Assembly: GCF_003207815.1 (NCBI RefSeq)
Contig: NZ_NKTX01000020.1
Span: 1-49,385 of the forward strand
Origin: Komagataeibacter oboediens
GTDB taxonomy: Bacteria; Pseudomonadota; Alphaproteobacteria; Acetobacterales; Acetobacteraceae
DNA length: 49,385 nucleotides
Direction: 5' to 3'
The notes below the pieces were generated by a model. That model was not told the origin of the DNA, did not search any database, and saw only the letters and a program-made list of their open reading frames with translations. A program made the position numbers and the translations under genes. Every line of letters begins with the position of its first letter. Position 1 is the stretch's first letter. Below, piece after piece: positions 1 to 49,385 of the stretch.

Positions 1-634
1 CCTGCTGGCCGATCTTGACGTCGAGTTTCCCCTTGAGGAACGACTGCTGGTACCACAGTTCGAACAGGCGGGTGGAGCGGTCAGCCTCGAACCCGCTGAT
101 CGGGTTGAAATTGTTCAGGTGATCCTGCGAAATGGAACGTCCGCGCGTCTGTAGCGCGCTGACATTGAACAGGCCGCCCTTCAGCCCGAACAGTTTTTCG
201 GTATCGATGGTCAGCGTGGGCATGGTCACGCCGTCATAGGCAGGGCCGGTGCCCGACCCCTGCCCATCGCCATTGGTGCTTGGCGTGCCACCGGTACCGT
301 TGCCCCAGACTTCATCGACTTCCTGAATGTCGAAGCTGATGCCGTGTTTGTACAGCCACGGGCGTGCACCCCACATGTTGCCCAGCAGGTTGCCGCTGGT
401 ATCCAGCGCGTTATCCGTGCCTGTGTCTGTCGTTACCGTCTGCTGCGCATCGGCCTGCGCGCGTTCTGAATCGCGCACCGTGGCCGGGTCGATCTGCTGG
501 ATCAGCGGGGTGGAATTACCTAGGCGGACGCGGTCCTGCGCAATCTGTGTCTGGACCTGTGCATGGGCATAGGAACCGAACGTGCCAATCAGGCCACAGG
601 ACAGAAGGCCGGATGAAAGGAAAAGGGTTCGCAT
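1..634 (-). CDS. OprB-like carbohydrate porin, N-terminal part
   Basis: This is the first 211 codons of a porin; the 3' end lies beyond the left edge. Residues 1-25 form a signal peptide (MRTLFLSSGLL, then a cut after AHA). The mature part has the features of carbohydrate-selective OprB porins: an early GNMWGARPWLYKHGI segment, an acidic EVWGN stretch, then EKLFGLKGG and a LFELWYQQ strand. Such porins form outer-membrane beta-barrels for sugar diffusion. An in-frame ATG 39 bases upstream (position 673) would add 13 residues (MKVLFSGPAQYGR) ahead of the signal peptide; neither start has a strong Shine-Dalgarno sequence. The start at 634 gives the more typical signal peptide, but a GC hairpin ends exactly at it. 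A cobalamin riboswitch lies about 160-200 bases upstream on the same strand. The family is assigned from pattern recognition of the N-terminus only. Confidence 0.75.
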   Translation of the reverse strand, partial: MRTLFLSSGLLSCGLIGTFGSYAHAQVQTQIAQDRVRLGNSTPLIQQIDPATVRDSERAQADAQQTVTTDTGTDNALDTSGNLLGNMWGARPWLYKHGISFDIQEVDEVWGNGTGGTPSTNGDGQGSGTGPAYDGVTMPTLTIDTEKLFGLKGGLFNVSALQTRGRSISQDHLNNFNPISGFEADRSTRLFELWYQQSFLKGKLDVKIGQQ

Positions 635-720
635 CCGGCCATATTGTGCCGGGCCGGAAAAAAGGACTTTCATGAAAAGACATCCCGTCAGGATGGGTCC
701 GGCCATATGGGGCCGGAAAA
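634..720 (-). promoter_or_regulatory. Duplicated GC hairpin in porin leader
   Basis: Two similar inverted repeats lie between the riboswitch and the porin. On the plus strand one runs 699-716 (CCGGCC ... GGCCGG around CATATG-like bases) and the other 635-657. Both share the context TCCGGCCATAT and end in GGCCGGAAA, so they look like duplicated elements about 64 bases apart. The second hairpin ends immediately before the ATG at 634. They may be part of the expression platform of the riboswitch; this is inference. Confidence 0.4.
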
Positions 721-832
721 GGGCGACCCGCCGAGCAGGCCACTGCTGGTACGGGGGGACGGAATGCTAGCTGGTCGTGTTCATGTCTCATGCCCATCTC
801 CGGTCAGCCCGCCCGACGATATCGTTAAAGGA

Positions 833-1033
833 CAGCGGCAGGTCTCCTGGCTTACGGGTCGCTGCATTTCATCTCCCTTCCCGGCCGGAGCCAGTGGTTG
901 CCGCAGGGCGGCAGCAGATGAAACACTCTCCGTTTACAGTTGCGGGTACAGCTGCCGACTCCACCCCCGGATATGATATCCTGCCGGGGTTTACAGCATT
1001 CCCTTTCCAACCCGTTTGCACGGGACCGCTGAC
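833..1033 (-). promoter_or_regulatory. Cobalamin (B12) riboswitch
   Basis: Read on the minus strand, this region carries the conserved parts of the adenosylcobalamin riboswitch: an exact B12 box AGCCAGGAGACCTGCC near 837-852, the CCCGCAACTGTAAA core near 948-962, a CCACTGG element near 892-898, GGGAAGGGAGATG near 875-888, and a GGAATGCTG element near 996-1004. The ends pair as a P1 stem (AGCGG with CCGCT). The only gene downstream on this strand is the OprB-like porin. Such riboswitches normally repress B12 uptake or synthesis genes when cobalamin is abundant, so control of this porin is the simplest reading. Confidence 0.93.
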
Positions 1034-1074
1034 TTATGGCCCGGACTATAGCGTTTACAGTCCATTAGGCAAGA

Positions 1075-2019
1075 TCAGGCCGGAGGCTGTCGGTCCAGCA
1101 GGTCCGCCACCTCATCCATGGTGGGCGCGGCCTGCGCGGCACCCGGACGGGTCGTGGCCAGTGCACCGCATGCGGCGGCGAAGCGCACTGCTTCCCCAAT
1201 GGCCGCCCCGCGGGCCAGTGCACTGGCAAGTCCCGCATTGAAACAGTCCCCCGCCGCCACCGTATCAATCGCCCTGACGCGGAAAGGGGACACGAACCCC
1301 TGCGCATCGGGCGCGGAATATACGACACCCCGGTGCCCCAGCTTGATGATGGCCGTGCGCGTGCCACGGGCATGCAGGATCTGTGCCGCCTGCAGGGCGG
1401 TCGTCTCATCCGTGGGTTCGATGCCTGTCAGGTCGCGGGTTTCGCGTTCGTTGGGGGTGATGATGTCCGCCAGTGGGTACAGTTCGGCGGGCAGGCCACG
1501 CGCGGGGACCGGGGCGGGGTCCAGCATGACGGGTATGCCCCGTTCCCGTGCCGTGCGGGCCATGGCCAGCACCAGCGCGTGACACATTTCCATCTGCATC
1601 ATCACCAGCGTTGCATGATCCAGGACGGGCGACAGAAGCGGGCAGGCCTCCGCCCCATGCGCCATGTTCGCCCCGCCATCCACAAGGATCTGGTTTTCCC
1701 CCGCATGGTTTATGGTGATGAAGGCCCGGCCGGTGTCGGCCGCGGGGTCTTCCATAAGGCAGTGCGTATCCACTCCGGCCTGTTGCAGCGTGGTGCGCGC
1801 CATGGTGGCCAGCATGTCCGTTCCGGTCCAGCCCGCCAGCGCCACGTCCTGTCCCAGCCGCGCTACCGCGATGGCCTGGTTGGCGCCCTTGCCCCCCAGT
1901 CCGGTGGTGGAGGCATGGACATGCAGCGTTTCGCCTGGCTGTGCGAAGCGTTCGACATGCGCGACAAAATCGATATTGGTGCTGCCGATGACGGCGATAT
2001 GGGGGGACGATGCAGGCAT
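1075..2019 (-). CDS. rbsK: Ribokinase, PfkB family
   Basis: The product phosphorylates D-ribose at O5 with ATP, feeding the pentose phosphate pathway in the cytoplasm. The 314-residue protein has the PfkB-family layout: an N-terminal STNIDF segment, the ribokinase signature GLGGKGANQA near residue 40, an NERE motif (TPNERETRDL) near the middle and the catalytic loop DTVAAGDCFNAG near residue 250, with the aspartate of AAGD as expected base. The usual threonine after this aspartate (GDTF) is cysteine here. ATG at 2019 was chosen because IAVIGS follows at once and AAGG lies upstream; a longer frame to 2148 adds residues unlike the family. It lies 82 bases downstream of rlmJ on the same strand. 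No ribose transporter genes are next to it. Confidence 0.92.
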   Translation of the reverse strand: MPASSPHIAVIGSTNIDFVAHVERFAQPGETLHVHASTTGLGGKGANQAIAVARLGQDVALAGWTGTDMLATMARTTLQQAGVDTHCLMEDPAADTGRAFITINHAGENQILVDGGANMAHGAEACPLLSPVLDHATLVMMQMEMCHALVLAMARTARERGIPVMLDPAPVPARGLPAELYPLADIITPNERETRDLTGIEPTDETTALQAAQILHARGTRTAIIKLGHRGVVYSAPDAQGFVSPFRVRAIDTVAAGDCFNAGLASALARGAAIGEAVRFAAACGALATTRPGAAQAAPTMDEVADLLDRQPPA

Positions 2020-2101
2020 GAAGGAAACCTTGGACGATGGGAAACACGGATAGGCCACCCTATCATCGCCCGTTACCGGTATACAGGCGGCCGGGACCGT
2101 T

Positions 2102-2977
2102 TTATTCGGGCACGACCCATTCCACTTCGGCCTGTGTTTCTCCATCACCCAGATAGCGGCACAGGGTGGTCAGGATGGCGCGCGCGGTCTGCTCGAACCG
2201 GAACGGCGGATTGGCGATCAGCAGTCCGCTACCATTCAGCCGCGTCGGGTCCAGCGGTGGCCGCAGGGTCAGTTCAAGGGCGAGCAGATTGCGCTGTCCC
2301 GCATCCTTCAGCGCGTTGTGGAAGGCATGTGTGGGCGCGCGATGCTTGATGGGATACCACGCGGCGATGATGCCATTACCAAATCGCTGGCGTGCTGTGA
2401 TGATGGCTTTTGCAAGGGTATGGAACTCATCCGTCCGTTCAAAGGGCGGATCCATGAGTACAAGCCCCCGCTTTGCCTGCCGTGGGGGCAGCAGGGCGGT
2501 GACGGCCTCGTATCCGTTGCGACCATGTACGGAAACGGCGGGATTGTTGCGGAACAGGCGGCGCAGGCTGCGCTGGTCCTCGGGGTGCAGTTCACAGCAG
2601 GTCAGTGTATCGCCCGGTCGCAGCATGTCCGCCACAATGGCGGGGGAGCCGGGATAGAACGTCTGCCCGTCATGCGCCGCGATCGTGGCGCGCACGATAT
2701 CCAGCCATTCCCCGATGCAGGCCGGTGCCTCAGGGTCGGGCGGGACGTCCAGCAGGCGGCCGATCCCCCCATGCCATTCTCCCGTTGCCTGTGCCTCGCG
2801 GCCCGACAGGTCATACATGCCGATCCCGGCATGCGTGTCGAGGACCGAAAACGCGGACGGCTTGCGACGCAGCGCATCGATCAGGGCCACCAGCACGACA
2901 TGTTTCATGACATCGGCAAAATTGCCGGCGTGATAGCTGTGTCTGTAATTCAAGGTCTGCCGCCCCACGGATTGCAT
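2102..2977 (-). CDS. rlmJ: 23S rRNA (adenine-2030-N6)-methyltransferase RlmJ
   Basis: RlmJ methylates N6 of A2030 in 23S rRNA using S-adenosylmethionine. The 291-residue protein opens with the family's NYRHSYHAGNFADVMKH segment, has a DTHAG SAM-binding turn near residue 46 and the catalytic DPPFE (N6-methyltransferase DPPF/Y type) near residue 170. In relatives the protein begins at or just before NYRHS; here the ATG at 2977 gives eight extra residues, and a TTG at 2953 directly before NYRHS is an alternative start. It is 123 bases downstream of the c-di-GMP protein and precedes rbsK in the same direction, so the three may be cotranscribed. Confidence 0.94.
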   Translation of the reverse strand: MQSVGRQTLNYRHSYHAGNFADVMKHVVLVALIDALRRKPSAFSVLDTHAGIGMYDLSGREAQATGEWHGGIGRLLDVPPDPEAPACIGEWLDIVRATIAAHDGQTFYPGSPAIVADMLRPGDTLTCCELHPEDQRSLRRLFRNNPAVSVHGRNGYEAVTALLPPRQAKRGLVLMDPPFERTDEFHTLAKAIITARQRFGNGIIAAWYPIKHRAPTHAFHNALKDAGQRNLLALELTLRPPLDPTRLNGSGLLIANPPFRFEQTARAILTTLCRYLGDGETQAEVEWVVPE

Positions 2978-3100
2978 GCCCCACGAACGGGGTCCGCAGG
3001 ACTGTTACTGGATCGTGGCGGCTTTTTCCATGCCGGCATGCGCCCCGTCCCGTATGGACGACAGGGGCGGGACGGCGAAAATCCTGGGTTATGGTACGTG

Positions 3101-5632
3101 TCAGGCGACCGGGACGGCTTCGGACCTGCGTTCCCTGATCCACGTGTCGAGGGATGCCGTCGTCATCGGACGCCCGAAATAATATCCCTGCACCACATCG
3201 CAATCGATATCCCGCAGCCCCGCGCATTGCGCGGCGTCTTCCACGCCTTCGGCAATGACGGTCATGCCCAGCGTGTGCCCGATGCGGATGATGGCGGTCA
3301 CCACCTGCCGCACGTTGCCGGTGCTGCCAAAGCCGTTCATGAAGCTGCGGTCGATCTTCACCTCGCTTATGGGCAGGCTGGCCAGGTTGGACAGGCTGGA
3401 ATACCCGGTGCCGAAATCATCCATCGACAGCCCGATGCCAAGGTTGCGGATGGCGGTCGCGGTGGTCACGGTCTGGTCGAAATTCTCGATCATGGCGGTT
3501 TCGGTCAGTTCCACGATCAGCCTTTCCGGCGGCACGCCGGTCTGGTGCAGGATGGTCGCCAGTTGCGATACCAGTTCGGGATCCTGGAACTGGATGGCGG
3601 ACATGTTGACCGATACGGTGGGCACCGGGATGTCGCGTGCGATCCATTCCGCCATCTGCTCACATGCAACCCGTAGCGACCACGCGCCAAGGGCACGGAT
3701 CTGCCCCGTTTCCTCCGCCACGGGAATGAACCGTCCCGGTGACACCATGCCCAGTACCGGGTCATCCCAGCGTGACAGGGCTTCCACGCCATGCAGTTCG
3801 CCCGTGCGCAGGTTGACCTGTGGCTGGTACACCAGCGTCAGGCGGCTGTCAGCAATGGCTTCACGCAGTGCGGAGGCCAGGATGACATGGTCATCCGCCT
3901 GCCGGTTCATGGATGGGTGGAAGAAGCGGTAGCAGCACCGCCCCGCCTTCTTGGCCTGCGCCAGCGCGGTATAGGCCTGACGCAGGCATTCCTCCGCATC
4001 CTGCCCCTCGCCGCTGAAGGTGCTTATGCCGATGCTGCCGGAAATGCTGACGGGAATGCCATCAACGGTGAACGGGTCCTCAAGGTTATGGATGATCCGT
4101 TCTGCCAGAAGGGTGACATCGGGTGCATTTTCTTCCGTCAATACTACGAATTCGTCGCCTTCCGTGCGCACCAGCACGTCGCGCCCCACCATTGCGTTGC
4201 GCAGGCGGGTGGCCAGTTCCAGCAGAAGCTGGTCGGCACGTCCCTGTCCCAGCGCCTGCACGATCTTGCGGAAGCGGTCGAGGTCGATGACCATGATGCT
4301 GAGCGGCGCTGCCGGTGGGCGGGCAGCCAGTTCCTGCAGGCGGCGGTTGAGCCACATGCGGTTGGGCAGGCAGGTCAGCCGGTCGGTATAGGACAGGCGG
4401 ATGATTGAATCCCGGCTGCGCTGCTGTTCAATGGCCAGCATGGCCAGATGCACGCAGGCGCCGACAATGCGCCGGTGCCATGCCCCCGGCTGACCGGGTG
4501 CGCGGAAATACAGGGAAAAACTGCCTGCCACGTCCCCATTGCGCAGGATGACGGGAACCGCCCATTCCGCGGCAATCCCGTGCCGGGCCGCCACGGTGCG
4601 CAGGGCGGGCCAGCGGGTTTCCGTCGTGAAATCGGGCACCACCACTTCCTGCGCCGTGGCGATTGCGGTGCCACAGGCCCCGCCCGCCGTACTGGCTTCC
4701 AGCCCGTCGAACGCCTGCAGGACCGGCATGGGCAGGCCGCCATGTCCGCCGGTGCGCAGCACGCCGCCCGTGCCCAGCATGACGACCGCCATGCAGTCAG
4801 GGGCGATCAGTTCGATGCGGCGGCACATGAAATCCAGCAGTTCGCGCAGGGACAGCTGATCGGTCAGCGCCTCCACCACGTCGCGCTGCAGTTCGCGTAA
4901 CTGCCGGTCATGGGTAATGTCGTGCAGGATGACGATAATGTCCGCAAGCCGACCGTCATCCCCATAATGCGGTGTGACCGCGCAACGCAGCCACAGGTCC
5001 CGCCCCTGCTGCCCGCGGGTATGGATATCCAGTTCAAAGCCCGTGCGCCGCGCCAGATGCTGGCGGAACTGCCGCAGGGTCGTGATATCGCTGTCGCCCC
5101 CCGAAAGCAGGGTGCCAAAGGGCGCATCGTGCAGGGCCGCGGGCTCCATCCCCATAAGGTCGGTTATGGCGCGGTTGGCGTGCGTAATGCGGTATTGCGG
5201 GTCCAGCACCAGAATGCCCCGGTCCGTTGCCTGCACGATCAGGGCGCTGATTTCAGCATTCTCGCGCGCCTGTTCCTCTTCCGTCAGGTCAAGCAACGCA
5301 ACCAGTTCATACAGGGCGCCGTCCCAGCTTATGCTGTCACGGTACAGGCGTACGGGCACGCCCAGCCCATCCCTGCGGCGCAGGGTGGTGGTGCCGTCAT
5401 CTGCCGTGGTCCTGTCCTGCGATGGGGACGGGTCCAGCGGGGTCGTGACATCGACGGTCTGGTCGGGGAAAAGCCGGCCAAGCCGCGTTTCAGCCAGATC
5501 CGTGGGGGTGTAGCCGGTCAGGTCGCAGGCGCGCGGGTTACCGTACACGACCCGACCCGATACATCCGCCATCATCACGGCCATGGGCAGTTTCTCCAGA
5601 AGGGGAGAGGAAATCTGTGTGATGTCCGGCAT
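3101..5632 (-). CDS. PAS-PAS-GAF-GGDEF-EAL cyclic-di-GMP phosphodiesterase-type protein
   Basis: A multidomain c-di-GMP turnover protein of 843 residues without obvious membrane segments. Domains in order: PAS at about 10-110, PAS at 135-245, GAF at 255-405, GGDEF at 412-575 and EAL at 590-840. The GGDEF signature is altered to EGDEF (about 491-495) and no RxxD inhibitory site is seen before it, so cyclase activity is doubtful. The EAL domain keeps its key residues: EALSR at about 617, VNMSA, ELTET, DDFGTGYSS, EVKIDRS, AEGVED and QGYYFGRP. The likely net activity is hydrolysis of c-di-GMP, the activator of bacterial cellulose synthase. Acetic acid bacteria encode similar PAS/GGDEF/EAL proteins as pdeA-dgc pairs; this copy stands alone. 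Start at 5632 is uncertain; the open frame extends to 5680 and no strong ribosome site separates the options. Confidence 0.9.
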   Translation of the reverse strand: MPDITQISSPLLEKLPMAVMMADVSGRVVYGNPRACDLTGYTPTDLAETRLGRLFPDQTVDVTTPLDPSPSQDRTTADDGTTTLRRRDGLGVPVRLYRDSISWDGALYELVALLDLTEEEQARENAEISALIVQATDRGILVLDPQYRITHANRAITDLMGMEPAALHDAPFGTLLSGGDSDITTLRQFRQHLARRTGFELDIHTRGQQGRDLWLRCAVTPHYGDDGRLADIIVILHDITHDRQLRELQRDVVEALTDQLSLRELLDFMCRRIELIAPDCMAVVMLGTGGVLRTGGHGGLPMPVLQAFDGLEASTAGGACGTAIATAQEVVVPDFTTETRWPALRTVAARHGIAAEWAVPVILRNGDVAGSFSLYFRAPGQPGAWHRRIVGACVHLAMLAIEQQRSRDSIIRLSYTDRLTCLPNRMWLNRRLQELAARPPAAPLSIMVIDLDRFRKIVQALGQGRADQLLLELATRLRNAMVGRDVLVRTEGDEFVVLTEENAPDVTLLAERIIHNLEDPFTVDGIPVSISGSIGISTFSGEGQDAEECLRQAYTALAQAKKAGRCCYRFFHPSMNRQADDHVILASALREAIADSRLTLVYQPQVNLRTGELHGVEALSRWDDPVLGMVSPGRFIPVAEETGQIRALGAWSLRVACEQMAEWIARDIPVPTVSVNMSAIQFQDPELVSQLATILHQTGVPPERLIVELTETAMIENFDQTVTTATAIRNLGIGLSMDDFGTGYSSLSNLASLPISEVKIDRSFMNGFGSTGNVRQVVTAIIRIGHTLGMTVIAEGVEDAAQCAGLRDIDCDVVQGYYFGRPMTTASLDTWIRERRSEAVPVA

Positions 5633-5823
5633 GATGGCGTCTTTCACAATATAAAGGGTAGTCGTCGCCCGACGGAACATAGTTGTCAGGGCATGTACGG
5701 TACCGCCTGTCAGGACGAATCTGTTAGTTTATCATTAATTATATTGCGGCAGCTTTGTGGCCTGTCCGGGTGTCATGACATGGAAATGCGACGTTTCGAC
5801 TGTCAGGTCTGTTCTGCCTGGTC

Positions 5824-6273
5824 TCAGTATTCCGGTTTTTCGCCCTTGGCGGGAATGGAGGGCTGTGTGCCCGGTGTCAGGGCATAGGTCAGCAGTACGA
5901 CGGTCTGTGTATCGCCGCTTTCCCCACGATGGATGTCATTGACGGATTCAGCGAACGCGTCGCCCTGATGAAAGGTTTCCGTCTTGCCGCTGTCCCGGTC
6001 GTGGATCGTCAGTTGTCCCTGCAGCACATAACCGGCATTGGGCACGGGGTGGGTATGCCATGGCAGGGCGGTGTGGGCGGGAATGGTCAGCCGGATCATC
6101 ATCAGTTCCGGCTGGGTGGTGGGGTATTTTTCATATGCCATGCCATTCCATGAATGGGTGGCCTGCAGCAGAATGTCACGGTGCCCGGATGCGACCACCT
6201 GCGCATGGACGGAGGAGGCAGGGATGGAACCAAATGCAAGGCAGGCAGCCAGGGCGGGGACAGATCTGTGCAT
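5824..6273 (-). CDS. Exported cupin-domain protein
   Basis: A 149-residue protein with a signal peptide (about residues 1-24, ending SVHA) followed by a single small beta-barrel cupin. Cupin motif 1 is visible as PWHTHPVPNAGYVLQG and motif 2 as GDAFAESVNDIHRGES, supplying the histidines and acidic residue that usually bind one divalent metal. The substrate cannot be told from sequence. ATG at 6273 is preceded by GAAAGAGAG; a longer open frame to 6465 is not protein-like. No partner gene is evident; the next gene upstream is tRNA-Tyr. Confidence 0.8.
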   Translation of the reverse strand: MHRSVPALAACLAFGSIPASSVHAQVVASGHRDILLQATHSWNGMAYEKYPTTQPELMMIRLTIPAHTALPWHTHPVPNAGYVLQGQLTIHDRDSGKTETFHQGDAFAESVNDIHRGESGDTQTVVLLTYALTPGTQPSIPAKGEKPEY

Positions 6274-6632
6274 CTTCTCTCTTTCCGGTCGGTCATCGTT
6301 ATTACAGGCCATAGCGCCTGATGGACCGATGCGGTTCCATGCCGGGGACCATGGGGGACTGCCCTCACATGATCTTGAGACGGAAAGGGAATTCGTTTTT
6401 ATAAAGTAACGGACCGTGCCGCCCTGCCTGCACCGGACCAGCCATGCGGATGACATGACAGACACGAATGGCCCGCAGTCTCAGCCATCGTTGCTTTGGA
6501 GATGTGGGCCCCCAGGATTTTTGTCCCGGCTAACATGCGGATTCTCCCCTTACCCGCTCCCTACGGATTTCATACCCGCTATTTGCTGGTGCTGCCTGAC
6601 ACAAACAGGGAACAATAGGGACAGGAAAAACA
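6274..6632. other. Intergenic, no gene seen
   Basis: About 360 bases between the cupin gene and the tRNA terminator. Short open frames exist (for example plus strand from 6416) but they lack ribosome sites and family-like sequence. It probably holds the cupin promoter. Confidence 0.5.
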
Positions 6633-6660
6633 CAAAAAACGCCGGAAAACCAGCGTTTTG
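6633..6660 (-). terminator. Rho-independent terminator of tRNA-Tyr
   Basis: On the minus strand the stem AAAACGCTGG / CCGGCGTTTT closes a TTTT loop and runs into a T-rich tract (TTTTTTGTG). It lies about 30 bases after the CCA end of tRNA-Tyr. Confidence 0.85.
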
Positions 6661-6691
6661 ACACAGCATGTGATTATTTGGGAAAGGTAGT

Positions 6692-6777
6692 TGGTGGAGG
6701 GAGTTGGATTCGAACCAACGTAGGCGTACACCAGCGGATTTACAGTCCGCCCCCTTTAGCCACTCGGGCATCCCTCC
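6692..6777 (-). tRNA. tRNA-Tyr (GTA)
   Basis: An 86-nt class II tRNA on the minus strand. The acceptor stem GGAGGGA pairs with TCCCTCC, the anticodon loop CTGTAAA gives anticodon GTA, a long variable arm is present as in bacterial tRNA-Tyr, the T-arm is GTTGGTTCGAATCCAAC, and CCA is encoded. A terminator follows. Confidence 0.97.
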
Positions 6778-6893
6778 GGGTTGGCGGGTAATTACGGGGA
6801 ATGACGGGGGGTGTCAATAGGCCGCATGAAAAACTTCGCTCATTTCCGGTTTGGGGGAATGACGCAGGACACGGTTGGGCTTAAAGAACGGAC

Positions 6894-7721
6894 ATGAACA
6901 TGCGCACTCCCCGTCGTCGCGGCGCGTCAGCCGCCCCCCATTCGGCCCCGTCCACCCGTCCCGCATCCGACCGGGGCGGTCGGGGGGGGCGTGGTGCTGC
7001 CTCGGCCCCGCGTGGCACATGCTGGCTGTACGGGCTGCACGCGGTGCAGGCCGCGCTGGAAAACCCGGCCCGCAAGCTGCGGCAGCTTCTGGTCACGGCC
7101 GAAGCGCAGGATACCCTTGCCGCCCGACTGGAAGGCGGGTTCCCCATTCAGGCGGTGCGCACCGAACGCGCACGGCTTGATATGCTGTGTGGGCCCGATG
7201 CGGTGCATCAGGGCATGGCGCTGCTGGCGGATGTGCTGACCCCGCCCGATCTGGATACCGTGCTGGAACGTCCGGGGCCGGTTCTGGTGCTCGATCAGGT
7301 AACGGACCCGCGCAATGTGGGGGCCATCCTGCGCTCGGCTGCGGCATTCGGCGCGGTGGCGGTCGTGATGCAGGATCGCAATGCCCCGGATGAGACGGGA
7401 ACCCTGGCGCGTGCGGCATCCGGTGCGCTGGAAATCGTGCCACTGATCCGTGTGGTCAACCTGTCGCGCGTGCTGGATGCGCTCAAGACCCGTGGCCTGT
7501 GGGTGGTGGGGCTGGATGCAGGCGGCGGCATACTGGATGGCGCGTCCTTCAGCCAGCGTCGCGTGGCCCTGGTGCTGGGCGCGGAAGGGGCGGGCCTGCG
7601 CCGCCTGACGCGTGAGCATTGTGACGAGATCGCGGGCCTTGCCATGAGCAGCGATATGGAAAGCCTGAACGTGTCCAACGCGGCGGCCGTGGCATTATAC
7701 GAAATGTACCGCCATCGCTGA
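6894..7721 (+). CDS. rlmB: SpoU-family 23S rRNA 2'-O-methyltransferase (RlmB type)
   Basis: A 275-residue SpoU/TrmH-type methyltransferase. After a low-complexity basic N-terminus (about 40 residues rich in Arg, Gly, Ala) comes the substrate-binding domain opening WLYGLHAVQAAL, then the SPOUT knot with VLDQVTDPRNVGAILRSA near residue 130 (motif 1), ALVLGAEGAGL near 222 (motif 2) and MESLNVSNAAAVALYE near 252 (motif 3). These are the SAM-binding and catalytic motifs of RlmB, which methylates G2251 of 23S rRNA. Two in-frame ATGs (6894 and 6900) could both serve. It diverges from tRNA-Tyr upstream and is followed by a copy of the two-hairpin repeat. Confidence 0.93.
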   Translation: MNMRTPRRRGASAAPHSAPSTRPASDRGGRGGRGAASAPRGTCWLYGLHAVQAALENPARKLRQLLVTAEAQDTLAARLEGGFPIQAVRTERARLDMLCGPDAVHQGMALLADVLTPPDLDTVLERPGPVLVLDQVTDPRNVGAILRSAAAFGAVAVVMQDRNAPDETGTLARAASGALEIVPLIRVVNLSRVLDALKTRGLWVVGLDAGGGILDGASFSQRRVALVLGAEGAGLRRLTREHCDEIAGLAMSSDMESLNVSNAAAVALYEMYRHR

Positions 7722-7751
7722 GGGCTGTTTGAAAACAGCCTGTTAATCAAT

Positions 7752-7818
7752 AGGTAAAGGTTTCTGGGTGCCGTCTTTATTCCAAAAGGGCGGTATTTGC
7801 CAAGGCTTTTCGAATGAT
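7752..7818 (+). repeat. Two-hairpin intergenic repeat, copy a (degenerate)
   Basis: A diverged copy of the repeat found nine times in this window: GGTAAAGGTTTCTGGGTGCCG, then a first arm around AAAAGGGCGG, then a remnant of the second hairpin. It lies just after rlmB. Confidence 0.7.
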
Positions 7819-7983
7819 TTCTAACGCGTTCTACCAGCCGGACGGATCATGAAAAACTATTTATGTTATAACATGTAGATTTATCCCGTTATTCTTGTCA
7901 TTCGGGGCAAATGACACGACCGCGTGATACAGATCGCCCGCGTGGCGACAGTCCGACGGCCCGCTGCCTGCGTGGTTAGCGTC

Positions 7984-10155
7984 ATGGGCGGCTGGCTGCG
8001 CCGTTTCCGGTGGCTGTATGCCCCGCGGGCGTCGGATTTCGGGTTTGCGCTCCGCACCACCATCGCAGCCCTTCTGGCGCTTGTCATTGCCCTGTGGATG
8101 GAAATGGACGATCCGCAATGGGCGGCCATGACCACATGGATCGTGGCCCAGAATTCGCGCGGGCAGAGCATGTCCAAGGCGCGGTGGCGACTGCTGGGCA
8201 CGGTCTGCGGCGCGGTGGCGGGCGTGACCCTGATTGCGGCCATGCCCCAGTCATCATGGCTGTTTTTTCCGGTGCTGGCGGTCTGGGTGGGAATATGCTG
8301 CGGGCTTGCGACCTTCCTGCGCAATTTCCATTCCTATGCGCTGGTGCTCATGGCGTTTACCAGCGGCCTGATTGCCCTGAACGCAGCTGATGATCCGCGC
8401 GATGTATTTGCCATCGCCATGTCCCGCTCCACCTACATCTTTCTGGGTATTCTGTGCGAAAGCGGGCTGGCGTCGGTTTTCGCGCCCAACCTAACCGATG
8501 TCGCGCATACGGAGATCACGCGCCGGGTCGCGGCAACCGTGGGGCAGGCGGCGCAGGCCCTGACGGGCATGATGGCGGGCCGTGACGCGGGGTTCCTGCG
8601 GTCGCGCACGCTGCTGGGGTCCGTGTTTTCCATTTCGGACCAGATCGAGTTCAGTGAAGTGGAAATGCAGCACCGCACCCATGCCGGTGACCATGCGCGC
8701 GCAGCCCTGGCGGCGGTGGCGGTGGTGATGTCGCGCGGGTTGGGGCTGGCCGCGCGCATACGCGAGGCAGGCGCCGTGCCCCCGGCCTTTACCAATTCAC
8801 TGGCCATGGCAAAGGCGCTGTTTGCCGACATGCAGGCACAGATGGACGGTCCCGACCCCGTTGCCGCCGTGCCCGGCCTGCGCGCGCGCATCCGCATGCT
8901 GGGCGCGGAATGCCGGCAGCAACTGGTCAATGACATTATTGCCGTCAGCGGGCCGGTGCCCATGGATGCCGCTGGGTCCCAGACTCATCTGGACGGGTAT
9001 ATTCTCAATGCCTCACTTGGCGTGCTGCTGGTCCGGCTGGATGCGGCGCTGGCCCATCTGGCCGCGACACAGGTGGCCCCGGCGCATGACCATTTCCATT
9101 TTTCCACCCCGCCATGGCGGGACCGGACAGATGCCTGGCATAATGGCGTCCGCTCCGCAGGCGCCGTCCTTATGGGTGGGCTGGTGTGGGAGGTGACGGG
9201 CTGGCCCGATGGGGCGACCTTCGCCATGTTCGTCGTGGTGACATGCAGCCGGTTTGCCGCCAATGAAAACCCGGTGCAGGACAGCCTTGGCTTCCTGCGC
9301 GGGGCAGTCTGGGCGGTGGTGGTGGCGGCATTCCTGACCTTTGTCGTGCTGCCGCGGCAGGCGGTGTGGGAAACGCTGGTCGCATCGCTGTTCGTGCCCA
9401 TGATGGTGGGCGGCCTTGCGCTGCGTGACGCCCGCACGGTGGGGACGGCTGCGCCTTATAACAATTTCCTGCCGTTCATGGTCTATCCCGGCAACCAGTC
9501 GCGGCTGGATGAACTGACCTTTTTTAATACCAACAGCGCGGTCGTGCTGGGGATATGGTGCAGCGTGCTGGTGTTCCGGCTGGTGCTGCCATTTGATCAG
9601 GATGCGGAACGCTGGCGCATGCGCCGCCAGATGGTGGGCGACCTGCGGCGTATCGCGCGCGCCGCCACCATTCCTGATACCGGGGTATGGGTGAACACGC
9701 TGACCGCCCGGTTCGCGCGTCTGGTCCGGCATTCCACCACCATGTCCGATGCCCAGACCAATGCCTATCTGGATGGGGTGCTGGCGGCCATGACCGTTGG
9801 GCTGAACCTGATCCGGCTGCGGCGCATGCTGGACCGTGGCAGCCTGCCGCCTGATGCGCGGCAGGCCGTGGAACGGACGGTTGCGGGGTTCGCCGCATGG
9901 CGGGGCCAGCCGCCAGCCGCCCTGGCCCACAGGGCGGCAGACGCGCTGGCCTGCGTGCGGGCACGGGTGGCGGGGGAGGGGAACCTGTCGCGGCGCCTCG
10001 ATCTGGGGTGGAGTGTCGCCTATCTGGAAATACTGGTGCGCGAGCTTGTGGCGCATGCCCGGTTTTTTGATATTACCCACCGTTTCCATGTCCCGCCCGA
10101 TTCTCGATCCATCAGGCCGGGTATCCCTGCCGCAACCCCAAGGAACCAACCATGA
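7984..10155 (+). CDS. FUSC-family inner-membrane transporter (AaeB/fusaric-acid-resistance type)
   Basis: A 723-residue membrane protein with two hydrophobic blocks separated by a soluble region. The first block (residues 15-165) opens DFGFALRTTIAALLALVIALW and includes DDPQWAAMTTWIV, typical of FUSC/AaeB proteins; the second (about residues 390-530) repeats the pattern. The family is linked to efflux of aromatic acids and similar compounds; the substrate here is unknown. ATG at 7984 was chosen because the family-like sequence starts shortly after it; a GTG at 7924 would add 20 residues. The stop codon overlaps the start of the RidA gene (ATGA), implying translational coupling. Confidence 0.85.
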   Translation: MGGWLRRFRWLYAPRASDFGFALRTTIAALLALVIALWMEMDDPQWAAMTTWIVAQNSRGQSMSKARWRLLGTVCGAVAGVTLIAAMPQSSWLFFPVLAVWVGICCGLATFLRNFHSYALVLMAFTSGLIALNAADDPRDVFAIAMSRSTYIFLGILCESGLASVFAPNLTDVAHTEITRRVAATVGQAAQALTGMMAGRDAGFLRSRTLLGSVFSISDQIEFSEVEMQHRTHAGDHARAALAAVAVVMSRGLGLAARIREAGAVPPAFTNSLAMAKALFADMQAQMDGPDPVAAVPGLRARIRMLGAECRQQLVNDIIAVSGPVPMDAAGSQTHLDGYILNASLGVLLVRLDAALAHLAATQVAPAHDHFHFSTPPWRDRTDAWHNGVRSAGAVLMGGLVWEVTGWPDGATFAMFVVVTCSRFAANENPVQDSLGFLRGAVWAVVVAAFLTFVVLPRQAVWETLVASLFVPMMVGGLALRDARTVGTAAPYNNFLPFMVYPGNQSRLDELTFFNTNSAVVLGIWCSVLVFRLVLPFDQDAERWRMRRQMVGDLRRIARAATIPDTGVWVNTLTARFARLVRHSTTMSDAQTNAYLDGVLAAMTVGLNLIRLRRMLDRGSLPPDARQAVERTVAGFAAWRGQPPAALAHRAADALACVRARVAGEGNLSRRLDLGWSVAYLEILVRELVAHARFFDITHRFHVPPDSRSIRPGIPAATPRNQP

Positions 10156-10502
10156 CCATCACACGCCTGCAACCTGAAGACCGGCTGACCGGTGCCGTCG
10201 TGCATGGAAATACGGTCTATCTGGCCGGACAGGTAGCCGATGACCCGGACCTTGATGCCGAAGGCCAGACGGCGGATATCCTGCGCCAGATCGACGCCCT
10301 GCTGGCGGAAGCGGGAACCAGCAGCGCACGCCTGCTGTCGGTGCAGATTTTCCTGAGCGACATGAACGACATGGCCGCGATGAACCGTGCGTGGGACGCC
10401 TGGCTGGACCCGGCCGCCAAACCCGCCCGCGCCACGGTTGAAGCCCGTCTGGCCGATCCGCGCTGGAAGGTCGAAATCACCGGAATTGCAGCCCTGCCCT
10501 GA
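10152..10502 (+). CDS. RidA/YjgF family protein
   Basis: A 116-residue single-domain protein with the RidA fold: VVHGNTVYLAGQVADDP near residue 17, then QTADILRQIDALLAEAGTSSARLLSVQIFLSDM, and PARATVEARLADPRWKVEI near the C-terminus, where the arginine corresponds to the ligand-binding arginine of active RidA proteins. RidA proteins hydrolyse reactive enamine/imine intermediates. The gene overlaps the FUSC transporter by four bases, with AAGGA upstream, so it is the second gene of an operon. Confidence 0.9.
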   Translation: MTITRLQPEDRLTGAVVHGNTVYLAGQVADDPDLDAEGQTADILRQIDALLAEAGTSSARLLSVQIFLSDMNDMAAMNRAWDAWLDPAAKPARATVEARLADPRWKVEITGIAALP

Positions 10503-10611
10503 TCGACAGGCGGCCCCGAAGGCCGGTTTCCATGCAACCGTGAGGTGGGCGGGCTGTTCAGATTCGTGAATGCGGTCCCATGGAGCCGCCCATGACACGG
10601 AGCACCCCGCC

Positions 10612-11616
10612 ATGCCAGATGACACCAGCCATTCATCATCCCGCCGCCAGATTCTGACAGGCGTTGCGGCAGCCGGTCTTGTTACCGCAGCCGCCGCTGG
10701 CCGGTCCCATGCCGCGGAAATGGCAGCCCCCACGCCTGCGTTGGTGGACCCGGAAAACGCCTATCCCCGGCCGCCATTTCCCCAGCAGTCCCAGCCATGG
10801 CCCGGCCTTGCGGGCAGGATGACGCCCCGGCCCGACCATGGGGAAACCAGCTATCGCGGGTCTGGCAGACTGGCGGGGCGCAAGGCGCTGATTACGGGTG
10901 GAGATTCGGGCATTGGCCGGGCTGCCGCCATCGCCTATGCGCGTGAAGGGGCGGATGTGGCGATTGCCTACCTGCCACAGGAAGAACCGGACGCGCGTGA
11001 AGTCATTGCCCTGATCCGCGAAGCCGGACGCAAGGCCGTGGCCCTGCCCGGTGACCTGCGGGACCGCAAATACTGCGACAGCGTGGTGCAACGCGCGCAT
11101 CAGGAACTGGGCGGACTGGATATCCTGGTCAGCAATGCCGGTCGCCAGCGCCACCAGGACAGTATCCTCGATATCAGCGACGAACAGTTCGATGAAACCT
11201 TCCGCACCAATATCTACGCGCTGTTTTATCTGAGCAAAGCGGCCATCCCGCTCATGCCACGCGGGGGCGCGATCATCGCCACGGCGTCGGTCAACGCGTT
11301 CAGCCCGTCCGAAATCCTGCTGGATTATTCCGCGACCAAGGGGGCGATCGTCGCCTTCGTCAAGTCACTGGCCAAGCAGATGGTCCACCGTGGCATCCGC
11401 GTCAATGCCGTCGCCCCCGGCCCGTTCTGGACCGCGCTGCAGGTCAGTGGTGGCCAGACGGAGGAAAACATCCACAATTTTGGTGGCGAGACCCCGATGG
11501 GCCGCGCGGGGCAGCCTGCGGAACTGGCACCCGTCTATGTCCTGCTGGCGTCGTCGGAGGCCAGTTACATTACCGGGCAGGTCTATGGTGCGGCCGGTGG
11601 AACGGGCGTGGGCTAG
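10612..11616 (+). CDS. Tat-signal short-chain dehydrogenase/reductase
   Basis: A 334-residue SDR oxidoreductase with an N-terminal twin-arginine signal: SSRRQIL at residues 9-15, a hydrophobic [14 protein letters not shown] core and a cleavage-like SHAAE. The enzyme domain follows: nucleotide-binding [13 protein letters not shown] in the middle, and catalytic YSATKGA (YxxxK), with a serine in the preceding strand. It resembles the classical SDRs related to glucose/ribitol dehydrogenase and stress protein 39 (a [11 protein letters not shown] segment precedes the fold, as in that group). ATG at 10612 is preceded by GGAG nine bases upstream; the frame is open to 10570. Export of a nucleotide-dependent SDR is unusual and could mean export of folded holoenzyme; the substrate is unknown. 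Confidence 0.9.
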
Positions 11617-11666
11617 GATCGCGCAATGTCCTTGCGGTGCGGCTGTGGCAATGGCACATGGCATGG

Positions 11667-11780
11667 ATGCGTATTGTCATGTCCTGCCTGCTGATGCTGC
11701 TGGGGGTCGCGGCGTGTTATTATGCCTTTGGCATGATTACGGATGCCGGGCGTTTCATATCCGATTCCCATCCCTGGTGA
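11667..11780 (+). CDS. Possible 37-residue membrane peptide
   Basis: An open frame beginning MRIVMSCLLMLLGVAACYY, with one hydrophobic helix and a short polar tail ending DSHPW. No strong ribosome site precedes it. It sits alone between the SDR and the CHRD gene. It may be a real small membrane protein or chance; I do not recognise it. Confidence 0.3.
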   Translation: MRIVMSCLLMLLGVAACYYAFGMITDAGRFISDSHPW

Positions 11781-11957
11781 CCACTGTCCTCCCGTCGCCT
11801 GACCGGAGCGTGCGGCTGGCCATTATGGAACATGGACCGGTCATGATTCGTGTTGCGTACCGTTATGGATCATGCACCCGATCGTGTATTTCCGACGTTG
11901 TACATGACTTCAACACTGACACATTTCCCGCAGGCCCGACCTGTGGTGGAGGTTGCC

Positions 11958-12395
11958 ATGATCCGTTTTCCCGCCCTGACCGCCCTTGTCGCCGCCAGTA
12001 TCGTGGTAGCCTCGCCCGCCCTTGCGGCCACCGTGCGGCTGGATGGTCACTTCACCCCTGAACATGGCACGACCAGCCAGCCCGATGGCACCGTTCAGGC
12101 CACGCTGAACACGCGTACGAACCTTGTGAAATATACCCTGACATGGACCGGGCTGAGCGGGCCGGTGGTGGCCGCCCATTTCCACGGCCCCGCGCCAGCA
12201 GGGGAGGAAGCGGGCGTGCTGGTACCCATTCCCGGCCCCTACAAATCCGGCCAGCACGGGTCCGTCCTGCTGTCATCCGAACAGGCGGAGGCCCTTCAGA
12301 ACGGTCAGGTCTATGTCAACCTGCACACCGCCGCCCAGCCCAATGGCGAGGCCCGCGCCCAGCTTGCGCCGGTCCGTCCCGGCGAAACGAAATAA
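11958..12395 (+). CDS. Secreted CHRD-domain protein
   Basis: A 145-residue protein with a signal peptide (residues 1-23, ending ALA) and one CHRD domain. The domain is recognised from VKYTLTWTGLSGPVVAAHFHGPA and the closing GQVYVNLHTAAQPNGEARAQL. Bacterial CHRD proteins are small secreted beta proteins of unknown role. ATG at 11958 has GGTGGAGG seven bases upstream. No operon partner is evident. Confidence 0.88.
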   Translation: MIRFPALTALVAASIVVASPALAATVRLDGHFTPEHGTTSQPDGTVQATLNTRTNLVKYTLTWTGLSGPVVAAHFHGPAPAGEEAGVLVPIPGPYKSGQHGSVLLSSEQAEALQNGQVYVNLHTAAQPNGEARAQLAPVRPGETK

Positions 12396-12539
12396 ACGGC
12401 AAGTCATTGGGATCGTGTCCATGATATAGTTTGCATGGCTGCTATTTGTGCTGCACAGTGCAGTGGATGACATGGAAATCATGTCGGTCATGTAAGGACG
12501 CGGGGTGACTGTGCCCGCCAGAAGTCATGGAGTCCGCTT

Positions 12540-13043
12540 TTGCGCCTAGTATCTCTGGCCGCTGTCGCGGCGGCTGTGTCCCTGTCCGGTATCGCCCCTG
12601 TCACCTGCGCCCATGCGGCGGATGCACTGGGGCAGAATACGGCAACGATCGCCTTTACCCTGTCGGCGGCCGATCTGGGGGCGGGGATGTCGTGGGGGAA
12701 AGGTGTCCTGACGTTCGAGGGACATGACTACCCCTTCCGCATCCGCGGTGGTTCGGGGGCGGCCATCGGCTTTTCCAGAACCCGTGCCACTGGCACCGTC
12801 TATAACCTGTACCGCGTCGCGGATATCGAGGGGACATACTGGTCCGTTCAGGGCGAGGCGACGGTCGGCGCGGGCAAAGGGGGCGCCGTTATGGAAAATA
12901 ACAACGGCATCCATATCAAGTTCTCGTCGCGCAGCACGGGCGCACGGCTTGCATTTTCGGTCGAACGCCTGACCATAAGCCTGACCCCGGAAGAAAAGGC
13001 CGGCCTTGCAACCGCGAGTGCCACCCCTGCTTCCCATGAATAG
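12540..13043 (+). CDS. Exported protein of unknown function
   Basis: A 167-residue protein with a signal peptide (about residues 1-26, ending AHA) and a glycine-rich beta-type body with segments such as YPFRIRGGSGAAIGFS and VYNLYRVADIEGTYWSVQGEATVGAGKGG. I do not recognise the family with certainty. The start is TTG at 12540, supported by GGAG nine bases upstream and by the signal peptide following directly. The gene stands between the CHRD gene and the epimerase-like gene, with about 60 bases to the latter. Confidence 0.7.
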   Translation: MRLVSLAAVAAAVSLSGIAPVTCAHAADALGQNTATIAFTLSAADLGAGMSWGKGVLTFEGHDYPFRIRGGSGAAIGFSRTRATGTVYNLYRVADIEGTYWSVQGEATVGAGKGGAVMENNNGIHIKFSSRSTGARLAFSVERLTISLTPEEKAGLATASATPASHE

Positions 13044-13104
13044 GCAGCCTGCCCCCTGATCGTGCATGGTAGGCTCCATTACCTGAACGGATGGAGCCAC
13101 CAGC

Positions 13105-13974
13105 ATGACAGAAGATACCCATACATTTGGTGATGGCCGACTTGCGGCCAGCGTGCGTGCCCATGGCGCGGAACTGTGCGCCCTGCGCGCGAACGGCCGC
13201 GACCTGTTATGGGCCGGGGGGGAGCCGTGGCGGCGCCAGTCCCCGGTGCTTTTTCCCATCGTGGGGCGTCTGGTGGATGACGCGGCATGGGTTGACGGGC
13301 AGGCCTACCGCATGACCCAGCACGGCTTTGCCCGTGACTGCACATTCCGCTGGCTGGAACGTGATGAGACCGGCTGCCGCCTTGAACTGTCCGATACGGA
13401 GGCGACGCGCAGGATCTATCCTTTCGCTTTCAGCCTTGTCATTGACTACCGCATTGAACAGGGCAGGCTGCGGGTTGGCTACTGCGTGACCAATCCCGAT
13501 GCGACGCGTGTCCTGCCCGCCTCACTGGGCGCGCATCCCGCCTTTGCCTGGCCGCTGTCGCCTGATGTGCCCAAGGACCGGCATATCATTGAATTCGACC
13601 AGCCCGAACCCGAAGACGTGCGCCGCCTGAAGGGCGGGCTGCTGCTGCCCGATTCCTTCCCCACACCGGTGCGCGGGCGCGTACTGCATCTGGATGAATC
13701 CCTGTTTGCGGCGGATGCGCTGATTCTGGACCAGCCGGCCAGCACGGGGCTGACCTATCGCATTCCGGACGGCCCGGGTCTGCGCCTGACATGGGAAGGT
13801 TTCCCGCAACTGGGAATCTGGATGAAGCCCGGTGGTGATTTCCTGTGTATTGAACCGTGGCATGGCATGGCCAGTCCGGTTGGATTCAAGGGCGATTTTT
13901 CCACGCGTCCGGGTGTATTTCACCTGCAGCCGGGGCAGGAATGGCGCGCTTCCTGGCAAGTGGGCTGCATCTGA
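13105..13974 (+). CDS. Cytosolic aldose 1-epimerase family protein (LacX-like)
   Basis: A 289-residue mutarotase-fold protein without signal peptide. Visible motifs include SPVLFPIVGRL near residue 46, QHGFARD near 72 (catalytic-type histidine), LGAHPAFAWP near 142 (second histidine) and CIEPWHG near 250 (glutamate). This matches the short LacX/YeaD-like branch of aldose 1-epimerases, some members of which act on sugar phosphates. ATG at 13105 has GGAG upstream. A strong hairpin follows the stop codon. It is distinct from the exported GalM at 30.8-32.0 kb. Confidence 0.88.
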   Translation: MTEDTHTFGDGRLAASVRAHGAELCALRANGRDLLWAGGEPWRRQSPVLFPIVGRLVDDAAWVDGQAYRMTQHGFARDCTFRWLERDETGCRLELSDTEATRRIYPFAFSLVIDYRIEQGRLRVGYCVTNPDATRVLPASLGAHPAFAWPLSPDVPKDRHIIEFDQPEPEDVRRLKGGLLLPDSFPTPVRGRVLHLDESLFAADALILDQPASTGLTYRIPDGPGLRLTWEGFPQLGIWMKPGGDFLCIEPWHGMASPVGFKGDFSTRPGVFHLQPGQEWRASWQVGCI

Positions 13975-13984
13975 TCCATGTCCC

Positions 13985-14022
13985 TTCCGGCAGGTGTCTT
14001 TTCCATGCAACACCTGCCGGAA
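13985..14022 (+). terminator. Strong hairpin after the epimerase-like gene
   Basis: A perfect 13-bp stem, TTCCGGCAGGTGT with ACACCTGCCGGAA, and a 12-nt loop. It starts 10 bases after the stop codon. There is no long T-run, so it may terminate weakly or stabilise the 3' end. Confidence 0.6.
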
Positions 14023-14160
14023 TAAGCTTTGCGAAAAAAGCATGGATCGCCCCGGAAATCTGCGAAAATATCGTATTTCCAACCCCCCGGTTGCGTCGTA
14101 GCGTGCGCGCAGGAGCAGCATGCGGCAGTCTCGCCCGCTAGGCTCACGGGAAACGCCTTG

Positions 14161-14388
14161 ATGCGTAGTTTTTCTCCTGTCCCCGCCGTGGGATTTTCCC
14201 CTTCTTCCAATCCCCTCCCGATCCGCACACTGCGCCAGCGCGTTGTGGGCTGGGTTGGCGCGGCCTACCGCAAACAGGGGATGATGCTGCTGGCGACGCT
14301 GCCCAGTATCGCCGTGCCGTCAGGCTGCCATGCGGGGATGGAGGGATCGCCCTCCCTGCTGGCGCTGCGGGGCTGGGACCGGTCCTGA
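14161..14388 (+). CDS. Hypothetical 75-residue protein
   Basis: The open frame begins MRSFSPVPAVGFSP and contains RTLRQRVVGWVGAAYRKQG, a basic amphipathic segment, followed by a hydrophobic LLATLPSIAV. Third-position GC is like that of neighbouring genes, mild support for coding. There is no clear Shine-Dalgarno sequence and the frame is open further upstream. I do not recognise the protein; it may not be expressed. Confidence 0.35.
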   Translation: MRSFSPVPAVGFSPSSNPLPIRTLRQRVVGWVGAAYRKQGMMLLATLPSIAVPSGCHAGMEGSPSLLALRGWDRS

Positions 14389-14431
14389 ACAGACCAGTCA
14401 GCCGCGGGCGGGCTGATCCTGTATCATGATG

Positions 14432-14461
14432 TATGGCGGCGCATTCCGGTGTGCCGCCATA
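14432..14461. terminator. Inverted repeat, possible terminator
   Basis: TATGGCGGC and GCCGCCATA flank a 12-base loop that can pair further. It lies between the hypothetical gene ending at 14388 and the secreted protein gene. No T-run follows on the plus strand. Confidence 0.4.
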
Positions 14462-14527
14462 TTCATTGGACGCGACATAAGGGGGGCGTAAAATACATCT
14501 GACAGGCAGCCGGGAGAGCGGAAGGAT

Positions 14528-15154
14528 ATGGGTAGACAGATGCCACGACGCGCGGCATGGCTGGTGATTGCAGCGCTGGCGCAGATGGGAACAGCCCATG
14601 CAGCCACGACCGCGTTCAACAAGTTGCCTGATTACGAGAAATTCGGGATTACGATCACCAGCGCCTATCATGTGCGCCGGTGCGGGGTAACGGTTACGGT
14701 CGACCAGTCCCGTTTTGCCGACAGCGCCAGCGCGCTGGAAAATGAAGGCATACTTGATAACGTCACACCCGCCGTTATCAGCAGGCGCCCGGCCTACTAT
14801 ATTGGTCAGGCCATGCATGAAATCGTGCCGACCATCATCTACCACACCTTCCTGCGGTATACGGACGCGGTGAACTGTCACTTCGTATTTCATACGAAAG
14901 GGGGCGAGGACGAAGCACTGTATGGCGAGGTGGAGAATTCCTCCCCCGCTTTCCTAAGCTTTGTCGTGAACAGCCATACCCATACGCAGGTGGACTGGTA
15001 CAAGGCCAGTTTTGATGAAATCCGGGAAGTCGCCTCGAAATTCGAGGAAGATCCGGCCTATGCCGCTCCCCTGACGTCGGAAGAGGGTGCGCCCGCGCAA
15101 CCCACGCCCGCAGATCCCGACGGTATCCAGGACGTGACAGACCGCCTGCAATGA
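14528..15154 (+). CDS. Secreted protein of unknown function, overlaps bluB
   Basis: A 208-residue protein with a signal peptide (residues 1-25, basic MPRR then a hydrophobic run ending AHA). The mature part has two cysteines (RRCGVTV and VNCHFVF) that could form a disulfide, and a low-complexity Pro/Ala tail. I do not recognise the family. GGAAGG lies just before the ATG. Its stop overlaps the bluB start (ATGA), so the two genes are translationally coupled, although a functional link to cobalamin is not evident from the sequence. Confidence 0.75.
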   Translation: MGRQMPRRAAWLVIAALAQMGTAHAATTAFNKLPDYEKFGITITSAYHVRRCGVTVTVDQSRFADSASALENEGILDNVTPAVISRRPAYYIGQAMHEIVPTIIYHTFLRYTDAVNCHFVFHTKGGEDEALYGEVENSSPAFLSFVVNSHTHTQVDWYKASFDEIREVASKFEEDPAYAAPLTSEEGAPAQPTPADPDGIQDVTDRLQ

Positions 15155-15810
15155 ACGAAAGAAGGGGCATGATGTCCATGCCCGAATTCTCCCATGCCTT
15201 TCGGGAGCAGTTGCAAGACCTGTTCCGCTGGCGGCGTGACGTGCGCCATTTCAACCGTGATCCGGTGCCTGAACCCGTTCTGGACGATCTGCTGCGTACC
15301 GCGTGCCTTGCCCCATCGGTAGGGCTGAGCGAACCATGGCGTTTCGTGCGCGTGGACGACCCGGGGCGTCGGGCGGCGGTGCGGGAGGACTTTGCCAGCT
15401 GCAATGCCCGTGCGCTGGCTGACCATATGGGGGCGGATGCCCTGAATTATGCCCGGCTGAAGCTGGCGGGGCTGGATGACGCGCCGCATCATCTGGCGGT
15501 CCTGTCCCATCCCGACCCCACGCAGGGGCGTGGTCTGGGACGTGGGACGATGCCACAGACCACCACGTGGTCCACTGTCATGGCCATTCATACGTTCTGG
15601 CTGGCGGCCACGGCGGTGGGTGTCGGGGTGGGGTGGGTTTCCATTATCGATCCCGAACGGATCAAGACCGTGCTGGACGTGGATCCCGCGCTGGAACTGG
15701 TGGCCTATCTGTGCGTGGGATACCCGGCCCAGCCTGCCAGCACGCCGGAACTGGAACGTCGCGGCTGGGAACGTCGCGCGCCCGAACGGCGGGAATGGAT
15801 CCAGCGCTAG
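15151..15810 (+). CDS. bluB: 5,6-dimethylbenzimidazole synthase BluB
   Basis: BluB is a nitroreductase-fold flavin enzyme that fragments reduced FMN with oxygen to give dimethylbenzimidazole, the lower ligand of vitamin B12. The 219-residue protein shows the family's WRRDVRHF near residue 27, LLRTACLAPSVGLSEPWRF near 47 and the later PQTTTWSTVMAIHTFWLAA and GVGVGWVSI segments. The start overlaps the upstream secreted-protein gene; in-frame ATGs at codons 7, 8 and 10 are alternatives. No other cobalamin genes are adjacent, but a B12 riboswitch lies elsewhere in this window. A two-hairpin repeat follows. Confidence 0.93.
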   Translation: MNERRGMMSMPEFSHAFREQLQDLFRWRRDVRHFNRDPVPEPVLDDLLRTACLAPSVGLSEPWRFVRVDDPGRRAAVREDFASCNARALADHMGADALNYARLKLAGLDDAPHHLAVLSHPDPTQGRGLGRGTMPQTTTWSTVMAIHTFWLAATAVGVGVGWVSIIDPERIKTVLDVDPALELVAYLCVGYPAQPASTPELERRGWERRAPERREWIQR

Positions 15811-15835
15811 GACGGCATATGCATTGTGATGAAAG

Positions 15836-15920
15836 TAATAAAAGTTTTTTGTGAAGCTGTTCTCAGAAAGCTTCAGGAAACGTCGCCTTTTTGAGAAAAG
15901 GGGCATCCAAAAACTTTTAT
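15836..15920 (-). repeat. Two-hairpin intergenic repeat, copy b
   Basis: AAAAGTTTTTTGTGAAGCTG leads into a GAAGCT...AGCTTC hairpin and a second hairpin around CGCCTTTTTGAGAAAAGG, ending CCAAAAACTTTTA. It is in reverse orientation to copies c, h and i. It directly follows bluB. Confidence 0.88.
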
Positions 15921-16067
15921 TTTTATCAGTGACTTATTTTTGGAGGGTCCCTGTAACACTGTGTATTGTCATGCGGTGCCGCCGTGTACGGGTGTCGGTC
16001 ATGACGCGGGATTGCGGTGCCGGACAGACGAATGCAGGGGGCCGATCCGGGGACATGACGGGATAGG

Positions 16068-16075
16068 AAAAAAAA
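16068..16075. repeat. Target-site duplication, left copy (A8)
   Basis: Eight A residues directly before the left inverted repeat of the IS1595-type element, identical to 18143-18150. An 8-bp duplication is the usual length for IS1595-family insertion. Confidence 0.8.
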
Positions 16076-16136
16076 GGGACCTATATACCTATCTAGCCAA
16101 CGAAATGTCAGCCTTGGGCCCCTGTCCTAGAGATTT

Positions 16137-17153
16137 TCATCCAAAAGTAATTCGATTTGCGTACCTATTCTTCGGGAAAGCACGATCCAGCATCGTCTTG
16201 AACTGTCCCCATGTTGCAGATGCTCTCATAAGTCCAATGACGGCATGCAGATGCTGTGCCAGCGCCGGGTGCCCAATATCCTCAGTAAGATACTGGTGAT
16301 GCTTTCGTGCTCTTCCTCCTTCATCCTGCCTTGGATTGCGGCTGCGGAGTTCATCAAGAATTCCCGGCGCTAAGCGTTCATAAACAATATCATTGGTGTA
16401 GGTGCCGACAACGCCGGGGCGCGCGACAGACATGGCACTCCAACTCCATCCACGAAGTCGGAAAATCTCGCGATAAAAGGCGTCTGGGAAACGTTTTGCC
16501 CAAGCGGCAAATTCCTTCTGAAGATACTTGTCCAAGATCGCTTGCAGCGCATCATGATCGCGAGTCGCCTGATAACCGGTTGCCTCATCGACAAGTCCGA
16601 TAATCCCGAGTTCGGCAAGCCCCCGCATGACGATCTCGGCGGCTTGGGCCCTGTCAGATTGCTGAGGATTCAGCTTCCTGTCCTGCCTAGCCTGAAGCCA
16701 AATATTGCAAATTTCCGGCAATGCCTCTGCCGCATAGCCGATGACTTCGCTGTCGCCAGATATGTAACTGATAGGCTTAAGGGGCCCATCCACCAACTCT
16801 TTGGAAATGTAAGGAAAAAGGCTTCTAGAGGCCAAAAATACTGGCAAATGGGCCCCTTCGCTTGCTGCCTCGGTCTTGAGGCGTTTCGCCGATCCGCTGC
16901 GACCGCCCAAAACATTAGCAATACCGTTCTCGGAAAGAACGCGCCTGCCATCCTTCAAAACCGCACATGGTATCTCTACTGCGCCGATCCGCAGTATACC
17001 CCTATGTGTCGCCTCGTTGTTCCGCATGTCGTTGCGTTGGTCGTCAGGGAGGATTTTAACTTCCGGCTTATGGGCGATTTTAGGAGTTATTGCTTTCGCG
17101 ACTTCATCGAAATCCGCATCGATCGGCTCAATGATCTTCTTGTCTTCAGACAT
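16137..17153 (-). CDS. P63C-domain protein, passenger of the IS1595-type element
   Basis: A 338-residue protein. The N-terminal third carries THRGILRIGAVEIPCAVL and GRRVLSENGIANVLGGRSGSAKR. The C-terminal two thirds matches the P63C domain known from phage and plasmid proteins: LQAILDKYLQKEFAAWAKRFP, then FYREIFRLRGW and HLHAVIGLMRAS. The function of the domain is not established. The start lies inside the transposase coding end, so the two are cotranscribed and probably coupled. Codon use is less GC-rich than that of chromosomal neighbours. It could affect transposition, or be a phage-derived regulator carried as cargo; neither can be decided here. Confidence 0.88.
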   Translation of the reverse strand: MSEDKKIIEPIDADFDEVAKAITPKIAHKPEVKILPDDQRNDMRNNEATHRGILRIGAVEIPCAVLKDGRRVLSENGIANVLGGRSGSAKRLKTEAASEGAHLPVFLASRSLFPYISKELVDGPLKPISYISGDSEVIGYAAEALPEICNIWLQARQDRKLNPQQSDRAQAAEIVMRGLAELGIIGLVDEATGYQATRDHDALQAILDKYLQKEFAAWAKRFPDAFYREIFRLRGWSWSAMSVARPGVVGTYTNDIVYERLAPGILDELRSRNPRQDEGGRARKHHQYLTEDIGHPALAQHLHAVIGLMRASATWGQFKTMLDRAFPKNRYANRITFG

Positions 17154-18075
17154 GGATCAGGTCCTTATAGGTGAGGCGCTTACCGATCATTCGTCCGATG
17201 GTCTGGTCGATAAAACCCATTGTTCCAGCTTGCGCAGTATTGTGACGGAAAGAGAACTCATTAACGTAACGGTGCAGGTGCTTCGCGCTCATGTAGTGAT
17301 AGATGCCGACATAGCCTCGCTTAAGCATTGACCAGAAGCTTTCGATACCGTTGGTATGAGCCATATCGCGCACATACTCGCCAACCGAGTGATTGATGCG
17401 AATGTGCGTGAAACCGGCAGCTTCAAGACCAACATATCCGCCGTGCGTGTCGGTGATTACCGTAGCGCCGGGATTGGCATGCGCTTGCACGAAAGCGCCG
17501 AGTGTACGGGCCTTGGTATCCGCGACCACTACGGCATGAACTTTGCCAGTCTTCGAGCGGATACCAGCAACTGCCGTCTTTCCCACTGAACCGCGACCAG
17601 CACGAAGCTTCTTATCAGCGTGCTTGTTCTTCTCGCGGCCACCGACATATGTTTCATCGACTTGGACATGATCTCCTATCCCGCCATTTTGACCGGACAA
17701 CCAAGTTTCACGGATGCGCTGCGCGAGAAACCAAGCCGATTTCTGGGTGATTCCGAGTTCACGCGCCATCTGGGTGGACGGGATTCCCTTTCGTGCGGTG
17801 GTCATCATGTATATTGCCATAAGCCATTTGTACAACGGTAGGCGCGACTCAGCTAGAACGGTGCCTGTGCGGACGCTGAAGTGATGACGGCAGTCCCGAC
17901 AACGGTATGGCATTGGCTTATGGTTCTTGACCTCTGCAACGGACAGGCCTCCACAATGTGGGCAAGAGATTTCGCCAGCCCAGCGGTTGTTCTCAAAATA
18001 CTTACGAGCCGCTTCCTCATTAGGAAACCGCTGGAAGAACTGGTAGAGACTAACAGTTTCTGGCTTGTTGCTCAT
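17146..18075 (-). CDS. IS1595-family transposase (ISXO2-like)
   Basis: A 309-residue transposase. The N-terminal zinc ribbon is CPHC (about residue 38) and CRDC (about 58). A helix-turn-helix-like TQMARELGITQKSAWFLAQRIRE follows. The catalytic DDE/ISXO2-like domain shows DETYVGG (first Asp), TDTHGGY (second Asp) and NGIESFWSMLKRGYVGIYH, typical of the IS1595 family. The start at 18075 lies next to a sequence resembling the left element end (18074-18099), so transposase may bind its own start region. All domains look intact and the element is probably active or only recently silent. Confidence 0.95.
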   Translation of the reverse strand: MSNKPETVSLYQFFQRFPNEEAARKYFENNRWAGEISCPHCGGLSVAEVKNHKPMPYRCRDCRHHFSVRTGTVLAESRLPLYKWLMAIYMMTTARKGIPSTQMARELGITQKSAWFLAQRIRETWLSGQNGGIGDHVQVDETYVGGREKNKHADKKLRAGRGSVGKTAVAGIRSKTGKVHAVVVADTKARTLGAFVQAHANPGATVITDTHGGYVGLEAAGFTHIRINHSVGEYVRDMAHTNGIESFWSMLKRGYVGIYHYMSAKHLHRYVNEFSFRHNTAQAGTMGFIDQTIGRMIGKRLTYKDLIHV

Positions 18076-18099
18076 ATAACCTATCTAGCCAATGAATTC
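18074..18099. promoter_or_regulatory. TIR-like sequence at the transposase start
   Basis: ATATAACCTATCTAGCCAAT on the plus strand closely matches the left element end, ATATACCTATCTAGCCAAC at 16083-16101, in the same orientation. It overlaps the ribosome-binding region of the transposase gene, a plausible autoregulatory transposase-binding site. Confidence 0.55.
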
Positions 18100-18142
18100 T
18101 GGACAGTCAACGGAAATCTGGCTAGTTAAGTATATAGGCCCC

Positions 18143-18150
18143 AAAAAAAA
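18143..18150. repeat. Target-site duplication, right copy (A8)
   Basis: Eight A residues directly after the right inverted repeat of the IS1595-type element, matching 16068-16075. Confidence 0.8.
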
Positions 18151-18351
18151 TGGGTGGCAGATATTCGCTAAAGCCGGTTTTGCTACTGCTCTGTTTCACC
18201 CATTGTGCCTGCCGGGTTTCGGGCCAGTCAGATTCAGGTGATGCGCTTTTGCCCGCATGCTGGCGTTCCGTGCCCGGCGGTCTGGTTCTGTCGGCGCCGG
18301 TGTGCGGGATGCAGGATTCATGCCCGTTACCCGGCGATGGAGGACTGAACG

Positions 18352-19005
18352 CTGCTGCATCATTTTGAATATCTGTTCCAGCATTACGGATATGGGGTGA
18401 TTACCTTTATTGTGATGCTGGAAAGCATGGGGCTGCCGCTTCCGGCTGAAACACTGATTATTTCAGCATCCATCTACTGTGCCGCCACCCACAAGCTGGA
18501 TATCCAGTGGGTGGCGCTTGCCGCGGTGACGGGGGCGGTTATCGGAGATAATATCGGCTACCTGATCGGGCGGAAAGTCGGCCTGCCGCTGTTGCAGAAA
18601 TACGGATCACGCATCAAGCTGACGCCCGACAGGCTGCTGCTGGGGCGTTTCCTGTTCCGCCATCATGGCAGTGGTATCGTGTTTTTCGGGCGGTTCATCG
18701 CTCTTCTGCGCGTATTCGTGGCCCTGCTGGCCGGTGCCAACCATATGCCATGGCCCCGCTTCATGCTGTTCAATGCGTTGGGCGGTCTGTGCTGGGCGGG
18801 TGGCTATGCCACGGGTGCGTATTACTTGGGACGCAAGGTAACCCAGGTTTCCGGTCCCGCCAGTATCGCGATGGGGCTGGCGGTGGCGGTCGGGCTGGTG
18901 CTCAGTGCCGTTTTCCTGCGCCGCAATGAAGAACGCCTGACCCAGCAGGCCCTGCGTGAAGCCCGTGCGGATGCCGCGGCACAGGGGGTAGAAACCCCGT
19001 CCTGA
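18352..19005 (+). CDS. DedA-family membrane protein
   Basis: A DedA/SNARE-associated inner-membrane protein of about 217 residues. Characteristic segments are VMLESMGLPLPAETLII near the N-terminus, GAVIGDNIGYLIGRKVG, and FFGRFIALLRVFVALLAGANHM with the conserved FGRF...R pattern. DedA proteins are linked to lipid carrier or phospholipid movement across the inner membrane. No ATG, GTG or TTG exists at the position where relatives begin. GGAGG (18339-18343) is followed by ACG at 18349 and CTG at 18352, encoding (T)LLHHFEYLFQHYGYG, which matches DedA N-termini. A non-canonical CTG or ACG start is therefore likely; GTG at 18397 would cut the first helix. The convergent nsrR-like gene is 33 bases away. 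Confidence 0.85.
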   Translation: MLHHFEYLFQHYGYGVITFIVMLESMGLPLPAETLIISASIYCAATHKLDIQWVALAAVTGAVIGDNIGYLIGRKVGLPLLQKYGSRIKLTPDRLLLGRFLFRHHGSGIVFFGRFIALLRVFVALLAGANHMPWPRFMLFNALGGLCWAGGYATGAYYLGRKVTQVSGPASIAMGLAVAVGLVLSAVFLRRNEERLTQQALREARADAAAQGVETPS

Positions 19006-19038
19006 TCCCCTGGGTGCGCAACAGGGTACAGACAGGGT

Positions 19039-19539
19039 TTATTGCAATGTGGGGCGGGTGGTGGTCTTGACTGGCGTCGGCAGTGGCATCCGGGGACCGG
19101 GCAGGCGTTCGCGCAGCATGGCATGTTCTTCTGGCGGCAGCAGGTCCGCCAGCGTCGTTGCGTCCAGCACATTCATAAACGCACCCAGCGCCGTGGACAG
19201 TACCCCGCGCAGGCGGCACATGTCCGACAGGATGCAGCAGCTGTTGTTTTCGGCATCGGTTGGTTCGCAATTGACAAGGCGCATGTCATCCTCGGTCTGA
19301 CGTACGACATCACCGATCCGTATGTCCCCGGGCGCATGGGCCAGCAGCAGCCCACCACCCCGACCACGCCGCGCGTCAATCAGCCCGAGGCGCGACAGCC
19401 GGTGAATGACTTTGACCAGGTGATTTTCGGAAATGTCGTACGCGCTTGCGATTTCATGAATGGAGACACGTCTGTCCGCATGGATTCCCATGTATAGCAA
19501 CGTGCGTAGGGCGTAATCAGTGTGCAGGGTCAGGCGCAT
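19039..19539 (-). CDS. nsrR: Rrf2-family regulator, NsrR-like
   Basis: A 166-residue winged-helix regulator of the Rrf2 family. It opens MRLTLHTDYALRTLLYMG, as NsrR does, and has ASAYDISENHLVKVIHRLSRLG as recognition helix region and RRGRGGGLLLA as wing. Cysteines at about 89, 99-100 and 106 (VNC, CC and MCRL) can ligate the iron-sulfur cluster that senses nitric oxide in NsrR. NsrR normally represses NO-detoxification genes; none is adjacent here. ATG at 19539 was preferred over a longer frame to 19599, because the latter would place a likely operator inside the coding region. Confidence 0.87.
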   Translation of the reverse strand: MRLTLHTDYALRTLLYMGIHADRRVSIHEIASAYDISENHLVKVIHRLSRLGLIDARRGRGGGLLLAHAPGDIRIGDVVRQTEDDMRLVNCEPTDAENNSCCILSDMCRLRGVLSTALGAFMNVLDATTLADLLPPEEHAMLRERLPGPRMPLPTPVKTTTRPTLQ

Positions 19540-19587
19540 GAGGCTATCTAACATGGGGGCAATCAGCAGAAACAGGCCCCTATAATT

Positions 19588-19602
19588 TGCATTTAACATG
19601 CA
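19588..19602. promoter_or_regulatory. Probable NsrR operator
   Basis: TGCATTTAACATGCA is an inverted repeat (TGCAT/ATGCA, 5-base centre) resembling the core of known NsrR sites. It lies 49-63 bases before the nsrR start, consistent with autoregulation. Confidence 0.55.
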
Positions 19603-19826
19603 GTTTATCTATTGAAATACGCTCCAGCCCTTGTTTTGCGTTAGCAGAAGGCAAATAAAGGCGACGTAAACAGTCCTATAATATCACGCAAATGTGATTG
19701 TAATCGGGCGCAAGCGCCTTGCTCTCGCCCCAAAGTGCCGGGTGCGGGTCCGCTCAGGCGCCGGTTGTGCCTGCTGCGCCCCCAGGCGCCATGTCCGTGC
19801 CGTCTCAACGGCTGTGGGCAGTCCCG

Positions 19827-20414
19827 TTAGTGGGTGCCCGATTCTGTCATTGCGCCAGACGACGCGGCGGGTGGCTCCATCATCCGGTCCATCATGGCCA
19901 GCATCAGGCCTGACACGACAAACGCCAGGTGGATGCCCACGCTCCATGCCAGTGTCCGGCTGGAAATCTCGTTCACCCGGATGAAATCCGCCAGGACATG
20001 GATCGCGGACATGGCCACGATCGAGGCCATAAGCTTGATCTTGATGTCCCCGAACGTGACATGGCCGATCCAGTCGGGAAAATCCCGGTGATTGCGCACA
20101 TCAAGTTTGGAGACGAAGTTTTCATACCCCGCGAACATGACGATCAGCAGCAGGTTCGCCAGCAGCACCAGGTCGATCATGTCGAGGATGCCGACAAACA
20201 CATCATCGAATTCCAGCGTGTAGCTATGCCTGACCAGCGTCCACACGGTCTGGAAGAACTTGACCAGTATCACCAGCAACCCGGCCGTCAGCCCGAGATA
20301 TAATGGCGCGCACAACCACCTCGCCCGGAAAAACAGCCGCTCCAGACCGCTTTCCAGCCATGGTGTCCCCTCAGCCGGGACAGGAGACGACGCCTGCGGC
20401 GTGTGATCGTGCAT
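19827..20414 (-). CDS. UPF0114 (YqhA) family membrane protein
   Basis: A 195-residue inner-membrane protein with about four hydrophobic segments. The family pattern is visible as LERLFFRARWLCAPLYLGL near residue 24, DLVLLANLLLIVMFAGYENFVS near 80 and KLMASIVAMSAIHVLADF near 125. YqhA proteins have no firmly assigned function. It is divergent from the DAACS symporter across about 270 bases that hold a perfect hairpin and an AT-rich tract. Confidence 0.9.
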   Translation of the reverse strand: MHDHTPQASSPVPAEGTPWLESGLERLFFRARWLCAPLYLGLTAGLLVILVKFFQTVWTLVRHSYTLEFDDVFVGILDMIDLVLLANLLLIVMFAGYENFVSKLDVRNHRDFPDWIGHVTFGDIKIKLMASIVAMSAIHVLADFIRVNEISSRTLAWSVGIHLAFVVSGLMLAMMDRMMEPPAASSGAMTESGTH

Positions 20415-20433
20415 GCGGCTTATATAATCTCAT

Positions 20434-20451
20434 CCTACCCGAATGGGTAGG
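20434..20451. promoter_or_regulatory. Perfect hairpin between yqhA and symporter genes
   Basis: CCTACCC, loop GAAT, GGGTAGG: a perfect 7-bp stem about 20 bases upstream of the yqhA start codon, beside a TATATAAT tract. It could be a repressor site or an RNA hairpin in the leader. Confidence 0.4.
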
Positions 20452-20501
20452 TCTATATTGCAGCGCTCATTTTTTTATCGGATTTTTTTCTTTCCCATTC
20501 C

Positions 20502-20519
20502 GTAATGATAACGATTATG
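20502..20519. promoter_or_regulatory. Weak Fur-like sequence
   Basis: GTAATGATAACGATTATG has the repeated NAT triplets and partial symmetry of Fur boxes, within an AT-rich tract about 165 bases before the symporter start. It resembles the consensus only partly. Confidence 0.25.
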
Positions 20520-20682
20520 TGTCTGCCCGTCCCGTTCCCCGGGGCGGGATTGCACAGTGTGACGGCACGGTCAGGTGAAATGCGCAGGCGACACATGGCG
20601 GCCGCCTTGGACGTGATGCGTGGCCGTCTTGCATGACCGGGGGACGCCGCGCTACTTCCCGCGTGTCTTCCACAGCTACAGG

Positions 20683-21951
20683 ATGCTGATATTGGCCCAT
20701 CCCAGCAAAAGTAATGCGAACCACCGGACGCGCGCCATTGTCGTGGCGCTGGCGCTGGGTGTTGTGGCGGGGCTGGTCCTGCATGCGGTGGGACCTGCGG
20801 CCAGCGAACCCGCCGCCCGGTTTGCCAGCCTGCTTACGGGCCTGTTCCTGCGGCTTGTGCGCATGATCATTGCCCCGCTTGTCTTTGCAACGCTGGTGTC
20901 AGGCATCGGTAGCCTGGGTGATGGGGCGCAGGTCCTGCGCATCGGGGGGCGCATCCTGCTGTGGTTTATCGTGGCGTCCTTCCTGTCGCTGGTGACGGGG
21001 CTGGTTGCGGCCAACCTGCTGCAGCCGGGGTCCGGGTTCACCACCCCGCTGTCGGTCGGGGATCTGGGGCTTGCGCATGGGCATTTCGACCCGGTCGAAT
21101 TCGTGCTGCATGTAGTGCCCACCAGTATTTTTGACGCCATGGGCCGCAACGACATCCTGCAGATCGTGGTGTTTTCCATCCTGTTCGGCCTGGCTCTTCC
21201 GGCGGCGGGGAAAGGGGCGCAGCGCATGATTCTGCCCTGGACGGGGGAACTGGCGCGTATCATGCTGCGCATGACCGACATGGTCATGTACGCCGCCCCT
21301 GTTGCGGTATTCGGGTCCGTCATGGGCAGCGTGGCCCATAGCGGGGCAGGGATACTGGGCACGTTCGGTCTGTTCCTGTGCAAATTCTATGGCACGCTGG
21401 GTGTGCTGTGGGTCCTGCTGACGTCCATGACCTTCTGCGTGCTGGGACGGCGCGTATTCGCCCTTGCGCGGCTGCTGGTGCAGCCCATCCTGCTGGGCTT
21501 CGCCACGGCCAGCAGTGAATCGGTCTATCCGCTGCTTGTGGAACGGCTGGAGCAGTTTGGCGTGCCCGACCGTATCAGCGGGTTCGTGCTGCCGCTGGGC
21601 TACAGCTTCAACCTTGACGGGTCGGTGCTGTTCCAGTCCTTCGGTGCGCTGTTCATCGCGCAGGCCTATGGCATCCATATGCCAATGGGCCAGCAGATCG
21701 CCATGGTTCTGGTGATGATGCTGAGCAGCAAGGGCATTGCCGGCGTGCCCCGTGCAGCCCTGGTCACGCTGGCGGCAGTCATGCCGCAGTTCGGCCTGCC
21801 CGAAGCGGGGCTGGCGCTGATCCTGGGGATCGACCACTTCCTCGACATGGCGCGTACGGCAACCAACGTGTTGGGCAATGGTTATGCCGCCGCTGTCGCC
21901 GCACGGTGGGAAGGGGCACTGGAATCCCGCCCGCTGGCGGAAGGGGAATGA
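20683..21951 (+). CDS. Dicarboxylate/amino acid:cation symporter (DAACS family)
   Basis: A 422-residue secondary transporter of the GltP/DctA/GltT family, importing C4-dicarboxylates or acidic amino acids with protons or sodium. Motifs include RLVRMIIAPLVFATLVSGI near residue 60, FATASSESVYPLL (the family's serine-rich re-entrant loop region), GYSFNLDGSVLFQSF, and MLSSKGIAGVPRAALVTLAA plus GIDHFLDMARTATNVLGN near the end. About eight hydrophobic segments are visible. ATG at 20683 was chosen over an upstream GTG (20620), because the sequence before it is not transporter-like. The substrate cannot be fixed. It converges on icd across a two-hairpin repeat. Confidence 0.92.
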   Translation: MLILAHPSKSNANHRTRAIVVALALGVVAGLVLHAVGPAASEPAARFASLLTGLFLRLVRMIIAPLVFATLVSGIGSLGDGAQVLRIGGRILLWFIVASFLSLVTGLVAANLLQPGSGFTTPLSVGDLGLAHGHFDPVEFVLHVVPTSIFDAMGRNDILQIVVFSILFGLALPAAGKGAQRMILPWTGELARIMLRMTDMVMYAAPVAVFGSVMGSVAHSGAGILGTFGLFLCKFYGTLGVLWVLLTSMTFCVLGRRVFALARLLVQPILLGFATASSESVYPLLVERLEQFGVPDRISGFVLPLGYSFNLDGSVLFQSFGALFIAQAYGIHMPMGQQIAMVLVMMLSSKGIAGVPRAALVTLAAVMPQFGLPEAGLALILGIDHFLDMARTATNVLGNGYAAAVAARWEGALESRPLAEGE

Positions 21952-21955
21952 ACAG

Positions 21956-22040
21956 GTAAAACTTTATGGGTGCCGCCTTTTTTCGAAAAGGCGGCGTTTC
22001 CTGAAGCTTTTTTTCAAAAAGCTTCACCAAAAACTTCTCT
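21956..22040 (+). repeat. Two-hairpin intergenic repeat, copy c
   Basis: A near-ideal copy: GGGTGCCGCC with TTTTTTCGAAAA and GGCGGCG (first hairpin), then GAAGCTTTTTTTCAAAAAGCTTC (23 bases at about 22002-22025 region, second hairpin) and CACCAAAAACTTCT. It lies between the convergent symporter and icd. Confidence 0.92.
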
Positions 22041-22091
22041 GGTTTTCAGAATGTGGAACGGGACGGTCTTTCAGCCGTCCCGTCCGTGTTT

Positions 22092-23312
22092 TTACGCCCT
22101 GGCCAGTGCTGCGCCCAGCTTTTCATCCAGCACGTCAAGGAAGGGCTGGGTATCAAGCCATTTTGTGTCCTTGCCCACCAGCAGGGCGAGGTCCTTGGTC
22201 ATCTGGCCGCCTTCGACGGTTTCAACGCACACGCGTTCCAGCGTCCGGGCAAAGTGGGTCACGTCGGGCGTGTCATCGAACTTGCCACGATAGGCCAGGC
22301 CCCGCGTCCATGCAAAGATCGACGCGATGGGGTTGGTGCTGGTGGGCCGCCCCTTCTGGTGTTCGCGGAAGTGGCGGGTCACGGTGCCATGGGCGGCTTC
22401 GGCTTCCACCACGTCGCCCGTGGGGTTGAGCAGGACCGAGGTCATGAGGCCGAGGCTGCCGAAGCCCTGCGCCACGATGTCGCTTTCCACGTCGCCGTCG
22501 TAGTTCTTGCACGCCCAGACATACCCGCCTTTCCACTTCAGTGCGCAGGCCACCATGTCATCGATCAGGCGATGTTCGTAGGTCAGGCCCAGCTTTTCGA
22601 ACTCGGCCCGGAATTCCCGTTCGTACACCTCCTGGAACACGTCCTTGAACATGCCGTCATAGGCCTTGAGAATGGTGTTCTTGGTGGACAGGTAGACCGG
22701 CAGCTTCCGGTCACGCCCGTAGGCCAGCGATGCGCGCGCGAAACCTTCGATCGAGGCCCGGGTGTTGTGCATGCCCAGCGCCACGCCGGGGCCCTTGAAG
22801 TCATGTACGTCAAGCACCTGCTCGGGGCCGCCATCGGCGGGGGTGTAGCGCAGGGTGACCTTGCCGGGGCCGGGAATACGGGTTTCGGCGGCACGGTAGA
22901 TGTCGCCATAGGCATGGCGGCCGATCACGATGGGCTGTGTCCAGTGCGGGACAAGGCGCGGCACGTTGGAGCAGATGATCGGTTCGCGGAAGATCGTGCC
23001 GTCAAGGATGTTGCGGATGGTGCCGTTGGGCGAACGCCACATCTTCTTCAGGCCAAATTCCTCTACCCGTGCCTCATCAGGGGTGATGGTGGCGCATTTC
23101 ACGCCCACACCGTACCGGCGCACGGCCTCGGCGGCTTCCACCGTTACGCGGTCATCGGTCTCGTCACGGTGGCGGATGCCAAGGTCGTAATATTTCAGGT
23201 CGATATCCAGGTACGGCAGGATCAGCCGTTCGCGGATGAAATGCCAGATAATGCGGGTCATCTCGTCGCCGTCCATTTCGACAACGGGATTTTTGACCTT
23301 TATTTTTGCCAT
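22092..23312 (-). CDS. icd: NADP-dependent isocitrate dehydrogenase (eukaryotic-type subfamily)
   Basis: The enzyme oxidises isocitrate to 2-oxoglutarate with NADP+ in the TCA cycle. The complete 406-residue protein belongs to the dimeric subfamily shared with mitochondria, recognised from [16 protein letters not shown] at the start, [38 protein letters not shown] (substrate-binding Ser-Asn-Gly and Arg residues), the metal-binding aspartates in [11 protein letters not shown] and [22 protein letters not shown], and the NADP-binding [10 protein letters not shown]. Length and ends match the family. It converges on the symporter, and faces away from the phosphoethanolamine-transferase-like gene. 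Confidence 0.97.
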
Positions 23313-23542
23313 GGTACGTTTGTCTGCCTTTATGATTCAGTTTTTGTAATGACTGTTTTTTCTATGGTTTTTTCTGGCGCCCGTTCGCGCAGCGGGCCTC
23401 CCGGCGGTCGCATTATTAGGCGTGCCGACAGGGGATAAAAAGCATTGCCGCATGCGGGTTCATTCACAAACGTGCCATCTCCCTGCCGCATGGGCGCATG
23501 ATGGGGCTACCCGCGCGCGGGGGCGTGTGACATGAAACGGTC

Positions 23543-25192
23543 ATGATCGCCCGTCCTCCCCCGGATACGGCCTGCTGGCGCGCGCGCTGCCGGCGTATCT
23601 GGCCCGATGTAATGTTTTGCCTTATGGCCGCCCTTGCGCTGCTGCCCGCCTGTACGGCGTTGCAGGGGGTGGTACGGTCGGTGGTGCTGTGGGCGGTGAT
23701 CGCGCTGCTGGTCAACAGCAGGCGGGTACTGCTGGGGCTGCTGCTGCCTGTGGTCGTGCTGATGCCTGCCGCGCTGTATTACATCGGCATAGGTGGCGCG
23801 CCGCCCGGCTATCCGCTGTGGCTGATCCTGTTTTACTGCTCGTTTCCCGTTATGGTGGGGTACGTATGGCCTGTCCTGCCCTATCTGGTGGCATGGGCGC
23901 TGTTGTGGGTGGGGCTGACCGGAGTTTACCTGTCGCGGCCACGTGGCGCGGTGGTGAACTGGCGGGTCCGTACGCGCTTGGCCTGCGTGGTACTGTTGTT
24001 GGGTTGGATCATTGTTCCCACCGTGCAGTTATGGTGGCACCTGCCCGCCACGCGGGGCGGGACCGAAAATCCGCTGGTGCCCATCCATTCCCGTTTTGAC
24101 CGGGCATGGCCGTGGAGCATGGTGACCGGCTACGTCGCCGCCCGGCGTGAAACCCGGCGCGTGACCGATATGGCGCGACGGATCAGCCATGAACCGATCC
24201 ATTTCGATCCCCCGCCGCCCGCTACGCCACAGGTGGTCGTGCTGGTGATCGGGGAAAGCGCGCGGCGCGACCATCACCATATCTATGGCTACGGCCCGTC
24301 CACCACGCCGGAAATGGAACAGGTGCCGGGGCTTGTGCGCTTTGATGACATGGTGACCCCCTTTGATTACACGGTTGGCGCGGTGCCGGTCATCCTGTCG
24401 GGATATGACCGGCTGCGACCCGGTGCGGCGCCAGGGCATGATCTGGTGTCGGTGTTCAATGCGGCGGGATTTGATACCTGGTGGATCAGCAACCATCCCC
24501 GCCTTGGCCCATATGACAGCGTGATTGGTGCCTATTCGGAACAGGCCCATCATATCGCTTACACCACCGTGCATGACGGGATCATGAGCAGTCCGGTGCT
24601 GGATGAACGCATGCTGCCGGTCGTGGATCATGCCATTGCGGATGCGCACGGACCCGTCTTTATCGTGCTGCACCTGTTTGGCAGCCATGAAAACGCGGCC
24701 GATCGGTATCCCCGCGGTTTTGCCAGTCTTGGCACGTCCTATGACAACAGCATTGCCTATACCGACCACATGCTGGCCCATGTGCGCGCTGCGTTGGAAG
24801 CCCATGGGGGGGAATCCGCCCTGTTTTATGTATCCGATCATGGGGTGCGGGTTACGGAATGCACGGGCGGGATTCCCGCACATGGGGATGTGCGCGCCGC
24901 GTATGAAATACCGTTCTATCTATGGACATCCGCCGCATGGCAGGCGGCCCATCCGCAGGCGGCACAGGCCGCGCGGGATAACGTGCATGTCCCGCTGACG
25001 CTTGCGGCCCTGCCGCCAAGCGTACTGGACGCGGCGGGGCTATATTACGGTGCGGCGGATGCGGGTCTGTCGGTGCTGTCAGCCCATCCCGCCCGTGTGC
25101 CGCGCATCGTGCACGGGGACAGCGGCACCAACCAGAACGTCGATTATGACCACAGCCATGATGATGGCAGGTGCCATATCGCACGGGACTGA
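23543..25192 (+). CDS. Phosphoethanolamine transferase-like membrane sulfatase-fold enzyme
   Basis: A 549-residue protein with about five N-terminal membrane segments (residues 25-165) and a periplasmic alkaline phosphatase/sulfatase-type domain, the layout of EptA/CptA/OpgE. Catalytic features: VLVIGESARRDHHHIYGYGP (metal-binding Glu), PFDYTVGAVPVILSGYD (probable nucleophile Thr), HLFGSHENAADRYP and YVSDHGV (metal-binding Asp-His). Such enzymes move phosphoethanolamine from phosphatidylethanolamine to lipid A, core sugars or glucans; the acceptor here is unknown. The C-terminus has an acidic/histidine tail. No sensor-regulator pair is adjacent. A copy of the two-hairpin repeat follows. Confidence 0.88.
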   Translation: MIARPPPDTACWRARCRRIWPDVMFCLMAALALLPACTALQGVVRSVVLWAVIALLVNSRRVLLGLLLPVVVLMPAALYYIGIGGAPPGYPLWLILFYCSFPVMVGYVWPVLPYLVAWALLWVGLTGVYLSRPRGAVVNWRVRTRLACVVLLLGWIIVPTVQLWWHLPATRGGTENPLVPIHSRFDRAWPWSMVTGYVAARRETRRVTDMARRISHEPIHFDPPPPATPQVVVLVIGESARRDHHHIYGYGPSTTPEMEQVPGLVRFDDMVTPFDYTVGAVPVILSGYDRLRPGAAPGHDLVSVFNAAGFDTWWISNHPRLGPYDSVIGAYSEQAHHIAYTTVHDGIMSSPVLDERMLPVVDHAIADAHGPVFIVLHLFGSHENAADRYPRGFASLGTSYDNSIAYTDHMLAHVRAALEAHGGESALFYVSDHGVRVTECTGGIPAHGDVRAAYEIPFYLWTSAAWQAAHPQAAQAARDNVHVPLTLAALPPSVLDAAGLYYGAADAGLSVLSAHPARVPRIVHGDSGTNQNVDYDHSHDDGRCHIARD

Positions 25193-25210
25193 AGACAGGC
25201 GTTCCGGGTG

Positions 25211-25275
25211 GCGCTGTTTTCAGAATGTTTCAGGGGAACGCCGCCTTTTCGGAAAAAAGGCGGCACCCGAAAACT
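25211..25275 (-). repeat. Two-hairpin intergenic repeat, copy d
   Basis: Reverse-orientation copy: a degenerate GAATGTTTC arm, then GAACGCCGCC, TTTTCGGAAAAAA, GGCGGCACCCGAAAAC. It lies between convergent genes. Confidence 0.85.
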
Positions 25276-25315
25276 GTCATTCCTTTTTGGTAAGCATTCC
25301 GGGCTGGAAAAGCCC

Positions 25316-25711
25316 TTATTGCCCGTTGGGGTGCTTCTTCAGCCATGCGTCATAACGACGCTTGTCCATACAGTAGGCAAGGTTTTTGTACAGCTGGATA
25401 TGGCGGATATGCGTCACGTCCTCCTGGCAGGCGATCTTGTCGCTGTCCTGATATTCATCCCACGCGGGCTGCAGGACCAGCGCGCGTTCCTTTTCCTGTG
25501 TAACGCAGGCATTGGTGACTTCATCGCCAAATTCCGTCGTGCAGTCATCGACGATCGGATAATTGGGGAATGCCAGCGCCGGGGCGGGCAGCTTCACTTC
25601 GGGCCGGATGTAAAGCGAGTTCAGTTCCCCTTCCGGCACTTCGGCCCGCGCCGTGGAAATGCCGCTTGCTGCCAATACGCCCAGCAGGGCACAGGTAATG
25701 AGCTTTTTCAT
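25316..25711 (-). CDS. Secreted protein of unknown function
   Basis: A 131-residue protein with a clear signal peptide (MKKLITCALLGVLAA, cleavage after ARA at about 23). The mature part has four cysteines (DDC, NAC, IAC, YCM) that could form two disulfides, and a basic C-terminal segment (DKRRYDAWLKKHPN). I do not recognise the family; it is presumably periplasmic. It faces the phosphoethanolamine-transferase-like gene across a repeat. The SGNH hydrolase gene upstream is on the same strand, about 100 bases away. Confidence 0.8.
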   Translation of the reverse strand: MKKLITCALLGVLAASGISTARAEVPEGELNSLYIRPEVKLPAPALAFPNYPIVDDCTTEFGDEVTNACVTQEKERALVLQPAWDEYQDSDKIACQEDVTHIRHIQLYKNLAYCMDKRRYDAWLKKHPNGQ

Positions 25712-25812
25712 GTCTGTATGCCTTTGTTCAAAACAGGATATGGCGGGCATGTGGCGAATGTGACCCTGCCGTCGTGCCATGCCAGGGAAAACGGATAAAC
25801 CGGCGTGCGGGT

Positions 25813-26412
25813 TTAGGGTAGCGGTCCCATCCACTTTCGCCATGCAGGCCAGCCATGGATGATCCTGGCCAGTGCAGCATAACCGCCGCCTGCGGGGTGG
25901 GCGCCATCGCCATGGGCGATTTCGGCACACCATGACGGATGCGCCAGCAGCGGGTTCCAGACCGACAGGAAGGGAACGTCCAGCTGCGCGCATAATCCGG
26001 CCATGGCATGTGACAGGGCCCGCGTGCGGTCATCGGGGCTGGCGCGGCCGACCGGGGTGGGGCCGATAACCAGAACCGGCCATGTCTGCCGGGCCTGTTG
26101 CAGGATTTGCTGCGCTGTCGCGATGCTTTCATCGTGCGGCACGCGTGGCAGGCCATGCGCCGTGGCGGTGCAGTCATTGACGCCAAAGGACAGCACGACG
26201 CCGCCATCATGGCGTCCCGCAAGGCGGGGCAGGGTTTCGGCATGCCATCGTACGGCAATGTCACGGCTGGTCTGTCCCCGCACGCCCAGATTATAGGGCG
26301 TGACGTCGTATCCTGCCTGCCGTTCCATGGCGCAGAGGCGTCCTACCCATCCCTGACAGGTTTCATCGCCCGTTCCCGTTACGTAGCTATCGCCGATAAA
26401 ACAGATTCGCAT
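25813..26412 (-). CDS. SGNH/GDSL-family hydrolase
   Basis: A 199-residue esterase/lipase-type protein of the SGNH superfamily. Block I is MRICFIGDSYVTGTG (catalytic Ser in GDS), block II has the Gly of NLGVRGQTS, block III is LSFGVNDC (Asn), and block V is DGAHPAGGGY with the catalytic Asp-xx-His. No signal peptide is seen at the chosen start, ATG 26412, which directly precedes the conserved strand; an upstream ATG (26448) adds 12 unlikely residues. The substrate is unknown; members act on acyl esters, carbohydrates or lysophospholipids. Confidence 0.9.
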   Translation of the reverse strand: MRICFIGDSYVTGTGDETCQGWVGRLCAMERQAGYDVTPYNLGVRGQTSRDIAVRWHAETLPRLAGRHDGGVVLSFGVNDCTATAHGLPRVPHDESIATAQQILQQARQTWPVLVIGPTPVGRASPDDRTRALSHAMAGLCAQLDVPFLSVWNPLLAHPSWCAEIAHGDGAHPAGGGYAALARIIHGWPAWRKWMGPLP

Positions 26413-26541
26413 TCCCCCATGATAGGCGCGTTGGCGAGGGAAAACCATGGCGGAACGGATTGGTGCTTCTGCACTTTCTTATTTTGTTCTCATGCTTTAG
26501 GGTTTGTGAACACGCTGCGAACATGGGGTGGGAACACAGGA

Positions 26542-27618
26542 ATGCGGGCAGGGATCGTGCCATGGCTGGGATGCGGGCTGCTGCTGGCCCCGCCGCCCGC
26601 CATGGCGGGGCAGTCAGGTTATGGCGTGCCCGCCGCAACCGTGGGCTGTATGCAGGCGGCGACGTTGGAACGGGTGGACGGGCTGGCTGTCACTGCCGCG
26701 CATGAGCGCGTGCTGGCCCAACTGCATTGCAGGCGTGTGGACGGGACAGGAAGCTGGCAAATGCTGGGCCATCATGGCGATGCGGTGCTGCTGCGCCACC
26801 TGCCTGTCCGCAAAGGGGATGTGCCGCTTTATTTCCCTGCTGCTGCCGTGCGCCCTGCATCGGGTATGGCGGTGGTGCTGCCACCTGGCCTGTTGCGCCT
26901 TGTCCTTGCGGGGGTGGGGGCGGTGCTGGCATGGCCGCTGCTGCGGTATGGCTGGCGGTTTTTCCGTCGGCACCGGGCATGGCGCGTATGCAGGGGGCTG
27001 GTGAACCGGCATGCCGATGCCCTGCGCATCCGGCGCAGGCAACTGGTGCAGGTCAACAGCTATGGCGTGGAACGTACGACCCGATGGCGGCGCGAACAGG
27101 CGGAATTCATCAAAACGGTCGTGCAACCCACGTTACGGGCACGCCGCCTGCAATGGGCATGGCCGGTCATTGCGGACCGCGTGCAGGCCCGGATCGAACA
27201 TGTGGCCAGCCAGAAACTGTCGCGTGGGGAGGCCGTGCAGGCCGGCAGCGGTTACGCGCCGGACATGGACCCCATTGCATATGAACGTTATTGCGCCGAA
27301 CGCCTGCGGGCCTGTGGCTGGGACGCGCATGCGACGCCGCCCGGCGGGGACCAGGGCGCGGATGTCATTGCCACGCGCGGCAGGACGCGTCTGGTCGTGC
27401 AGTGCAAGCTGTATCGTAATGCGGTGGGGAATGAGGCGGTGCAGCAGATTTCGGCAGCCCGGCTGCATTATCAGGCGGACGTGGCGGCCGTGGTGTCCAA
27501 CTCGGATTACACGACATCCGCCCGGCAGCTGGCACAGTCGAACCACGTGGCCCTGCTGCATCATGATGAACTGCCTGCCTTTGCCGCCCAACTGGCGCGG
27601 GCACGAAAAAAGGCATGA
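26542..27618 (+). CDS. Membrane-anchored Mrr-like restriction endonuclease-fold protein
   Basis: A 358-residue protein with an N-terminal signal or anchor (MRAGIVPWLGCGLLLAPPPA), a short extracytoplasmic segment of about 85 residues, a transmembrane helix (LLRLVLAGVGAVLAWPLL, about 115-132), a basic linker and a C-terminal Mrr-type nuclease domain. The PD-(D/E)xK features are visible: YERYCAERLRACGWDA, GGDQGADVIA (Asp) and LVVQCKLY (Gln-x-Lys), then VGNEAVQQI. Mrr-type domains cleave DNA, some of them modified DNA. ATG at 26542 has ACAGGA just before it. It diverges from the SGNH hydrolase and stands alone; a role in defence or DNA turnover is possible but not shown. Confidence 0.85.
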   Translation: MRAGIVPWLGCGLLLAPPPAMAGQSGYGVPAATVGCMQAATLERVDGLAVTAAHERVLAQLHCRRVDGTGSWQMLGHHGDAVLLRHLPVRKGDVPLYFPAAAVRPASGMAVVLPPGLLRLVLAGVGAVLAWPLLRYGWRFFRRHRAWRVCRGLVNRHADALRIRRRQLVQVNSYGVERTTRWRREQAEFIKTVVQPTLRARRLQWAWPVIADRVQARIEHVASQKLSRGEAVQAGSGYAPDMDPIAYERYCAERLRACGWDAHATPPGGDQGADVIATRGRTRLVVQCKLYRNAVGNEAVQQISAARLHYQADVAAVVSNSDYTTSARQLAQSNHVALLHHDELPAFAAQLARARKKA

Positions 27619-27662
27619 GTCTTCATCATGTCATAACATGACAGAATGTGTCTGATGGATGC

Positions 27663-27682
27663 GCGCCGGGTGTCCCCGGCGC
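27663..27682. terminator. GC-rich hairpin between convergent genes
   Basis: GCGCCGGG, loop TGTC, CCCGGCGC: a perfect 8-bp stem between the Mrr-like gene and the tiny gene on the opposite strand. No T-run follows. Confidence 0.5.
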
Positions 27683-27689
27683 GACATGG

Positions 27690-27791
27690 TCAATCGCGTG
27701 ATGCTGCGGGAACAGGTGCGGAAGGACGATTGCGCGTACTCAACCGGACCGTGATCAGCAGATGGGCGATCATGCGTGCAGAGTTGCTCAT
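27690..27791 (-). CDS. 33-residue small protein with strong ribosome site
   Basis: An open frame MSNSARMIAHLLITVRLST and a further 14 residues (NRPSAPVPAASRD), then TGA. The start codon is preceded by AGGAGGT at seven bases, the best Shine-Dalgarno sequence in this part of the window. The N-terminal half could form a short amphipathic helix. I do not recognise it. It is not a leader peptide of a visible downstream gene, because the next gene on that side is antisense. A real small protein is likely but unproven. Confidence 0.55.
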   Translation of the reverse strand: MSNSARMIAHLLITVRLSTRNRPSAPVPAASRD

Positions 27792-27938
27792 GTATCATAC
27801 CTCCTATCTTTCCTATACATGAATCGTTTCACGAAAGCGAAGGTTTCCTGCAAAGTTGAAACAAATTCCGTGTGCCGTTGCGCTTTATGGCCGCCATCCC
27901 CATCTCTACGGTCAGATATGACAGGATGAGGGAAAAGT

Positions 27939-28145
27939 TTGAGACGACATCGTGTAATGCTGGACGGGCGTGAACTGTATGCGGGCGCGCAATGGACCCA
28001 TGTCCAGCGGTTTGCGGATGCCCTGCGTGCCCGTGGGCATGACGCCGTGGCGATTCGTGACGAGACGCCGCTTCCCCCCCGTGCACCGCGCCCCCGTCTG
28101 AGGGGCCTGCCGCCATGCGGGCCGGGCCACGGACGCCGCCCGTAG
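27939..28145 (+). CDS. 68-residue protein upstream of SMR pump
   Basis: The start is TTG at 27939, with GAGGGA about six bases upstream. The product opens MRRHRVMLDGRELYAGAQW and contains HVQRFADALRARGHDAVAIR, then a Pro/Arg-rich tail. The stop lies three bases before the start of the SMR gene, so the two are probably cotranscribed. I do not recognise the family. The coding-like N-terminal part and the tight spacing argue for a real gene. Confidence 0.5.
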   Translation: MRRHRVMLDGRELYAGAQWTHVQRFADALRARGHDAVAIRDETPLPPRAPRPRLRGLPPCGPGHGRRP

Positions 28146-28148
28146 GGC

Positions 28149-28481
28149 ATGGCGTACATCTATCTGCTGGTTGCGATCGTGGCGGAAGTCACCGCTACGT
28201 TCTGCCTGACATTGTCCAACGGCTTTACACGTCTGGTGCCGTCCTGCGTCACGGTGGCGGGGTACGCCGTGGCGTTCTATTCGCTGTCGCTGGCGTTGCG
28301 CACTATCCCAACCGGCATGGCGTATGCCATCTGGTCCGGCATTGGCACGGTGCTGATTGCGCTGGTCTGCCGCGTGGTGCTGGGACAGAAGCTGGATCTG
28401 GCGGCCATTGCCGGCATGACGCTTATCATATGCGGCGTGCTGGTCATGAACCTGCTGTCCGGCGCGGGCCGACATGGATAA
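28149..28481 (+). CDS. Small multidrug resistance (SMR) family transporter
   Basis: A 110-residue protein with four transmembrane helices, the full length of EmrE/SugE-type pumps, which work as antiparallel dimers exporting cations or guanidinium with proton antiport. The essential membrane Glu is at residue 13 (LLVAIVAEVTATF). The helix-3 signature AYAIWSGIGTVLIAL with its Trp is present, as is YSLSLALRTIPTGMAYA, typical of the Qac/EmrE subtype. The start follows the upstream 68-residue gene by three bases. A terminator-like hairpin at the stop codon serves the opposite strand. Confidence 0.95.
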   Translation: MAYIYLLVAIVAEVTATFCLTLSNGFTRLVPSCVTVAGYAVAFYSLSLALRTIPTGMAYAIWSGIGTVLIALVCRVVLGQKLDLAAIAGMTLIICGVLVMNLLSGAGRHG

Positions 28482-28510
28482 AAAAGGCCGGTCCCACAAG
28501 GGAACCAGCC
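28480..28510 (-). terminator. Intrinsic terminator for the glycine-rich lipoprotein gene
   Basis: On the minus strand an imperfect GC-rich hairpin (GGCTGGTTCCC, TTGT loop, GGGACCGGCC) is followed at once by TTTTTT. It starts seven bases after the stop of the lipoprotein gene and overlaps the SMR stop codon. Confidence 0.75.
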
Positions 28511-28517
28511 CGTTTCA

Positions 28518-28904
28518 TTACCGTCGGCCGCCGGGACCGCCGCCCCCGTGGCCGCCACCGCCATGACCACCACTACCGCCGGGACCGCGTCCGCCCCCAC
28601 CGGGGCCACCGCCACCCGGTCCGCCACCATGGAAGCCCCCACCGGGTCCACCACCGCCCGGCCTGCCGCCACGGAAACCGCCACCGGGTCCGCCGCGGCC
28701 ACCACCGTGGCCGCCGCCCCATCCGCCGTCGCGTCCCATATAGATGGGCGCACCGCCGTAATAGTCGCCATATCCGCTGTAATAGCCGCCGGAGGGACCG
28801 TAGCCGTACCCACCATAGCCGCCATAATAGCCGGGACCGTCGACACAGGCGACAAGCGGGCTGGCCAATGCCAGTACCGTCAATGACCGGGTCAGTCGTT
28901 TCAT
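28518..28904 (-). CDS. Glycine-rich lipoprotein
   Basis: A 128-residue protein. Residues 1-20 form a lipoprotein signal (MKRLTRSLTVLALASPLVAC, lipobox LVAC). The first mature segment is a Tyr/Gly-rich repeat (YYGGYGGYGYGPSGGYYSGYG). The rest is built of GGGPGGG and GGHGGG repeats with scattered Arg and His. It is predicted to be membrane-anchored in the periplasm and largely disordered; a binding or surface role is possible, but there is no specific family. An intrinsic terminator follows the stop codon. Confidence 0.85.
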   Translation of the reverse strand: MKRLTRSLTVLALASPLVACVDGPGYYGGYGGYGYGPSGGYYSGYGDYYGGAPIYMGRDGGWGGGHGGGRGGPGGGFRGGRPGGGGPGGGFHGGGPGGGGPGGGGRGPGGSGGHGGGGHGGGGPGGRR

Positions 28905-29066
28905 GGGAAAGAGCGTCCTTTTTCCATATACAGCTTCACGTCCTGATCCAGTCAGGTTTCCCACTGTATAAAGAAAAAAGGCACAAAGACGACCATTGAT
29001 GGCCGTCGCCACGCCGGCCGGGGGGCGTAATGCTGCACGCCACCCGTTACCGGCGGGTTTCAGGAA

Positions 29067-29243
29067 TTATTTCAGGCCGTCGGCCTTGGCCAGTTCCTTG
29101 ACGCGGCGCAGCAGGGAAACGGCATAATCCTCGGCTTCCATGGCGGAACTGAAGCCGCTCAGCGTGCCGGTCAGGCCACCGATGTTTACTTCGAGGCTGT
29201 ACTTGCCCTGTGCGTCGGGACCACTGGTTGCCACTTTGCTCAT
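29067..29243 (-). CDS. 58-residue small protein
   Basis: The product opens MSKVATSGPDAQGKYSLEVNI, then GGLTGTLSGFSSAMEAEDYA and ends RRVKELAKADGLK. AGGA lies eight bases before the ATG. A two-strand plus helix pattern is likely. It has clear coding character and sits in a run of tiny genes; I do not recognise the family. Confidence 0.75.
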   Translation of the reverse strand: MSKVATSGPDAQGKYSLEVNIGGLTGTLSGFSSAMEAEDYAVSLLRRVKELAKADGLK

Positions 29244-29406
29244 GATAGCATCCTAATTCTTGTTCTGTAGGGGACACACGGCGTGTCCGTTCCCAATCAC
29301 ATGGGGTCGAACAGCGTCGTGATCCATGGCCGTCGCCGCATGGCAGCCTGTCATGTCGCTCTCTTGACATGGGACAGGCCCATACGGGGGCGTGGGTCCG
29401 CCTTGC

Positions 29407-29568
29407 CTATTTCTGGCGGGCGAGTTCGGCTTCCAGCTTCCTGGCGCGTTCTTCAAGCGCGCGGGCGTGTTCGGGCCGGTCCTTCAGCGCAATGGCGTAA
29501 TCCCGGCGCACCTGTTCAAGTTCACGCTGCAGATCCGTGGCGGAGGGAAGGTGGTGTCCTGCTGACAT
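29407..29568 (-). CDS. 53-residue coiled-coil small protein
   Basis: After a short MSAGHHLPSATD lead, the product is one long charged helix with heptad-like spacing (DLQRELEQVRRDYAIALKD, then HARALEERARKLEAELARQ). AGGA lies about eight bases before the ATG. It is probably a small cytosolic coiled-coil protein; partner unknown. It is on the same strand as, and downstream of, no other coding gene within 400 bases. Confidence 0.7.
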   Translation of the reverse strand: MSAGHHLPSATDLQRELEQVRRDYAIALKDRPEHARALEERARKLEAELARQK

Positions 29569-29778
29569 AAAGAATTCCTGTGTTTCGTAATGGATTGTTC
29601 CTTCATGTCGGAACATATTTTCCCGCTGCAACCTGTCCTTTATGCGGATGTGGTATGACATGGCCGGACAGCGGCTTGCGATGTCGGCCATCATTGGCAT
29701 GATTGGCGGATCGTGGAGCACGGTGGCCCATGGGCACCGGGCAGGGCCACCGGAACAGCTGGCAGGGGAGAACCGGAC

Positions 29779-29955
29779 GTGGATTTCAAGGCGGGTGATA
29801 TTGTGGTGGTCAAGGATGATGCGGCCGTCAGACCGGAACTGCGCGGCATGAAGGGCACGATTGTCGAGATTATCGAAAACGGACAGATTCGCGTGCGCAG
29901 CGACAGCACGGGAAATGACGAATGGTTTTCCGCATCCGACCTGCGGCATGAATGA
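29779..29955 (+). CDS. 58-residue SH3/KOW-like small protein
   Basis: The start is GTG at 29779, preceded by GGGGAG. The sequence VDFKAGDIVVVKDDAAVRP and then RGMKGTIVEIIENGQIRVR has the alternating hydrophobic strands and the central Gly-Thr-Ile-Val of KOW/SH3-like barrels; it ends WFSASDLRHE. Such folds bind RNA, protein or metals. No partner gene is evident. The longer open frame upstream is low-complexity and not protein-like. Confidence 0.7.
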   Translation: MDFKAGDIVVVKDDAAVRPELRGMKGTIVEIIENGQIRVRSDSTGNDEWFSASDLRHE

Positions 29956-29967
29956 ACGGGACGGGGA

Positions 29968-30087
29968 TCAATCCCCATCCCACAGGCGCAGGAACGCGTA
30001 AGGATAGGCCCTGCAGGTCTGGACAAGGTGCCGCATCCGCACGGACCAGTCGCGTGAAGGGATGGAGGGCGCGCGGGGTGCCTGCAT
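29968..30087 (-). CDS. Possible 39-residue small protein
   Basis: MQAPRAPSIPSRDWSVRMRH, then LVQTCRAYPYAFLRLWDGD. AAGGAG lies seven bases before this ATG; another in-frame ATG is two codons upstream. The gene is tail-to-tail with the SH3-like gene, 12 bases between the stops. No family is recognised. Confidence 0.45.
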   Translation of the reverse strand: MQAPRAPSIPSRDWSVRMRHLVQTCRAYPYAFLRLWDGD

Positions 30088-30338
30088 GACCATGCTCCTT
30101 GCCTGTCTCGGGACCGGCCCTGTGGCAGGGCACCGGCCCGGATGGTTCGTGAATTCCGTAACGTCATACAGGCATGGAAGATGCACTGGCGGGATTCACA
30201 TCCGCATGAAATATCCCTGATGTGCGATACATGCATTGCGGCTGCGCATGCCGTGTTTGGACGCCTGTCCCTTCCGGGTGTTAGAAGGAACGGGGCCGGG
30301 CCTGCCGGTAACCCGATCGACAGACAGCGAAGAGATTT

Positions 30339-30530
30339 ATGAACCGCGGCAAGATTATAAAATGGGCCACCATCATGTCCCTGCTCCTGATGATTGGCAG
30401 CGTGGGGGTGCTGGTGCGCGGTATGACCGCTGACGGGATTGGCCCGGTCTCATGGATGGTGGCCGAAGGACTGGCGGGCCTTGGCCTGCTTGGTCTTGGG
30501 GTGATCAACATATGTGGCGGACGCGACTGA
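30339..30530 (+). CDS. 63-residue two-helix membrane protein
   Basis: The product has two hydrophobic helices: IIKWATIMSLLLMIGSVGVLV (about 6-26) and MVAEGLAGLGLLGLGVIN (about 40-57). A weak GAAGAG site precedes the ATG. I do not recognise the family. It converges with the small lipoprotein gene, 27 bases away. Confidence 0.65.
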   Translation: MNRGKIIKWATIMSLLLMIGSVGVLVRGMTADGIGPVSWMVAEGLAGLGLLGLGVINICGGRD

Positions 30531-30557
30531 CCGCGACGCGCCCGCTTTTCTCCACCT

Positions 30558-30731
30558 TCAGTTACCCATGCCCGGCCCGCCAGAGCCGCCGGGACCGTCA
30601 CTGGGCGCATCCTGTCCTGGCGATCCGGTCATGCCGCCTACGCCGCCGCTTTCGCTCGGGTCGGTGGGGGGATGGCCGGACTGGCATGCTGTCAGTCCCG
30701 CCAGCAGTAGCAGAACGGCAATTTTTTTCAT
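30558..30731 (-). CDS. Small lipoprotein
   Basis: A 57-residue precursor: MKKIAVLLLLAGLTAC with lipobox LTAC, then a short Gly/Pro/Ser-rich mature part ending GGPGMGN. It is predicted to be lipid-anchored in the periplasm. Its role is unknown. An upstream ATG at 30755 would add eight residues and spoil the signal. Confidence 0.75.
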   Translation of the reverse strand: MKKIAVLLLLAGLTACQSGHPPTDPSESGGVGGMTGSPGQDAPSDGPGGSGGPGMGN

Positions 30732-30814
30732 CTGGGTCTTACGTCCTTCAATCACGCTATGGTGAGGTATGTAAGGATATTCCCCCCGGAATCAACGGTG
30801 TTTCCCTACGGCCA

Positions 30815-32014
30815 TCAAGGATGGTGGGGCGGCACGGGTTGCACGCCCAGACGATAAAGGGTGGTTTCGTTGTATGTCTGTCCCGGTTTCAGTTCGATAC
30901 CGGGGAAAGCCGGGTGGTTCGGGCTGTCGGGGTAATGCTGGGTTTCCAGCGCCACGGCATCCGTCTGGCGATAGGTGTGCCCCGAGGGGCCGGCATAACG
31001 CCCGTCAAGTGAATTGGATGTATAGACCTGCAACCCCGGCTGCGTGGTCAGCACGTCCAGCACCCGCCCCGAGGCCGGATCCCACAGGTGGGCGGCTGGC
31101 ACCGGGGTGGGTGAAAGCTGGCTGTTGACGATCCAGTTCTGGTCATAACCGTGCGGATACATCATTTGCGGGTCCGTATTGCGCAGGCGCTCGCCAATGC
31201 GGTGGGGTGTCCGGAAATCAAGCGCCGTGCCCGCGACCGGCGCGACCGTGCCCAGCGGCACCGATTTTGCGTCGATCGGGGTGAAGCTGTCGGCATTGAC
31301 CTGCAGCATCTCGTTTTCAATGGAACCACTGCCCTCGCCATTCAGGTTGAAATAGCTGTGGTTGGTCAGGTTGACCACGGTGGGCCGGTCCGTTGTCGCG
31401 ACGTAGTGCAGCGACAGTTCATTGCTGTCGTTCAGGCTGAAGGTGACATGGGTGGTCAGCGTGCCGGGAAATCCTTCGTCTCCGTTCGGGCTGACCAGCT
31501 TCAGGGTCACGCTGGCGCCATTAGCGGTGGTGCCCGCGTTTTCCACTGTCCATACATGTTTGTCGAACCCCCTGCGACCGCCATGCAGGGCGTTGGTCCC
31601 CTCGGTCCGGGGGATGTGGTAGGTCTGTCCATCCAGCACGAAGGTGCCATTGGCGATGCGGTTGGCCACGCGCCCCACAGTCGCCCCGAAAAACAGGCCG
31701 CCATGGGCGCTGTCACGGGTATATCCCACCAGCGTCGGGAACCCCAGCACGACATCCGCCACATGGCCGCGTGCGTCCGGTGCATCGATGGCGGTTATGG
31801 TCGCACCATAGGTCATGACCTGCACGCGCATGCCGTGCCGGTTGGCCATGGTAAAGCGTTCGACCACCTGGCCATCCGCCATGGTGCCAAATGGGGCGCG
31901 GTCCAGCGTTACGGGCGGGGCGGTATCAGCGTGCGCCGCTGTCGTCATTGCTGCCGCCAGCAGCAGCCCCGCAAGGGAAAAACGGTATTCCGAGCGCGAA
32001 AAAGAAGCGTGCAT
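30815..32014 (-). CDS. galM: Exported aldose 1-epimerase (GalM type)
   Basis: GalM interconverts the alpha and beta anomers of aldoses. The 399-residue precursor has a signal peptide (residues 1-29, ending AHA), so it acts in the periplasm. Family motifs in order: YGATITAIDAPD, GRVANRIANGTF (substrate-binding Asn/Arg), TNALHGG, VNLTNHSYFNLNGEGSG with the catalytic His, GYDQNWIVN, and the closing PAFPGIELKPGQTYNETTLY with the catalytic Glu (GIELKPGQ). ATG at 32014 has ACAGGA upstream. In acetic acid bacteria, sugar oxidation takes place in the periplasm and glucose dehydrogenase prefers one anomer; a periplasmic mutarotase would help supply it. That link is inference. Confidence 0.94.
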   Translation of the reverse strand: MHASFSRSEYRFSLAGLLLAAAMTTAAHADTAPPVTLDRAPFGTMADGQVVERFTMANRHGMRVQVMTYGATITAIDAPDARGHVADVVLGFPTLVGYTRDSAHGGLFFGATVGRVANRIANGTFVLDGQTYHIPRTEGTNALHGGRRGFDKHVWTVENAGTTANGASVTLKLVSPNGDEGFPGTLTTHVTFSLNDSNELSLHYVATTDRPTVVNLTNHSYFNLNGEGSGSIENEMLQVNADSFTPIDAKSVPLGTVAPVAGTALDFRTPHRIGERLRNTDPQMMYPHGYDQNWIVNSQLSPTPVPAAHLWDPASGRVLDVLTTQPGLQVYTSNSLDGRYAGPSGHTYRQTDAVALETQHYPDSPNHPAFPGIELKPGQTYNETTLYRLGVQPVPPHHP

Positions 32015-32158
32015 GGAGCATTCCTGTCATGATCCGGCTGGTCGGAAATCCTGTTATCTGCTGTTTATCTTGCCGCCATTGGCACGATCCTGCAAAACAG
32101 GGCAATGAAACCGGTTCTGGTGTGTACGCGTGCGGTTCGTGCGCATGAAAGGGAGAAA

Positions 32159-32632
32159 ATGCGATACAGGGTTGTGGTGGCGCTGATGGCTGCGGGCATT
32201 GCCTGCGGTGGAACGGTAGACGGCGCATGGGCGGAACAGGTACAGGACCTGCCCGCATCCCCGGCCCCGCATGGCGAGACGGACCTGCAGAAGCTGCCGC
32301 CGTACCAGAACAAGGTGAATGAATATATCGACCTTGCATCGGTTCAGGTGCATGGCACGCATTCATCCGCCACGTTCATCCAGGATTTTGACGAGGACAT
32401 GATCCGTCACGGGCTGCCGTTTGCCTCGGTCAGGTTTTCCGTCATGTACAACTGTGCCGCGGATACATACCGCACGCTGTCCTATGCCACATGGTCGGGC
32501 CATATGGGCACGGGCCACCGGATAGCGGACGGCCCGGTGCCACGGGGGGAAATGACGGTCGATCCCTCCCTGCGTGATGGCAGGCGCATCGCATGCGCCC
32601 ATGTGGGGCATAATCATGCCGGGGGGCAATAA
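32159..32632 (+). CDS. Secreted protein, surface-adhesin-E-like pattern
   Basis: A 157-residue precursor with a signal peptide (about residues 1-25, ending AWA). The mature sequence has EYIDLASVQVHG, FASVRFSVMYNCAADTYRTLSY and a late RRIACAHVG, with two cysteines probably paired. The arrangement recalls small surface-adhesin E-type domains, but the match is weak. ATG at 32159 is preceded by GGGAG; the frame is open to 32105. No operon partner is apparent. Confidence 0.7.
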   Translation: MRYRVVVALMAAGIACGGTVDGAWAEQVQDLPASPAPHGETDLQKLPPYQNKVNEYIDLASVQVHGTHSSATFIQDFDEDMIRHGLPFASVRFSVMYNCAADTYRTLSYATWSGHMGTGHRIADGPVPRGEMTVDPSLRDGRRIACAHVGHNHAGGQ

Positions 32633-32724
32633 TCCCCGTTTGGGGATAACCCGGGAAGTGATGTGGATAACAGCGTGGATGGGTCGGCGCATCATGCGCT
32701 GAATGGCTCGGGGAACTGCTAAAA

Positions 32725-33105
32725 ATGAACGATAAGGCTTCTGTGGATAGTCATGTAATCGATGCCGTGGCGGCATCGCTGCCCACCACTACGGCCTCTG
32801 ATACGGCCTCCATCCCGCCACAGGAGCAGGCGCGCGTTTTCCTGCAGCATCTGGCGCAGCGGGGGCTGACGGTCGCCCCGGTCGAAGGGACGGATGGCGC
32901 ATCGGCCCTGCACCAGATTTCACAGGGGCTGATCGACCTGTTCTCCAGCGAGGACCGCAAGCTGAAATACAGCGCCCTGCTGGTGCTGTTCCTTGTGCTG
33001 GTGGTGCTGTACATCCAGCCGCTGGTCATCCTGTTCGGGCTGCTGCTCAGCGGCGTGATCTTTTTCATATTCGCGCTGACGCGCCGCAGCCAGACCGCTG
33101 ACTGA
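32725..33105 (+). CDS. Small membrane protein with two C-terminal helices
   Basis: A 126-residue protein. The N-terminal half is soluble (PPQEQARVFLQHLAQRGLTV is helical); the C-terminal half contains two adjacent membrane segments, YSALLVLFLVLVVLYIQP and LVILFGLLLSGVIFFIFAL, forming a hairpin with a basic tail RRSQTAD. No family recognised. A full copy of the two-hairpin repeat follows between it and the convergent gene. Confidence 0.75.
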   Translation: MNDKASVDSHVIDAVAASLPTTTASDTASIPPQEQARVFLQHLAQRGLTVAPVEGTDGASALHQISQGLIDLFSSEDRKLKYSALLVLFLVLVVLYIQPLVILFGLLLSGVIFFIFALTRRSQTAD

Positions 33106-33143
33106 CCCGGAAGCTGTCTGGAAAGCACCCTGTAAACATAAGG

Positions 33144-33221
33144 AAGTTTTTGGTGAAGCTTTTTTCGGAAAGCTTCTGGAGACGTCGCCTTTCTGGAAAA
33201 AGGCGACACCCGAAACCTTTT
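33144..33221 (-). repeat. Two-hairpin intergenic repeat, copy e
   Basis: Complete copy in reverse orientation: GAAGTTTTTGGTGAAGC, an AGCTT...AAGCTT hairpin, then GTCGCCTTTCTGGAAAAAGGCGAC as second hairpin and ACCCGAAACC. It lies between convergent genes. Confidence 0.92.
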
Positions 33222-33258
33222 ATTTTTTGTTATCGATACGCGGATTTTAAACGACTTC

Positions 33259-34182
33259 TCAGGGGGAACCGGCGGTGGCGGCTGGTGCCCCACCCTGCTG
33301 TGCCGGGTTCTTGGCAGGCATGATGTCGTCGCTGCCGCTGGAGCCGGAGACAAGCTGCCACTGCCGCCGGTCATCCTGATAGCGCGACAGGCACATCAGC
33401 AGTGCCTGATATTTTTCCAGCCGCCCCGGATCACTGACCAGTGACAGGCAGGCGGCGCGCAGGTCACTGTCATACCCGGTCCAGTGCGCTGTCAGGGCTG
33501 CCTGGCTTTTCTGTTCGGCGGACACGCATTCGCCATCCGTATCCTGCATTTCGATATGGGCGCGGTCGCAGTTGGCCGCGATGTCATATTGCGGCAGCGT
33601 CAACCTGCGCCCGTGCTGGGTGTCGTAGGGGTGGTGGGCCAGCTTTTCTATATCCACCACCGGGGTCGTCGCATGGGGCGCAGGGGCGGGTTGCAGCGGT
33701 GGTGGCAGGCTTTCGCCGTGCTGGGTTGCATACCGGGCCAGGTCATCAAGTGCTACCAGCGCTCCCTTGACCGAAAACGGTACCGGTTCATGTTCGAAGG
33801 GGATCAGCGCGCCCGTAGCCGCGGCCTTCAGCGCATTGACCAGATCCGGCACGGTATCCGGGTTCAGGTCGCCGCCAGCGGTGTCCCATTTCTGGTTGGT
33901 GCTGAAGATCTGCAGCGCAATGGTGAACTTGCCGATCATGACCATGGCCGTTTCCACCCCCTTGGGGTTGCGGTAACGACCGTGGCGCTGGTGGATGGCA
34001 ATGCCCACGGTACCGCTGGTTGCACGGTAGAACATGATATCCAGCGTACCCTGATGGGACATGACCATGGGTTGGCCGGCTGGTCCGCTATTGGCGAATA
34101 TCCAGTCCGGGTCGGCGGCGTGCGCGTGTGATGTGGCGCAGAGTGTCCCGATTGCCAGGATGGCAGCAGGTAGCAGGCGCAT
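33259..34182 (-). CDS. Secreted protein of unknown function
   Basis: A 307-residue precursor with a signal peptide (MRLLPAAILAIGTLCA, cut near AHA at 22). The N-terminal 140 residues form a probable beta-rich domain (WIFANSG, GTLDIMFYRATSGTVGIAI). A Pro-rich linker leads to a C-terminal part with four cysteines (NCDRAH, GECVSAEQ, AACLSLV, LMCLSRY); its AEQKSQAALTAHW stretch recalls small lysozyme-inhibitor-like or DUF1311-like repeats, though not convincingly. The tail is low-complexity. AAGGAAAGGG precedes the ATG. The product is probably periplasmic. Confidence 0.7.
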   Translation of the reverse strand: MRLLPAAILAIGTLCATSHAHAADPDWIFANSGPAGQPMVMSHQGTLDIMFYRATSGTVGIAIHQRHGRYRNPKGVETAMVMIGKFTIALQIFSTNQKWDTAGGDLNPDTVPDLVNALKAAATGALIPFEHEPVPFSVKGALVALDDLARYATQHGESLPPPLQPAPAPHATTPVVDIEKLAHHPYDTQHGRRLTLPQYDIAANCDRAHIEMQDTDGECVSAEQKSQAALTAHWTGYDSDLRAACLSLVSDPGRLEKYQALLMCLSRYQDDRRQWQLVSGSSGSDDIMPAKNPAQQGGAPAATAGSP

Positions 34183-34550
34183 CCCGGCCCTTTCCTTCCA
34201 GTATCCATGAAATCCCGTTAGTGGCCCCATGATAACGGTGTGATACCGGCAGGCCAATGCCATGTGCACAGGTCGCCCCTGTGGCGGCGGGAAAATGAAA
34301 TTCTTCTTTACTATTATTTTTGCCACCGACATGGCACGCACCACGTTGAAGGGCTGGACATGCTTTGTCGCAGATTGGCCACGATCCCGTGAGATGGTGG
34401 CCCCGTTTCCAGATCGTGGGAACAGACATGCGGGGATTGTCCTTCCATGTCCTGAATTATGACAATATATGTCAGCGTCACGTTAAGGTGATGCTGGAAT
34501 GATCCATCATCCCGATTCGTCGGTCTTTGTTGCAATGGGATTGTCGCAAA
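34183..34550. other. Intergenic, no gene seen
   Basis: A 368-base stretch between divergent secreted-protein genes. It contains TGACAATATATGTCA (34458-34472), an imperfect palindrome that could be a regulator site upstream of the gene at 34551. No convincing small gene was found. Confidence 0.4.
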
Positions 34551-35162
34551 GTGAGCAGGAAACAGATTTTTCTTCTGGGCTGTATGGCATTGATCTCCCT
34601 GCCGGGGATCGCGCTGGCGCAGTCCTATGATGACCGGCCCCGTGCCGTGCCCGTGGCCATGCAGCCGGAAGACGAGAACAGCAGCCCCAGCCCGTCGCAG
34701 ATGCTGGTGGATGAACGCGCGGGTGGATGGGTTGCCATCCACCACACACCCGATGCGGGCGCGCATACTGACCTGTGCATTGCCGGATCGGAAAGTGAGA
34801 TCCTGATGTTCCGCGCCGATGCCGAATCGCTACAGGTGCGCAGTGCCGATGATCACTGGACGCTGGCCAGTGGTGAAAAAGGCGACATGACGGTTACGGT
34901 AGGGACTTACACCCGCGTGTTCCACATGCAGGCCAATGACGCCACGACCCTTGCGGCTGATATCCATGCCGATGACCTTACCCACCTGCTGGATGCCATG
35001 GCGAAGTCGCATGTGGCATTGGTGAAATTTGGCGACCGAACGACGCTGAGCGTCAATCTGGCGGGCAGCATTCCCGTGCTGGACCGTTTCCGGGGCTGCA
35101 CCGAAACCCAGCATTTTGCCGATCTGGGTCAGGGCGCGGGACAGAAGGCATCGCCTTTCTAG
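34551..35162 (+). CDS. Secreted protein of unknown function
   Basis: A 203-residue precursor. The start is GTG at 34551 (VSRKQIFLLGCMALISLPG), giving a signal peptide ending ALA at about 23. The mature protein is beta-rich, with VAIHHTPDAGAHTDLCIAG, RSADDHWTLASGEKGDMTVTVGTY and a later RGCTETQHF; two cysteines could pair. It resembles small periplasmic proteins seen beside other orphans in this window, without a recognised domain. TTG codons further upstream (34527) are less likely starts, as they would add a non-signal segment. Confidence 0.65.
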   Translation: MSRKQIFLLGCMALISLPGIALAQSYDDRPRAVPVAMQPEDENSSPSPSQMLVDERAGGWVAIHHTPDAGAHTDLCIAGSESEILMFRADAESLQVRSADDHWTLASGEKGDMTVTVGTYTRVFHMQANDATTLAADIHADDLTHLLDAMAKSHVALVKFGDRTTLSVNLAGSIPVLDRFRGCTETQHFADLGQGAGQKASPF

Positions 35163-35178
35163 GTAAATGGGAACAGAA

Positions 35179-35226
35179 GTATCCGGGTGCCGTCTCTGTC
35201 GAAAAAGGCCTTACCAGAAACGCCTT
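35179..35226 (+). repeat. Two-hairpin intergenic repeat, copy f (truncated)
   Basis: GTATCCGGGTGCCGTCTCTG, then TCGAAAAAGG and ACCAGAAACGCC: only the first hairpin and the end motif remain, with decayed pairing. It lies between convergent genes. Confidence 0.6.
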
Positions 35227-35256
35227 TATAATCTGCGGGATGTTCCACAGGCAGGC

Positions 35257-36108
35257 TCAGTGCTCTGCAGGATGGGGCGCCACACCGGCCTGCTGGCGGG
35301 TGCAGCGGTGCCAGCGGTCAGGTAGCGCGTGGCCGTAATAGAACCCGCGCTTGAGGATGTTTTGCACCAGCCGCAGGCCCGGATTGGCGGCAAAATACAA
35401 TGCGCGTTCCAGACCGGTGGTGGTGGGTGCGCTGACAAAGCGGGCATTGCCGATATAGGACGGGAATTCCCCGTTTTCCCGCGCCAGTCCAGGCCAGACG
35501 CTCAGTGCGCCAAGTCCGGTTTTCCACGGCTGTCCCATTAATGTGTCGATCGGGGTGGCGGTGTAATGCAGGCAGCGCAGGATCTTGCGTGCGCCGGACG
35601 GGCTGACCAGATAGGCATGTGCCCCGCCGGGCGTGGTGGAAATACGCGTCAGCCAGTAGTTCCGGCCCAGGGGCACAAGTTTGCGCTGCAGGCGGGTGGC
35701 GTGCTTGGCGTCGCCGAAAAAACGCACGAACTCCCATTCATCCCGTCGCTGCATCAGGGCACGCACCACATACGGCCAGTCGGGGGAGAGCAGGACATCG
35801 TCCTCCAGAACGATCCATGGCCTGTCTTTCGCCGCGATCTGCTGCAGGGCTTTCTTGTGTGACAGCAGGCAGGCGATCTCGCCGGGATACAGGTCCTTGC
35901 CCATGAAAATCCGCCGCCTGCACCGATTGTATATCCCGTAATCACGTTCGGTCAGGCTGGTGGCGTCAACCGCATTCATAAATTCAAAATCAAGACCGAA
36001 ACCTGCCAGTTGTCGGGTTAATAATTCCCGGCGCTGTATGGCATGTGGCAGGCTGATAATGAGGATATGGGGAAATCTATATTCCTGATCATGTGGTCGT
36101 GGATGCAT
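35257..36108 (-). CDS. Glycosyltransferase family 25 protein
   Basis: A 283-residue glycosyltransferase of the GT25 (LPS biosynthesis) family. Signature parts: ILIISLPHAIQRRELLTRQL near residue 15, GEIACLLSHKKALQQI near 76, WIVLEDDVLL near 98 (the DxD-like acidic motif) and GAHAYLVSPSGARKIL near 161, ending with PIDTLMGQPWK. GT25 enzymes add sugars such as galactose to LPS core or glycoproteins. The start at 36108 lacks a clear ribosome site; the upstream DNA is AT-rich. It lies near rfbBA on the same strand, separated by one opposite-strand gene, so a surface-polysaccharide role fits. Confidence 0.88.
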   Translation of the reverse strand: MHPRPHDQEYRFPHILIISLPHAIQRRELLTRQLAGFGLDFEFMNAVDATSLTERDYGIYNRCRRRIFMGKDLYPGEIACLLSHKKALQQIAAKDRPWIVLEDDVLLSPDWPYVVRALMQRRDEWEFVRFFGDAKHATRLQRKLVPLGRNYWLTRISTTPGGAHAYLVSPSGARKILRCLHYTATPIDTLMGQPWKTGLGALSVWPGLARENGEFPSYIGNARFVSAPTTTGLERALYFAANPGLRLVQNILKRGFYYGHALPDRWHRCTRQQAGVAPHPAEH

Positions 36109-36458
36109 TTTTATTTTCAGATCATTGATTCTATATCAGTAATATCTTGACATAACCACTTGACAGGAACGGATCGCGGCACACTAGCGATGCTGCCCCC
36201 TGAAGGATAGAGATATATTCGTGGGTTCCATTGCCGCATCTTCCCCTGCCGTGACCTGTTTTCCTGCAGATGGCAGGGCATATGGCGTGCTGCATGTGCC
36301 CGGATATGACCTGGGTTGCGGCCGGCGGGACAGTCCCCGGTTGCGCATGCATGGCAGCCCGCACGCTGGGCTGTGGTGACAACGGGCGTGTGTATGGCAA
36401 ACATTCTTCCTTTCCGGATTGTCAGCGCTGGCTGACCTGCAGAAAAGGAAGACAGGAC
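36109..36458. other. Intergenic, AT-rich near the GT25 start
   Basis: A 350-base divergent region. The first 80 bases are unusually AT-rich and probably hold the GT25 promoter. No small gene with a good ribosome site was seen. Confidence 0.4.
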
Positions 36459-36998
36459 GTGAGGGGACGTTTTCATCTTGGCGCGCTGGCTGGCGGGCTG
36501 GCCATCATCGCGGCGGGAACAGTCTTGGCACCCGCCATGGCGCGGGAGACAAAGGCACGCCATGATGCTGCCCCCGCCCCGGTCGCGACGCTGGATGTGG
36601 CGGCGTTCCAGACGCAGGCGGCGCAGTATGTTGGCAAGCCGGTGCGGATTGAGGGGTGTTACATTACCTCGGCCAATTCAGGCGGGGCGGATTGCGCGGC
36701 CTTCCGTATTGCTGATCTGCCGGGACAGGTGGACTGGAACGGTGCGGTGCCGCTTGATGGCCCGACAATGGAGGAATCCTCCTTTCGCAAGGCCCAGCAG
36801 ATCTGCGGTGACACGGGCAAGCATGAACAGTGCCAGGCCGAGGTCAGTGGCGTGGTGTACGACCCGTTCGGGGATATGGGAGTGCAGGGGCAGCGTAATT
36901 TTGAACTGCGCAATGCCCGGATTCACTGGCTGGCGGAACCGGCGCCACATAAGGCGGATCATCGCCATGTGGGTAATGAACGCTCCGCGTCCCGCTAA
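36459..36998 (+). CDS. Exported protein of unknown function
   Basis: A 179-residue precursor starting at GTG 36459 (VRGRFHLGALAGGLAI), with a signal peptide ending AMA at about 30. The mature part, with YVGKPVRIEGCYITSANSGG and a later CQAEVSGVVYDP, has strand patterns like small OB-fold proteins of the periplasm. Four cysteines (GCYI, DCAAF, ICGD, QCQAE) could form disulfides. AAGGAAGACAGGA precedes the start. The function is unknown. Confidence 0.65.
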   Translation: MRGRFHLGALAGGLAIIAAGTVLAPAMARETKARHDAAPAPVATLDVAAFQTQAAQYVGKPVRIEGCYITSANSGGADCAAFRIADLPGQVDWNGAVPLDGPTMEESSFRKAQQICGDTGKHEQCQAEVSGVVYDPFGDMGVQGQRNFELRNARIHWLAEPAPHKADHRHVGNERSASR

Positions 36999-37105
36999 CG
37001 GGCAGATTGCAAGCTGGCATGGGGATACCGTTTCTCCATGGCCAGATGGGGTGGCCCAGCCGCTCAACTGTCATGAACGCCTGCAGGTTGCCTGAAAAAG
37101 ACCAT

Positions 37106-37161
37106 GGATAAAAACAGGAGTCCCTTGGTGTCGCCTTTTTTCAAAAAGGCGGCGTTTCTGG
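37106..37161 (+). repeat. Two-hairpin intergenic repeat, copy g (truncated)
   Basis: GATAAAAACAGGAGTCCCTTGG, then TGTCGCCTTTTTTCAAAAAGG and CGGCGTTTCTGG: the first hairpin is intact, the second is lost. It lies between convergent genes. Confidence 0.8.
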
Positions 37162-37183
37162 TTAGCCGATCTTTTTTATCCCT

Positions 37184-38098
37184 TCACGCCTGCGGTTGGT
37201 CGACCAGACGCAGCATGTAGCCCAGTTCCGTCTTGGCCATCCGTTTTGCCTGCGCCAGCAGGGCATCGCGATCGATAAACCCCATACGGAACGCGACTTC
37301 GGTAGGCGACCCGACCAGCATGCCCTGACGGGACTGGATGGTCTGCACGAAATTGCCAGCCTGCATCAGGCTGTCGGGCATGCCGGCATCCAGCCAGGCG
37401 CAGCCGCGTCCCAACTGGTCAACATCCAGCGTGCCTTCTTCCAGATAAATCCTGTTGAGGTCCGTGATTTCCAGTTCACCGCGCGCGCTGGGCCGGACCC
37501 GGCGTGCGAATTCCGTCACGCGGTGATCGTAAAAATACAGTCCGGTCACAGCCCAATTGGAATCGGGCTTTTCAGGTTTCTCGACAATATTCAGCGCGCG
37601 AGCGTTTCTGTCGAACGAGACGACGCCATAGCGTTCAGGATCACGCACCTGATAGGCGAAAACGGTCGCCCCGTTCGCCTGCTGCGCCCGTTGCGCCGCT
37701 GCCTGCAGCAGACTGCTCAGATGATCGGCAAAAATCAGGTTGTCACCCAGCGCCAGTGCACACGGCGCGCCATCAATCCAGTCTTCCCCGATGATGAATG
37801 CCTGCGCCAGCCCATCGGGCGCGGGCTGGACACGGTAGGTAAAACGGACCCCGAACTGCGATCCATCGCGCAGCAGTCGCTGGAACTGCGGCATGTCCTG
37901 CGGGGTGGCGATGATCAGGATATCCCGAATCCCTGCCAGCATCAGGGTGGTCAGGGGATAATAGATCATCGGTTTGTCATAGACGGGCAGCAACTGCTTG
38001 GATGTGGCAATCGTCATCGGGTGCAGGCGTGTCCCGGAACCACCGGCCAGCAGGATTCCCTTCATCGGCCGGGTGTGTGTGGCGGATATGGCTGTCAT
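37184..38098 (-). CDS. rfbA: Glucose-1-phosphate thymidylyltransferase RfbA
   Basis: RfbA (RmlA) makes dTDP-glucose from dTTP and glucose 1-phosphate, the first step to dTDP-rhamnose and related sugars. The 304-residue protein has the nucleotidyltransferase signature [16 protein letters not shown] near residue 13, then [73 protein letters not shown] and the terminal [14 protein letters not shown] at 38098 overlaps the rfbB stop (ATGA) by four bases, showing a coupled rfbBA operon. The frame is open further upstream inside rfbB but is not family-like there. Confidence 0.97.
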
Positions 38099-39159
38099 GC
38101 CCGGGTTCCCAGTCTGTGGCCTGTGTAGTGCTGCGCACGGATGTTTTCCCACCACGCACGGTTGTCCAGATACCACTGGACCGTGTGGCGGATGCCGGTT
38201 TCGAAATCATGCCGTGCGGTCCACCCCAGCGCGTGTTCGGCGTGGGTGGGATCAATTTCATAACGGAAATCATGGCCCGGACGGTCGGCGACAAAGCGGA
38301 TCAGACGGTCACGCGGGCCATCGGGGTCCGGCACCAGTTCGTCCAGCACGTTACAGATGGTCCTGACGACCTGCAGGTTCGTGCGGGGCTGGCGTGCGCC
38401 AATGGCGTAGGTTTCCCCCGGTTTCCCGTGTTCGATGGCCCGGACAAGGGCTTCGGCATGGTCTTCGACAAGCAGCCAGTCGCGGATGTTTTCGCCCCGG
38501 CCGTAAACCGGCAGGTCCTTTCCTTCGATGGCATTGATGGTAACAAGCGGGATCAGCTTTTCGGGGAAATGCCAGATCCCGTAGTTATTCGTCGTATTGG
38601 TGACAAAAGTGGGCAGGCCATAGGTATGGTGCCATGCCCGCACGATATGGTCGGACGCCGCCTTGGACGCGGAATAGGGGCTGCGTGGATCATAGGATGT
38701 GGTTTCGGTAAAGGGTGGATCACCCGCATCCAGATGCCCGAAAACCTCATCGGTCGAGATATGATGGAAACGAAATGCCTTCCGGCGGGCGGTATCCAGC
38801 CCCTGCCAGTACGCATGCGCTGCGTCCAGCAATGTATAGGTGCCCATTACATTGGTCTGCATGAACACGCCCGGCCCGTCGATGGAGCGGTCCACATGGC
38901 TTTCCGCCGCAAGGTGCATGACGGCATCAGGCTGGTGGGTATCAAACAGGCGCTTCATGGCCGCAGCGTCAAGAATGCTGGTGCGAACGTGGTGGTAACG
39001 GTTGCTGGACGCAACCTGTGCCACCGTTTCGGGTGATGCGGCATAGGTCATGCAGTCGACATTGATGACACTGTGCGCTGTCCTGTGGATCAGATGCCGC
39101 ACCACGGCTGAACCGATAAAACCGCAGCCTCCGGTCAATAATATTTTTAATGTATTCAT
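38095..39159 (-). CDS. rfbB: dTDP-glucose 4,6-dehydratase RfbB
   Basis: RfbB (RmlB) converts dTDP-glucose to dTDP-4-keto-6-deoxyglucose using bound NAD+. The 354-residue extended SDR has the Rossmann motif [12 protein letters not shown] near residue 8, [15 protein letters not shown] near 82, catalytic STDEVFG near 130, [10 protein letters not shown] (YxxxK) near 160 and [16 protein letters not shown] near 190. Relatives commonly have YG plus PYQFPEKL at the last site. It is the first gene of the rfbBA pair; rfbC and rfbD are not in the window. The product pool may feed the nearby GT25 glycosyltransferase or other surface glycan enzymes. Confidence 0.97.
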
Positions 39160-39764
39160 ATAGATGTTCGATTCAAATTCGGTATTGACCTGACCGTTGC
39201 GGCCAGAGTGTGCCCATAAAGACCCGTCAGCCGGTGGCGCGGGCCATCCGGTTACGCGACGCAGTATCGACGATGATGGTTAACCATTCCCTATGGGGAG
39301 CATCGATCTGTGGGACGAAGGGACGACAGCGCGATGTGACGGGCGTGCGCATGGGGACGCACGTGGTGGTCACGGCCCCGAAGTGGCGGCGTCCAGACGC
39401 GGGCGATAGGCTTATGTGGATTGAGGAGCAGACTGTCCCGGCCCGTTCAGGCAGGGCGGGGCATATGGCCGACCTGTCAGGGCTGGTGCATCAAAACGGC
39501 ATGATGGCCCGGCGTGCAGGCGACAGCCGCCCGTAAGGTCTGGCAGGGCCGTCCGTGCCGGGACGGGAAACATGGATGATGTCAGGTGCAGGTCAGCAGG
39601 CCCGTGCGGGGGATGTGCAGATGGTGATGGGACTACATATCACGTAACGCCCATGTTCACCGGGTAGCGCAACCAATACGGCATGAGGCGCAGGACGCTG
39701 TGCCGGCTTTCTGCCATGACCGCCTGTCCGCAACGCGTGGTCCTGCGGCCGGGGATATTATTCC
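39160..39764. other. Long intergenic region, no firm gene
   Basis: About 600 bases upstream of rfbB. An open frame on the plus strand (GTG 39210 to 39536, 108 residues) has no ribosome site and no family-like sequence, so I did not call it. Its N-terminal side must hold the rfbBA promoter. Confidence 0.4.
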
Positions 39765-39944
39765 TTATCCGGCGTGCCCAAGCAGGTGCGACAGCAGGGT
39801 AAATATCCCGCCGCACAGGACACTGCCCATGACGACCATGGGCACGATCCACATCTCGCGCATAATGCTTTTCGCATGGTCCACGGCACGGCGTGTCTGG
39901 ACGCTGCGTGCGGAGGGCATTGGCGTATTGATCATGGTTGTCAT
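39765..39944 (-). CDS. 59-residue small membrane protein
   Basis: MTTMINTPMPSARSVQTRRA is followed by VDHAKSIMREM and a hydrophobic helix WIVPMVVMGSVLCGGIFTLL, ending SHLLGHAG. One transmembrane segment is likely. The ribosome site is weak (GGGAC at about eight bases). The coding character is good, with a cytosolic basic part and clean stop. I do not recognise the family. Confidence 0.55.
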   Translation of the reverse strand: MTTMINTPMPSARSVQTRRAVDHAKSIMREMWIVPMVVMGSVLCGGIFTLLSHLLGHAG

Positions 39945-40215
39945 GGCGTGACGTCCCGGGGTGCTGAGGCCCCAAAAAAGCGACTGCGGTTCGTGACCGG
40001 TGGCGCGTAATGCAGACAGGATCGAACCCTGTCAAGCAGGAAAATTCATCCCATCCGGAGAGGGCACGGTCATCACGTAAAAAAGGCCAGTTGGCCGCCG
40101 TTTTTTCCACGGGATATGCTTTTCATGCGTAGCGGCGTTGCGGGCCGTGTCGGGATGCCCGATAAGATCCGTTTGGCCATGCGAAACTGGCCGTCCTTAC
40201 GACGGGATTCCCTGC

Positions 40216-41616
40216 ATGACTCCGTTCGCGCTGATTCTGACCGGCATCGGTTCCATTGCCGTTCTGCTTCTGCTGATTTTGCGGATGCGGCTGCATCCTT
40301 TCGTTGCCCTGCTGGTTGTGGCGGTGGGGGTGGCGCTGCTGACCGGCATGCCGGTGGCAAAGCTGGCCGACGCGGTCCAGGGCAGCATGGGCCGCACCAT
40401 GGGGCATATTGCCATTATCGTGGCGCTTGGGGCGATGATCGGGCGGATGATCGACCTTTCGGGCGGGGCCGCCGTGGTGGCGCGTGGACTGGTGCGCCGC
40501 GTAGGAGCTGCGCATGTGCCACTGGCGCTGGTCATTTCCGCCTTCGGTGTGGGTATTCCGGTCTTTTTTGAAGTGGGCGTCATCATGCTCATGCCGCTGG
40601 TCTATGGCATGGCGCGGCAGACGGGGCGGCCGCCTGCGGTGTTCGGCATTCCCATGGCGGTGACCATGCTGACGGTGCATGCGCTGCTGCCCCCCCATCC
40701 GGGCGCGGTTGCGGTTGCGGCGGCGCTGGATGTGGGGGCGGGGCACATGCTGCTGCTTGGCCTGCCGCTGGCGGCGGTGGTCACCGTGCTGACCTATGTG
40801 CTGACGCGCCCGATCATGGCACAGCCCTTTGGCTGCTCACCCGACATCCGCGCCGTGGTGGATGAGGCGCGTGATGCGGTACGGAACCATGACGCGGCGG
40901 ATGGACCCGCACGCCTGTTCCTGCAGGCAGGCCAGCACCGGCCGGTCGGCATGGGGGAAGTCATTACGGTCATTGCCGTGCCGGTGGTGCTGATGGTGGC
41001 GGGTACGCTGGCGGGGGAACTCATGCAGCCGGGCCGCCTGCGTTCGGTACTGGTCTTTGCGGGGATTCCCTTTGTTGCCCTTGGGCTGGATGTCATGCTG
41101 TGCGCGTGGCTGCTGGGGCTGCGGCGGGGGCTGGCGCTGGCTACGGTGTCCGACGTGGTGGCCGCAGCCCTGCCGGGGACGGCCATCATCATCCTGATTA
41201 CCGGCGCGGGCGGCGCTTTCGCACAGGTGCTGGTGGGCAGCGGTGTGGGTGATGCGCTGGGCGGGCTGCTGGCGGCCAGCGGGCTGCCGCTGCTGGTGCT
41301 GGCCTTTGTCCTGACCATGATCCTGCGTGTGGCGCAGGGGCCGACCACCGTGGCGCTGATGACCACGGCGGGCATTCTTGGCCCCATGATCGGGCGGCTG
41401 CACCTGGACCAGACGCATCTGGCCCTTGTGGCGCTGGCCATGGGGGCGGGCGGCATGGCGCTGTCGCATGTCAATGACGCGGGGTTCTGGATCGTGACCC
41501 GTATGTGCGGCGTCAGCGTGCGCGAAGGCCTGCAGAGCTGGAGCATCATGACGCTGGTCGCCGCCCTGCTGGTCTTCGCTGGTGTCGCAACGATGTGGGC
41601 GGTGCTGCCTGCCTGA
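40216..41616 (+). CDS. GntP-family gluconate permease
   Basis: A 466-residue inner-membrane transporter of the gluconate:proton symporter family, with about twelve hydrophobic segments. Family features: LRMRLHPFVALLVVAVGVAL near residue 24, GRTMGHIAIIVALGAMIGRMIDLSGGA near 58, FGVGIPVFFEVGVIMLMPL near 112, VHALLPPHPGAVAVA near 156, and the late SHVNDAGFWIV. Gluconate is a main extracellular product of glucose oxidation in acetic acid bacteria, so uptake by this protein fits; other sugar acids are possible. ATG at 40216 follows GGGA; the longer frame from 40138 is not membrane-like. It converges with the uvrA-like gene. Confidence 0.93.
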   Translation: MTPFALILTGIGSIAVLLLLILRMRLHPFVALLVVAVGVALLTGMPVAKLADAVQGSMGRTMGHIAIIVALGAMIGRMIDLSGGAAVVARGLVRRVGAAHVPLALVISAFGVGIPVFFEVGVIMLMPLVYGMARQTGRPPAVFGIPMAVTMLTVHALLPPHPGAVAVAAALDVGAGHMLLLGLPLAAVVTVLTYVLTRPIMAQPFGCSPDIRAVVDEARDAVRNHDAADGPARLFLQAGQHRPVGMGEVITVIAVPVVLMVAGTLAGELMQPGRLRSVLVFAGIPFVALGLDVMLCAWLLGLRRGLALATVSDVVAAALPGTAIIILITGAGGAFAQVLVGSGVGDALGGLLAASGLPLLVLAFVLTMILRVAQGPTTVALMTTAGILGPMIGRLHLDQTHLALVALAMGAGGMALSHVNDAGFWIVTRMCGVSVREGLQSWSIMTLVAALLVFAGVATMWAVLPA

Positions 41617-41626
41617 TCGGCATAGG

Positions 41627-41706
41627 TAATAAAAATTTTGGGTGCCGCCTTTTTTAAAAGGCGGCGTTCTTCGCAGCTTTTTGAAAAAAGCTTCACACAA
41701 AACTTC
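41627..41706 (+). repeat. Two-hairpin intergenic repeat, copy h
   Basis: A complete copy: ATAAAAATTTTGGGTGCCGCC, a TTTTTTAAAA centre and GGCGGCG, then GCAGCTTTTTGAAAAAAGC and CACACAAAACTTCT. It lies between the convergent permease and uvrA-like genes. Confidence 0.92.
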
Positions 41707-41715
41707 TGGTGGTTT

Positions 41716-44256
41716 TCAGCCCGTCAGCGGCAGCAGGAACGGCGCGGTGCGGCTGTCTGGCGCGCGGGCGACATCATGCGGCGTGCCTGCGGCGACAATC
41801 CGGCCGCCGGCATCCCCCGCGCCCGGTCCCATGTCGATGATCCAGTCCCCGCGCGCTGCCACCCGCATGTCATGTTCGGCCACCACCACAGTATGGCCGC
41901 CATCGACCAGCGATTGCAGATGGGTCTGCAGCCGGTCCACATCCGCCGGATGCAGGCCGGTTGTCGGTTCATCAAGGATATACAGCGTATGGCCCCGGCG
42001 TTGCTTCTGCAGTTCGGTCGCAAGCTTGATGCGCTGCGCCTCGCCCCCCGACAGCTCGGTTGCGGGCTGTCCCAGTCGCAGGTAGCCAAGACCGCCCTGC
42101 TGCAGCGTACCCAGTGCGTTGGCCAGTGATGGCGTATCGGCAAAGAACGTGGCCGCGTCATCCACCGTCATGTTCAGAACGTCAGCAATGGATTTCCCGC
42201 GTATCGTGACTTCCAGCACATCCGGCTGGTAACGCGTGCCGTGGCAGGTGGGGCAAGGGGAATAGACACTGGGCAGGAACAGAAGTTCCACCATGACCGA
42301 ACCCGCGCCCTCGCAGGTGGGACAGCGGCCCTTCGGCAGGTTGAAGGAAAAGCGGCCTGCATCGTAACCGCGTGATTTCGCAAGGTCGGTTGCGGCATAC
42401 ATCTGCCGGATGGTGTCGAACAGGCCGGTATAGGTCGCAAGGTTGGAACGCGGGGTGCGGCCGATCGGCTTCTGGTCGATCATGACCAGCCGTTTGATCT
42501 GGCCGACGCCTGCGGCAACATGTCCCTGCGGTGTGCCGATGGGCATGTCCCCGATGTCCTCGCCGTCGGTGTCCTGCACCAGTTTCTGCCCCAGCGCGCG
42601 GGCGATGATGGCGGGCAGCGCCTGACTGACCAGACTGGATTTGCCCGACCCGGACAGGCCGGTCACGGTCACGAACGTGCCCAGCGGGATTTCGACGCTC
42701 AGGTCACGGAGGTTGTTCCACGTGATCCCGTCCAGTTTCAGCCACCCCTTCGGCGTGCGTGGCGTGCCCGCAATCGGCGCATCACTGGCGAACAGGTAGG
42801 GCGCGGTGCGTGACAGCTTCACGTTGCGCAGGCCGTCGGGCGGCCCGCTGTACAGCACCTTTCCCCCGCGCGTGCCCGCATCGGGACCGACATCGACAAT
42901 CCAGTCCGCGCGGCGGATCAGGTAGAGGTTGTGTTCCACGATGAACAGCGAATTTCCGGCTGCCTTCAACCCCTCCAGCGCATCCAGCAGGTTATGGGCA
43001 TCCGCCGGGTGCAGCCCGCTGGAGGGTTCGTCCAGCACATACACCACGCCAAACAGGTTGGAACGGATCTGTGTTCCCAGCCGCAGCCGCTGGTATTCCC
43101 CCGGTGAGAGGGTGGTGACGGACCGGTCGGCCTGCAGGTATCCCAGTCCCAGATGTTCCAGCACGCCGATGCGGCCGATCAGGTCGGCGGCCATGCGGCG
43201 GGCGGCAATGGCGGTGGCATCACCCGCCTGCGGTGTTTCCGCCAGCACCTGCGTGCCGTCAGCCAGCGGGGCAAGCGTGTGCGCGATGGTGGACAGGGTC
43301 TGCTGCGTCATCTGCGCAATGTTCAGACCGGCCAGCGTCACGCGCAGGGCATCGGGGTTGAGGCGCTGTCCATGGCAGGTTGGGCATGGGGTGGCGGTCA
43401 GGAAACGTTCGGCCCGCCTGCGCATGTTGGCACTCTGTGACGTGGCGAAGGTATGCAGCACGTACCGCCGCGCGCCGGTGAACGTGCCATTATAAGACGG
43501 CGGCACATGGTCACGTATCGCGCGCTGCACGGCAGCGTGGTCCAACCCGGGATAGACGGGATAGGTTGGCGTTTCCTCGGTATAAAGGATCCAGTCGCGC
43601 GTTTTCTGCGGCAGGTCGCGCCATGGGCAGTCTACGTCCACACCCTTGGTGATCAGGATGTCACGCAGGTTCTGTCCCTGCCATGCGGTGGGCCAGGCAG
43701 CCACGGCGCGCTGGCGGATGGACAGGCTGTCATCAGGAACCAGAAGGGCTGTGGTGGTGTCCATGATCCGCCCCTGCCCATGGCATTGCGGGCATGCCCC
43801 CATGGGGGTGTTGACGGAAAAGGATTCAGCTTCCAGCCGTTTCATCCCGGCGGGATAATGCCCCGCGCGGGAATACAGCATGCGCAGCAGGTTCGACAGC
43901 GTAGTGATGCTGCCGACCGAAGACCGCCCGGTGCCTGTGCCGCGCTGCTGCTGCAGGGCGATGGCGGGGGGCAGCCCTTCGATTGCGGTCACGTCGGGCA
44001 CCGGCATCTGCCGGAACAGCCGCCGTGCGTAGGGCGATACGGATTCCAGGTACCGTCGTTGCGCTTCAGCATACAGCGTCCCGAAGGCGAGGGATGATTT
44101 CCCCGATCCTGAAACCCCGGTGAACACCACCAGCCGGTCACGCGGCATGTCCACGTTCACGTCTTTCAGGTTGTGTTCGCGCGCGCCGCGCACATGTACG
44201 AAATCCGCCCGGTCGGATGAATCGGGGGCGGGATCGGAAGGGGGGCGCTGCGACAT
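41716..44256 (-). CDS. UvrA-family ATPase, short paralogue (UvrA2-like)
   Basis: An 846-residue UvrA-type protein with two ABC ATPase halves. Half 1: Walker [13 protein letters not shown] near residue 47, signature [11 protein letters not shown] near 389 (LSGGE is usual), Walker [14 protein letters not shown]. Half 2: Walker [14 protein letters not shown] near 545, [12 protein letters not shown] near 740, Walker [15 protein letters not shown]. Zinc-finger cysteines are CPQC, CPTC, CPTC and CPTC. It is about 90 residues shorter than standard UvrA, which suggests reduction of the UvrB- or DNA-binding insertion, as in the UvrA2/DrrC-like paralogues linked to tolerance of DNA-binding drugs. ATG at 44256 was preferred over 44271 for the GAAGG at eight bases. 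Confidence 0.88.
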
Positions 44257-44468
44257 GGACGAAGCCTTCATGCAATGTGCCGGTTACGGCGGTGCGTCTG
44301 TGCCCCCGTTATAACGCGGGAGTGAGATTTTGTCTGGCCCGGTTTATTCTGTTATCGCACGTTTAATAATTATATATGGAAAGGTCGTGGGCCACCCGCT
44401 TGACCGATGGGACAGGGCAGCGCATCAGGAAGATTGATACAGAACGAACGATCAGGGCAGGCGGAAGC

Positions 44469-44933
44469 ATGAAAAGGTTCATCATACTGGGCGCATCGAT
44501 ATGCCTGTTTTCCGGGGCGGCCCACGCGGCGGGTGCCGCCCGCCATGGGGAGACGGCGCCCGTCATTGCCGAGGCCGAGCGTCACGTCGCGGCCACGCTG
44601 CCTGATCCGCACGGGGTGACATTCCGCAACGTTGCGGTGCACCCCATGGATGCGACATCGGTGGTGTGCGGCGAAATGGCCCCGCACAATCCGCCCGCCG
44701 GCGGGGTGTTCATGAAGTTCGGCTATGTGCAGGGACAGGATGACCCGGTGATCTTCAGCGGCCGCGAAGTGCCGCAGAAAGTCGAGTTCAATGAAGTCAA
44801 TTCATGGCTGAATGACAGCATCAAGCTTGAGGACCTGGAGGAAATGGGTTGCGTGCCCCGTGGCACCTACCATAGCTATAACGAACGTCTGAACAGGGTT
44901 ATGTCCCAGCGCAAGCAGTTTGGCGTGAACTGA
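44469..44933 (+). CDS. Secreted protein of unknown function
   Basis: A 154-residue precursor with a clear signal peptide (MKRFIILGASICLFSG, cut after AHA at about 21). The mature part includes VIAEAERHVAATLPDPHGVTFR, two cysteines (VVCGEMA and GCVPRG) and an acidic SIKLEDLEEM near the end. The LPDPHGVTFRNV pattern recalls small periplasmic proteins of alphaproteobacteria, but I cannot name the family. GCGGAAGC lies before the ATG. It diverges from the uvrA-like gene over about 210 bases. Confidence 0.75.
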   Translation: MKRFIILGASICLFSGAAHAAGAARHGETAPVIAEAERHVAATLPDPHGVTFRNVAVHPMDATSVVCGEMAPHNPPAGGVFMKFGYVQGQDDPVIFSGREVPQKVEFNEVNSWLNDSIKLEDLEEMGCVPRGTYHSYNERLNRVMSQRKQFGVN

Positions 44934-45132
44934 GGGCAGGGCAACTTGTGTCCCCGGCGTGTGTTATGCGGGGCATGCATCCGGACGCCACGTCTGTGGC
45001 GACATCAATCGCAGCCTGTCTGCCGGCCAGTGGTGTCAGGGCGGCCCCGTGACTGGATGATCCTGTAATGATGGCGGGGTTCAGGCCGACAGGGTAGCGC
45101 GGTGTTTCATGCCGCGCAGGGAAGGGAAATTC

Positions 45133-45363
45133 ATGACAGATGTAACGCAGTCCATGCTGGGCCAGGATGTGTTCGCGACAGGTTCGGGCCGTATGGGCAC
45201 GCTGACAGCCGTCAACACCAATGCTACCATCCAGATCACGGTTGATGGTCCGGCGGAAAGTACCTTCACCATTCCCGTATCATGGGTGCAGTCTACCGAT
45301 GGCGGCAAGATCCTGCTCAGCCATACGCTGGAAGATGTACAGTCCTATACTCCACCCGCCTGA
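45133..45363 (+). CDS. DUF2171-like protein
   Basis: A 76-residue protein with alternating strands: MLGQDVFATGSGRMGTLTAV, then TIQITVDGPAESTFTIPVSWV. The DVFATGSGRMGTLTAV and SWV pieces suggest a DUF2171/PRC-barrel-like small barrel. GGAAGGG lies about six bases before the ATG at 45133. It is followed after about 40 bases by the dipeptidase gene on the same strand. The function is unknown. Confidence 0.65.
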   Translation: MTDVTQSMLGQDVFATGSGRMGTLTAVNTNATIQITVDGPAESTFTIPVSWVQSTDGGKILLSHTLEDVQSYTPPA

Positions 45364-45406
45364 ATGATGGTACGCTGACTGCCTGATGTGATGGGAAGTG
45401 CCGCGC

Positions 45407-46129
45407 ATGCCGCATGAAACGCAACGGCAGGCTGTCCCGGTTGCAGATGCGCGGCCGGATGGGGATACGTTTCGCGTGCCACTGCAGCATGCGCCTGAGG
45501 TACTGCTGGCCCAGGCGCGGGCCGTGCGCATGCCGGTCTTCGCGCCATCACGCAGGGTGTCCGATCTGGTTGACATCACGCAGGTTGATCCGGCCATCGC
45601 GCTGGATATCCGGTACGCCACGGCGCGGAATTTTCTGGGGTTTCCCATCTACCCCGCTGCGCGCGCCTTCCTGCAGCGTCCGGCGGCCCTTGCCCTGTCC
45701 CATGCGCGCGGGCTTGCGGCACGACATGGTTATGGACTGCTGGTTTATGACGCCTATCGCCCCTGGCATGTCAGTTACCTGTTCCGGCAGGCGGTGCCGG
45801 AAGCCCTGTATGAATTCGTTGGTGATCCAGCTGTCGGTTCACGCCACAACCGTGGATGCGCCGTGGACCTGACCCTTTGGGATCTGGCCACGCGCCAGGT
45901 CGTGTCCATGCCGTCGGGATTTGATGAAATGACGCCGCGTGCCCATGTCACCTATGCGGGCGGTGATGCCGGGACGCGTGCCCGGCGTGACCTGCTGGCC
46001 CGTATCATGGCGGCAAGCGGCTTCCTGCCGCTGGCCGAGGAATGGTGGCATTTCGATTATGTTGACTGGCAGGATTATCCGGTCATGGACCTGCCTTTTG
46101 ATACGGTCGGGAACACCCCCATACGCTGA
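45407..46129 (+). CDS. VanX-type D-Ala-D-Ala dipeptidase (M15 family)
   Basis: A zinc peptidase of family M15D, 240 residues, related to VanX and DdpX, which hydrolyse D-alanyl-D-alanine. Conserved parts: LDIRYATARNFLGFPIYP near residue 69 (substrate-binding region), LLVYDAYRPWHV near 113 (Arg), GSRHNRGCAVDLTLWD near 147 (zinc ligands His and Asp), the MPSGFDEMTPRAH segment, and EEWWHFDY near 212 (catalytic Glu and third ligand His). No signal peptide, so probably cytosolic, for recycling of cell-wall D-Ala-D-Ala. ATG at 45407 is preceded by GGGAA at about nine bases. No van-type resistance genes are near. Confidence 0.93.
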   Translation: MPHETQRQAVPVADARPDGDTFRVPLQHAPEVLLAQARAVRMPVFAPSRRVSDLVDITQVDPAIALDIRYATARNFLGFPIYPAARAFLQRPAALALSHARGLAARHGYGLLVYDAYRPWHVSYLFRQAVPEALYEFVGDPAVGSRHNRGCAVDLTLWDLATRQVVSMPSGFDEMTPRAHVTYAGGDAGTRARRDLLARIMAASGFLPLAEEWWHFDYVDWQDYPVMDLPFDTVGNTPIR

Positions 46130-46141
46130 CCGGATCCGGCA

Positions 46142-46453
46142 TCAGTCGTTATGGATGGTGCGGTCGATCGAACGTCCGGCCTTTTCCGCCGGTCCCTTTG
46201 GCGGGTCAAAGGTATCCTGCATCTTGTCACCGAAATGATCTATTTTCTCGCCCGTGGTTTCGTGGTGGCGCTTGCACGCGCTCAGCCCCGTGCCCGCCAG
46301 CACCAGTGCCAGACCAAGCGCGGTCAGTGAACGCACACGGCGGCGGGACGGGAGTGTGGGATGGTCATGATGCAGGGACAGGCGGAACTGGATACGGGTC
46401 AATGCGGGGGTTGTGCCCGATGGTGTCGTGGACGAAGACGTATGCGTATCCAT
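46142..46453 (-). CDS. Small lipoprotein-like protein
   Basis: A 103-residue product. A Ser/Thr-rich and Arg-rich lead of about 42 residues precedes a hydrophobic ALGLALVLAGTGLSAC with lipobox LSAC (Cys 60), then a short charged mature part (GEKIDHFGDKMQDTFDPP and GPAEKAGRSIDR) like entericidin/YgdI-type small proteins. The lead is long for a lipoprotein signal; a GTG at 46336 would give a more usual one but lacks a ribosome site, whereas the ATG has AGGAA at eight bases. It converges with the dipeptidase gene, 12 bases away. Confidence 0.65.
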   Translation of the reverse strand: MDTHTSSSTTPSGTTPALTRIQFRLSLHHDHPTLPSRRRVRSLTALGLALVLAGTGLSACKRHHETTGEKIDHFGDKMQDTFDPPKGPAEKAGRSIDRTIHND

Positions 46454-46535
46454 GTGCGGGTTCCTGCCGTGGTATGATGAATCCTCAACTATGAAAACGC
46501 TACCCGGGTTCCGGTTGCACATAAATGTGAGCCGC

Positions 46536-46853
46536 TTAGCTGAACATGGCCCGGCAGTCCGGGCACAGGCGCAGGAAACGGCCATCCGCGACAAAGGCGG
46601 TATCGCAGTTCAGGCAGGTGCGGCGTACCTGGTCCGGCCGGTCCATGGGCAGGGCATTGCGGATGCGGTGGCGGCGCAGGTGGGCCTCCAGTGTCTTGAT
46701 GTTCAGGCCCAGCCTGCGCGCGGTTTCACGATTAGAGCAGCCCTGCCTGCGTAACTGCGCAATGGCCGGGGCAATGGCCGCCCAGTCCAGTCGTGGGCGA
46801 CAGGGTGTGGGGGATGTCTGTACGCTCTGCGCGTGTTTGTGTGCATATTCCAT
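46536..46853 (-). CDS. Small helix-turn-helix plus zinc-ribbon regulator
   Basis: A 105-residue protein. Residues 25-63 form a helix-turn-helix with QGCSNRETARRLGLNIKTLE, resembling resolvase/GcrA-like DNA-binding folds, followed by RRHRIRNALP. Residues 80-100 form a zinc ribbon (C80-x2-C83 and C97-x2-C100). It is a likely DNA-binding regulator. It faces a small acidic-protein gene across an AT-rich region with two palindromes; one lies nine bases before its own start codon, which would block its expression when bound. The start ATG at 46853 lacks an obvious Shine-Dalgarno sequence. Confidence 0.75.
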   Translation of the reverse strand: MEYAHKHAQSVQTSPTPCRPRLDWAAIAPAIAQLRRQGCSNRETARRLGLNIKTLEAHLRRHRIRNALPMDRPDQVRRTCLNCDTAFVADGRFLRLCPDCRAMFS

Positions 46854-46861
46854 ACGACACT

Positions 46862-46880
46862 TGTGTTAAAAAAATACACA
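46862..46880. promoter_or_regulatory. Palindromic operator-like site 1
   Basis: TGTGTTAAAAAAATACACA: TGTGT and ACACA arms around an A-rich centre, nine bases from the start of the HTH/zinc-ribbon gene. Confidence 0.6.
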
Positions 46881-46934
46881 TGCAGCAAGAAAATAGTGAG
46901 GATAGAAAAAATATAATCATGCCTGCCAGATGTT

Positions 46935-46955
46935 TGTGTATTTTTTTCATACACA
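46935..46955. promoter_or_regulatory. Palindromic operator-like site 2
   Basis: TGTGTAT, seven T-rich bases, then ATACACA (21 bases in all). It has the same arms as site 1 but an opposite A/T centre, and lies about 15 bases before the small acidic-protein gene. Centres of the two sites are about 74 bases apart. Confidence 0.6.
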
Positions 46956-46969
46956 TACAAGGACACATC

Positions 46970-47230
46970 ATGCACGATCCCCATTTGCCCGCAGGCTGTA
47001 CCCAGACTGACATCGACGCCCGATTCGAACCGGAAGAACCCGCATGGGTCGCGTCCTATGTCACGCAGCTCCGGCATCGCCTTGACCGTCTGGAGACGAT
47101 CCGGACGGAACTGGCGGCCGATTGCTTTGATGGCGCATATGACGGGGCGGATATCCTTGGCTATCTGGATGACGAAATGGAAACGGTCCGCATGGAGATC
47201 GAACACCCACAGCTCACGGGTGGGGACTGA
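46970..47230 (+). CDS. 86-residue acidic protein of unknown function
   Basis: An acidic helical protein: FEPEEPAWVASYVTQLRHRL, then DRLETIRTELAADCFDGAYDG and YLDDEMETVRMEIEHPQ. It probably forms a helical bundle or coiled coil. AAGGAC lies eight bases before the ATG at 46970. It is divergent from the HTH/zinc-ribbon gene; the palindromes between them suggest control by that protein. I do not recognise the family. Confidence 0.65.
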   Translation: MHDPHLPAGCTQTDIDARFEPEEPAWVASYVTQLRHRLDRLETIRTELAADCFDGAYDGADILGYLDDEMETVRMEIEHPQLTGGD

Positions 47231-47326
47231 TCCCATTCAGTGGGGCGGGGCCTGAATATTTCCATTTGAAAATGAAATCGGGAACCGGCAGAAGCAAGGG
47301 GAAAACCCTTTTTGCATGGATATGGA

Positions 47327-47845
47327 ATGACCGAACCGACCTGCCTGCCCGATCTGGATCATGAACATTTCCTGCGGCAGTCCTTTGCCGTGGCGGAGCG
47401 CGCGCGTCAGGGCGGCGACCATCCTTTCGGCTGCGTGCTGGTGGATGCCCAGGGCAACGTGGTGATGGAACAGGGGAATGGTTACACGGCGGAAGGTGGC
47501 GACATGACTGCCCATGCCGAACGCCTGCTTGCCACACGGGCATCGAAAACCTATGCGCCGGACATGCTGGCGTCATGCACCATGTACACTTCCGCCGAAC
47601 CCTGTGCGATGTGTGCGGGTGCGGTGTACTGGAGCGGGATCGGCCGCGTGGTCTATGGACAGAGCGAGGCCAGCCTGAAGGAGATAACGGGCAACCATCC
47701 CGAAAACCCGACGCTGGACCTGCCCTGTCGCATGGTGTTCGCGGCGGGCCAGCGACCGGTGGCCGTCATCGGTCCCCTGCTGGAAGATGAAGCTGCTGAA
47801 TTGCAGCGTACCTTCTGGCGGGAAAAGAACACGTCGGCTGTCTGA
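47327..47845 (+). CDS. Nucleoside/guanine deaminase (cytidine deaminase fold)
   Basis: A 172-residue zinc deaminase. Zinc ligands and catalytic Glu are visible as HAERL near residue 64 and SAEPCAMCAGAVYWSGI near 88 (PCxxC). GDHPFGCVLVD near 31 is the substrate-side loop typical of guanine/nucleobase deaminases of the GuaD/TadA-like group, and the ending LEDEAAELQRTFWRE fits that group. It probably deaminates guanine or a related base in purine salvage. The ATG at 47327 was chosen; a TTG five codons upstream is possible. A two-hairpin repeat follows. Confidence 0.9.
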   Translation: MTEPTCLPDLDHEHFLRQSFAVAERARQGGDHPFGCVLVDAQGNVVMEQGNGYTAEGGDMTAHAERLLATRASKTYAPDMLASCTMYTSAEPCAMCAGAVYWSGIGRVVYGQSEASLKEITGNHPENPTLDLPCRMVFAAGQRPVAVIGPLLEDEAAELQRTFWREKNTSAV

Positions 47846-47866
47846 TCATCCATTGATGGGGAAATG

Positions 47867-47943
47867 GAAATTTTGGTGTGTCGCTTATTTGGGAAATAGG
47901 CGGCATTTTTCCGAAGCTTTCTGAAAAAGCTTCACCAGAAACT
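47867..47943 (+). repeat. Two-hairpin intergenic repeat, copy i
   Basis: GGAAATTTTGGTGTGTCGCTT with ATTTGGGAAAT and AGGCGGC (first hairpin, imperfect), then GAAGCTTTCTGAAAAAGCTTC (second hairpin, 21 bases) and CACCAGAAACTG. It lies between convergent genes. Confidence 0.9.
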
Positions 47944-47968
47944 GCTTATGATTTTCAGGTCCATGCCG

Positions 47969-48478
47969 TCAGAACCCATTGGTCGTGGTCTGTCCGTTGG
48001 CCATGGAATAGGAACAGGCCCGCTCGCCATCGGTTACCACCAGCCATATGATATTGCGCAGCCCGGTATAGAACTGCCCTGCATCCTTCAGTGAGGTATA
48101 GCCGTGATGGCGGAACCATGAAGCGACGATGGTCGTGGGCTGGGTACCGAAAGATTTCTTGATCGTTTCCAATAGCTTGTCACATTGCCCACGCGTGAAG
48201 CTGTCGTGGTCCTGATACCATATGCCGACCAGTATGCTGTTGCGCCGGGGGTCGAAATCGGCCACCGGCATCATGTCGCTGTCATAGCTGTCGGGCAGGC
48301 TGTCGATTTCATGCTGCATGGCGCGCTCGGCCCGGATCAGGCCAAGGTCCATCATGGTCAGCTTGTCGGCAAATAATGTACTGATCACCTGTGACGGAGA
48401 TGTCTGGGCGGCAGCGGTGCCGCAATATCCGGACATAAGGGCAAGAAACAGGAACAGATAACGCAAGATATCCCCCAT
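47969..48478 (-). CDS. Secreted protein of unknown function
   Basis: A 169-residue precursor with a signal peptide (YLFLFLALMSGYCGTAAA, cut at about 24). The mature part is mixed alpha/beta, with ISTLFADKLTMMDLGLIRAE and then FDPRRNSILVGIWYQDHDSF, and two cysteines (QCDKLL and RACSYS) likely to pair. I do not recognise the family. The next gene on its 5' side is the IS66-type element about 210 bases away. Confidence 0.75.
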   Translation of the reverse strand: MGDILRYLFLFLALMSGYCGTAAAQTSPSQVISTLFADKLTMMDLGLIRAERAMQHEIDSLPDSYDSDMMPVADFDPRRNSILVGIWYQDHDSFTRGQCDKLLETIKKSFGTQPTTIVASWFRHHGYTSLKDAGQFYTGLRNIIWLVVTDGERACSYSMANGQTTTNGF

Positions 48479-48691
48479 GACAGGAACTGGTTCGGGCCAT
48501 CCTTGTCACGGATGGGGCCGGTACGGACGGTCCTGTATTTCATGTCATGACATGGATTAAATAAAAATAACCTTTTAGGCCACCGTGCGTATCTTGAAAG
48601 TTATGCGAATAAGTCCTATCTGCCATGAGAATAATAGCTGACATGGCGGTGAATGGGAGTGCACGCGATATGACACGGATAAAGCTTGCCC

Positions 48692-49385
48692 GTAATCATC
48701 CGGCGAGAGACGCGGGCGTATTCAGGCGGCGATGGTATTGTGGACCTGCTGGTGGGCTTTCCAGTGCCAGGGCAGGAGTTCATGGAGGCGTGGATTGGGA
48801 ATGTCATTGATCCGTGCCAGGACATCGGCGAGCCATGCCTGGGGATCAACATCGTTCAGGCGCGCGGTGACGATCAGGGAATACATGGCGGCGGCGCGCT
48901 CTCCGCCACGATCGGACCCGGCGAACAACCAGGCTTTCCTGCCCAGGGCGATGCCGCGTAGGGCGCGTTCTGCTGCATTGTTCGTCAGACAGATACGGCC
49001 ATCTGTGAGGAATCGTGTGAATGTATCGGCACGCCGTAGAAAATAGTTCATGGCGTGGGCAACGGGATTTTTGGTCGACATGCGCCGGCAACACTCCCGC
49101 ATCCAGTCGAACAGATCGTCGACCAGAGGGGCTATGTCTGTTTGACGGACTGCCAGCCGATGTTCTGGGGGCGTACCGTTGATGGTGCGCTCGGCTTGGA
49201 ATATGGCGTCGATCCTGCCTACTGCCTCTATGGCGAGGGGCGCCTTGTCCCTCTCGGCGATTTTGAACAGTCCCCTGCGTCCATGCGCCCAGCATCCGGC
49301 GGAGACAACCGGCGCGGGTTGGCGTCCCGGTTTCGCCAGAGTGTTATAACCCGCATAGGCGTCTGACTGCAAAATGCCGGTCCAG
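48692..49385 (-). mobile_element. IS66-family element, one end
   Basis: The element enters from the right edge. Its left boundary is put at GTAATCATCCGGCGAGAG (48692), because IS66-family ends begin GTAA and the transposase stop lies 30 bases inside. The bases just outside, GCTTGCCC (48684-48691), would be the predicted 8-bp duplication. The other end is outside the window. Confidence 0.8.
48722..49385 (-). CDS. IS66-family transposase (TnpC), C-terminal part
   Basis: The last 220 residues of an IS66 transposase; the 5' part lies beyond the right edge. The first visible residues WTGILQSDAYAGYN hold the second catalytic Asp region of the DDE domain. CWAHGRRGLFKI and DGRICLTNNAAERALRGIALGRKAWLFAGSDRGGERAAAMYSLI (in two blocks) are the conserved IS66 C-terminal motifs with the Glu of AAERA, and the ending is INDIPNPRLHELLPW. 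No frameshift or stop is seen in this part. IS66 elements usually also carry tnpA and tnpB, which would be further right. Confidence 0.95.
   Translation of the reverse strand, partial: WTGILQSDAYAGYNTLAKPGRQPAPVVSAGCWAHGRRGLFKIAERDKAPLAIEAVGRIDAIFQAERTINGTPPEHRLAVRQTDIAPLVDDLFDWMRECCRRMSTKNPVAHAMNYFLRRADTFTRFLTDGRICLTNNAAERALRGIALGRKAWLFAGSDRGGERAAAMYSLIVTARLNDVDPQAWLADVLARINDIPNPRLHELLPWHWKAHQQVHNTIAA

Follow-up and report, generated by a model that had tools for sequence, protein, structure and literature searches.

A conserved five-codon open reading frame between a cobalamin riboswitch and an OprB-family porin gene in Komagataeibacter may relay B12 control to the porin

In Komagataeibacter oboediens, a cobalamin riboswitch is followed by an OprB-family porin gene, and a conserved upstream open reading frame (uORF) of exactly five codons lies between the two. 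We consider it likely, though well short of certain, that this leader is a B12-responsive OFF switch that works through a translational relay at the uORF, and that the porin serves the B12 economy of the cell, most likely by handling cobalt or small corrin-related solutes. Riboswitches are mostly depicted as acting straight on the next gene. The original prediction had assumed such direct control of the porin; instead, the conserved uORF and a predicted long-range helix between an anti-Shine-Dalgarno (anti-SD) element and the porin Shine-Dalgarno sequence (SD) stand in between. The window (the whole stretch of DNA analysed, 49,385 nucleotides) holds the regulatory unit at approximately 1072-671. 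Its elements and the gene are as follows.

1045..1072, minus strand: promoter-like site TTGCCT-16-TATAGT, abutting the 5' side of the aptamer
820..1045, minus strand: cobalamin riboswitch aptamer (RF00174)
852-837, minus strand: B12 box AGCCAGGAGACCTGCC, within the aptamer
800..816, minus strand: P13 hairpin as read from the sequence, loop GCGGG complementary to L5 CCCGC
798..801, minus strand: GGAG, presumed SD of the uORF, overlapping the P13 3' strand
767..784, minus strand: five-codon uORF ATG AAC ACG ACC AGC TAG (MNTTS), present in 27/29 distinct leaders
759..766, minus strand: anti-SD element CATTCCGT, immediately 3' of the uORF stop
698..717, minus strand: hairpin TCCGGCC...GGCCGGA, enclosed in the loop that the long-range helix would close
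681..688, minus strand: ACGGGATG with the oprB SD GGGA, predicted partner of 766-759
681..695, minus strand: alternative short local hairpin CATCC-TGACG-GGATG over the oprB SD, invariant in 16/16 rows of alignment A1
1..673, minus strand: OprB-family porin (PF04966), N-terminal part with signal peptide, truncated by the contig end

The RF00174 model matched over its full length (1-189 of 189) at 1045-820 on the minus strand, scoring 94.8 bits (gathering score, 31.5) with an E value of 2e-22. Together with the exact core CCCGCAACTGT and the B12 box, this bears out the cobalamin riboswitch that had been claimed from the DNA alone. A scan of 560-1200 returned a single promoter-like site, at 1072-1045, where 0.2 were expected, and none between 833 and 673; the cTTGC...TATAGT pattern was seen in all 10 core-locus leaders, out of 29 distinct leaders, for which upstream DNA was printed. 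The next protein gene on the minus strand matches Pfam OprB (PF04966) with 71 bits over profile positions 3-88 of 372, as expected for the OprB-like porin proposed to lie behind the riboswitch. The gene is cut at base 1 after 224 codons by the assembly, since the window is the whole contig (G000:C122) and the reading frame runs off its first base. Full-length homologues are porins: the K. swingsii relative covers the whole barrel family profile (3-372 of 372, 338 bits) and also matches two solved Porin B chains (E 3.5e-18). By the porin, parts of which reach 92%, the genome lies nearest to K. intermedius and K. europaeus; it contains twelve OprB-matching stretches, four of them fragments at contig ends. 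The ATG at 634 is in frame but is a later one, and it was set aside as the main start in favour of the ATG at 673-671, which has GGGA nine bases upstream and is the start codon common to the relatives.

The pairing of riboswitch and porin recurs. Of 63 loci drawn from named genomes on the basis of protein similarity, 18 have the riboswitch ahead of an OprB gene, two of the 63 contigs beginning within the porin so that no upstream DNA is visible; at L035, the riboswitch precedes a second porin on the opposite strand. Leader DNA was matched in 18 of the 19 genomes of the genus, G106 being the one with no match. The riboswitch is followed by OprB in 17/19 by similarity, including G108, which has only a short N-terminal OprB match before its contig ends, and additionally in G113 by a porin frame before the contig end. 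In the sister genus, that of genome G073, the pair was present in 4/4 genomes. G073 also holds an island (L104 and L105; G073:C3 85000-113000) in which seven B12 riboswitches are packed into about 20 kb, together with cobW, cbtA, oprB, MetE-domain and Rieske genes, cobQ, a BtuB-like receptor, transport genes, and DUF2147; metE lies close to it, and parts of the island recur in Komagataeibacter. Decay was seen at two places: the riboswitched porin of G073 is broken into two frames (L105:8238-9918), and G103 has lost part of its core-locus riboswitch (L137; G103:C3 1800984-1804131), yet its five-codon ORF remains, and two island copies are whole. Across the family, 75 of 397 sampled genomes matched an Acetobacter leader. 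When 30 loci were examined, which are part of the places matched in these 75 genomes with L076 added, OprB lay behind the riboswitch in 11, of which nine belong to Komagataeibacter and the other two to the genus that gave the Acetobacter-like hits; the pair thus also occurs in some Acetobacter. The recurrence confirms that the pair is not a peculiarity of the window.

The leader set was built from a hand-made locus list in which later loci of the same genomes were omitted as repeats. Fifty-five leaders carried the P13 pattern; after six from a second island riboswitch had been set aside, the remaining 49 reduced to 29 distinct leaders. Leaders lacking the pattern (e.g., L138, which is cut short) fall outside this count, and the 29 are kin rather than 29 independent events. 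An ATG lies 17-22 nt past the start of the P13 3' strand in all 29, and a stop codon, be it TAG, TGA, or TAA, follows exactly five codons on in 27. The next best start-stop pair in the stretch from -30 to +89 relative to the uORF ATG is kept in 7/29. The 27 leaders encode 18 different peptides (e.g., MNTTS, MYKTI, MRPPT, MAPTS, MLRIT, MHFLL, and MQFCT) that have only their first residue in common; entropy is zero at the start codon and 1.1 to 1.7 bits per site over codons 2-5. The two exceptions are K. swingsii (L008), which has TGG in place of the stop, and the Acetobacter-like L186, which has a longer frame and thus shows a riboswitch-porin pair without the five-codon relay. Another ATG, at 791 (a 93-aa frame), was rejected as a general feature, its presence being noted in the window and K. 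intermedius. Longer ORFs were seen behind P13 elsewhere: one of 23 codons ahead of the DUF2147 gene at L100:12283-13178 and one of 43 codons at L104:5553-6150, where two riboswitches stand back to back.

The presumed uORF SD, GGAG (GAAG in K. intermedius and GGGG in K. swingsii), overlaps the P13 3' strand, and the P13 loop GCGGG is complementary to L5 CCCGC, the pairing that the RF00174 architecture calls for, as judged at the sequence level. Because of this overlap and complementarity, the start site that the riboswitch is expected to conceal is the one of the uORF and not the one of the porin. The masking is a prediction from base complementarity: the isolated P13 segment of the window folds weakly and in another register (-4.2 kcal/mol), while most relatives have a CCGG/CCGG stem. 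The spacing from GGAG to the uORF ATG is 13-15 nt (13 nt in the window), which is above the usual optimum for an SD and its start codon. Direct masking of the oprB SD by P13 was considered and rejected, P13 lying about 130 nt upstream of the porin start codon.

What would connect the uORF to the porin is the long-range helix. In most Komagataeibacter core leaders the uORF stop is followed immediately by CATCCCGT (in the window, CATTCCGT), the complement of ACGGGATG, which contains the porin SD and is invariant in 16/16 rows. The island and Novacetimonas leaders mostly have CTGTC versus GACAG (L014 and L136 differ), and three Acetobacter leaders, in which the SD stretch was picked by eye, have TTTTTTCCC versus GGGGAAAA. 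In folds of 27 leaders, the porin SD region and the 16 nt counted from the uORF stop are paired with a mean probability of 0.90 (lowest, 0.49), against a mean of 0.08 in dinucleotide shuffles of the intervening stretch; per leader, at most 5 of 100 shuffles reached the observed pairing. The automatic start search did not succeed for two further leaders, L184 and L186, so that they are absent from the 27-leader duplex, masking, and pairing tests; folded separately, L184 fits the relay, with SD pairing of 0.75 versus 0.24 in plain shuffles, and L186 does not. RNAalifold recovers the helix separately from two alignments that differ in sequence, the second of which contributes one both-sided change; within Komagataeibacter the helix is nearly invariant, so that there is almost no covariation inside it. 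The enclosed hairpin at 698..717 does vary on both sides (column pair 73/89 is U-A in 8, C-G in 7, and broken in 1 of 16 rows). Duplex energy alone gave a less even picture: it did not separate seven island leaders (p 0.09-0.41) or L137 (0.435) from shuffles and was weak for three Komagataeibacter leaders, L008, L019, and L125 (0.07-0.08). When anti-SDs were swapped between groups, those of Komagataeibacter, Novacetimonas, and Acetobacter bound the SD regions of their own group best (-18.7, -21.4, and -19.7 kcal/mol, respectively), and those of the island bound Komagataeibacter SD regions better than their own (-21.0 versus -17.7 kcal/mol). Taken as folding predictions, these data point to an anti-SD/SD helix formed by different sequences in three lineages. 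When the uORF and the 12 nt after it were barred from pairing, the unpaired probability of the SD rose in 26/27 leaders, from a mean of 0.04 to 0.34, a release that is partly built into a test that masks the partner of the SD; the sole exception was G103, whose riboswitch is damaged. With the anti-SD masked, the SD was still only about one-third free, and the short local hairpin at 695-681 could continue to cover it.

We propose the following mechanism, of which the direction of control and the coverage of the anti-SD by ribosomes are what we infer. When coenzyme B12 is scarce, the P13 hairpin would be open and ribosomes would start at the uORF; a ribosome starting and stopping there would cover the anti-SD directly 3' of the stop, leaving the oprB SD free and allowing the porin to be made. 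When B12 is bound, L5-L13 pairing would stabilise P13 and hide the uORF start site; with the uORF untranslated, the anti-SD would pair with the oprB SD about 80 nt downstream and porin synthesis would be off. It is the act of translating five codons that would count, and the peptide would be irrelevant.

Parts of this scheme have precedents. In erm-type translational attenuators, a helix that otherwise conceals the SD of the following gene is opened when a short leader ORF is translated. The leaders described here are similar in that the SD is predicted to be hidden by a helix with RNA just past the leader ORF. They differ in the signal, which in erm-type attenuators is a drug-stalled ribosome on a specific peptide, whereas here the riboswitch would decide entry to the ORF; no conserved stalling peptide was found, the 27 leaders having 18 peptides with variable codons 2-5. 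A closer relative is the B12 riboswitch of Mycobacterium tuberculosis ppe2, which, according to the accessible part of the report, acts through a uORF, uPPE2, by stop-start overlap and reinitiation (PMC11260477). As described there, a hairpin bearing L13 masks the uORF SD and the downstream gene requires uORF translation (PMC11260477); the first likeness holds here at the sequence level, given the weak fold of the isolated P13 segment in the window, and the second is what we propose. The ppe2 uORF overlaps its gene (AUGA) for termination-reinitiation, whereas the 27 leaders have no stop-start overlap, the uORF ending 75-106 nt before the gene, and would use five codons and a predicted long-range anti-SD helix instead. 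The ppe2 system also belongs to a different phylum, controls a different gene, and has an aptamer without P8-P12 (PMC11260477).

Two other routes from the riboswitch to the gene can be weighed against the relay. The riboswitch might act on oprB in an ordinary way, for example by Rho-dependent termination, with the uORF and the helix as by-products. There is a model for this in the M. tuberculosis metE B12 riboswitch, for which the accessible text describes masking of a start site by P13 with Rho acting downstream (PMC11260477). We nonetheless regard this as unlikely, since a length of exactly five codons, held in 27/29 leaders while the peptide changes freely, would need another reason, as would a helix built of different sequences in different lineages. 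Alternatively, the hairpin at 695-681 and its T-rich tail could be an intrinsic terminator, with the long-range helix as the antiterminator; this also bears on whether a transcription end lies between 833 and 673, where the scan called this one weak terminator-like hairpin. Five to seven T residues follow the hairpin in several relatives. However, one such call compares with a shuffle mean of 0.6, the T run is not conserved (L008 has TTCCATG and L030 has TTCCCC), and a stem of six pairs, three of them G-C, is weak, which together make a terminator very improbable. We therefore keep the translational relay as the preferred reading of the leader.

The genome of the window has seven RF00174 matches, six of them over the cut-off. 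Besides the one in front of the porin, two riboswitches stand before TonB receptors that score best as BtuB, although below the cut-off of that model (227 of 599.7 bits for one of them), and each receptor is followed by a BtuF-like binding protein. Another is close to a cluster for cobalamin synthesis that includes CobN, CobG, and CobJ, another before a MetE-domain gene and a Rieske oxygenase gene, and another points towards a DUF2147 gene; the subthreshold match (L007:1501-1685; 30.6 versus 31.5 bits) is directly before cbtA. The aerobic B12 synthesis genes CobN, CobG, CobJ, and CobQ are present, CobQ beside one btuB-like locus. At L100:10034-12212 and L105:5805-7724, stand-alone proteins match the N-terminal domain of cobalamin-independent methionine synthase (PF08267); both are behind a B12 riboswitch and adjoin a Rieske-type oxygenase-like gene (the second identified by sequence reading) and could represent a B12-independent methionine route of unknown kind.

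To place the porin, a tree was built from 62 of 109 OprB-like ORFs (90 have at least 440 residues, and near-copies were removed), the window fragment being excluded. Riboswitched porins are clustered on this tree but do not form one clade: the riboswitch label requires 7 changes, compared with 16.4 in shuffles, and at least 6 of these are forced by starred branches, so a single origin is unsupported. The neighbours of the two kinds of porin differ. P19 or FTR1 iron-transport genes lie within 3.2 kb of 15 of the 43 tree rows without a riboswitch and of 1 of the 19 riboswitched rows, the latter being L035, where both porin kinds are side by side. Riboswitched rows have cbtA, cobW, or btu genes beside them in 7/19 cases and an rbsK-like gene in 6/19; in the genome of the window, the riboswitched porin adjoins the rbsK-like gene and not cobalt genes. 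Its twin in that genome (G000:C4; L119/L181) has no riboswitch and sits beside a P19 gene (Iron_transport, 172 bits). A similar arrangement was seen at L033:3060-6575, where a related OprB porin without a riboswitch lies beside P19, FTR1, and a cupredoxin-like gene. The B12 control that had been claimed for the porin is well supported, tied to a B12/cobalt regulon by the cbtA, cobW, and btuB-btuF-like neighbours of relatives, in keeping with the first alternative of the original prediction; that this control is direct is the less likely reading.

In K. xylinus CGMCC, the likeness of the riboswitched and P19-linked copies is 49% in the first 150-nt bin, 76% in the second, and 94-100% beyond, while riboswitched copies of different species are 69-96% alike outside the signal region, below the K. 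xylinus CGMCC pair. K. xylinus K2G30 shows a similar likeness of its twins in the first part of the gene, and the Acetobacter pair at L035 is 90-100% alike in the middle, falling to 84 and 76% at its end. Likeness between the two copies is lower in K. swingsii, K. rhaeticus, K. melomenusus, and N. maltaceti and does not exceed that across species. This looks like gene conversion between porin copies in some lineages, which may explain why the window contig and the twin contig end at the same point inside the gene. Upstream sequences were also scored against a Fur consensus of 19 positions: the best match was 10-15/19 for iron-linked copies, with at least 13 in 10 of 16, the window-genome twin included, and 9-12/19 in riboswitch leaders. 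A Fur-like match specific to iron-linked porins was not upheld, as 12-15/19 was also reached in some porins with neither a riboswitch nor iron neighbours.

Judged by its neighbour genes and sister genes, the porin probably admits metal ions or small complexes, cobalt being the natural candidate under B12 control and corrinoids being possible; it seems more a sister of the iron-uptake pores than a simple channel for sugars. It would pass cobalt, free or in a small complex, or small corrin-related solutes, alongside the BtuB-like receptors. The full picture, a two-stage RNA device in which a B12 riboswitch governs a peptide-independent five-codon ORF that opens the SD, joined to a cobalt channel kept similar to its iron twin by gene conversion, we hold as a tentative reading that falls a little below even, weighed down slightly by a Fur-like match that is not specific and by gene conversion that appears in some lineages only. 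With riboswitch and relay the same, the porin might instead pass corrinoids or their building blocks, which we regard as possible but doubtful. The riboswitched porin of Novacetimonas hansenii sits before btuB- and btuF-like genes, and two loci for BtuB-like receptors follow B12 riboswitches in the window genome; the porin's close relationship to those of iron operons, however, suits a metal better, and cobalamin exceeds the size that general porins let pass, a job done by BtuB. The original prediction also allowed a sugar route switched by B12. Beyond the family name, this draws on the rbsK-like gene just upstream at the core locus (the 6/19 rows above) and on a genus paper whose accessible text takes OprB copies as likely glucose porins (PMC6528568). 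Yet the rbsK-like gene precedes the riboswitch and its promoter-like site, riboswitched copies elsewhere adjoin cbtA, cobW, and btuB rather than rbsK, and sister porins adjoin iron genes; sugar selectivity is unsupported beyond the family name, and we rate a sugar channel improbable, slightly more so than ordinary riboswitch control. A metal channel remains our preferred reading.

Related arrangements have been described elsewhere. In Novosphingobium aromaticivorans, the accessible portion of one report describes a B12 riboswitch followed by a TonB receptor, together with NiCoT and CobW (PMC7689651); there, as here, the outer membrane part of a predicted cobalt route is under a B12 riboswitch near cobW, but it is a TonB-dependent receptor, whereas here it would be an OprB porin near cbtA/cobW. 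In Geobacter, a Fur-controlled OprB-family porin with feoAB has been proposed for metal entry, as far as the accessible text goes (PMC545781), again an OprB-family porin in a metal regulon, with iron and Fur in place of the B12 riboswitch. A metal role has likewise been proposed for OprB-family porins in cyanobacteria (PMC12292863). The accessible part of PMC2667541 does not contain the word porin. Searches of the literature outside subscription papers found no report of a cobalamin riboswitch together with a porin and OprB, of a cobalamin riboswitch in Komagataeibacter, of vitamin B12 with OprB in acetic acid bacteria, or of the riboswitch-OprB pair or the five-codon relay. The elements that appear to be new are the conserved relay of five codons and the kinship of the porin with metal-linked copies; a relay from riboswitch to uORF is itself already known from ppe2.

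In these leaders a start and a stop codon are held exactly five codons apart while the peptide is free to change, beside a helix of lineage-specific sequence. The leader is therefore a clean and testable case in which translation itself would relay ligand sensing to a gene. The porin is a candidate for a little-known step, the crossing of the outer membrane by cobalt, and the glucose-porin label on the OprB copies of cellulose-producing Komagataeibacter is put in question. If the proposal is true, one kind of channel would be deployed under two micronutrient signals, B12 for the riboswitched copy and iron for its operon-linked twin.
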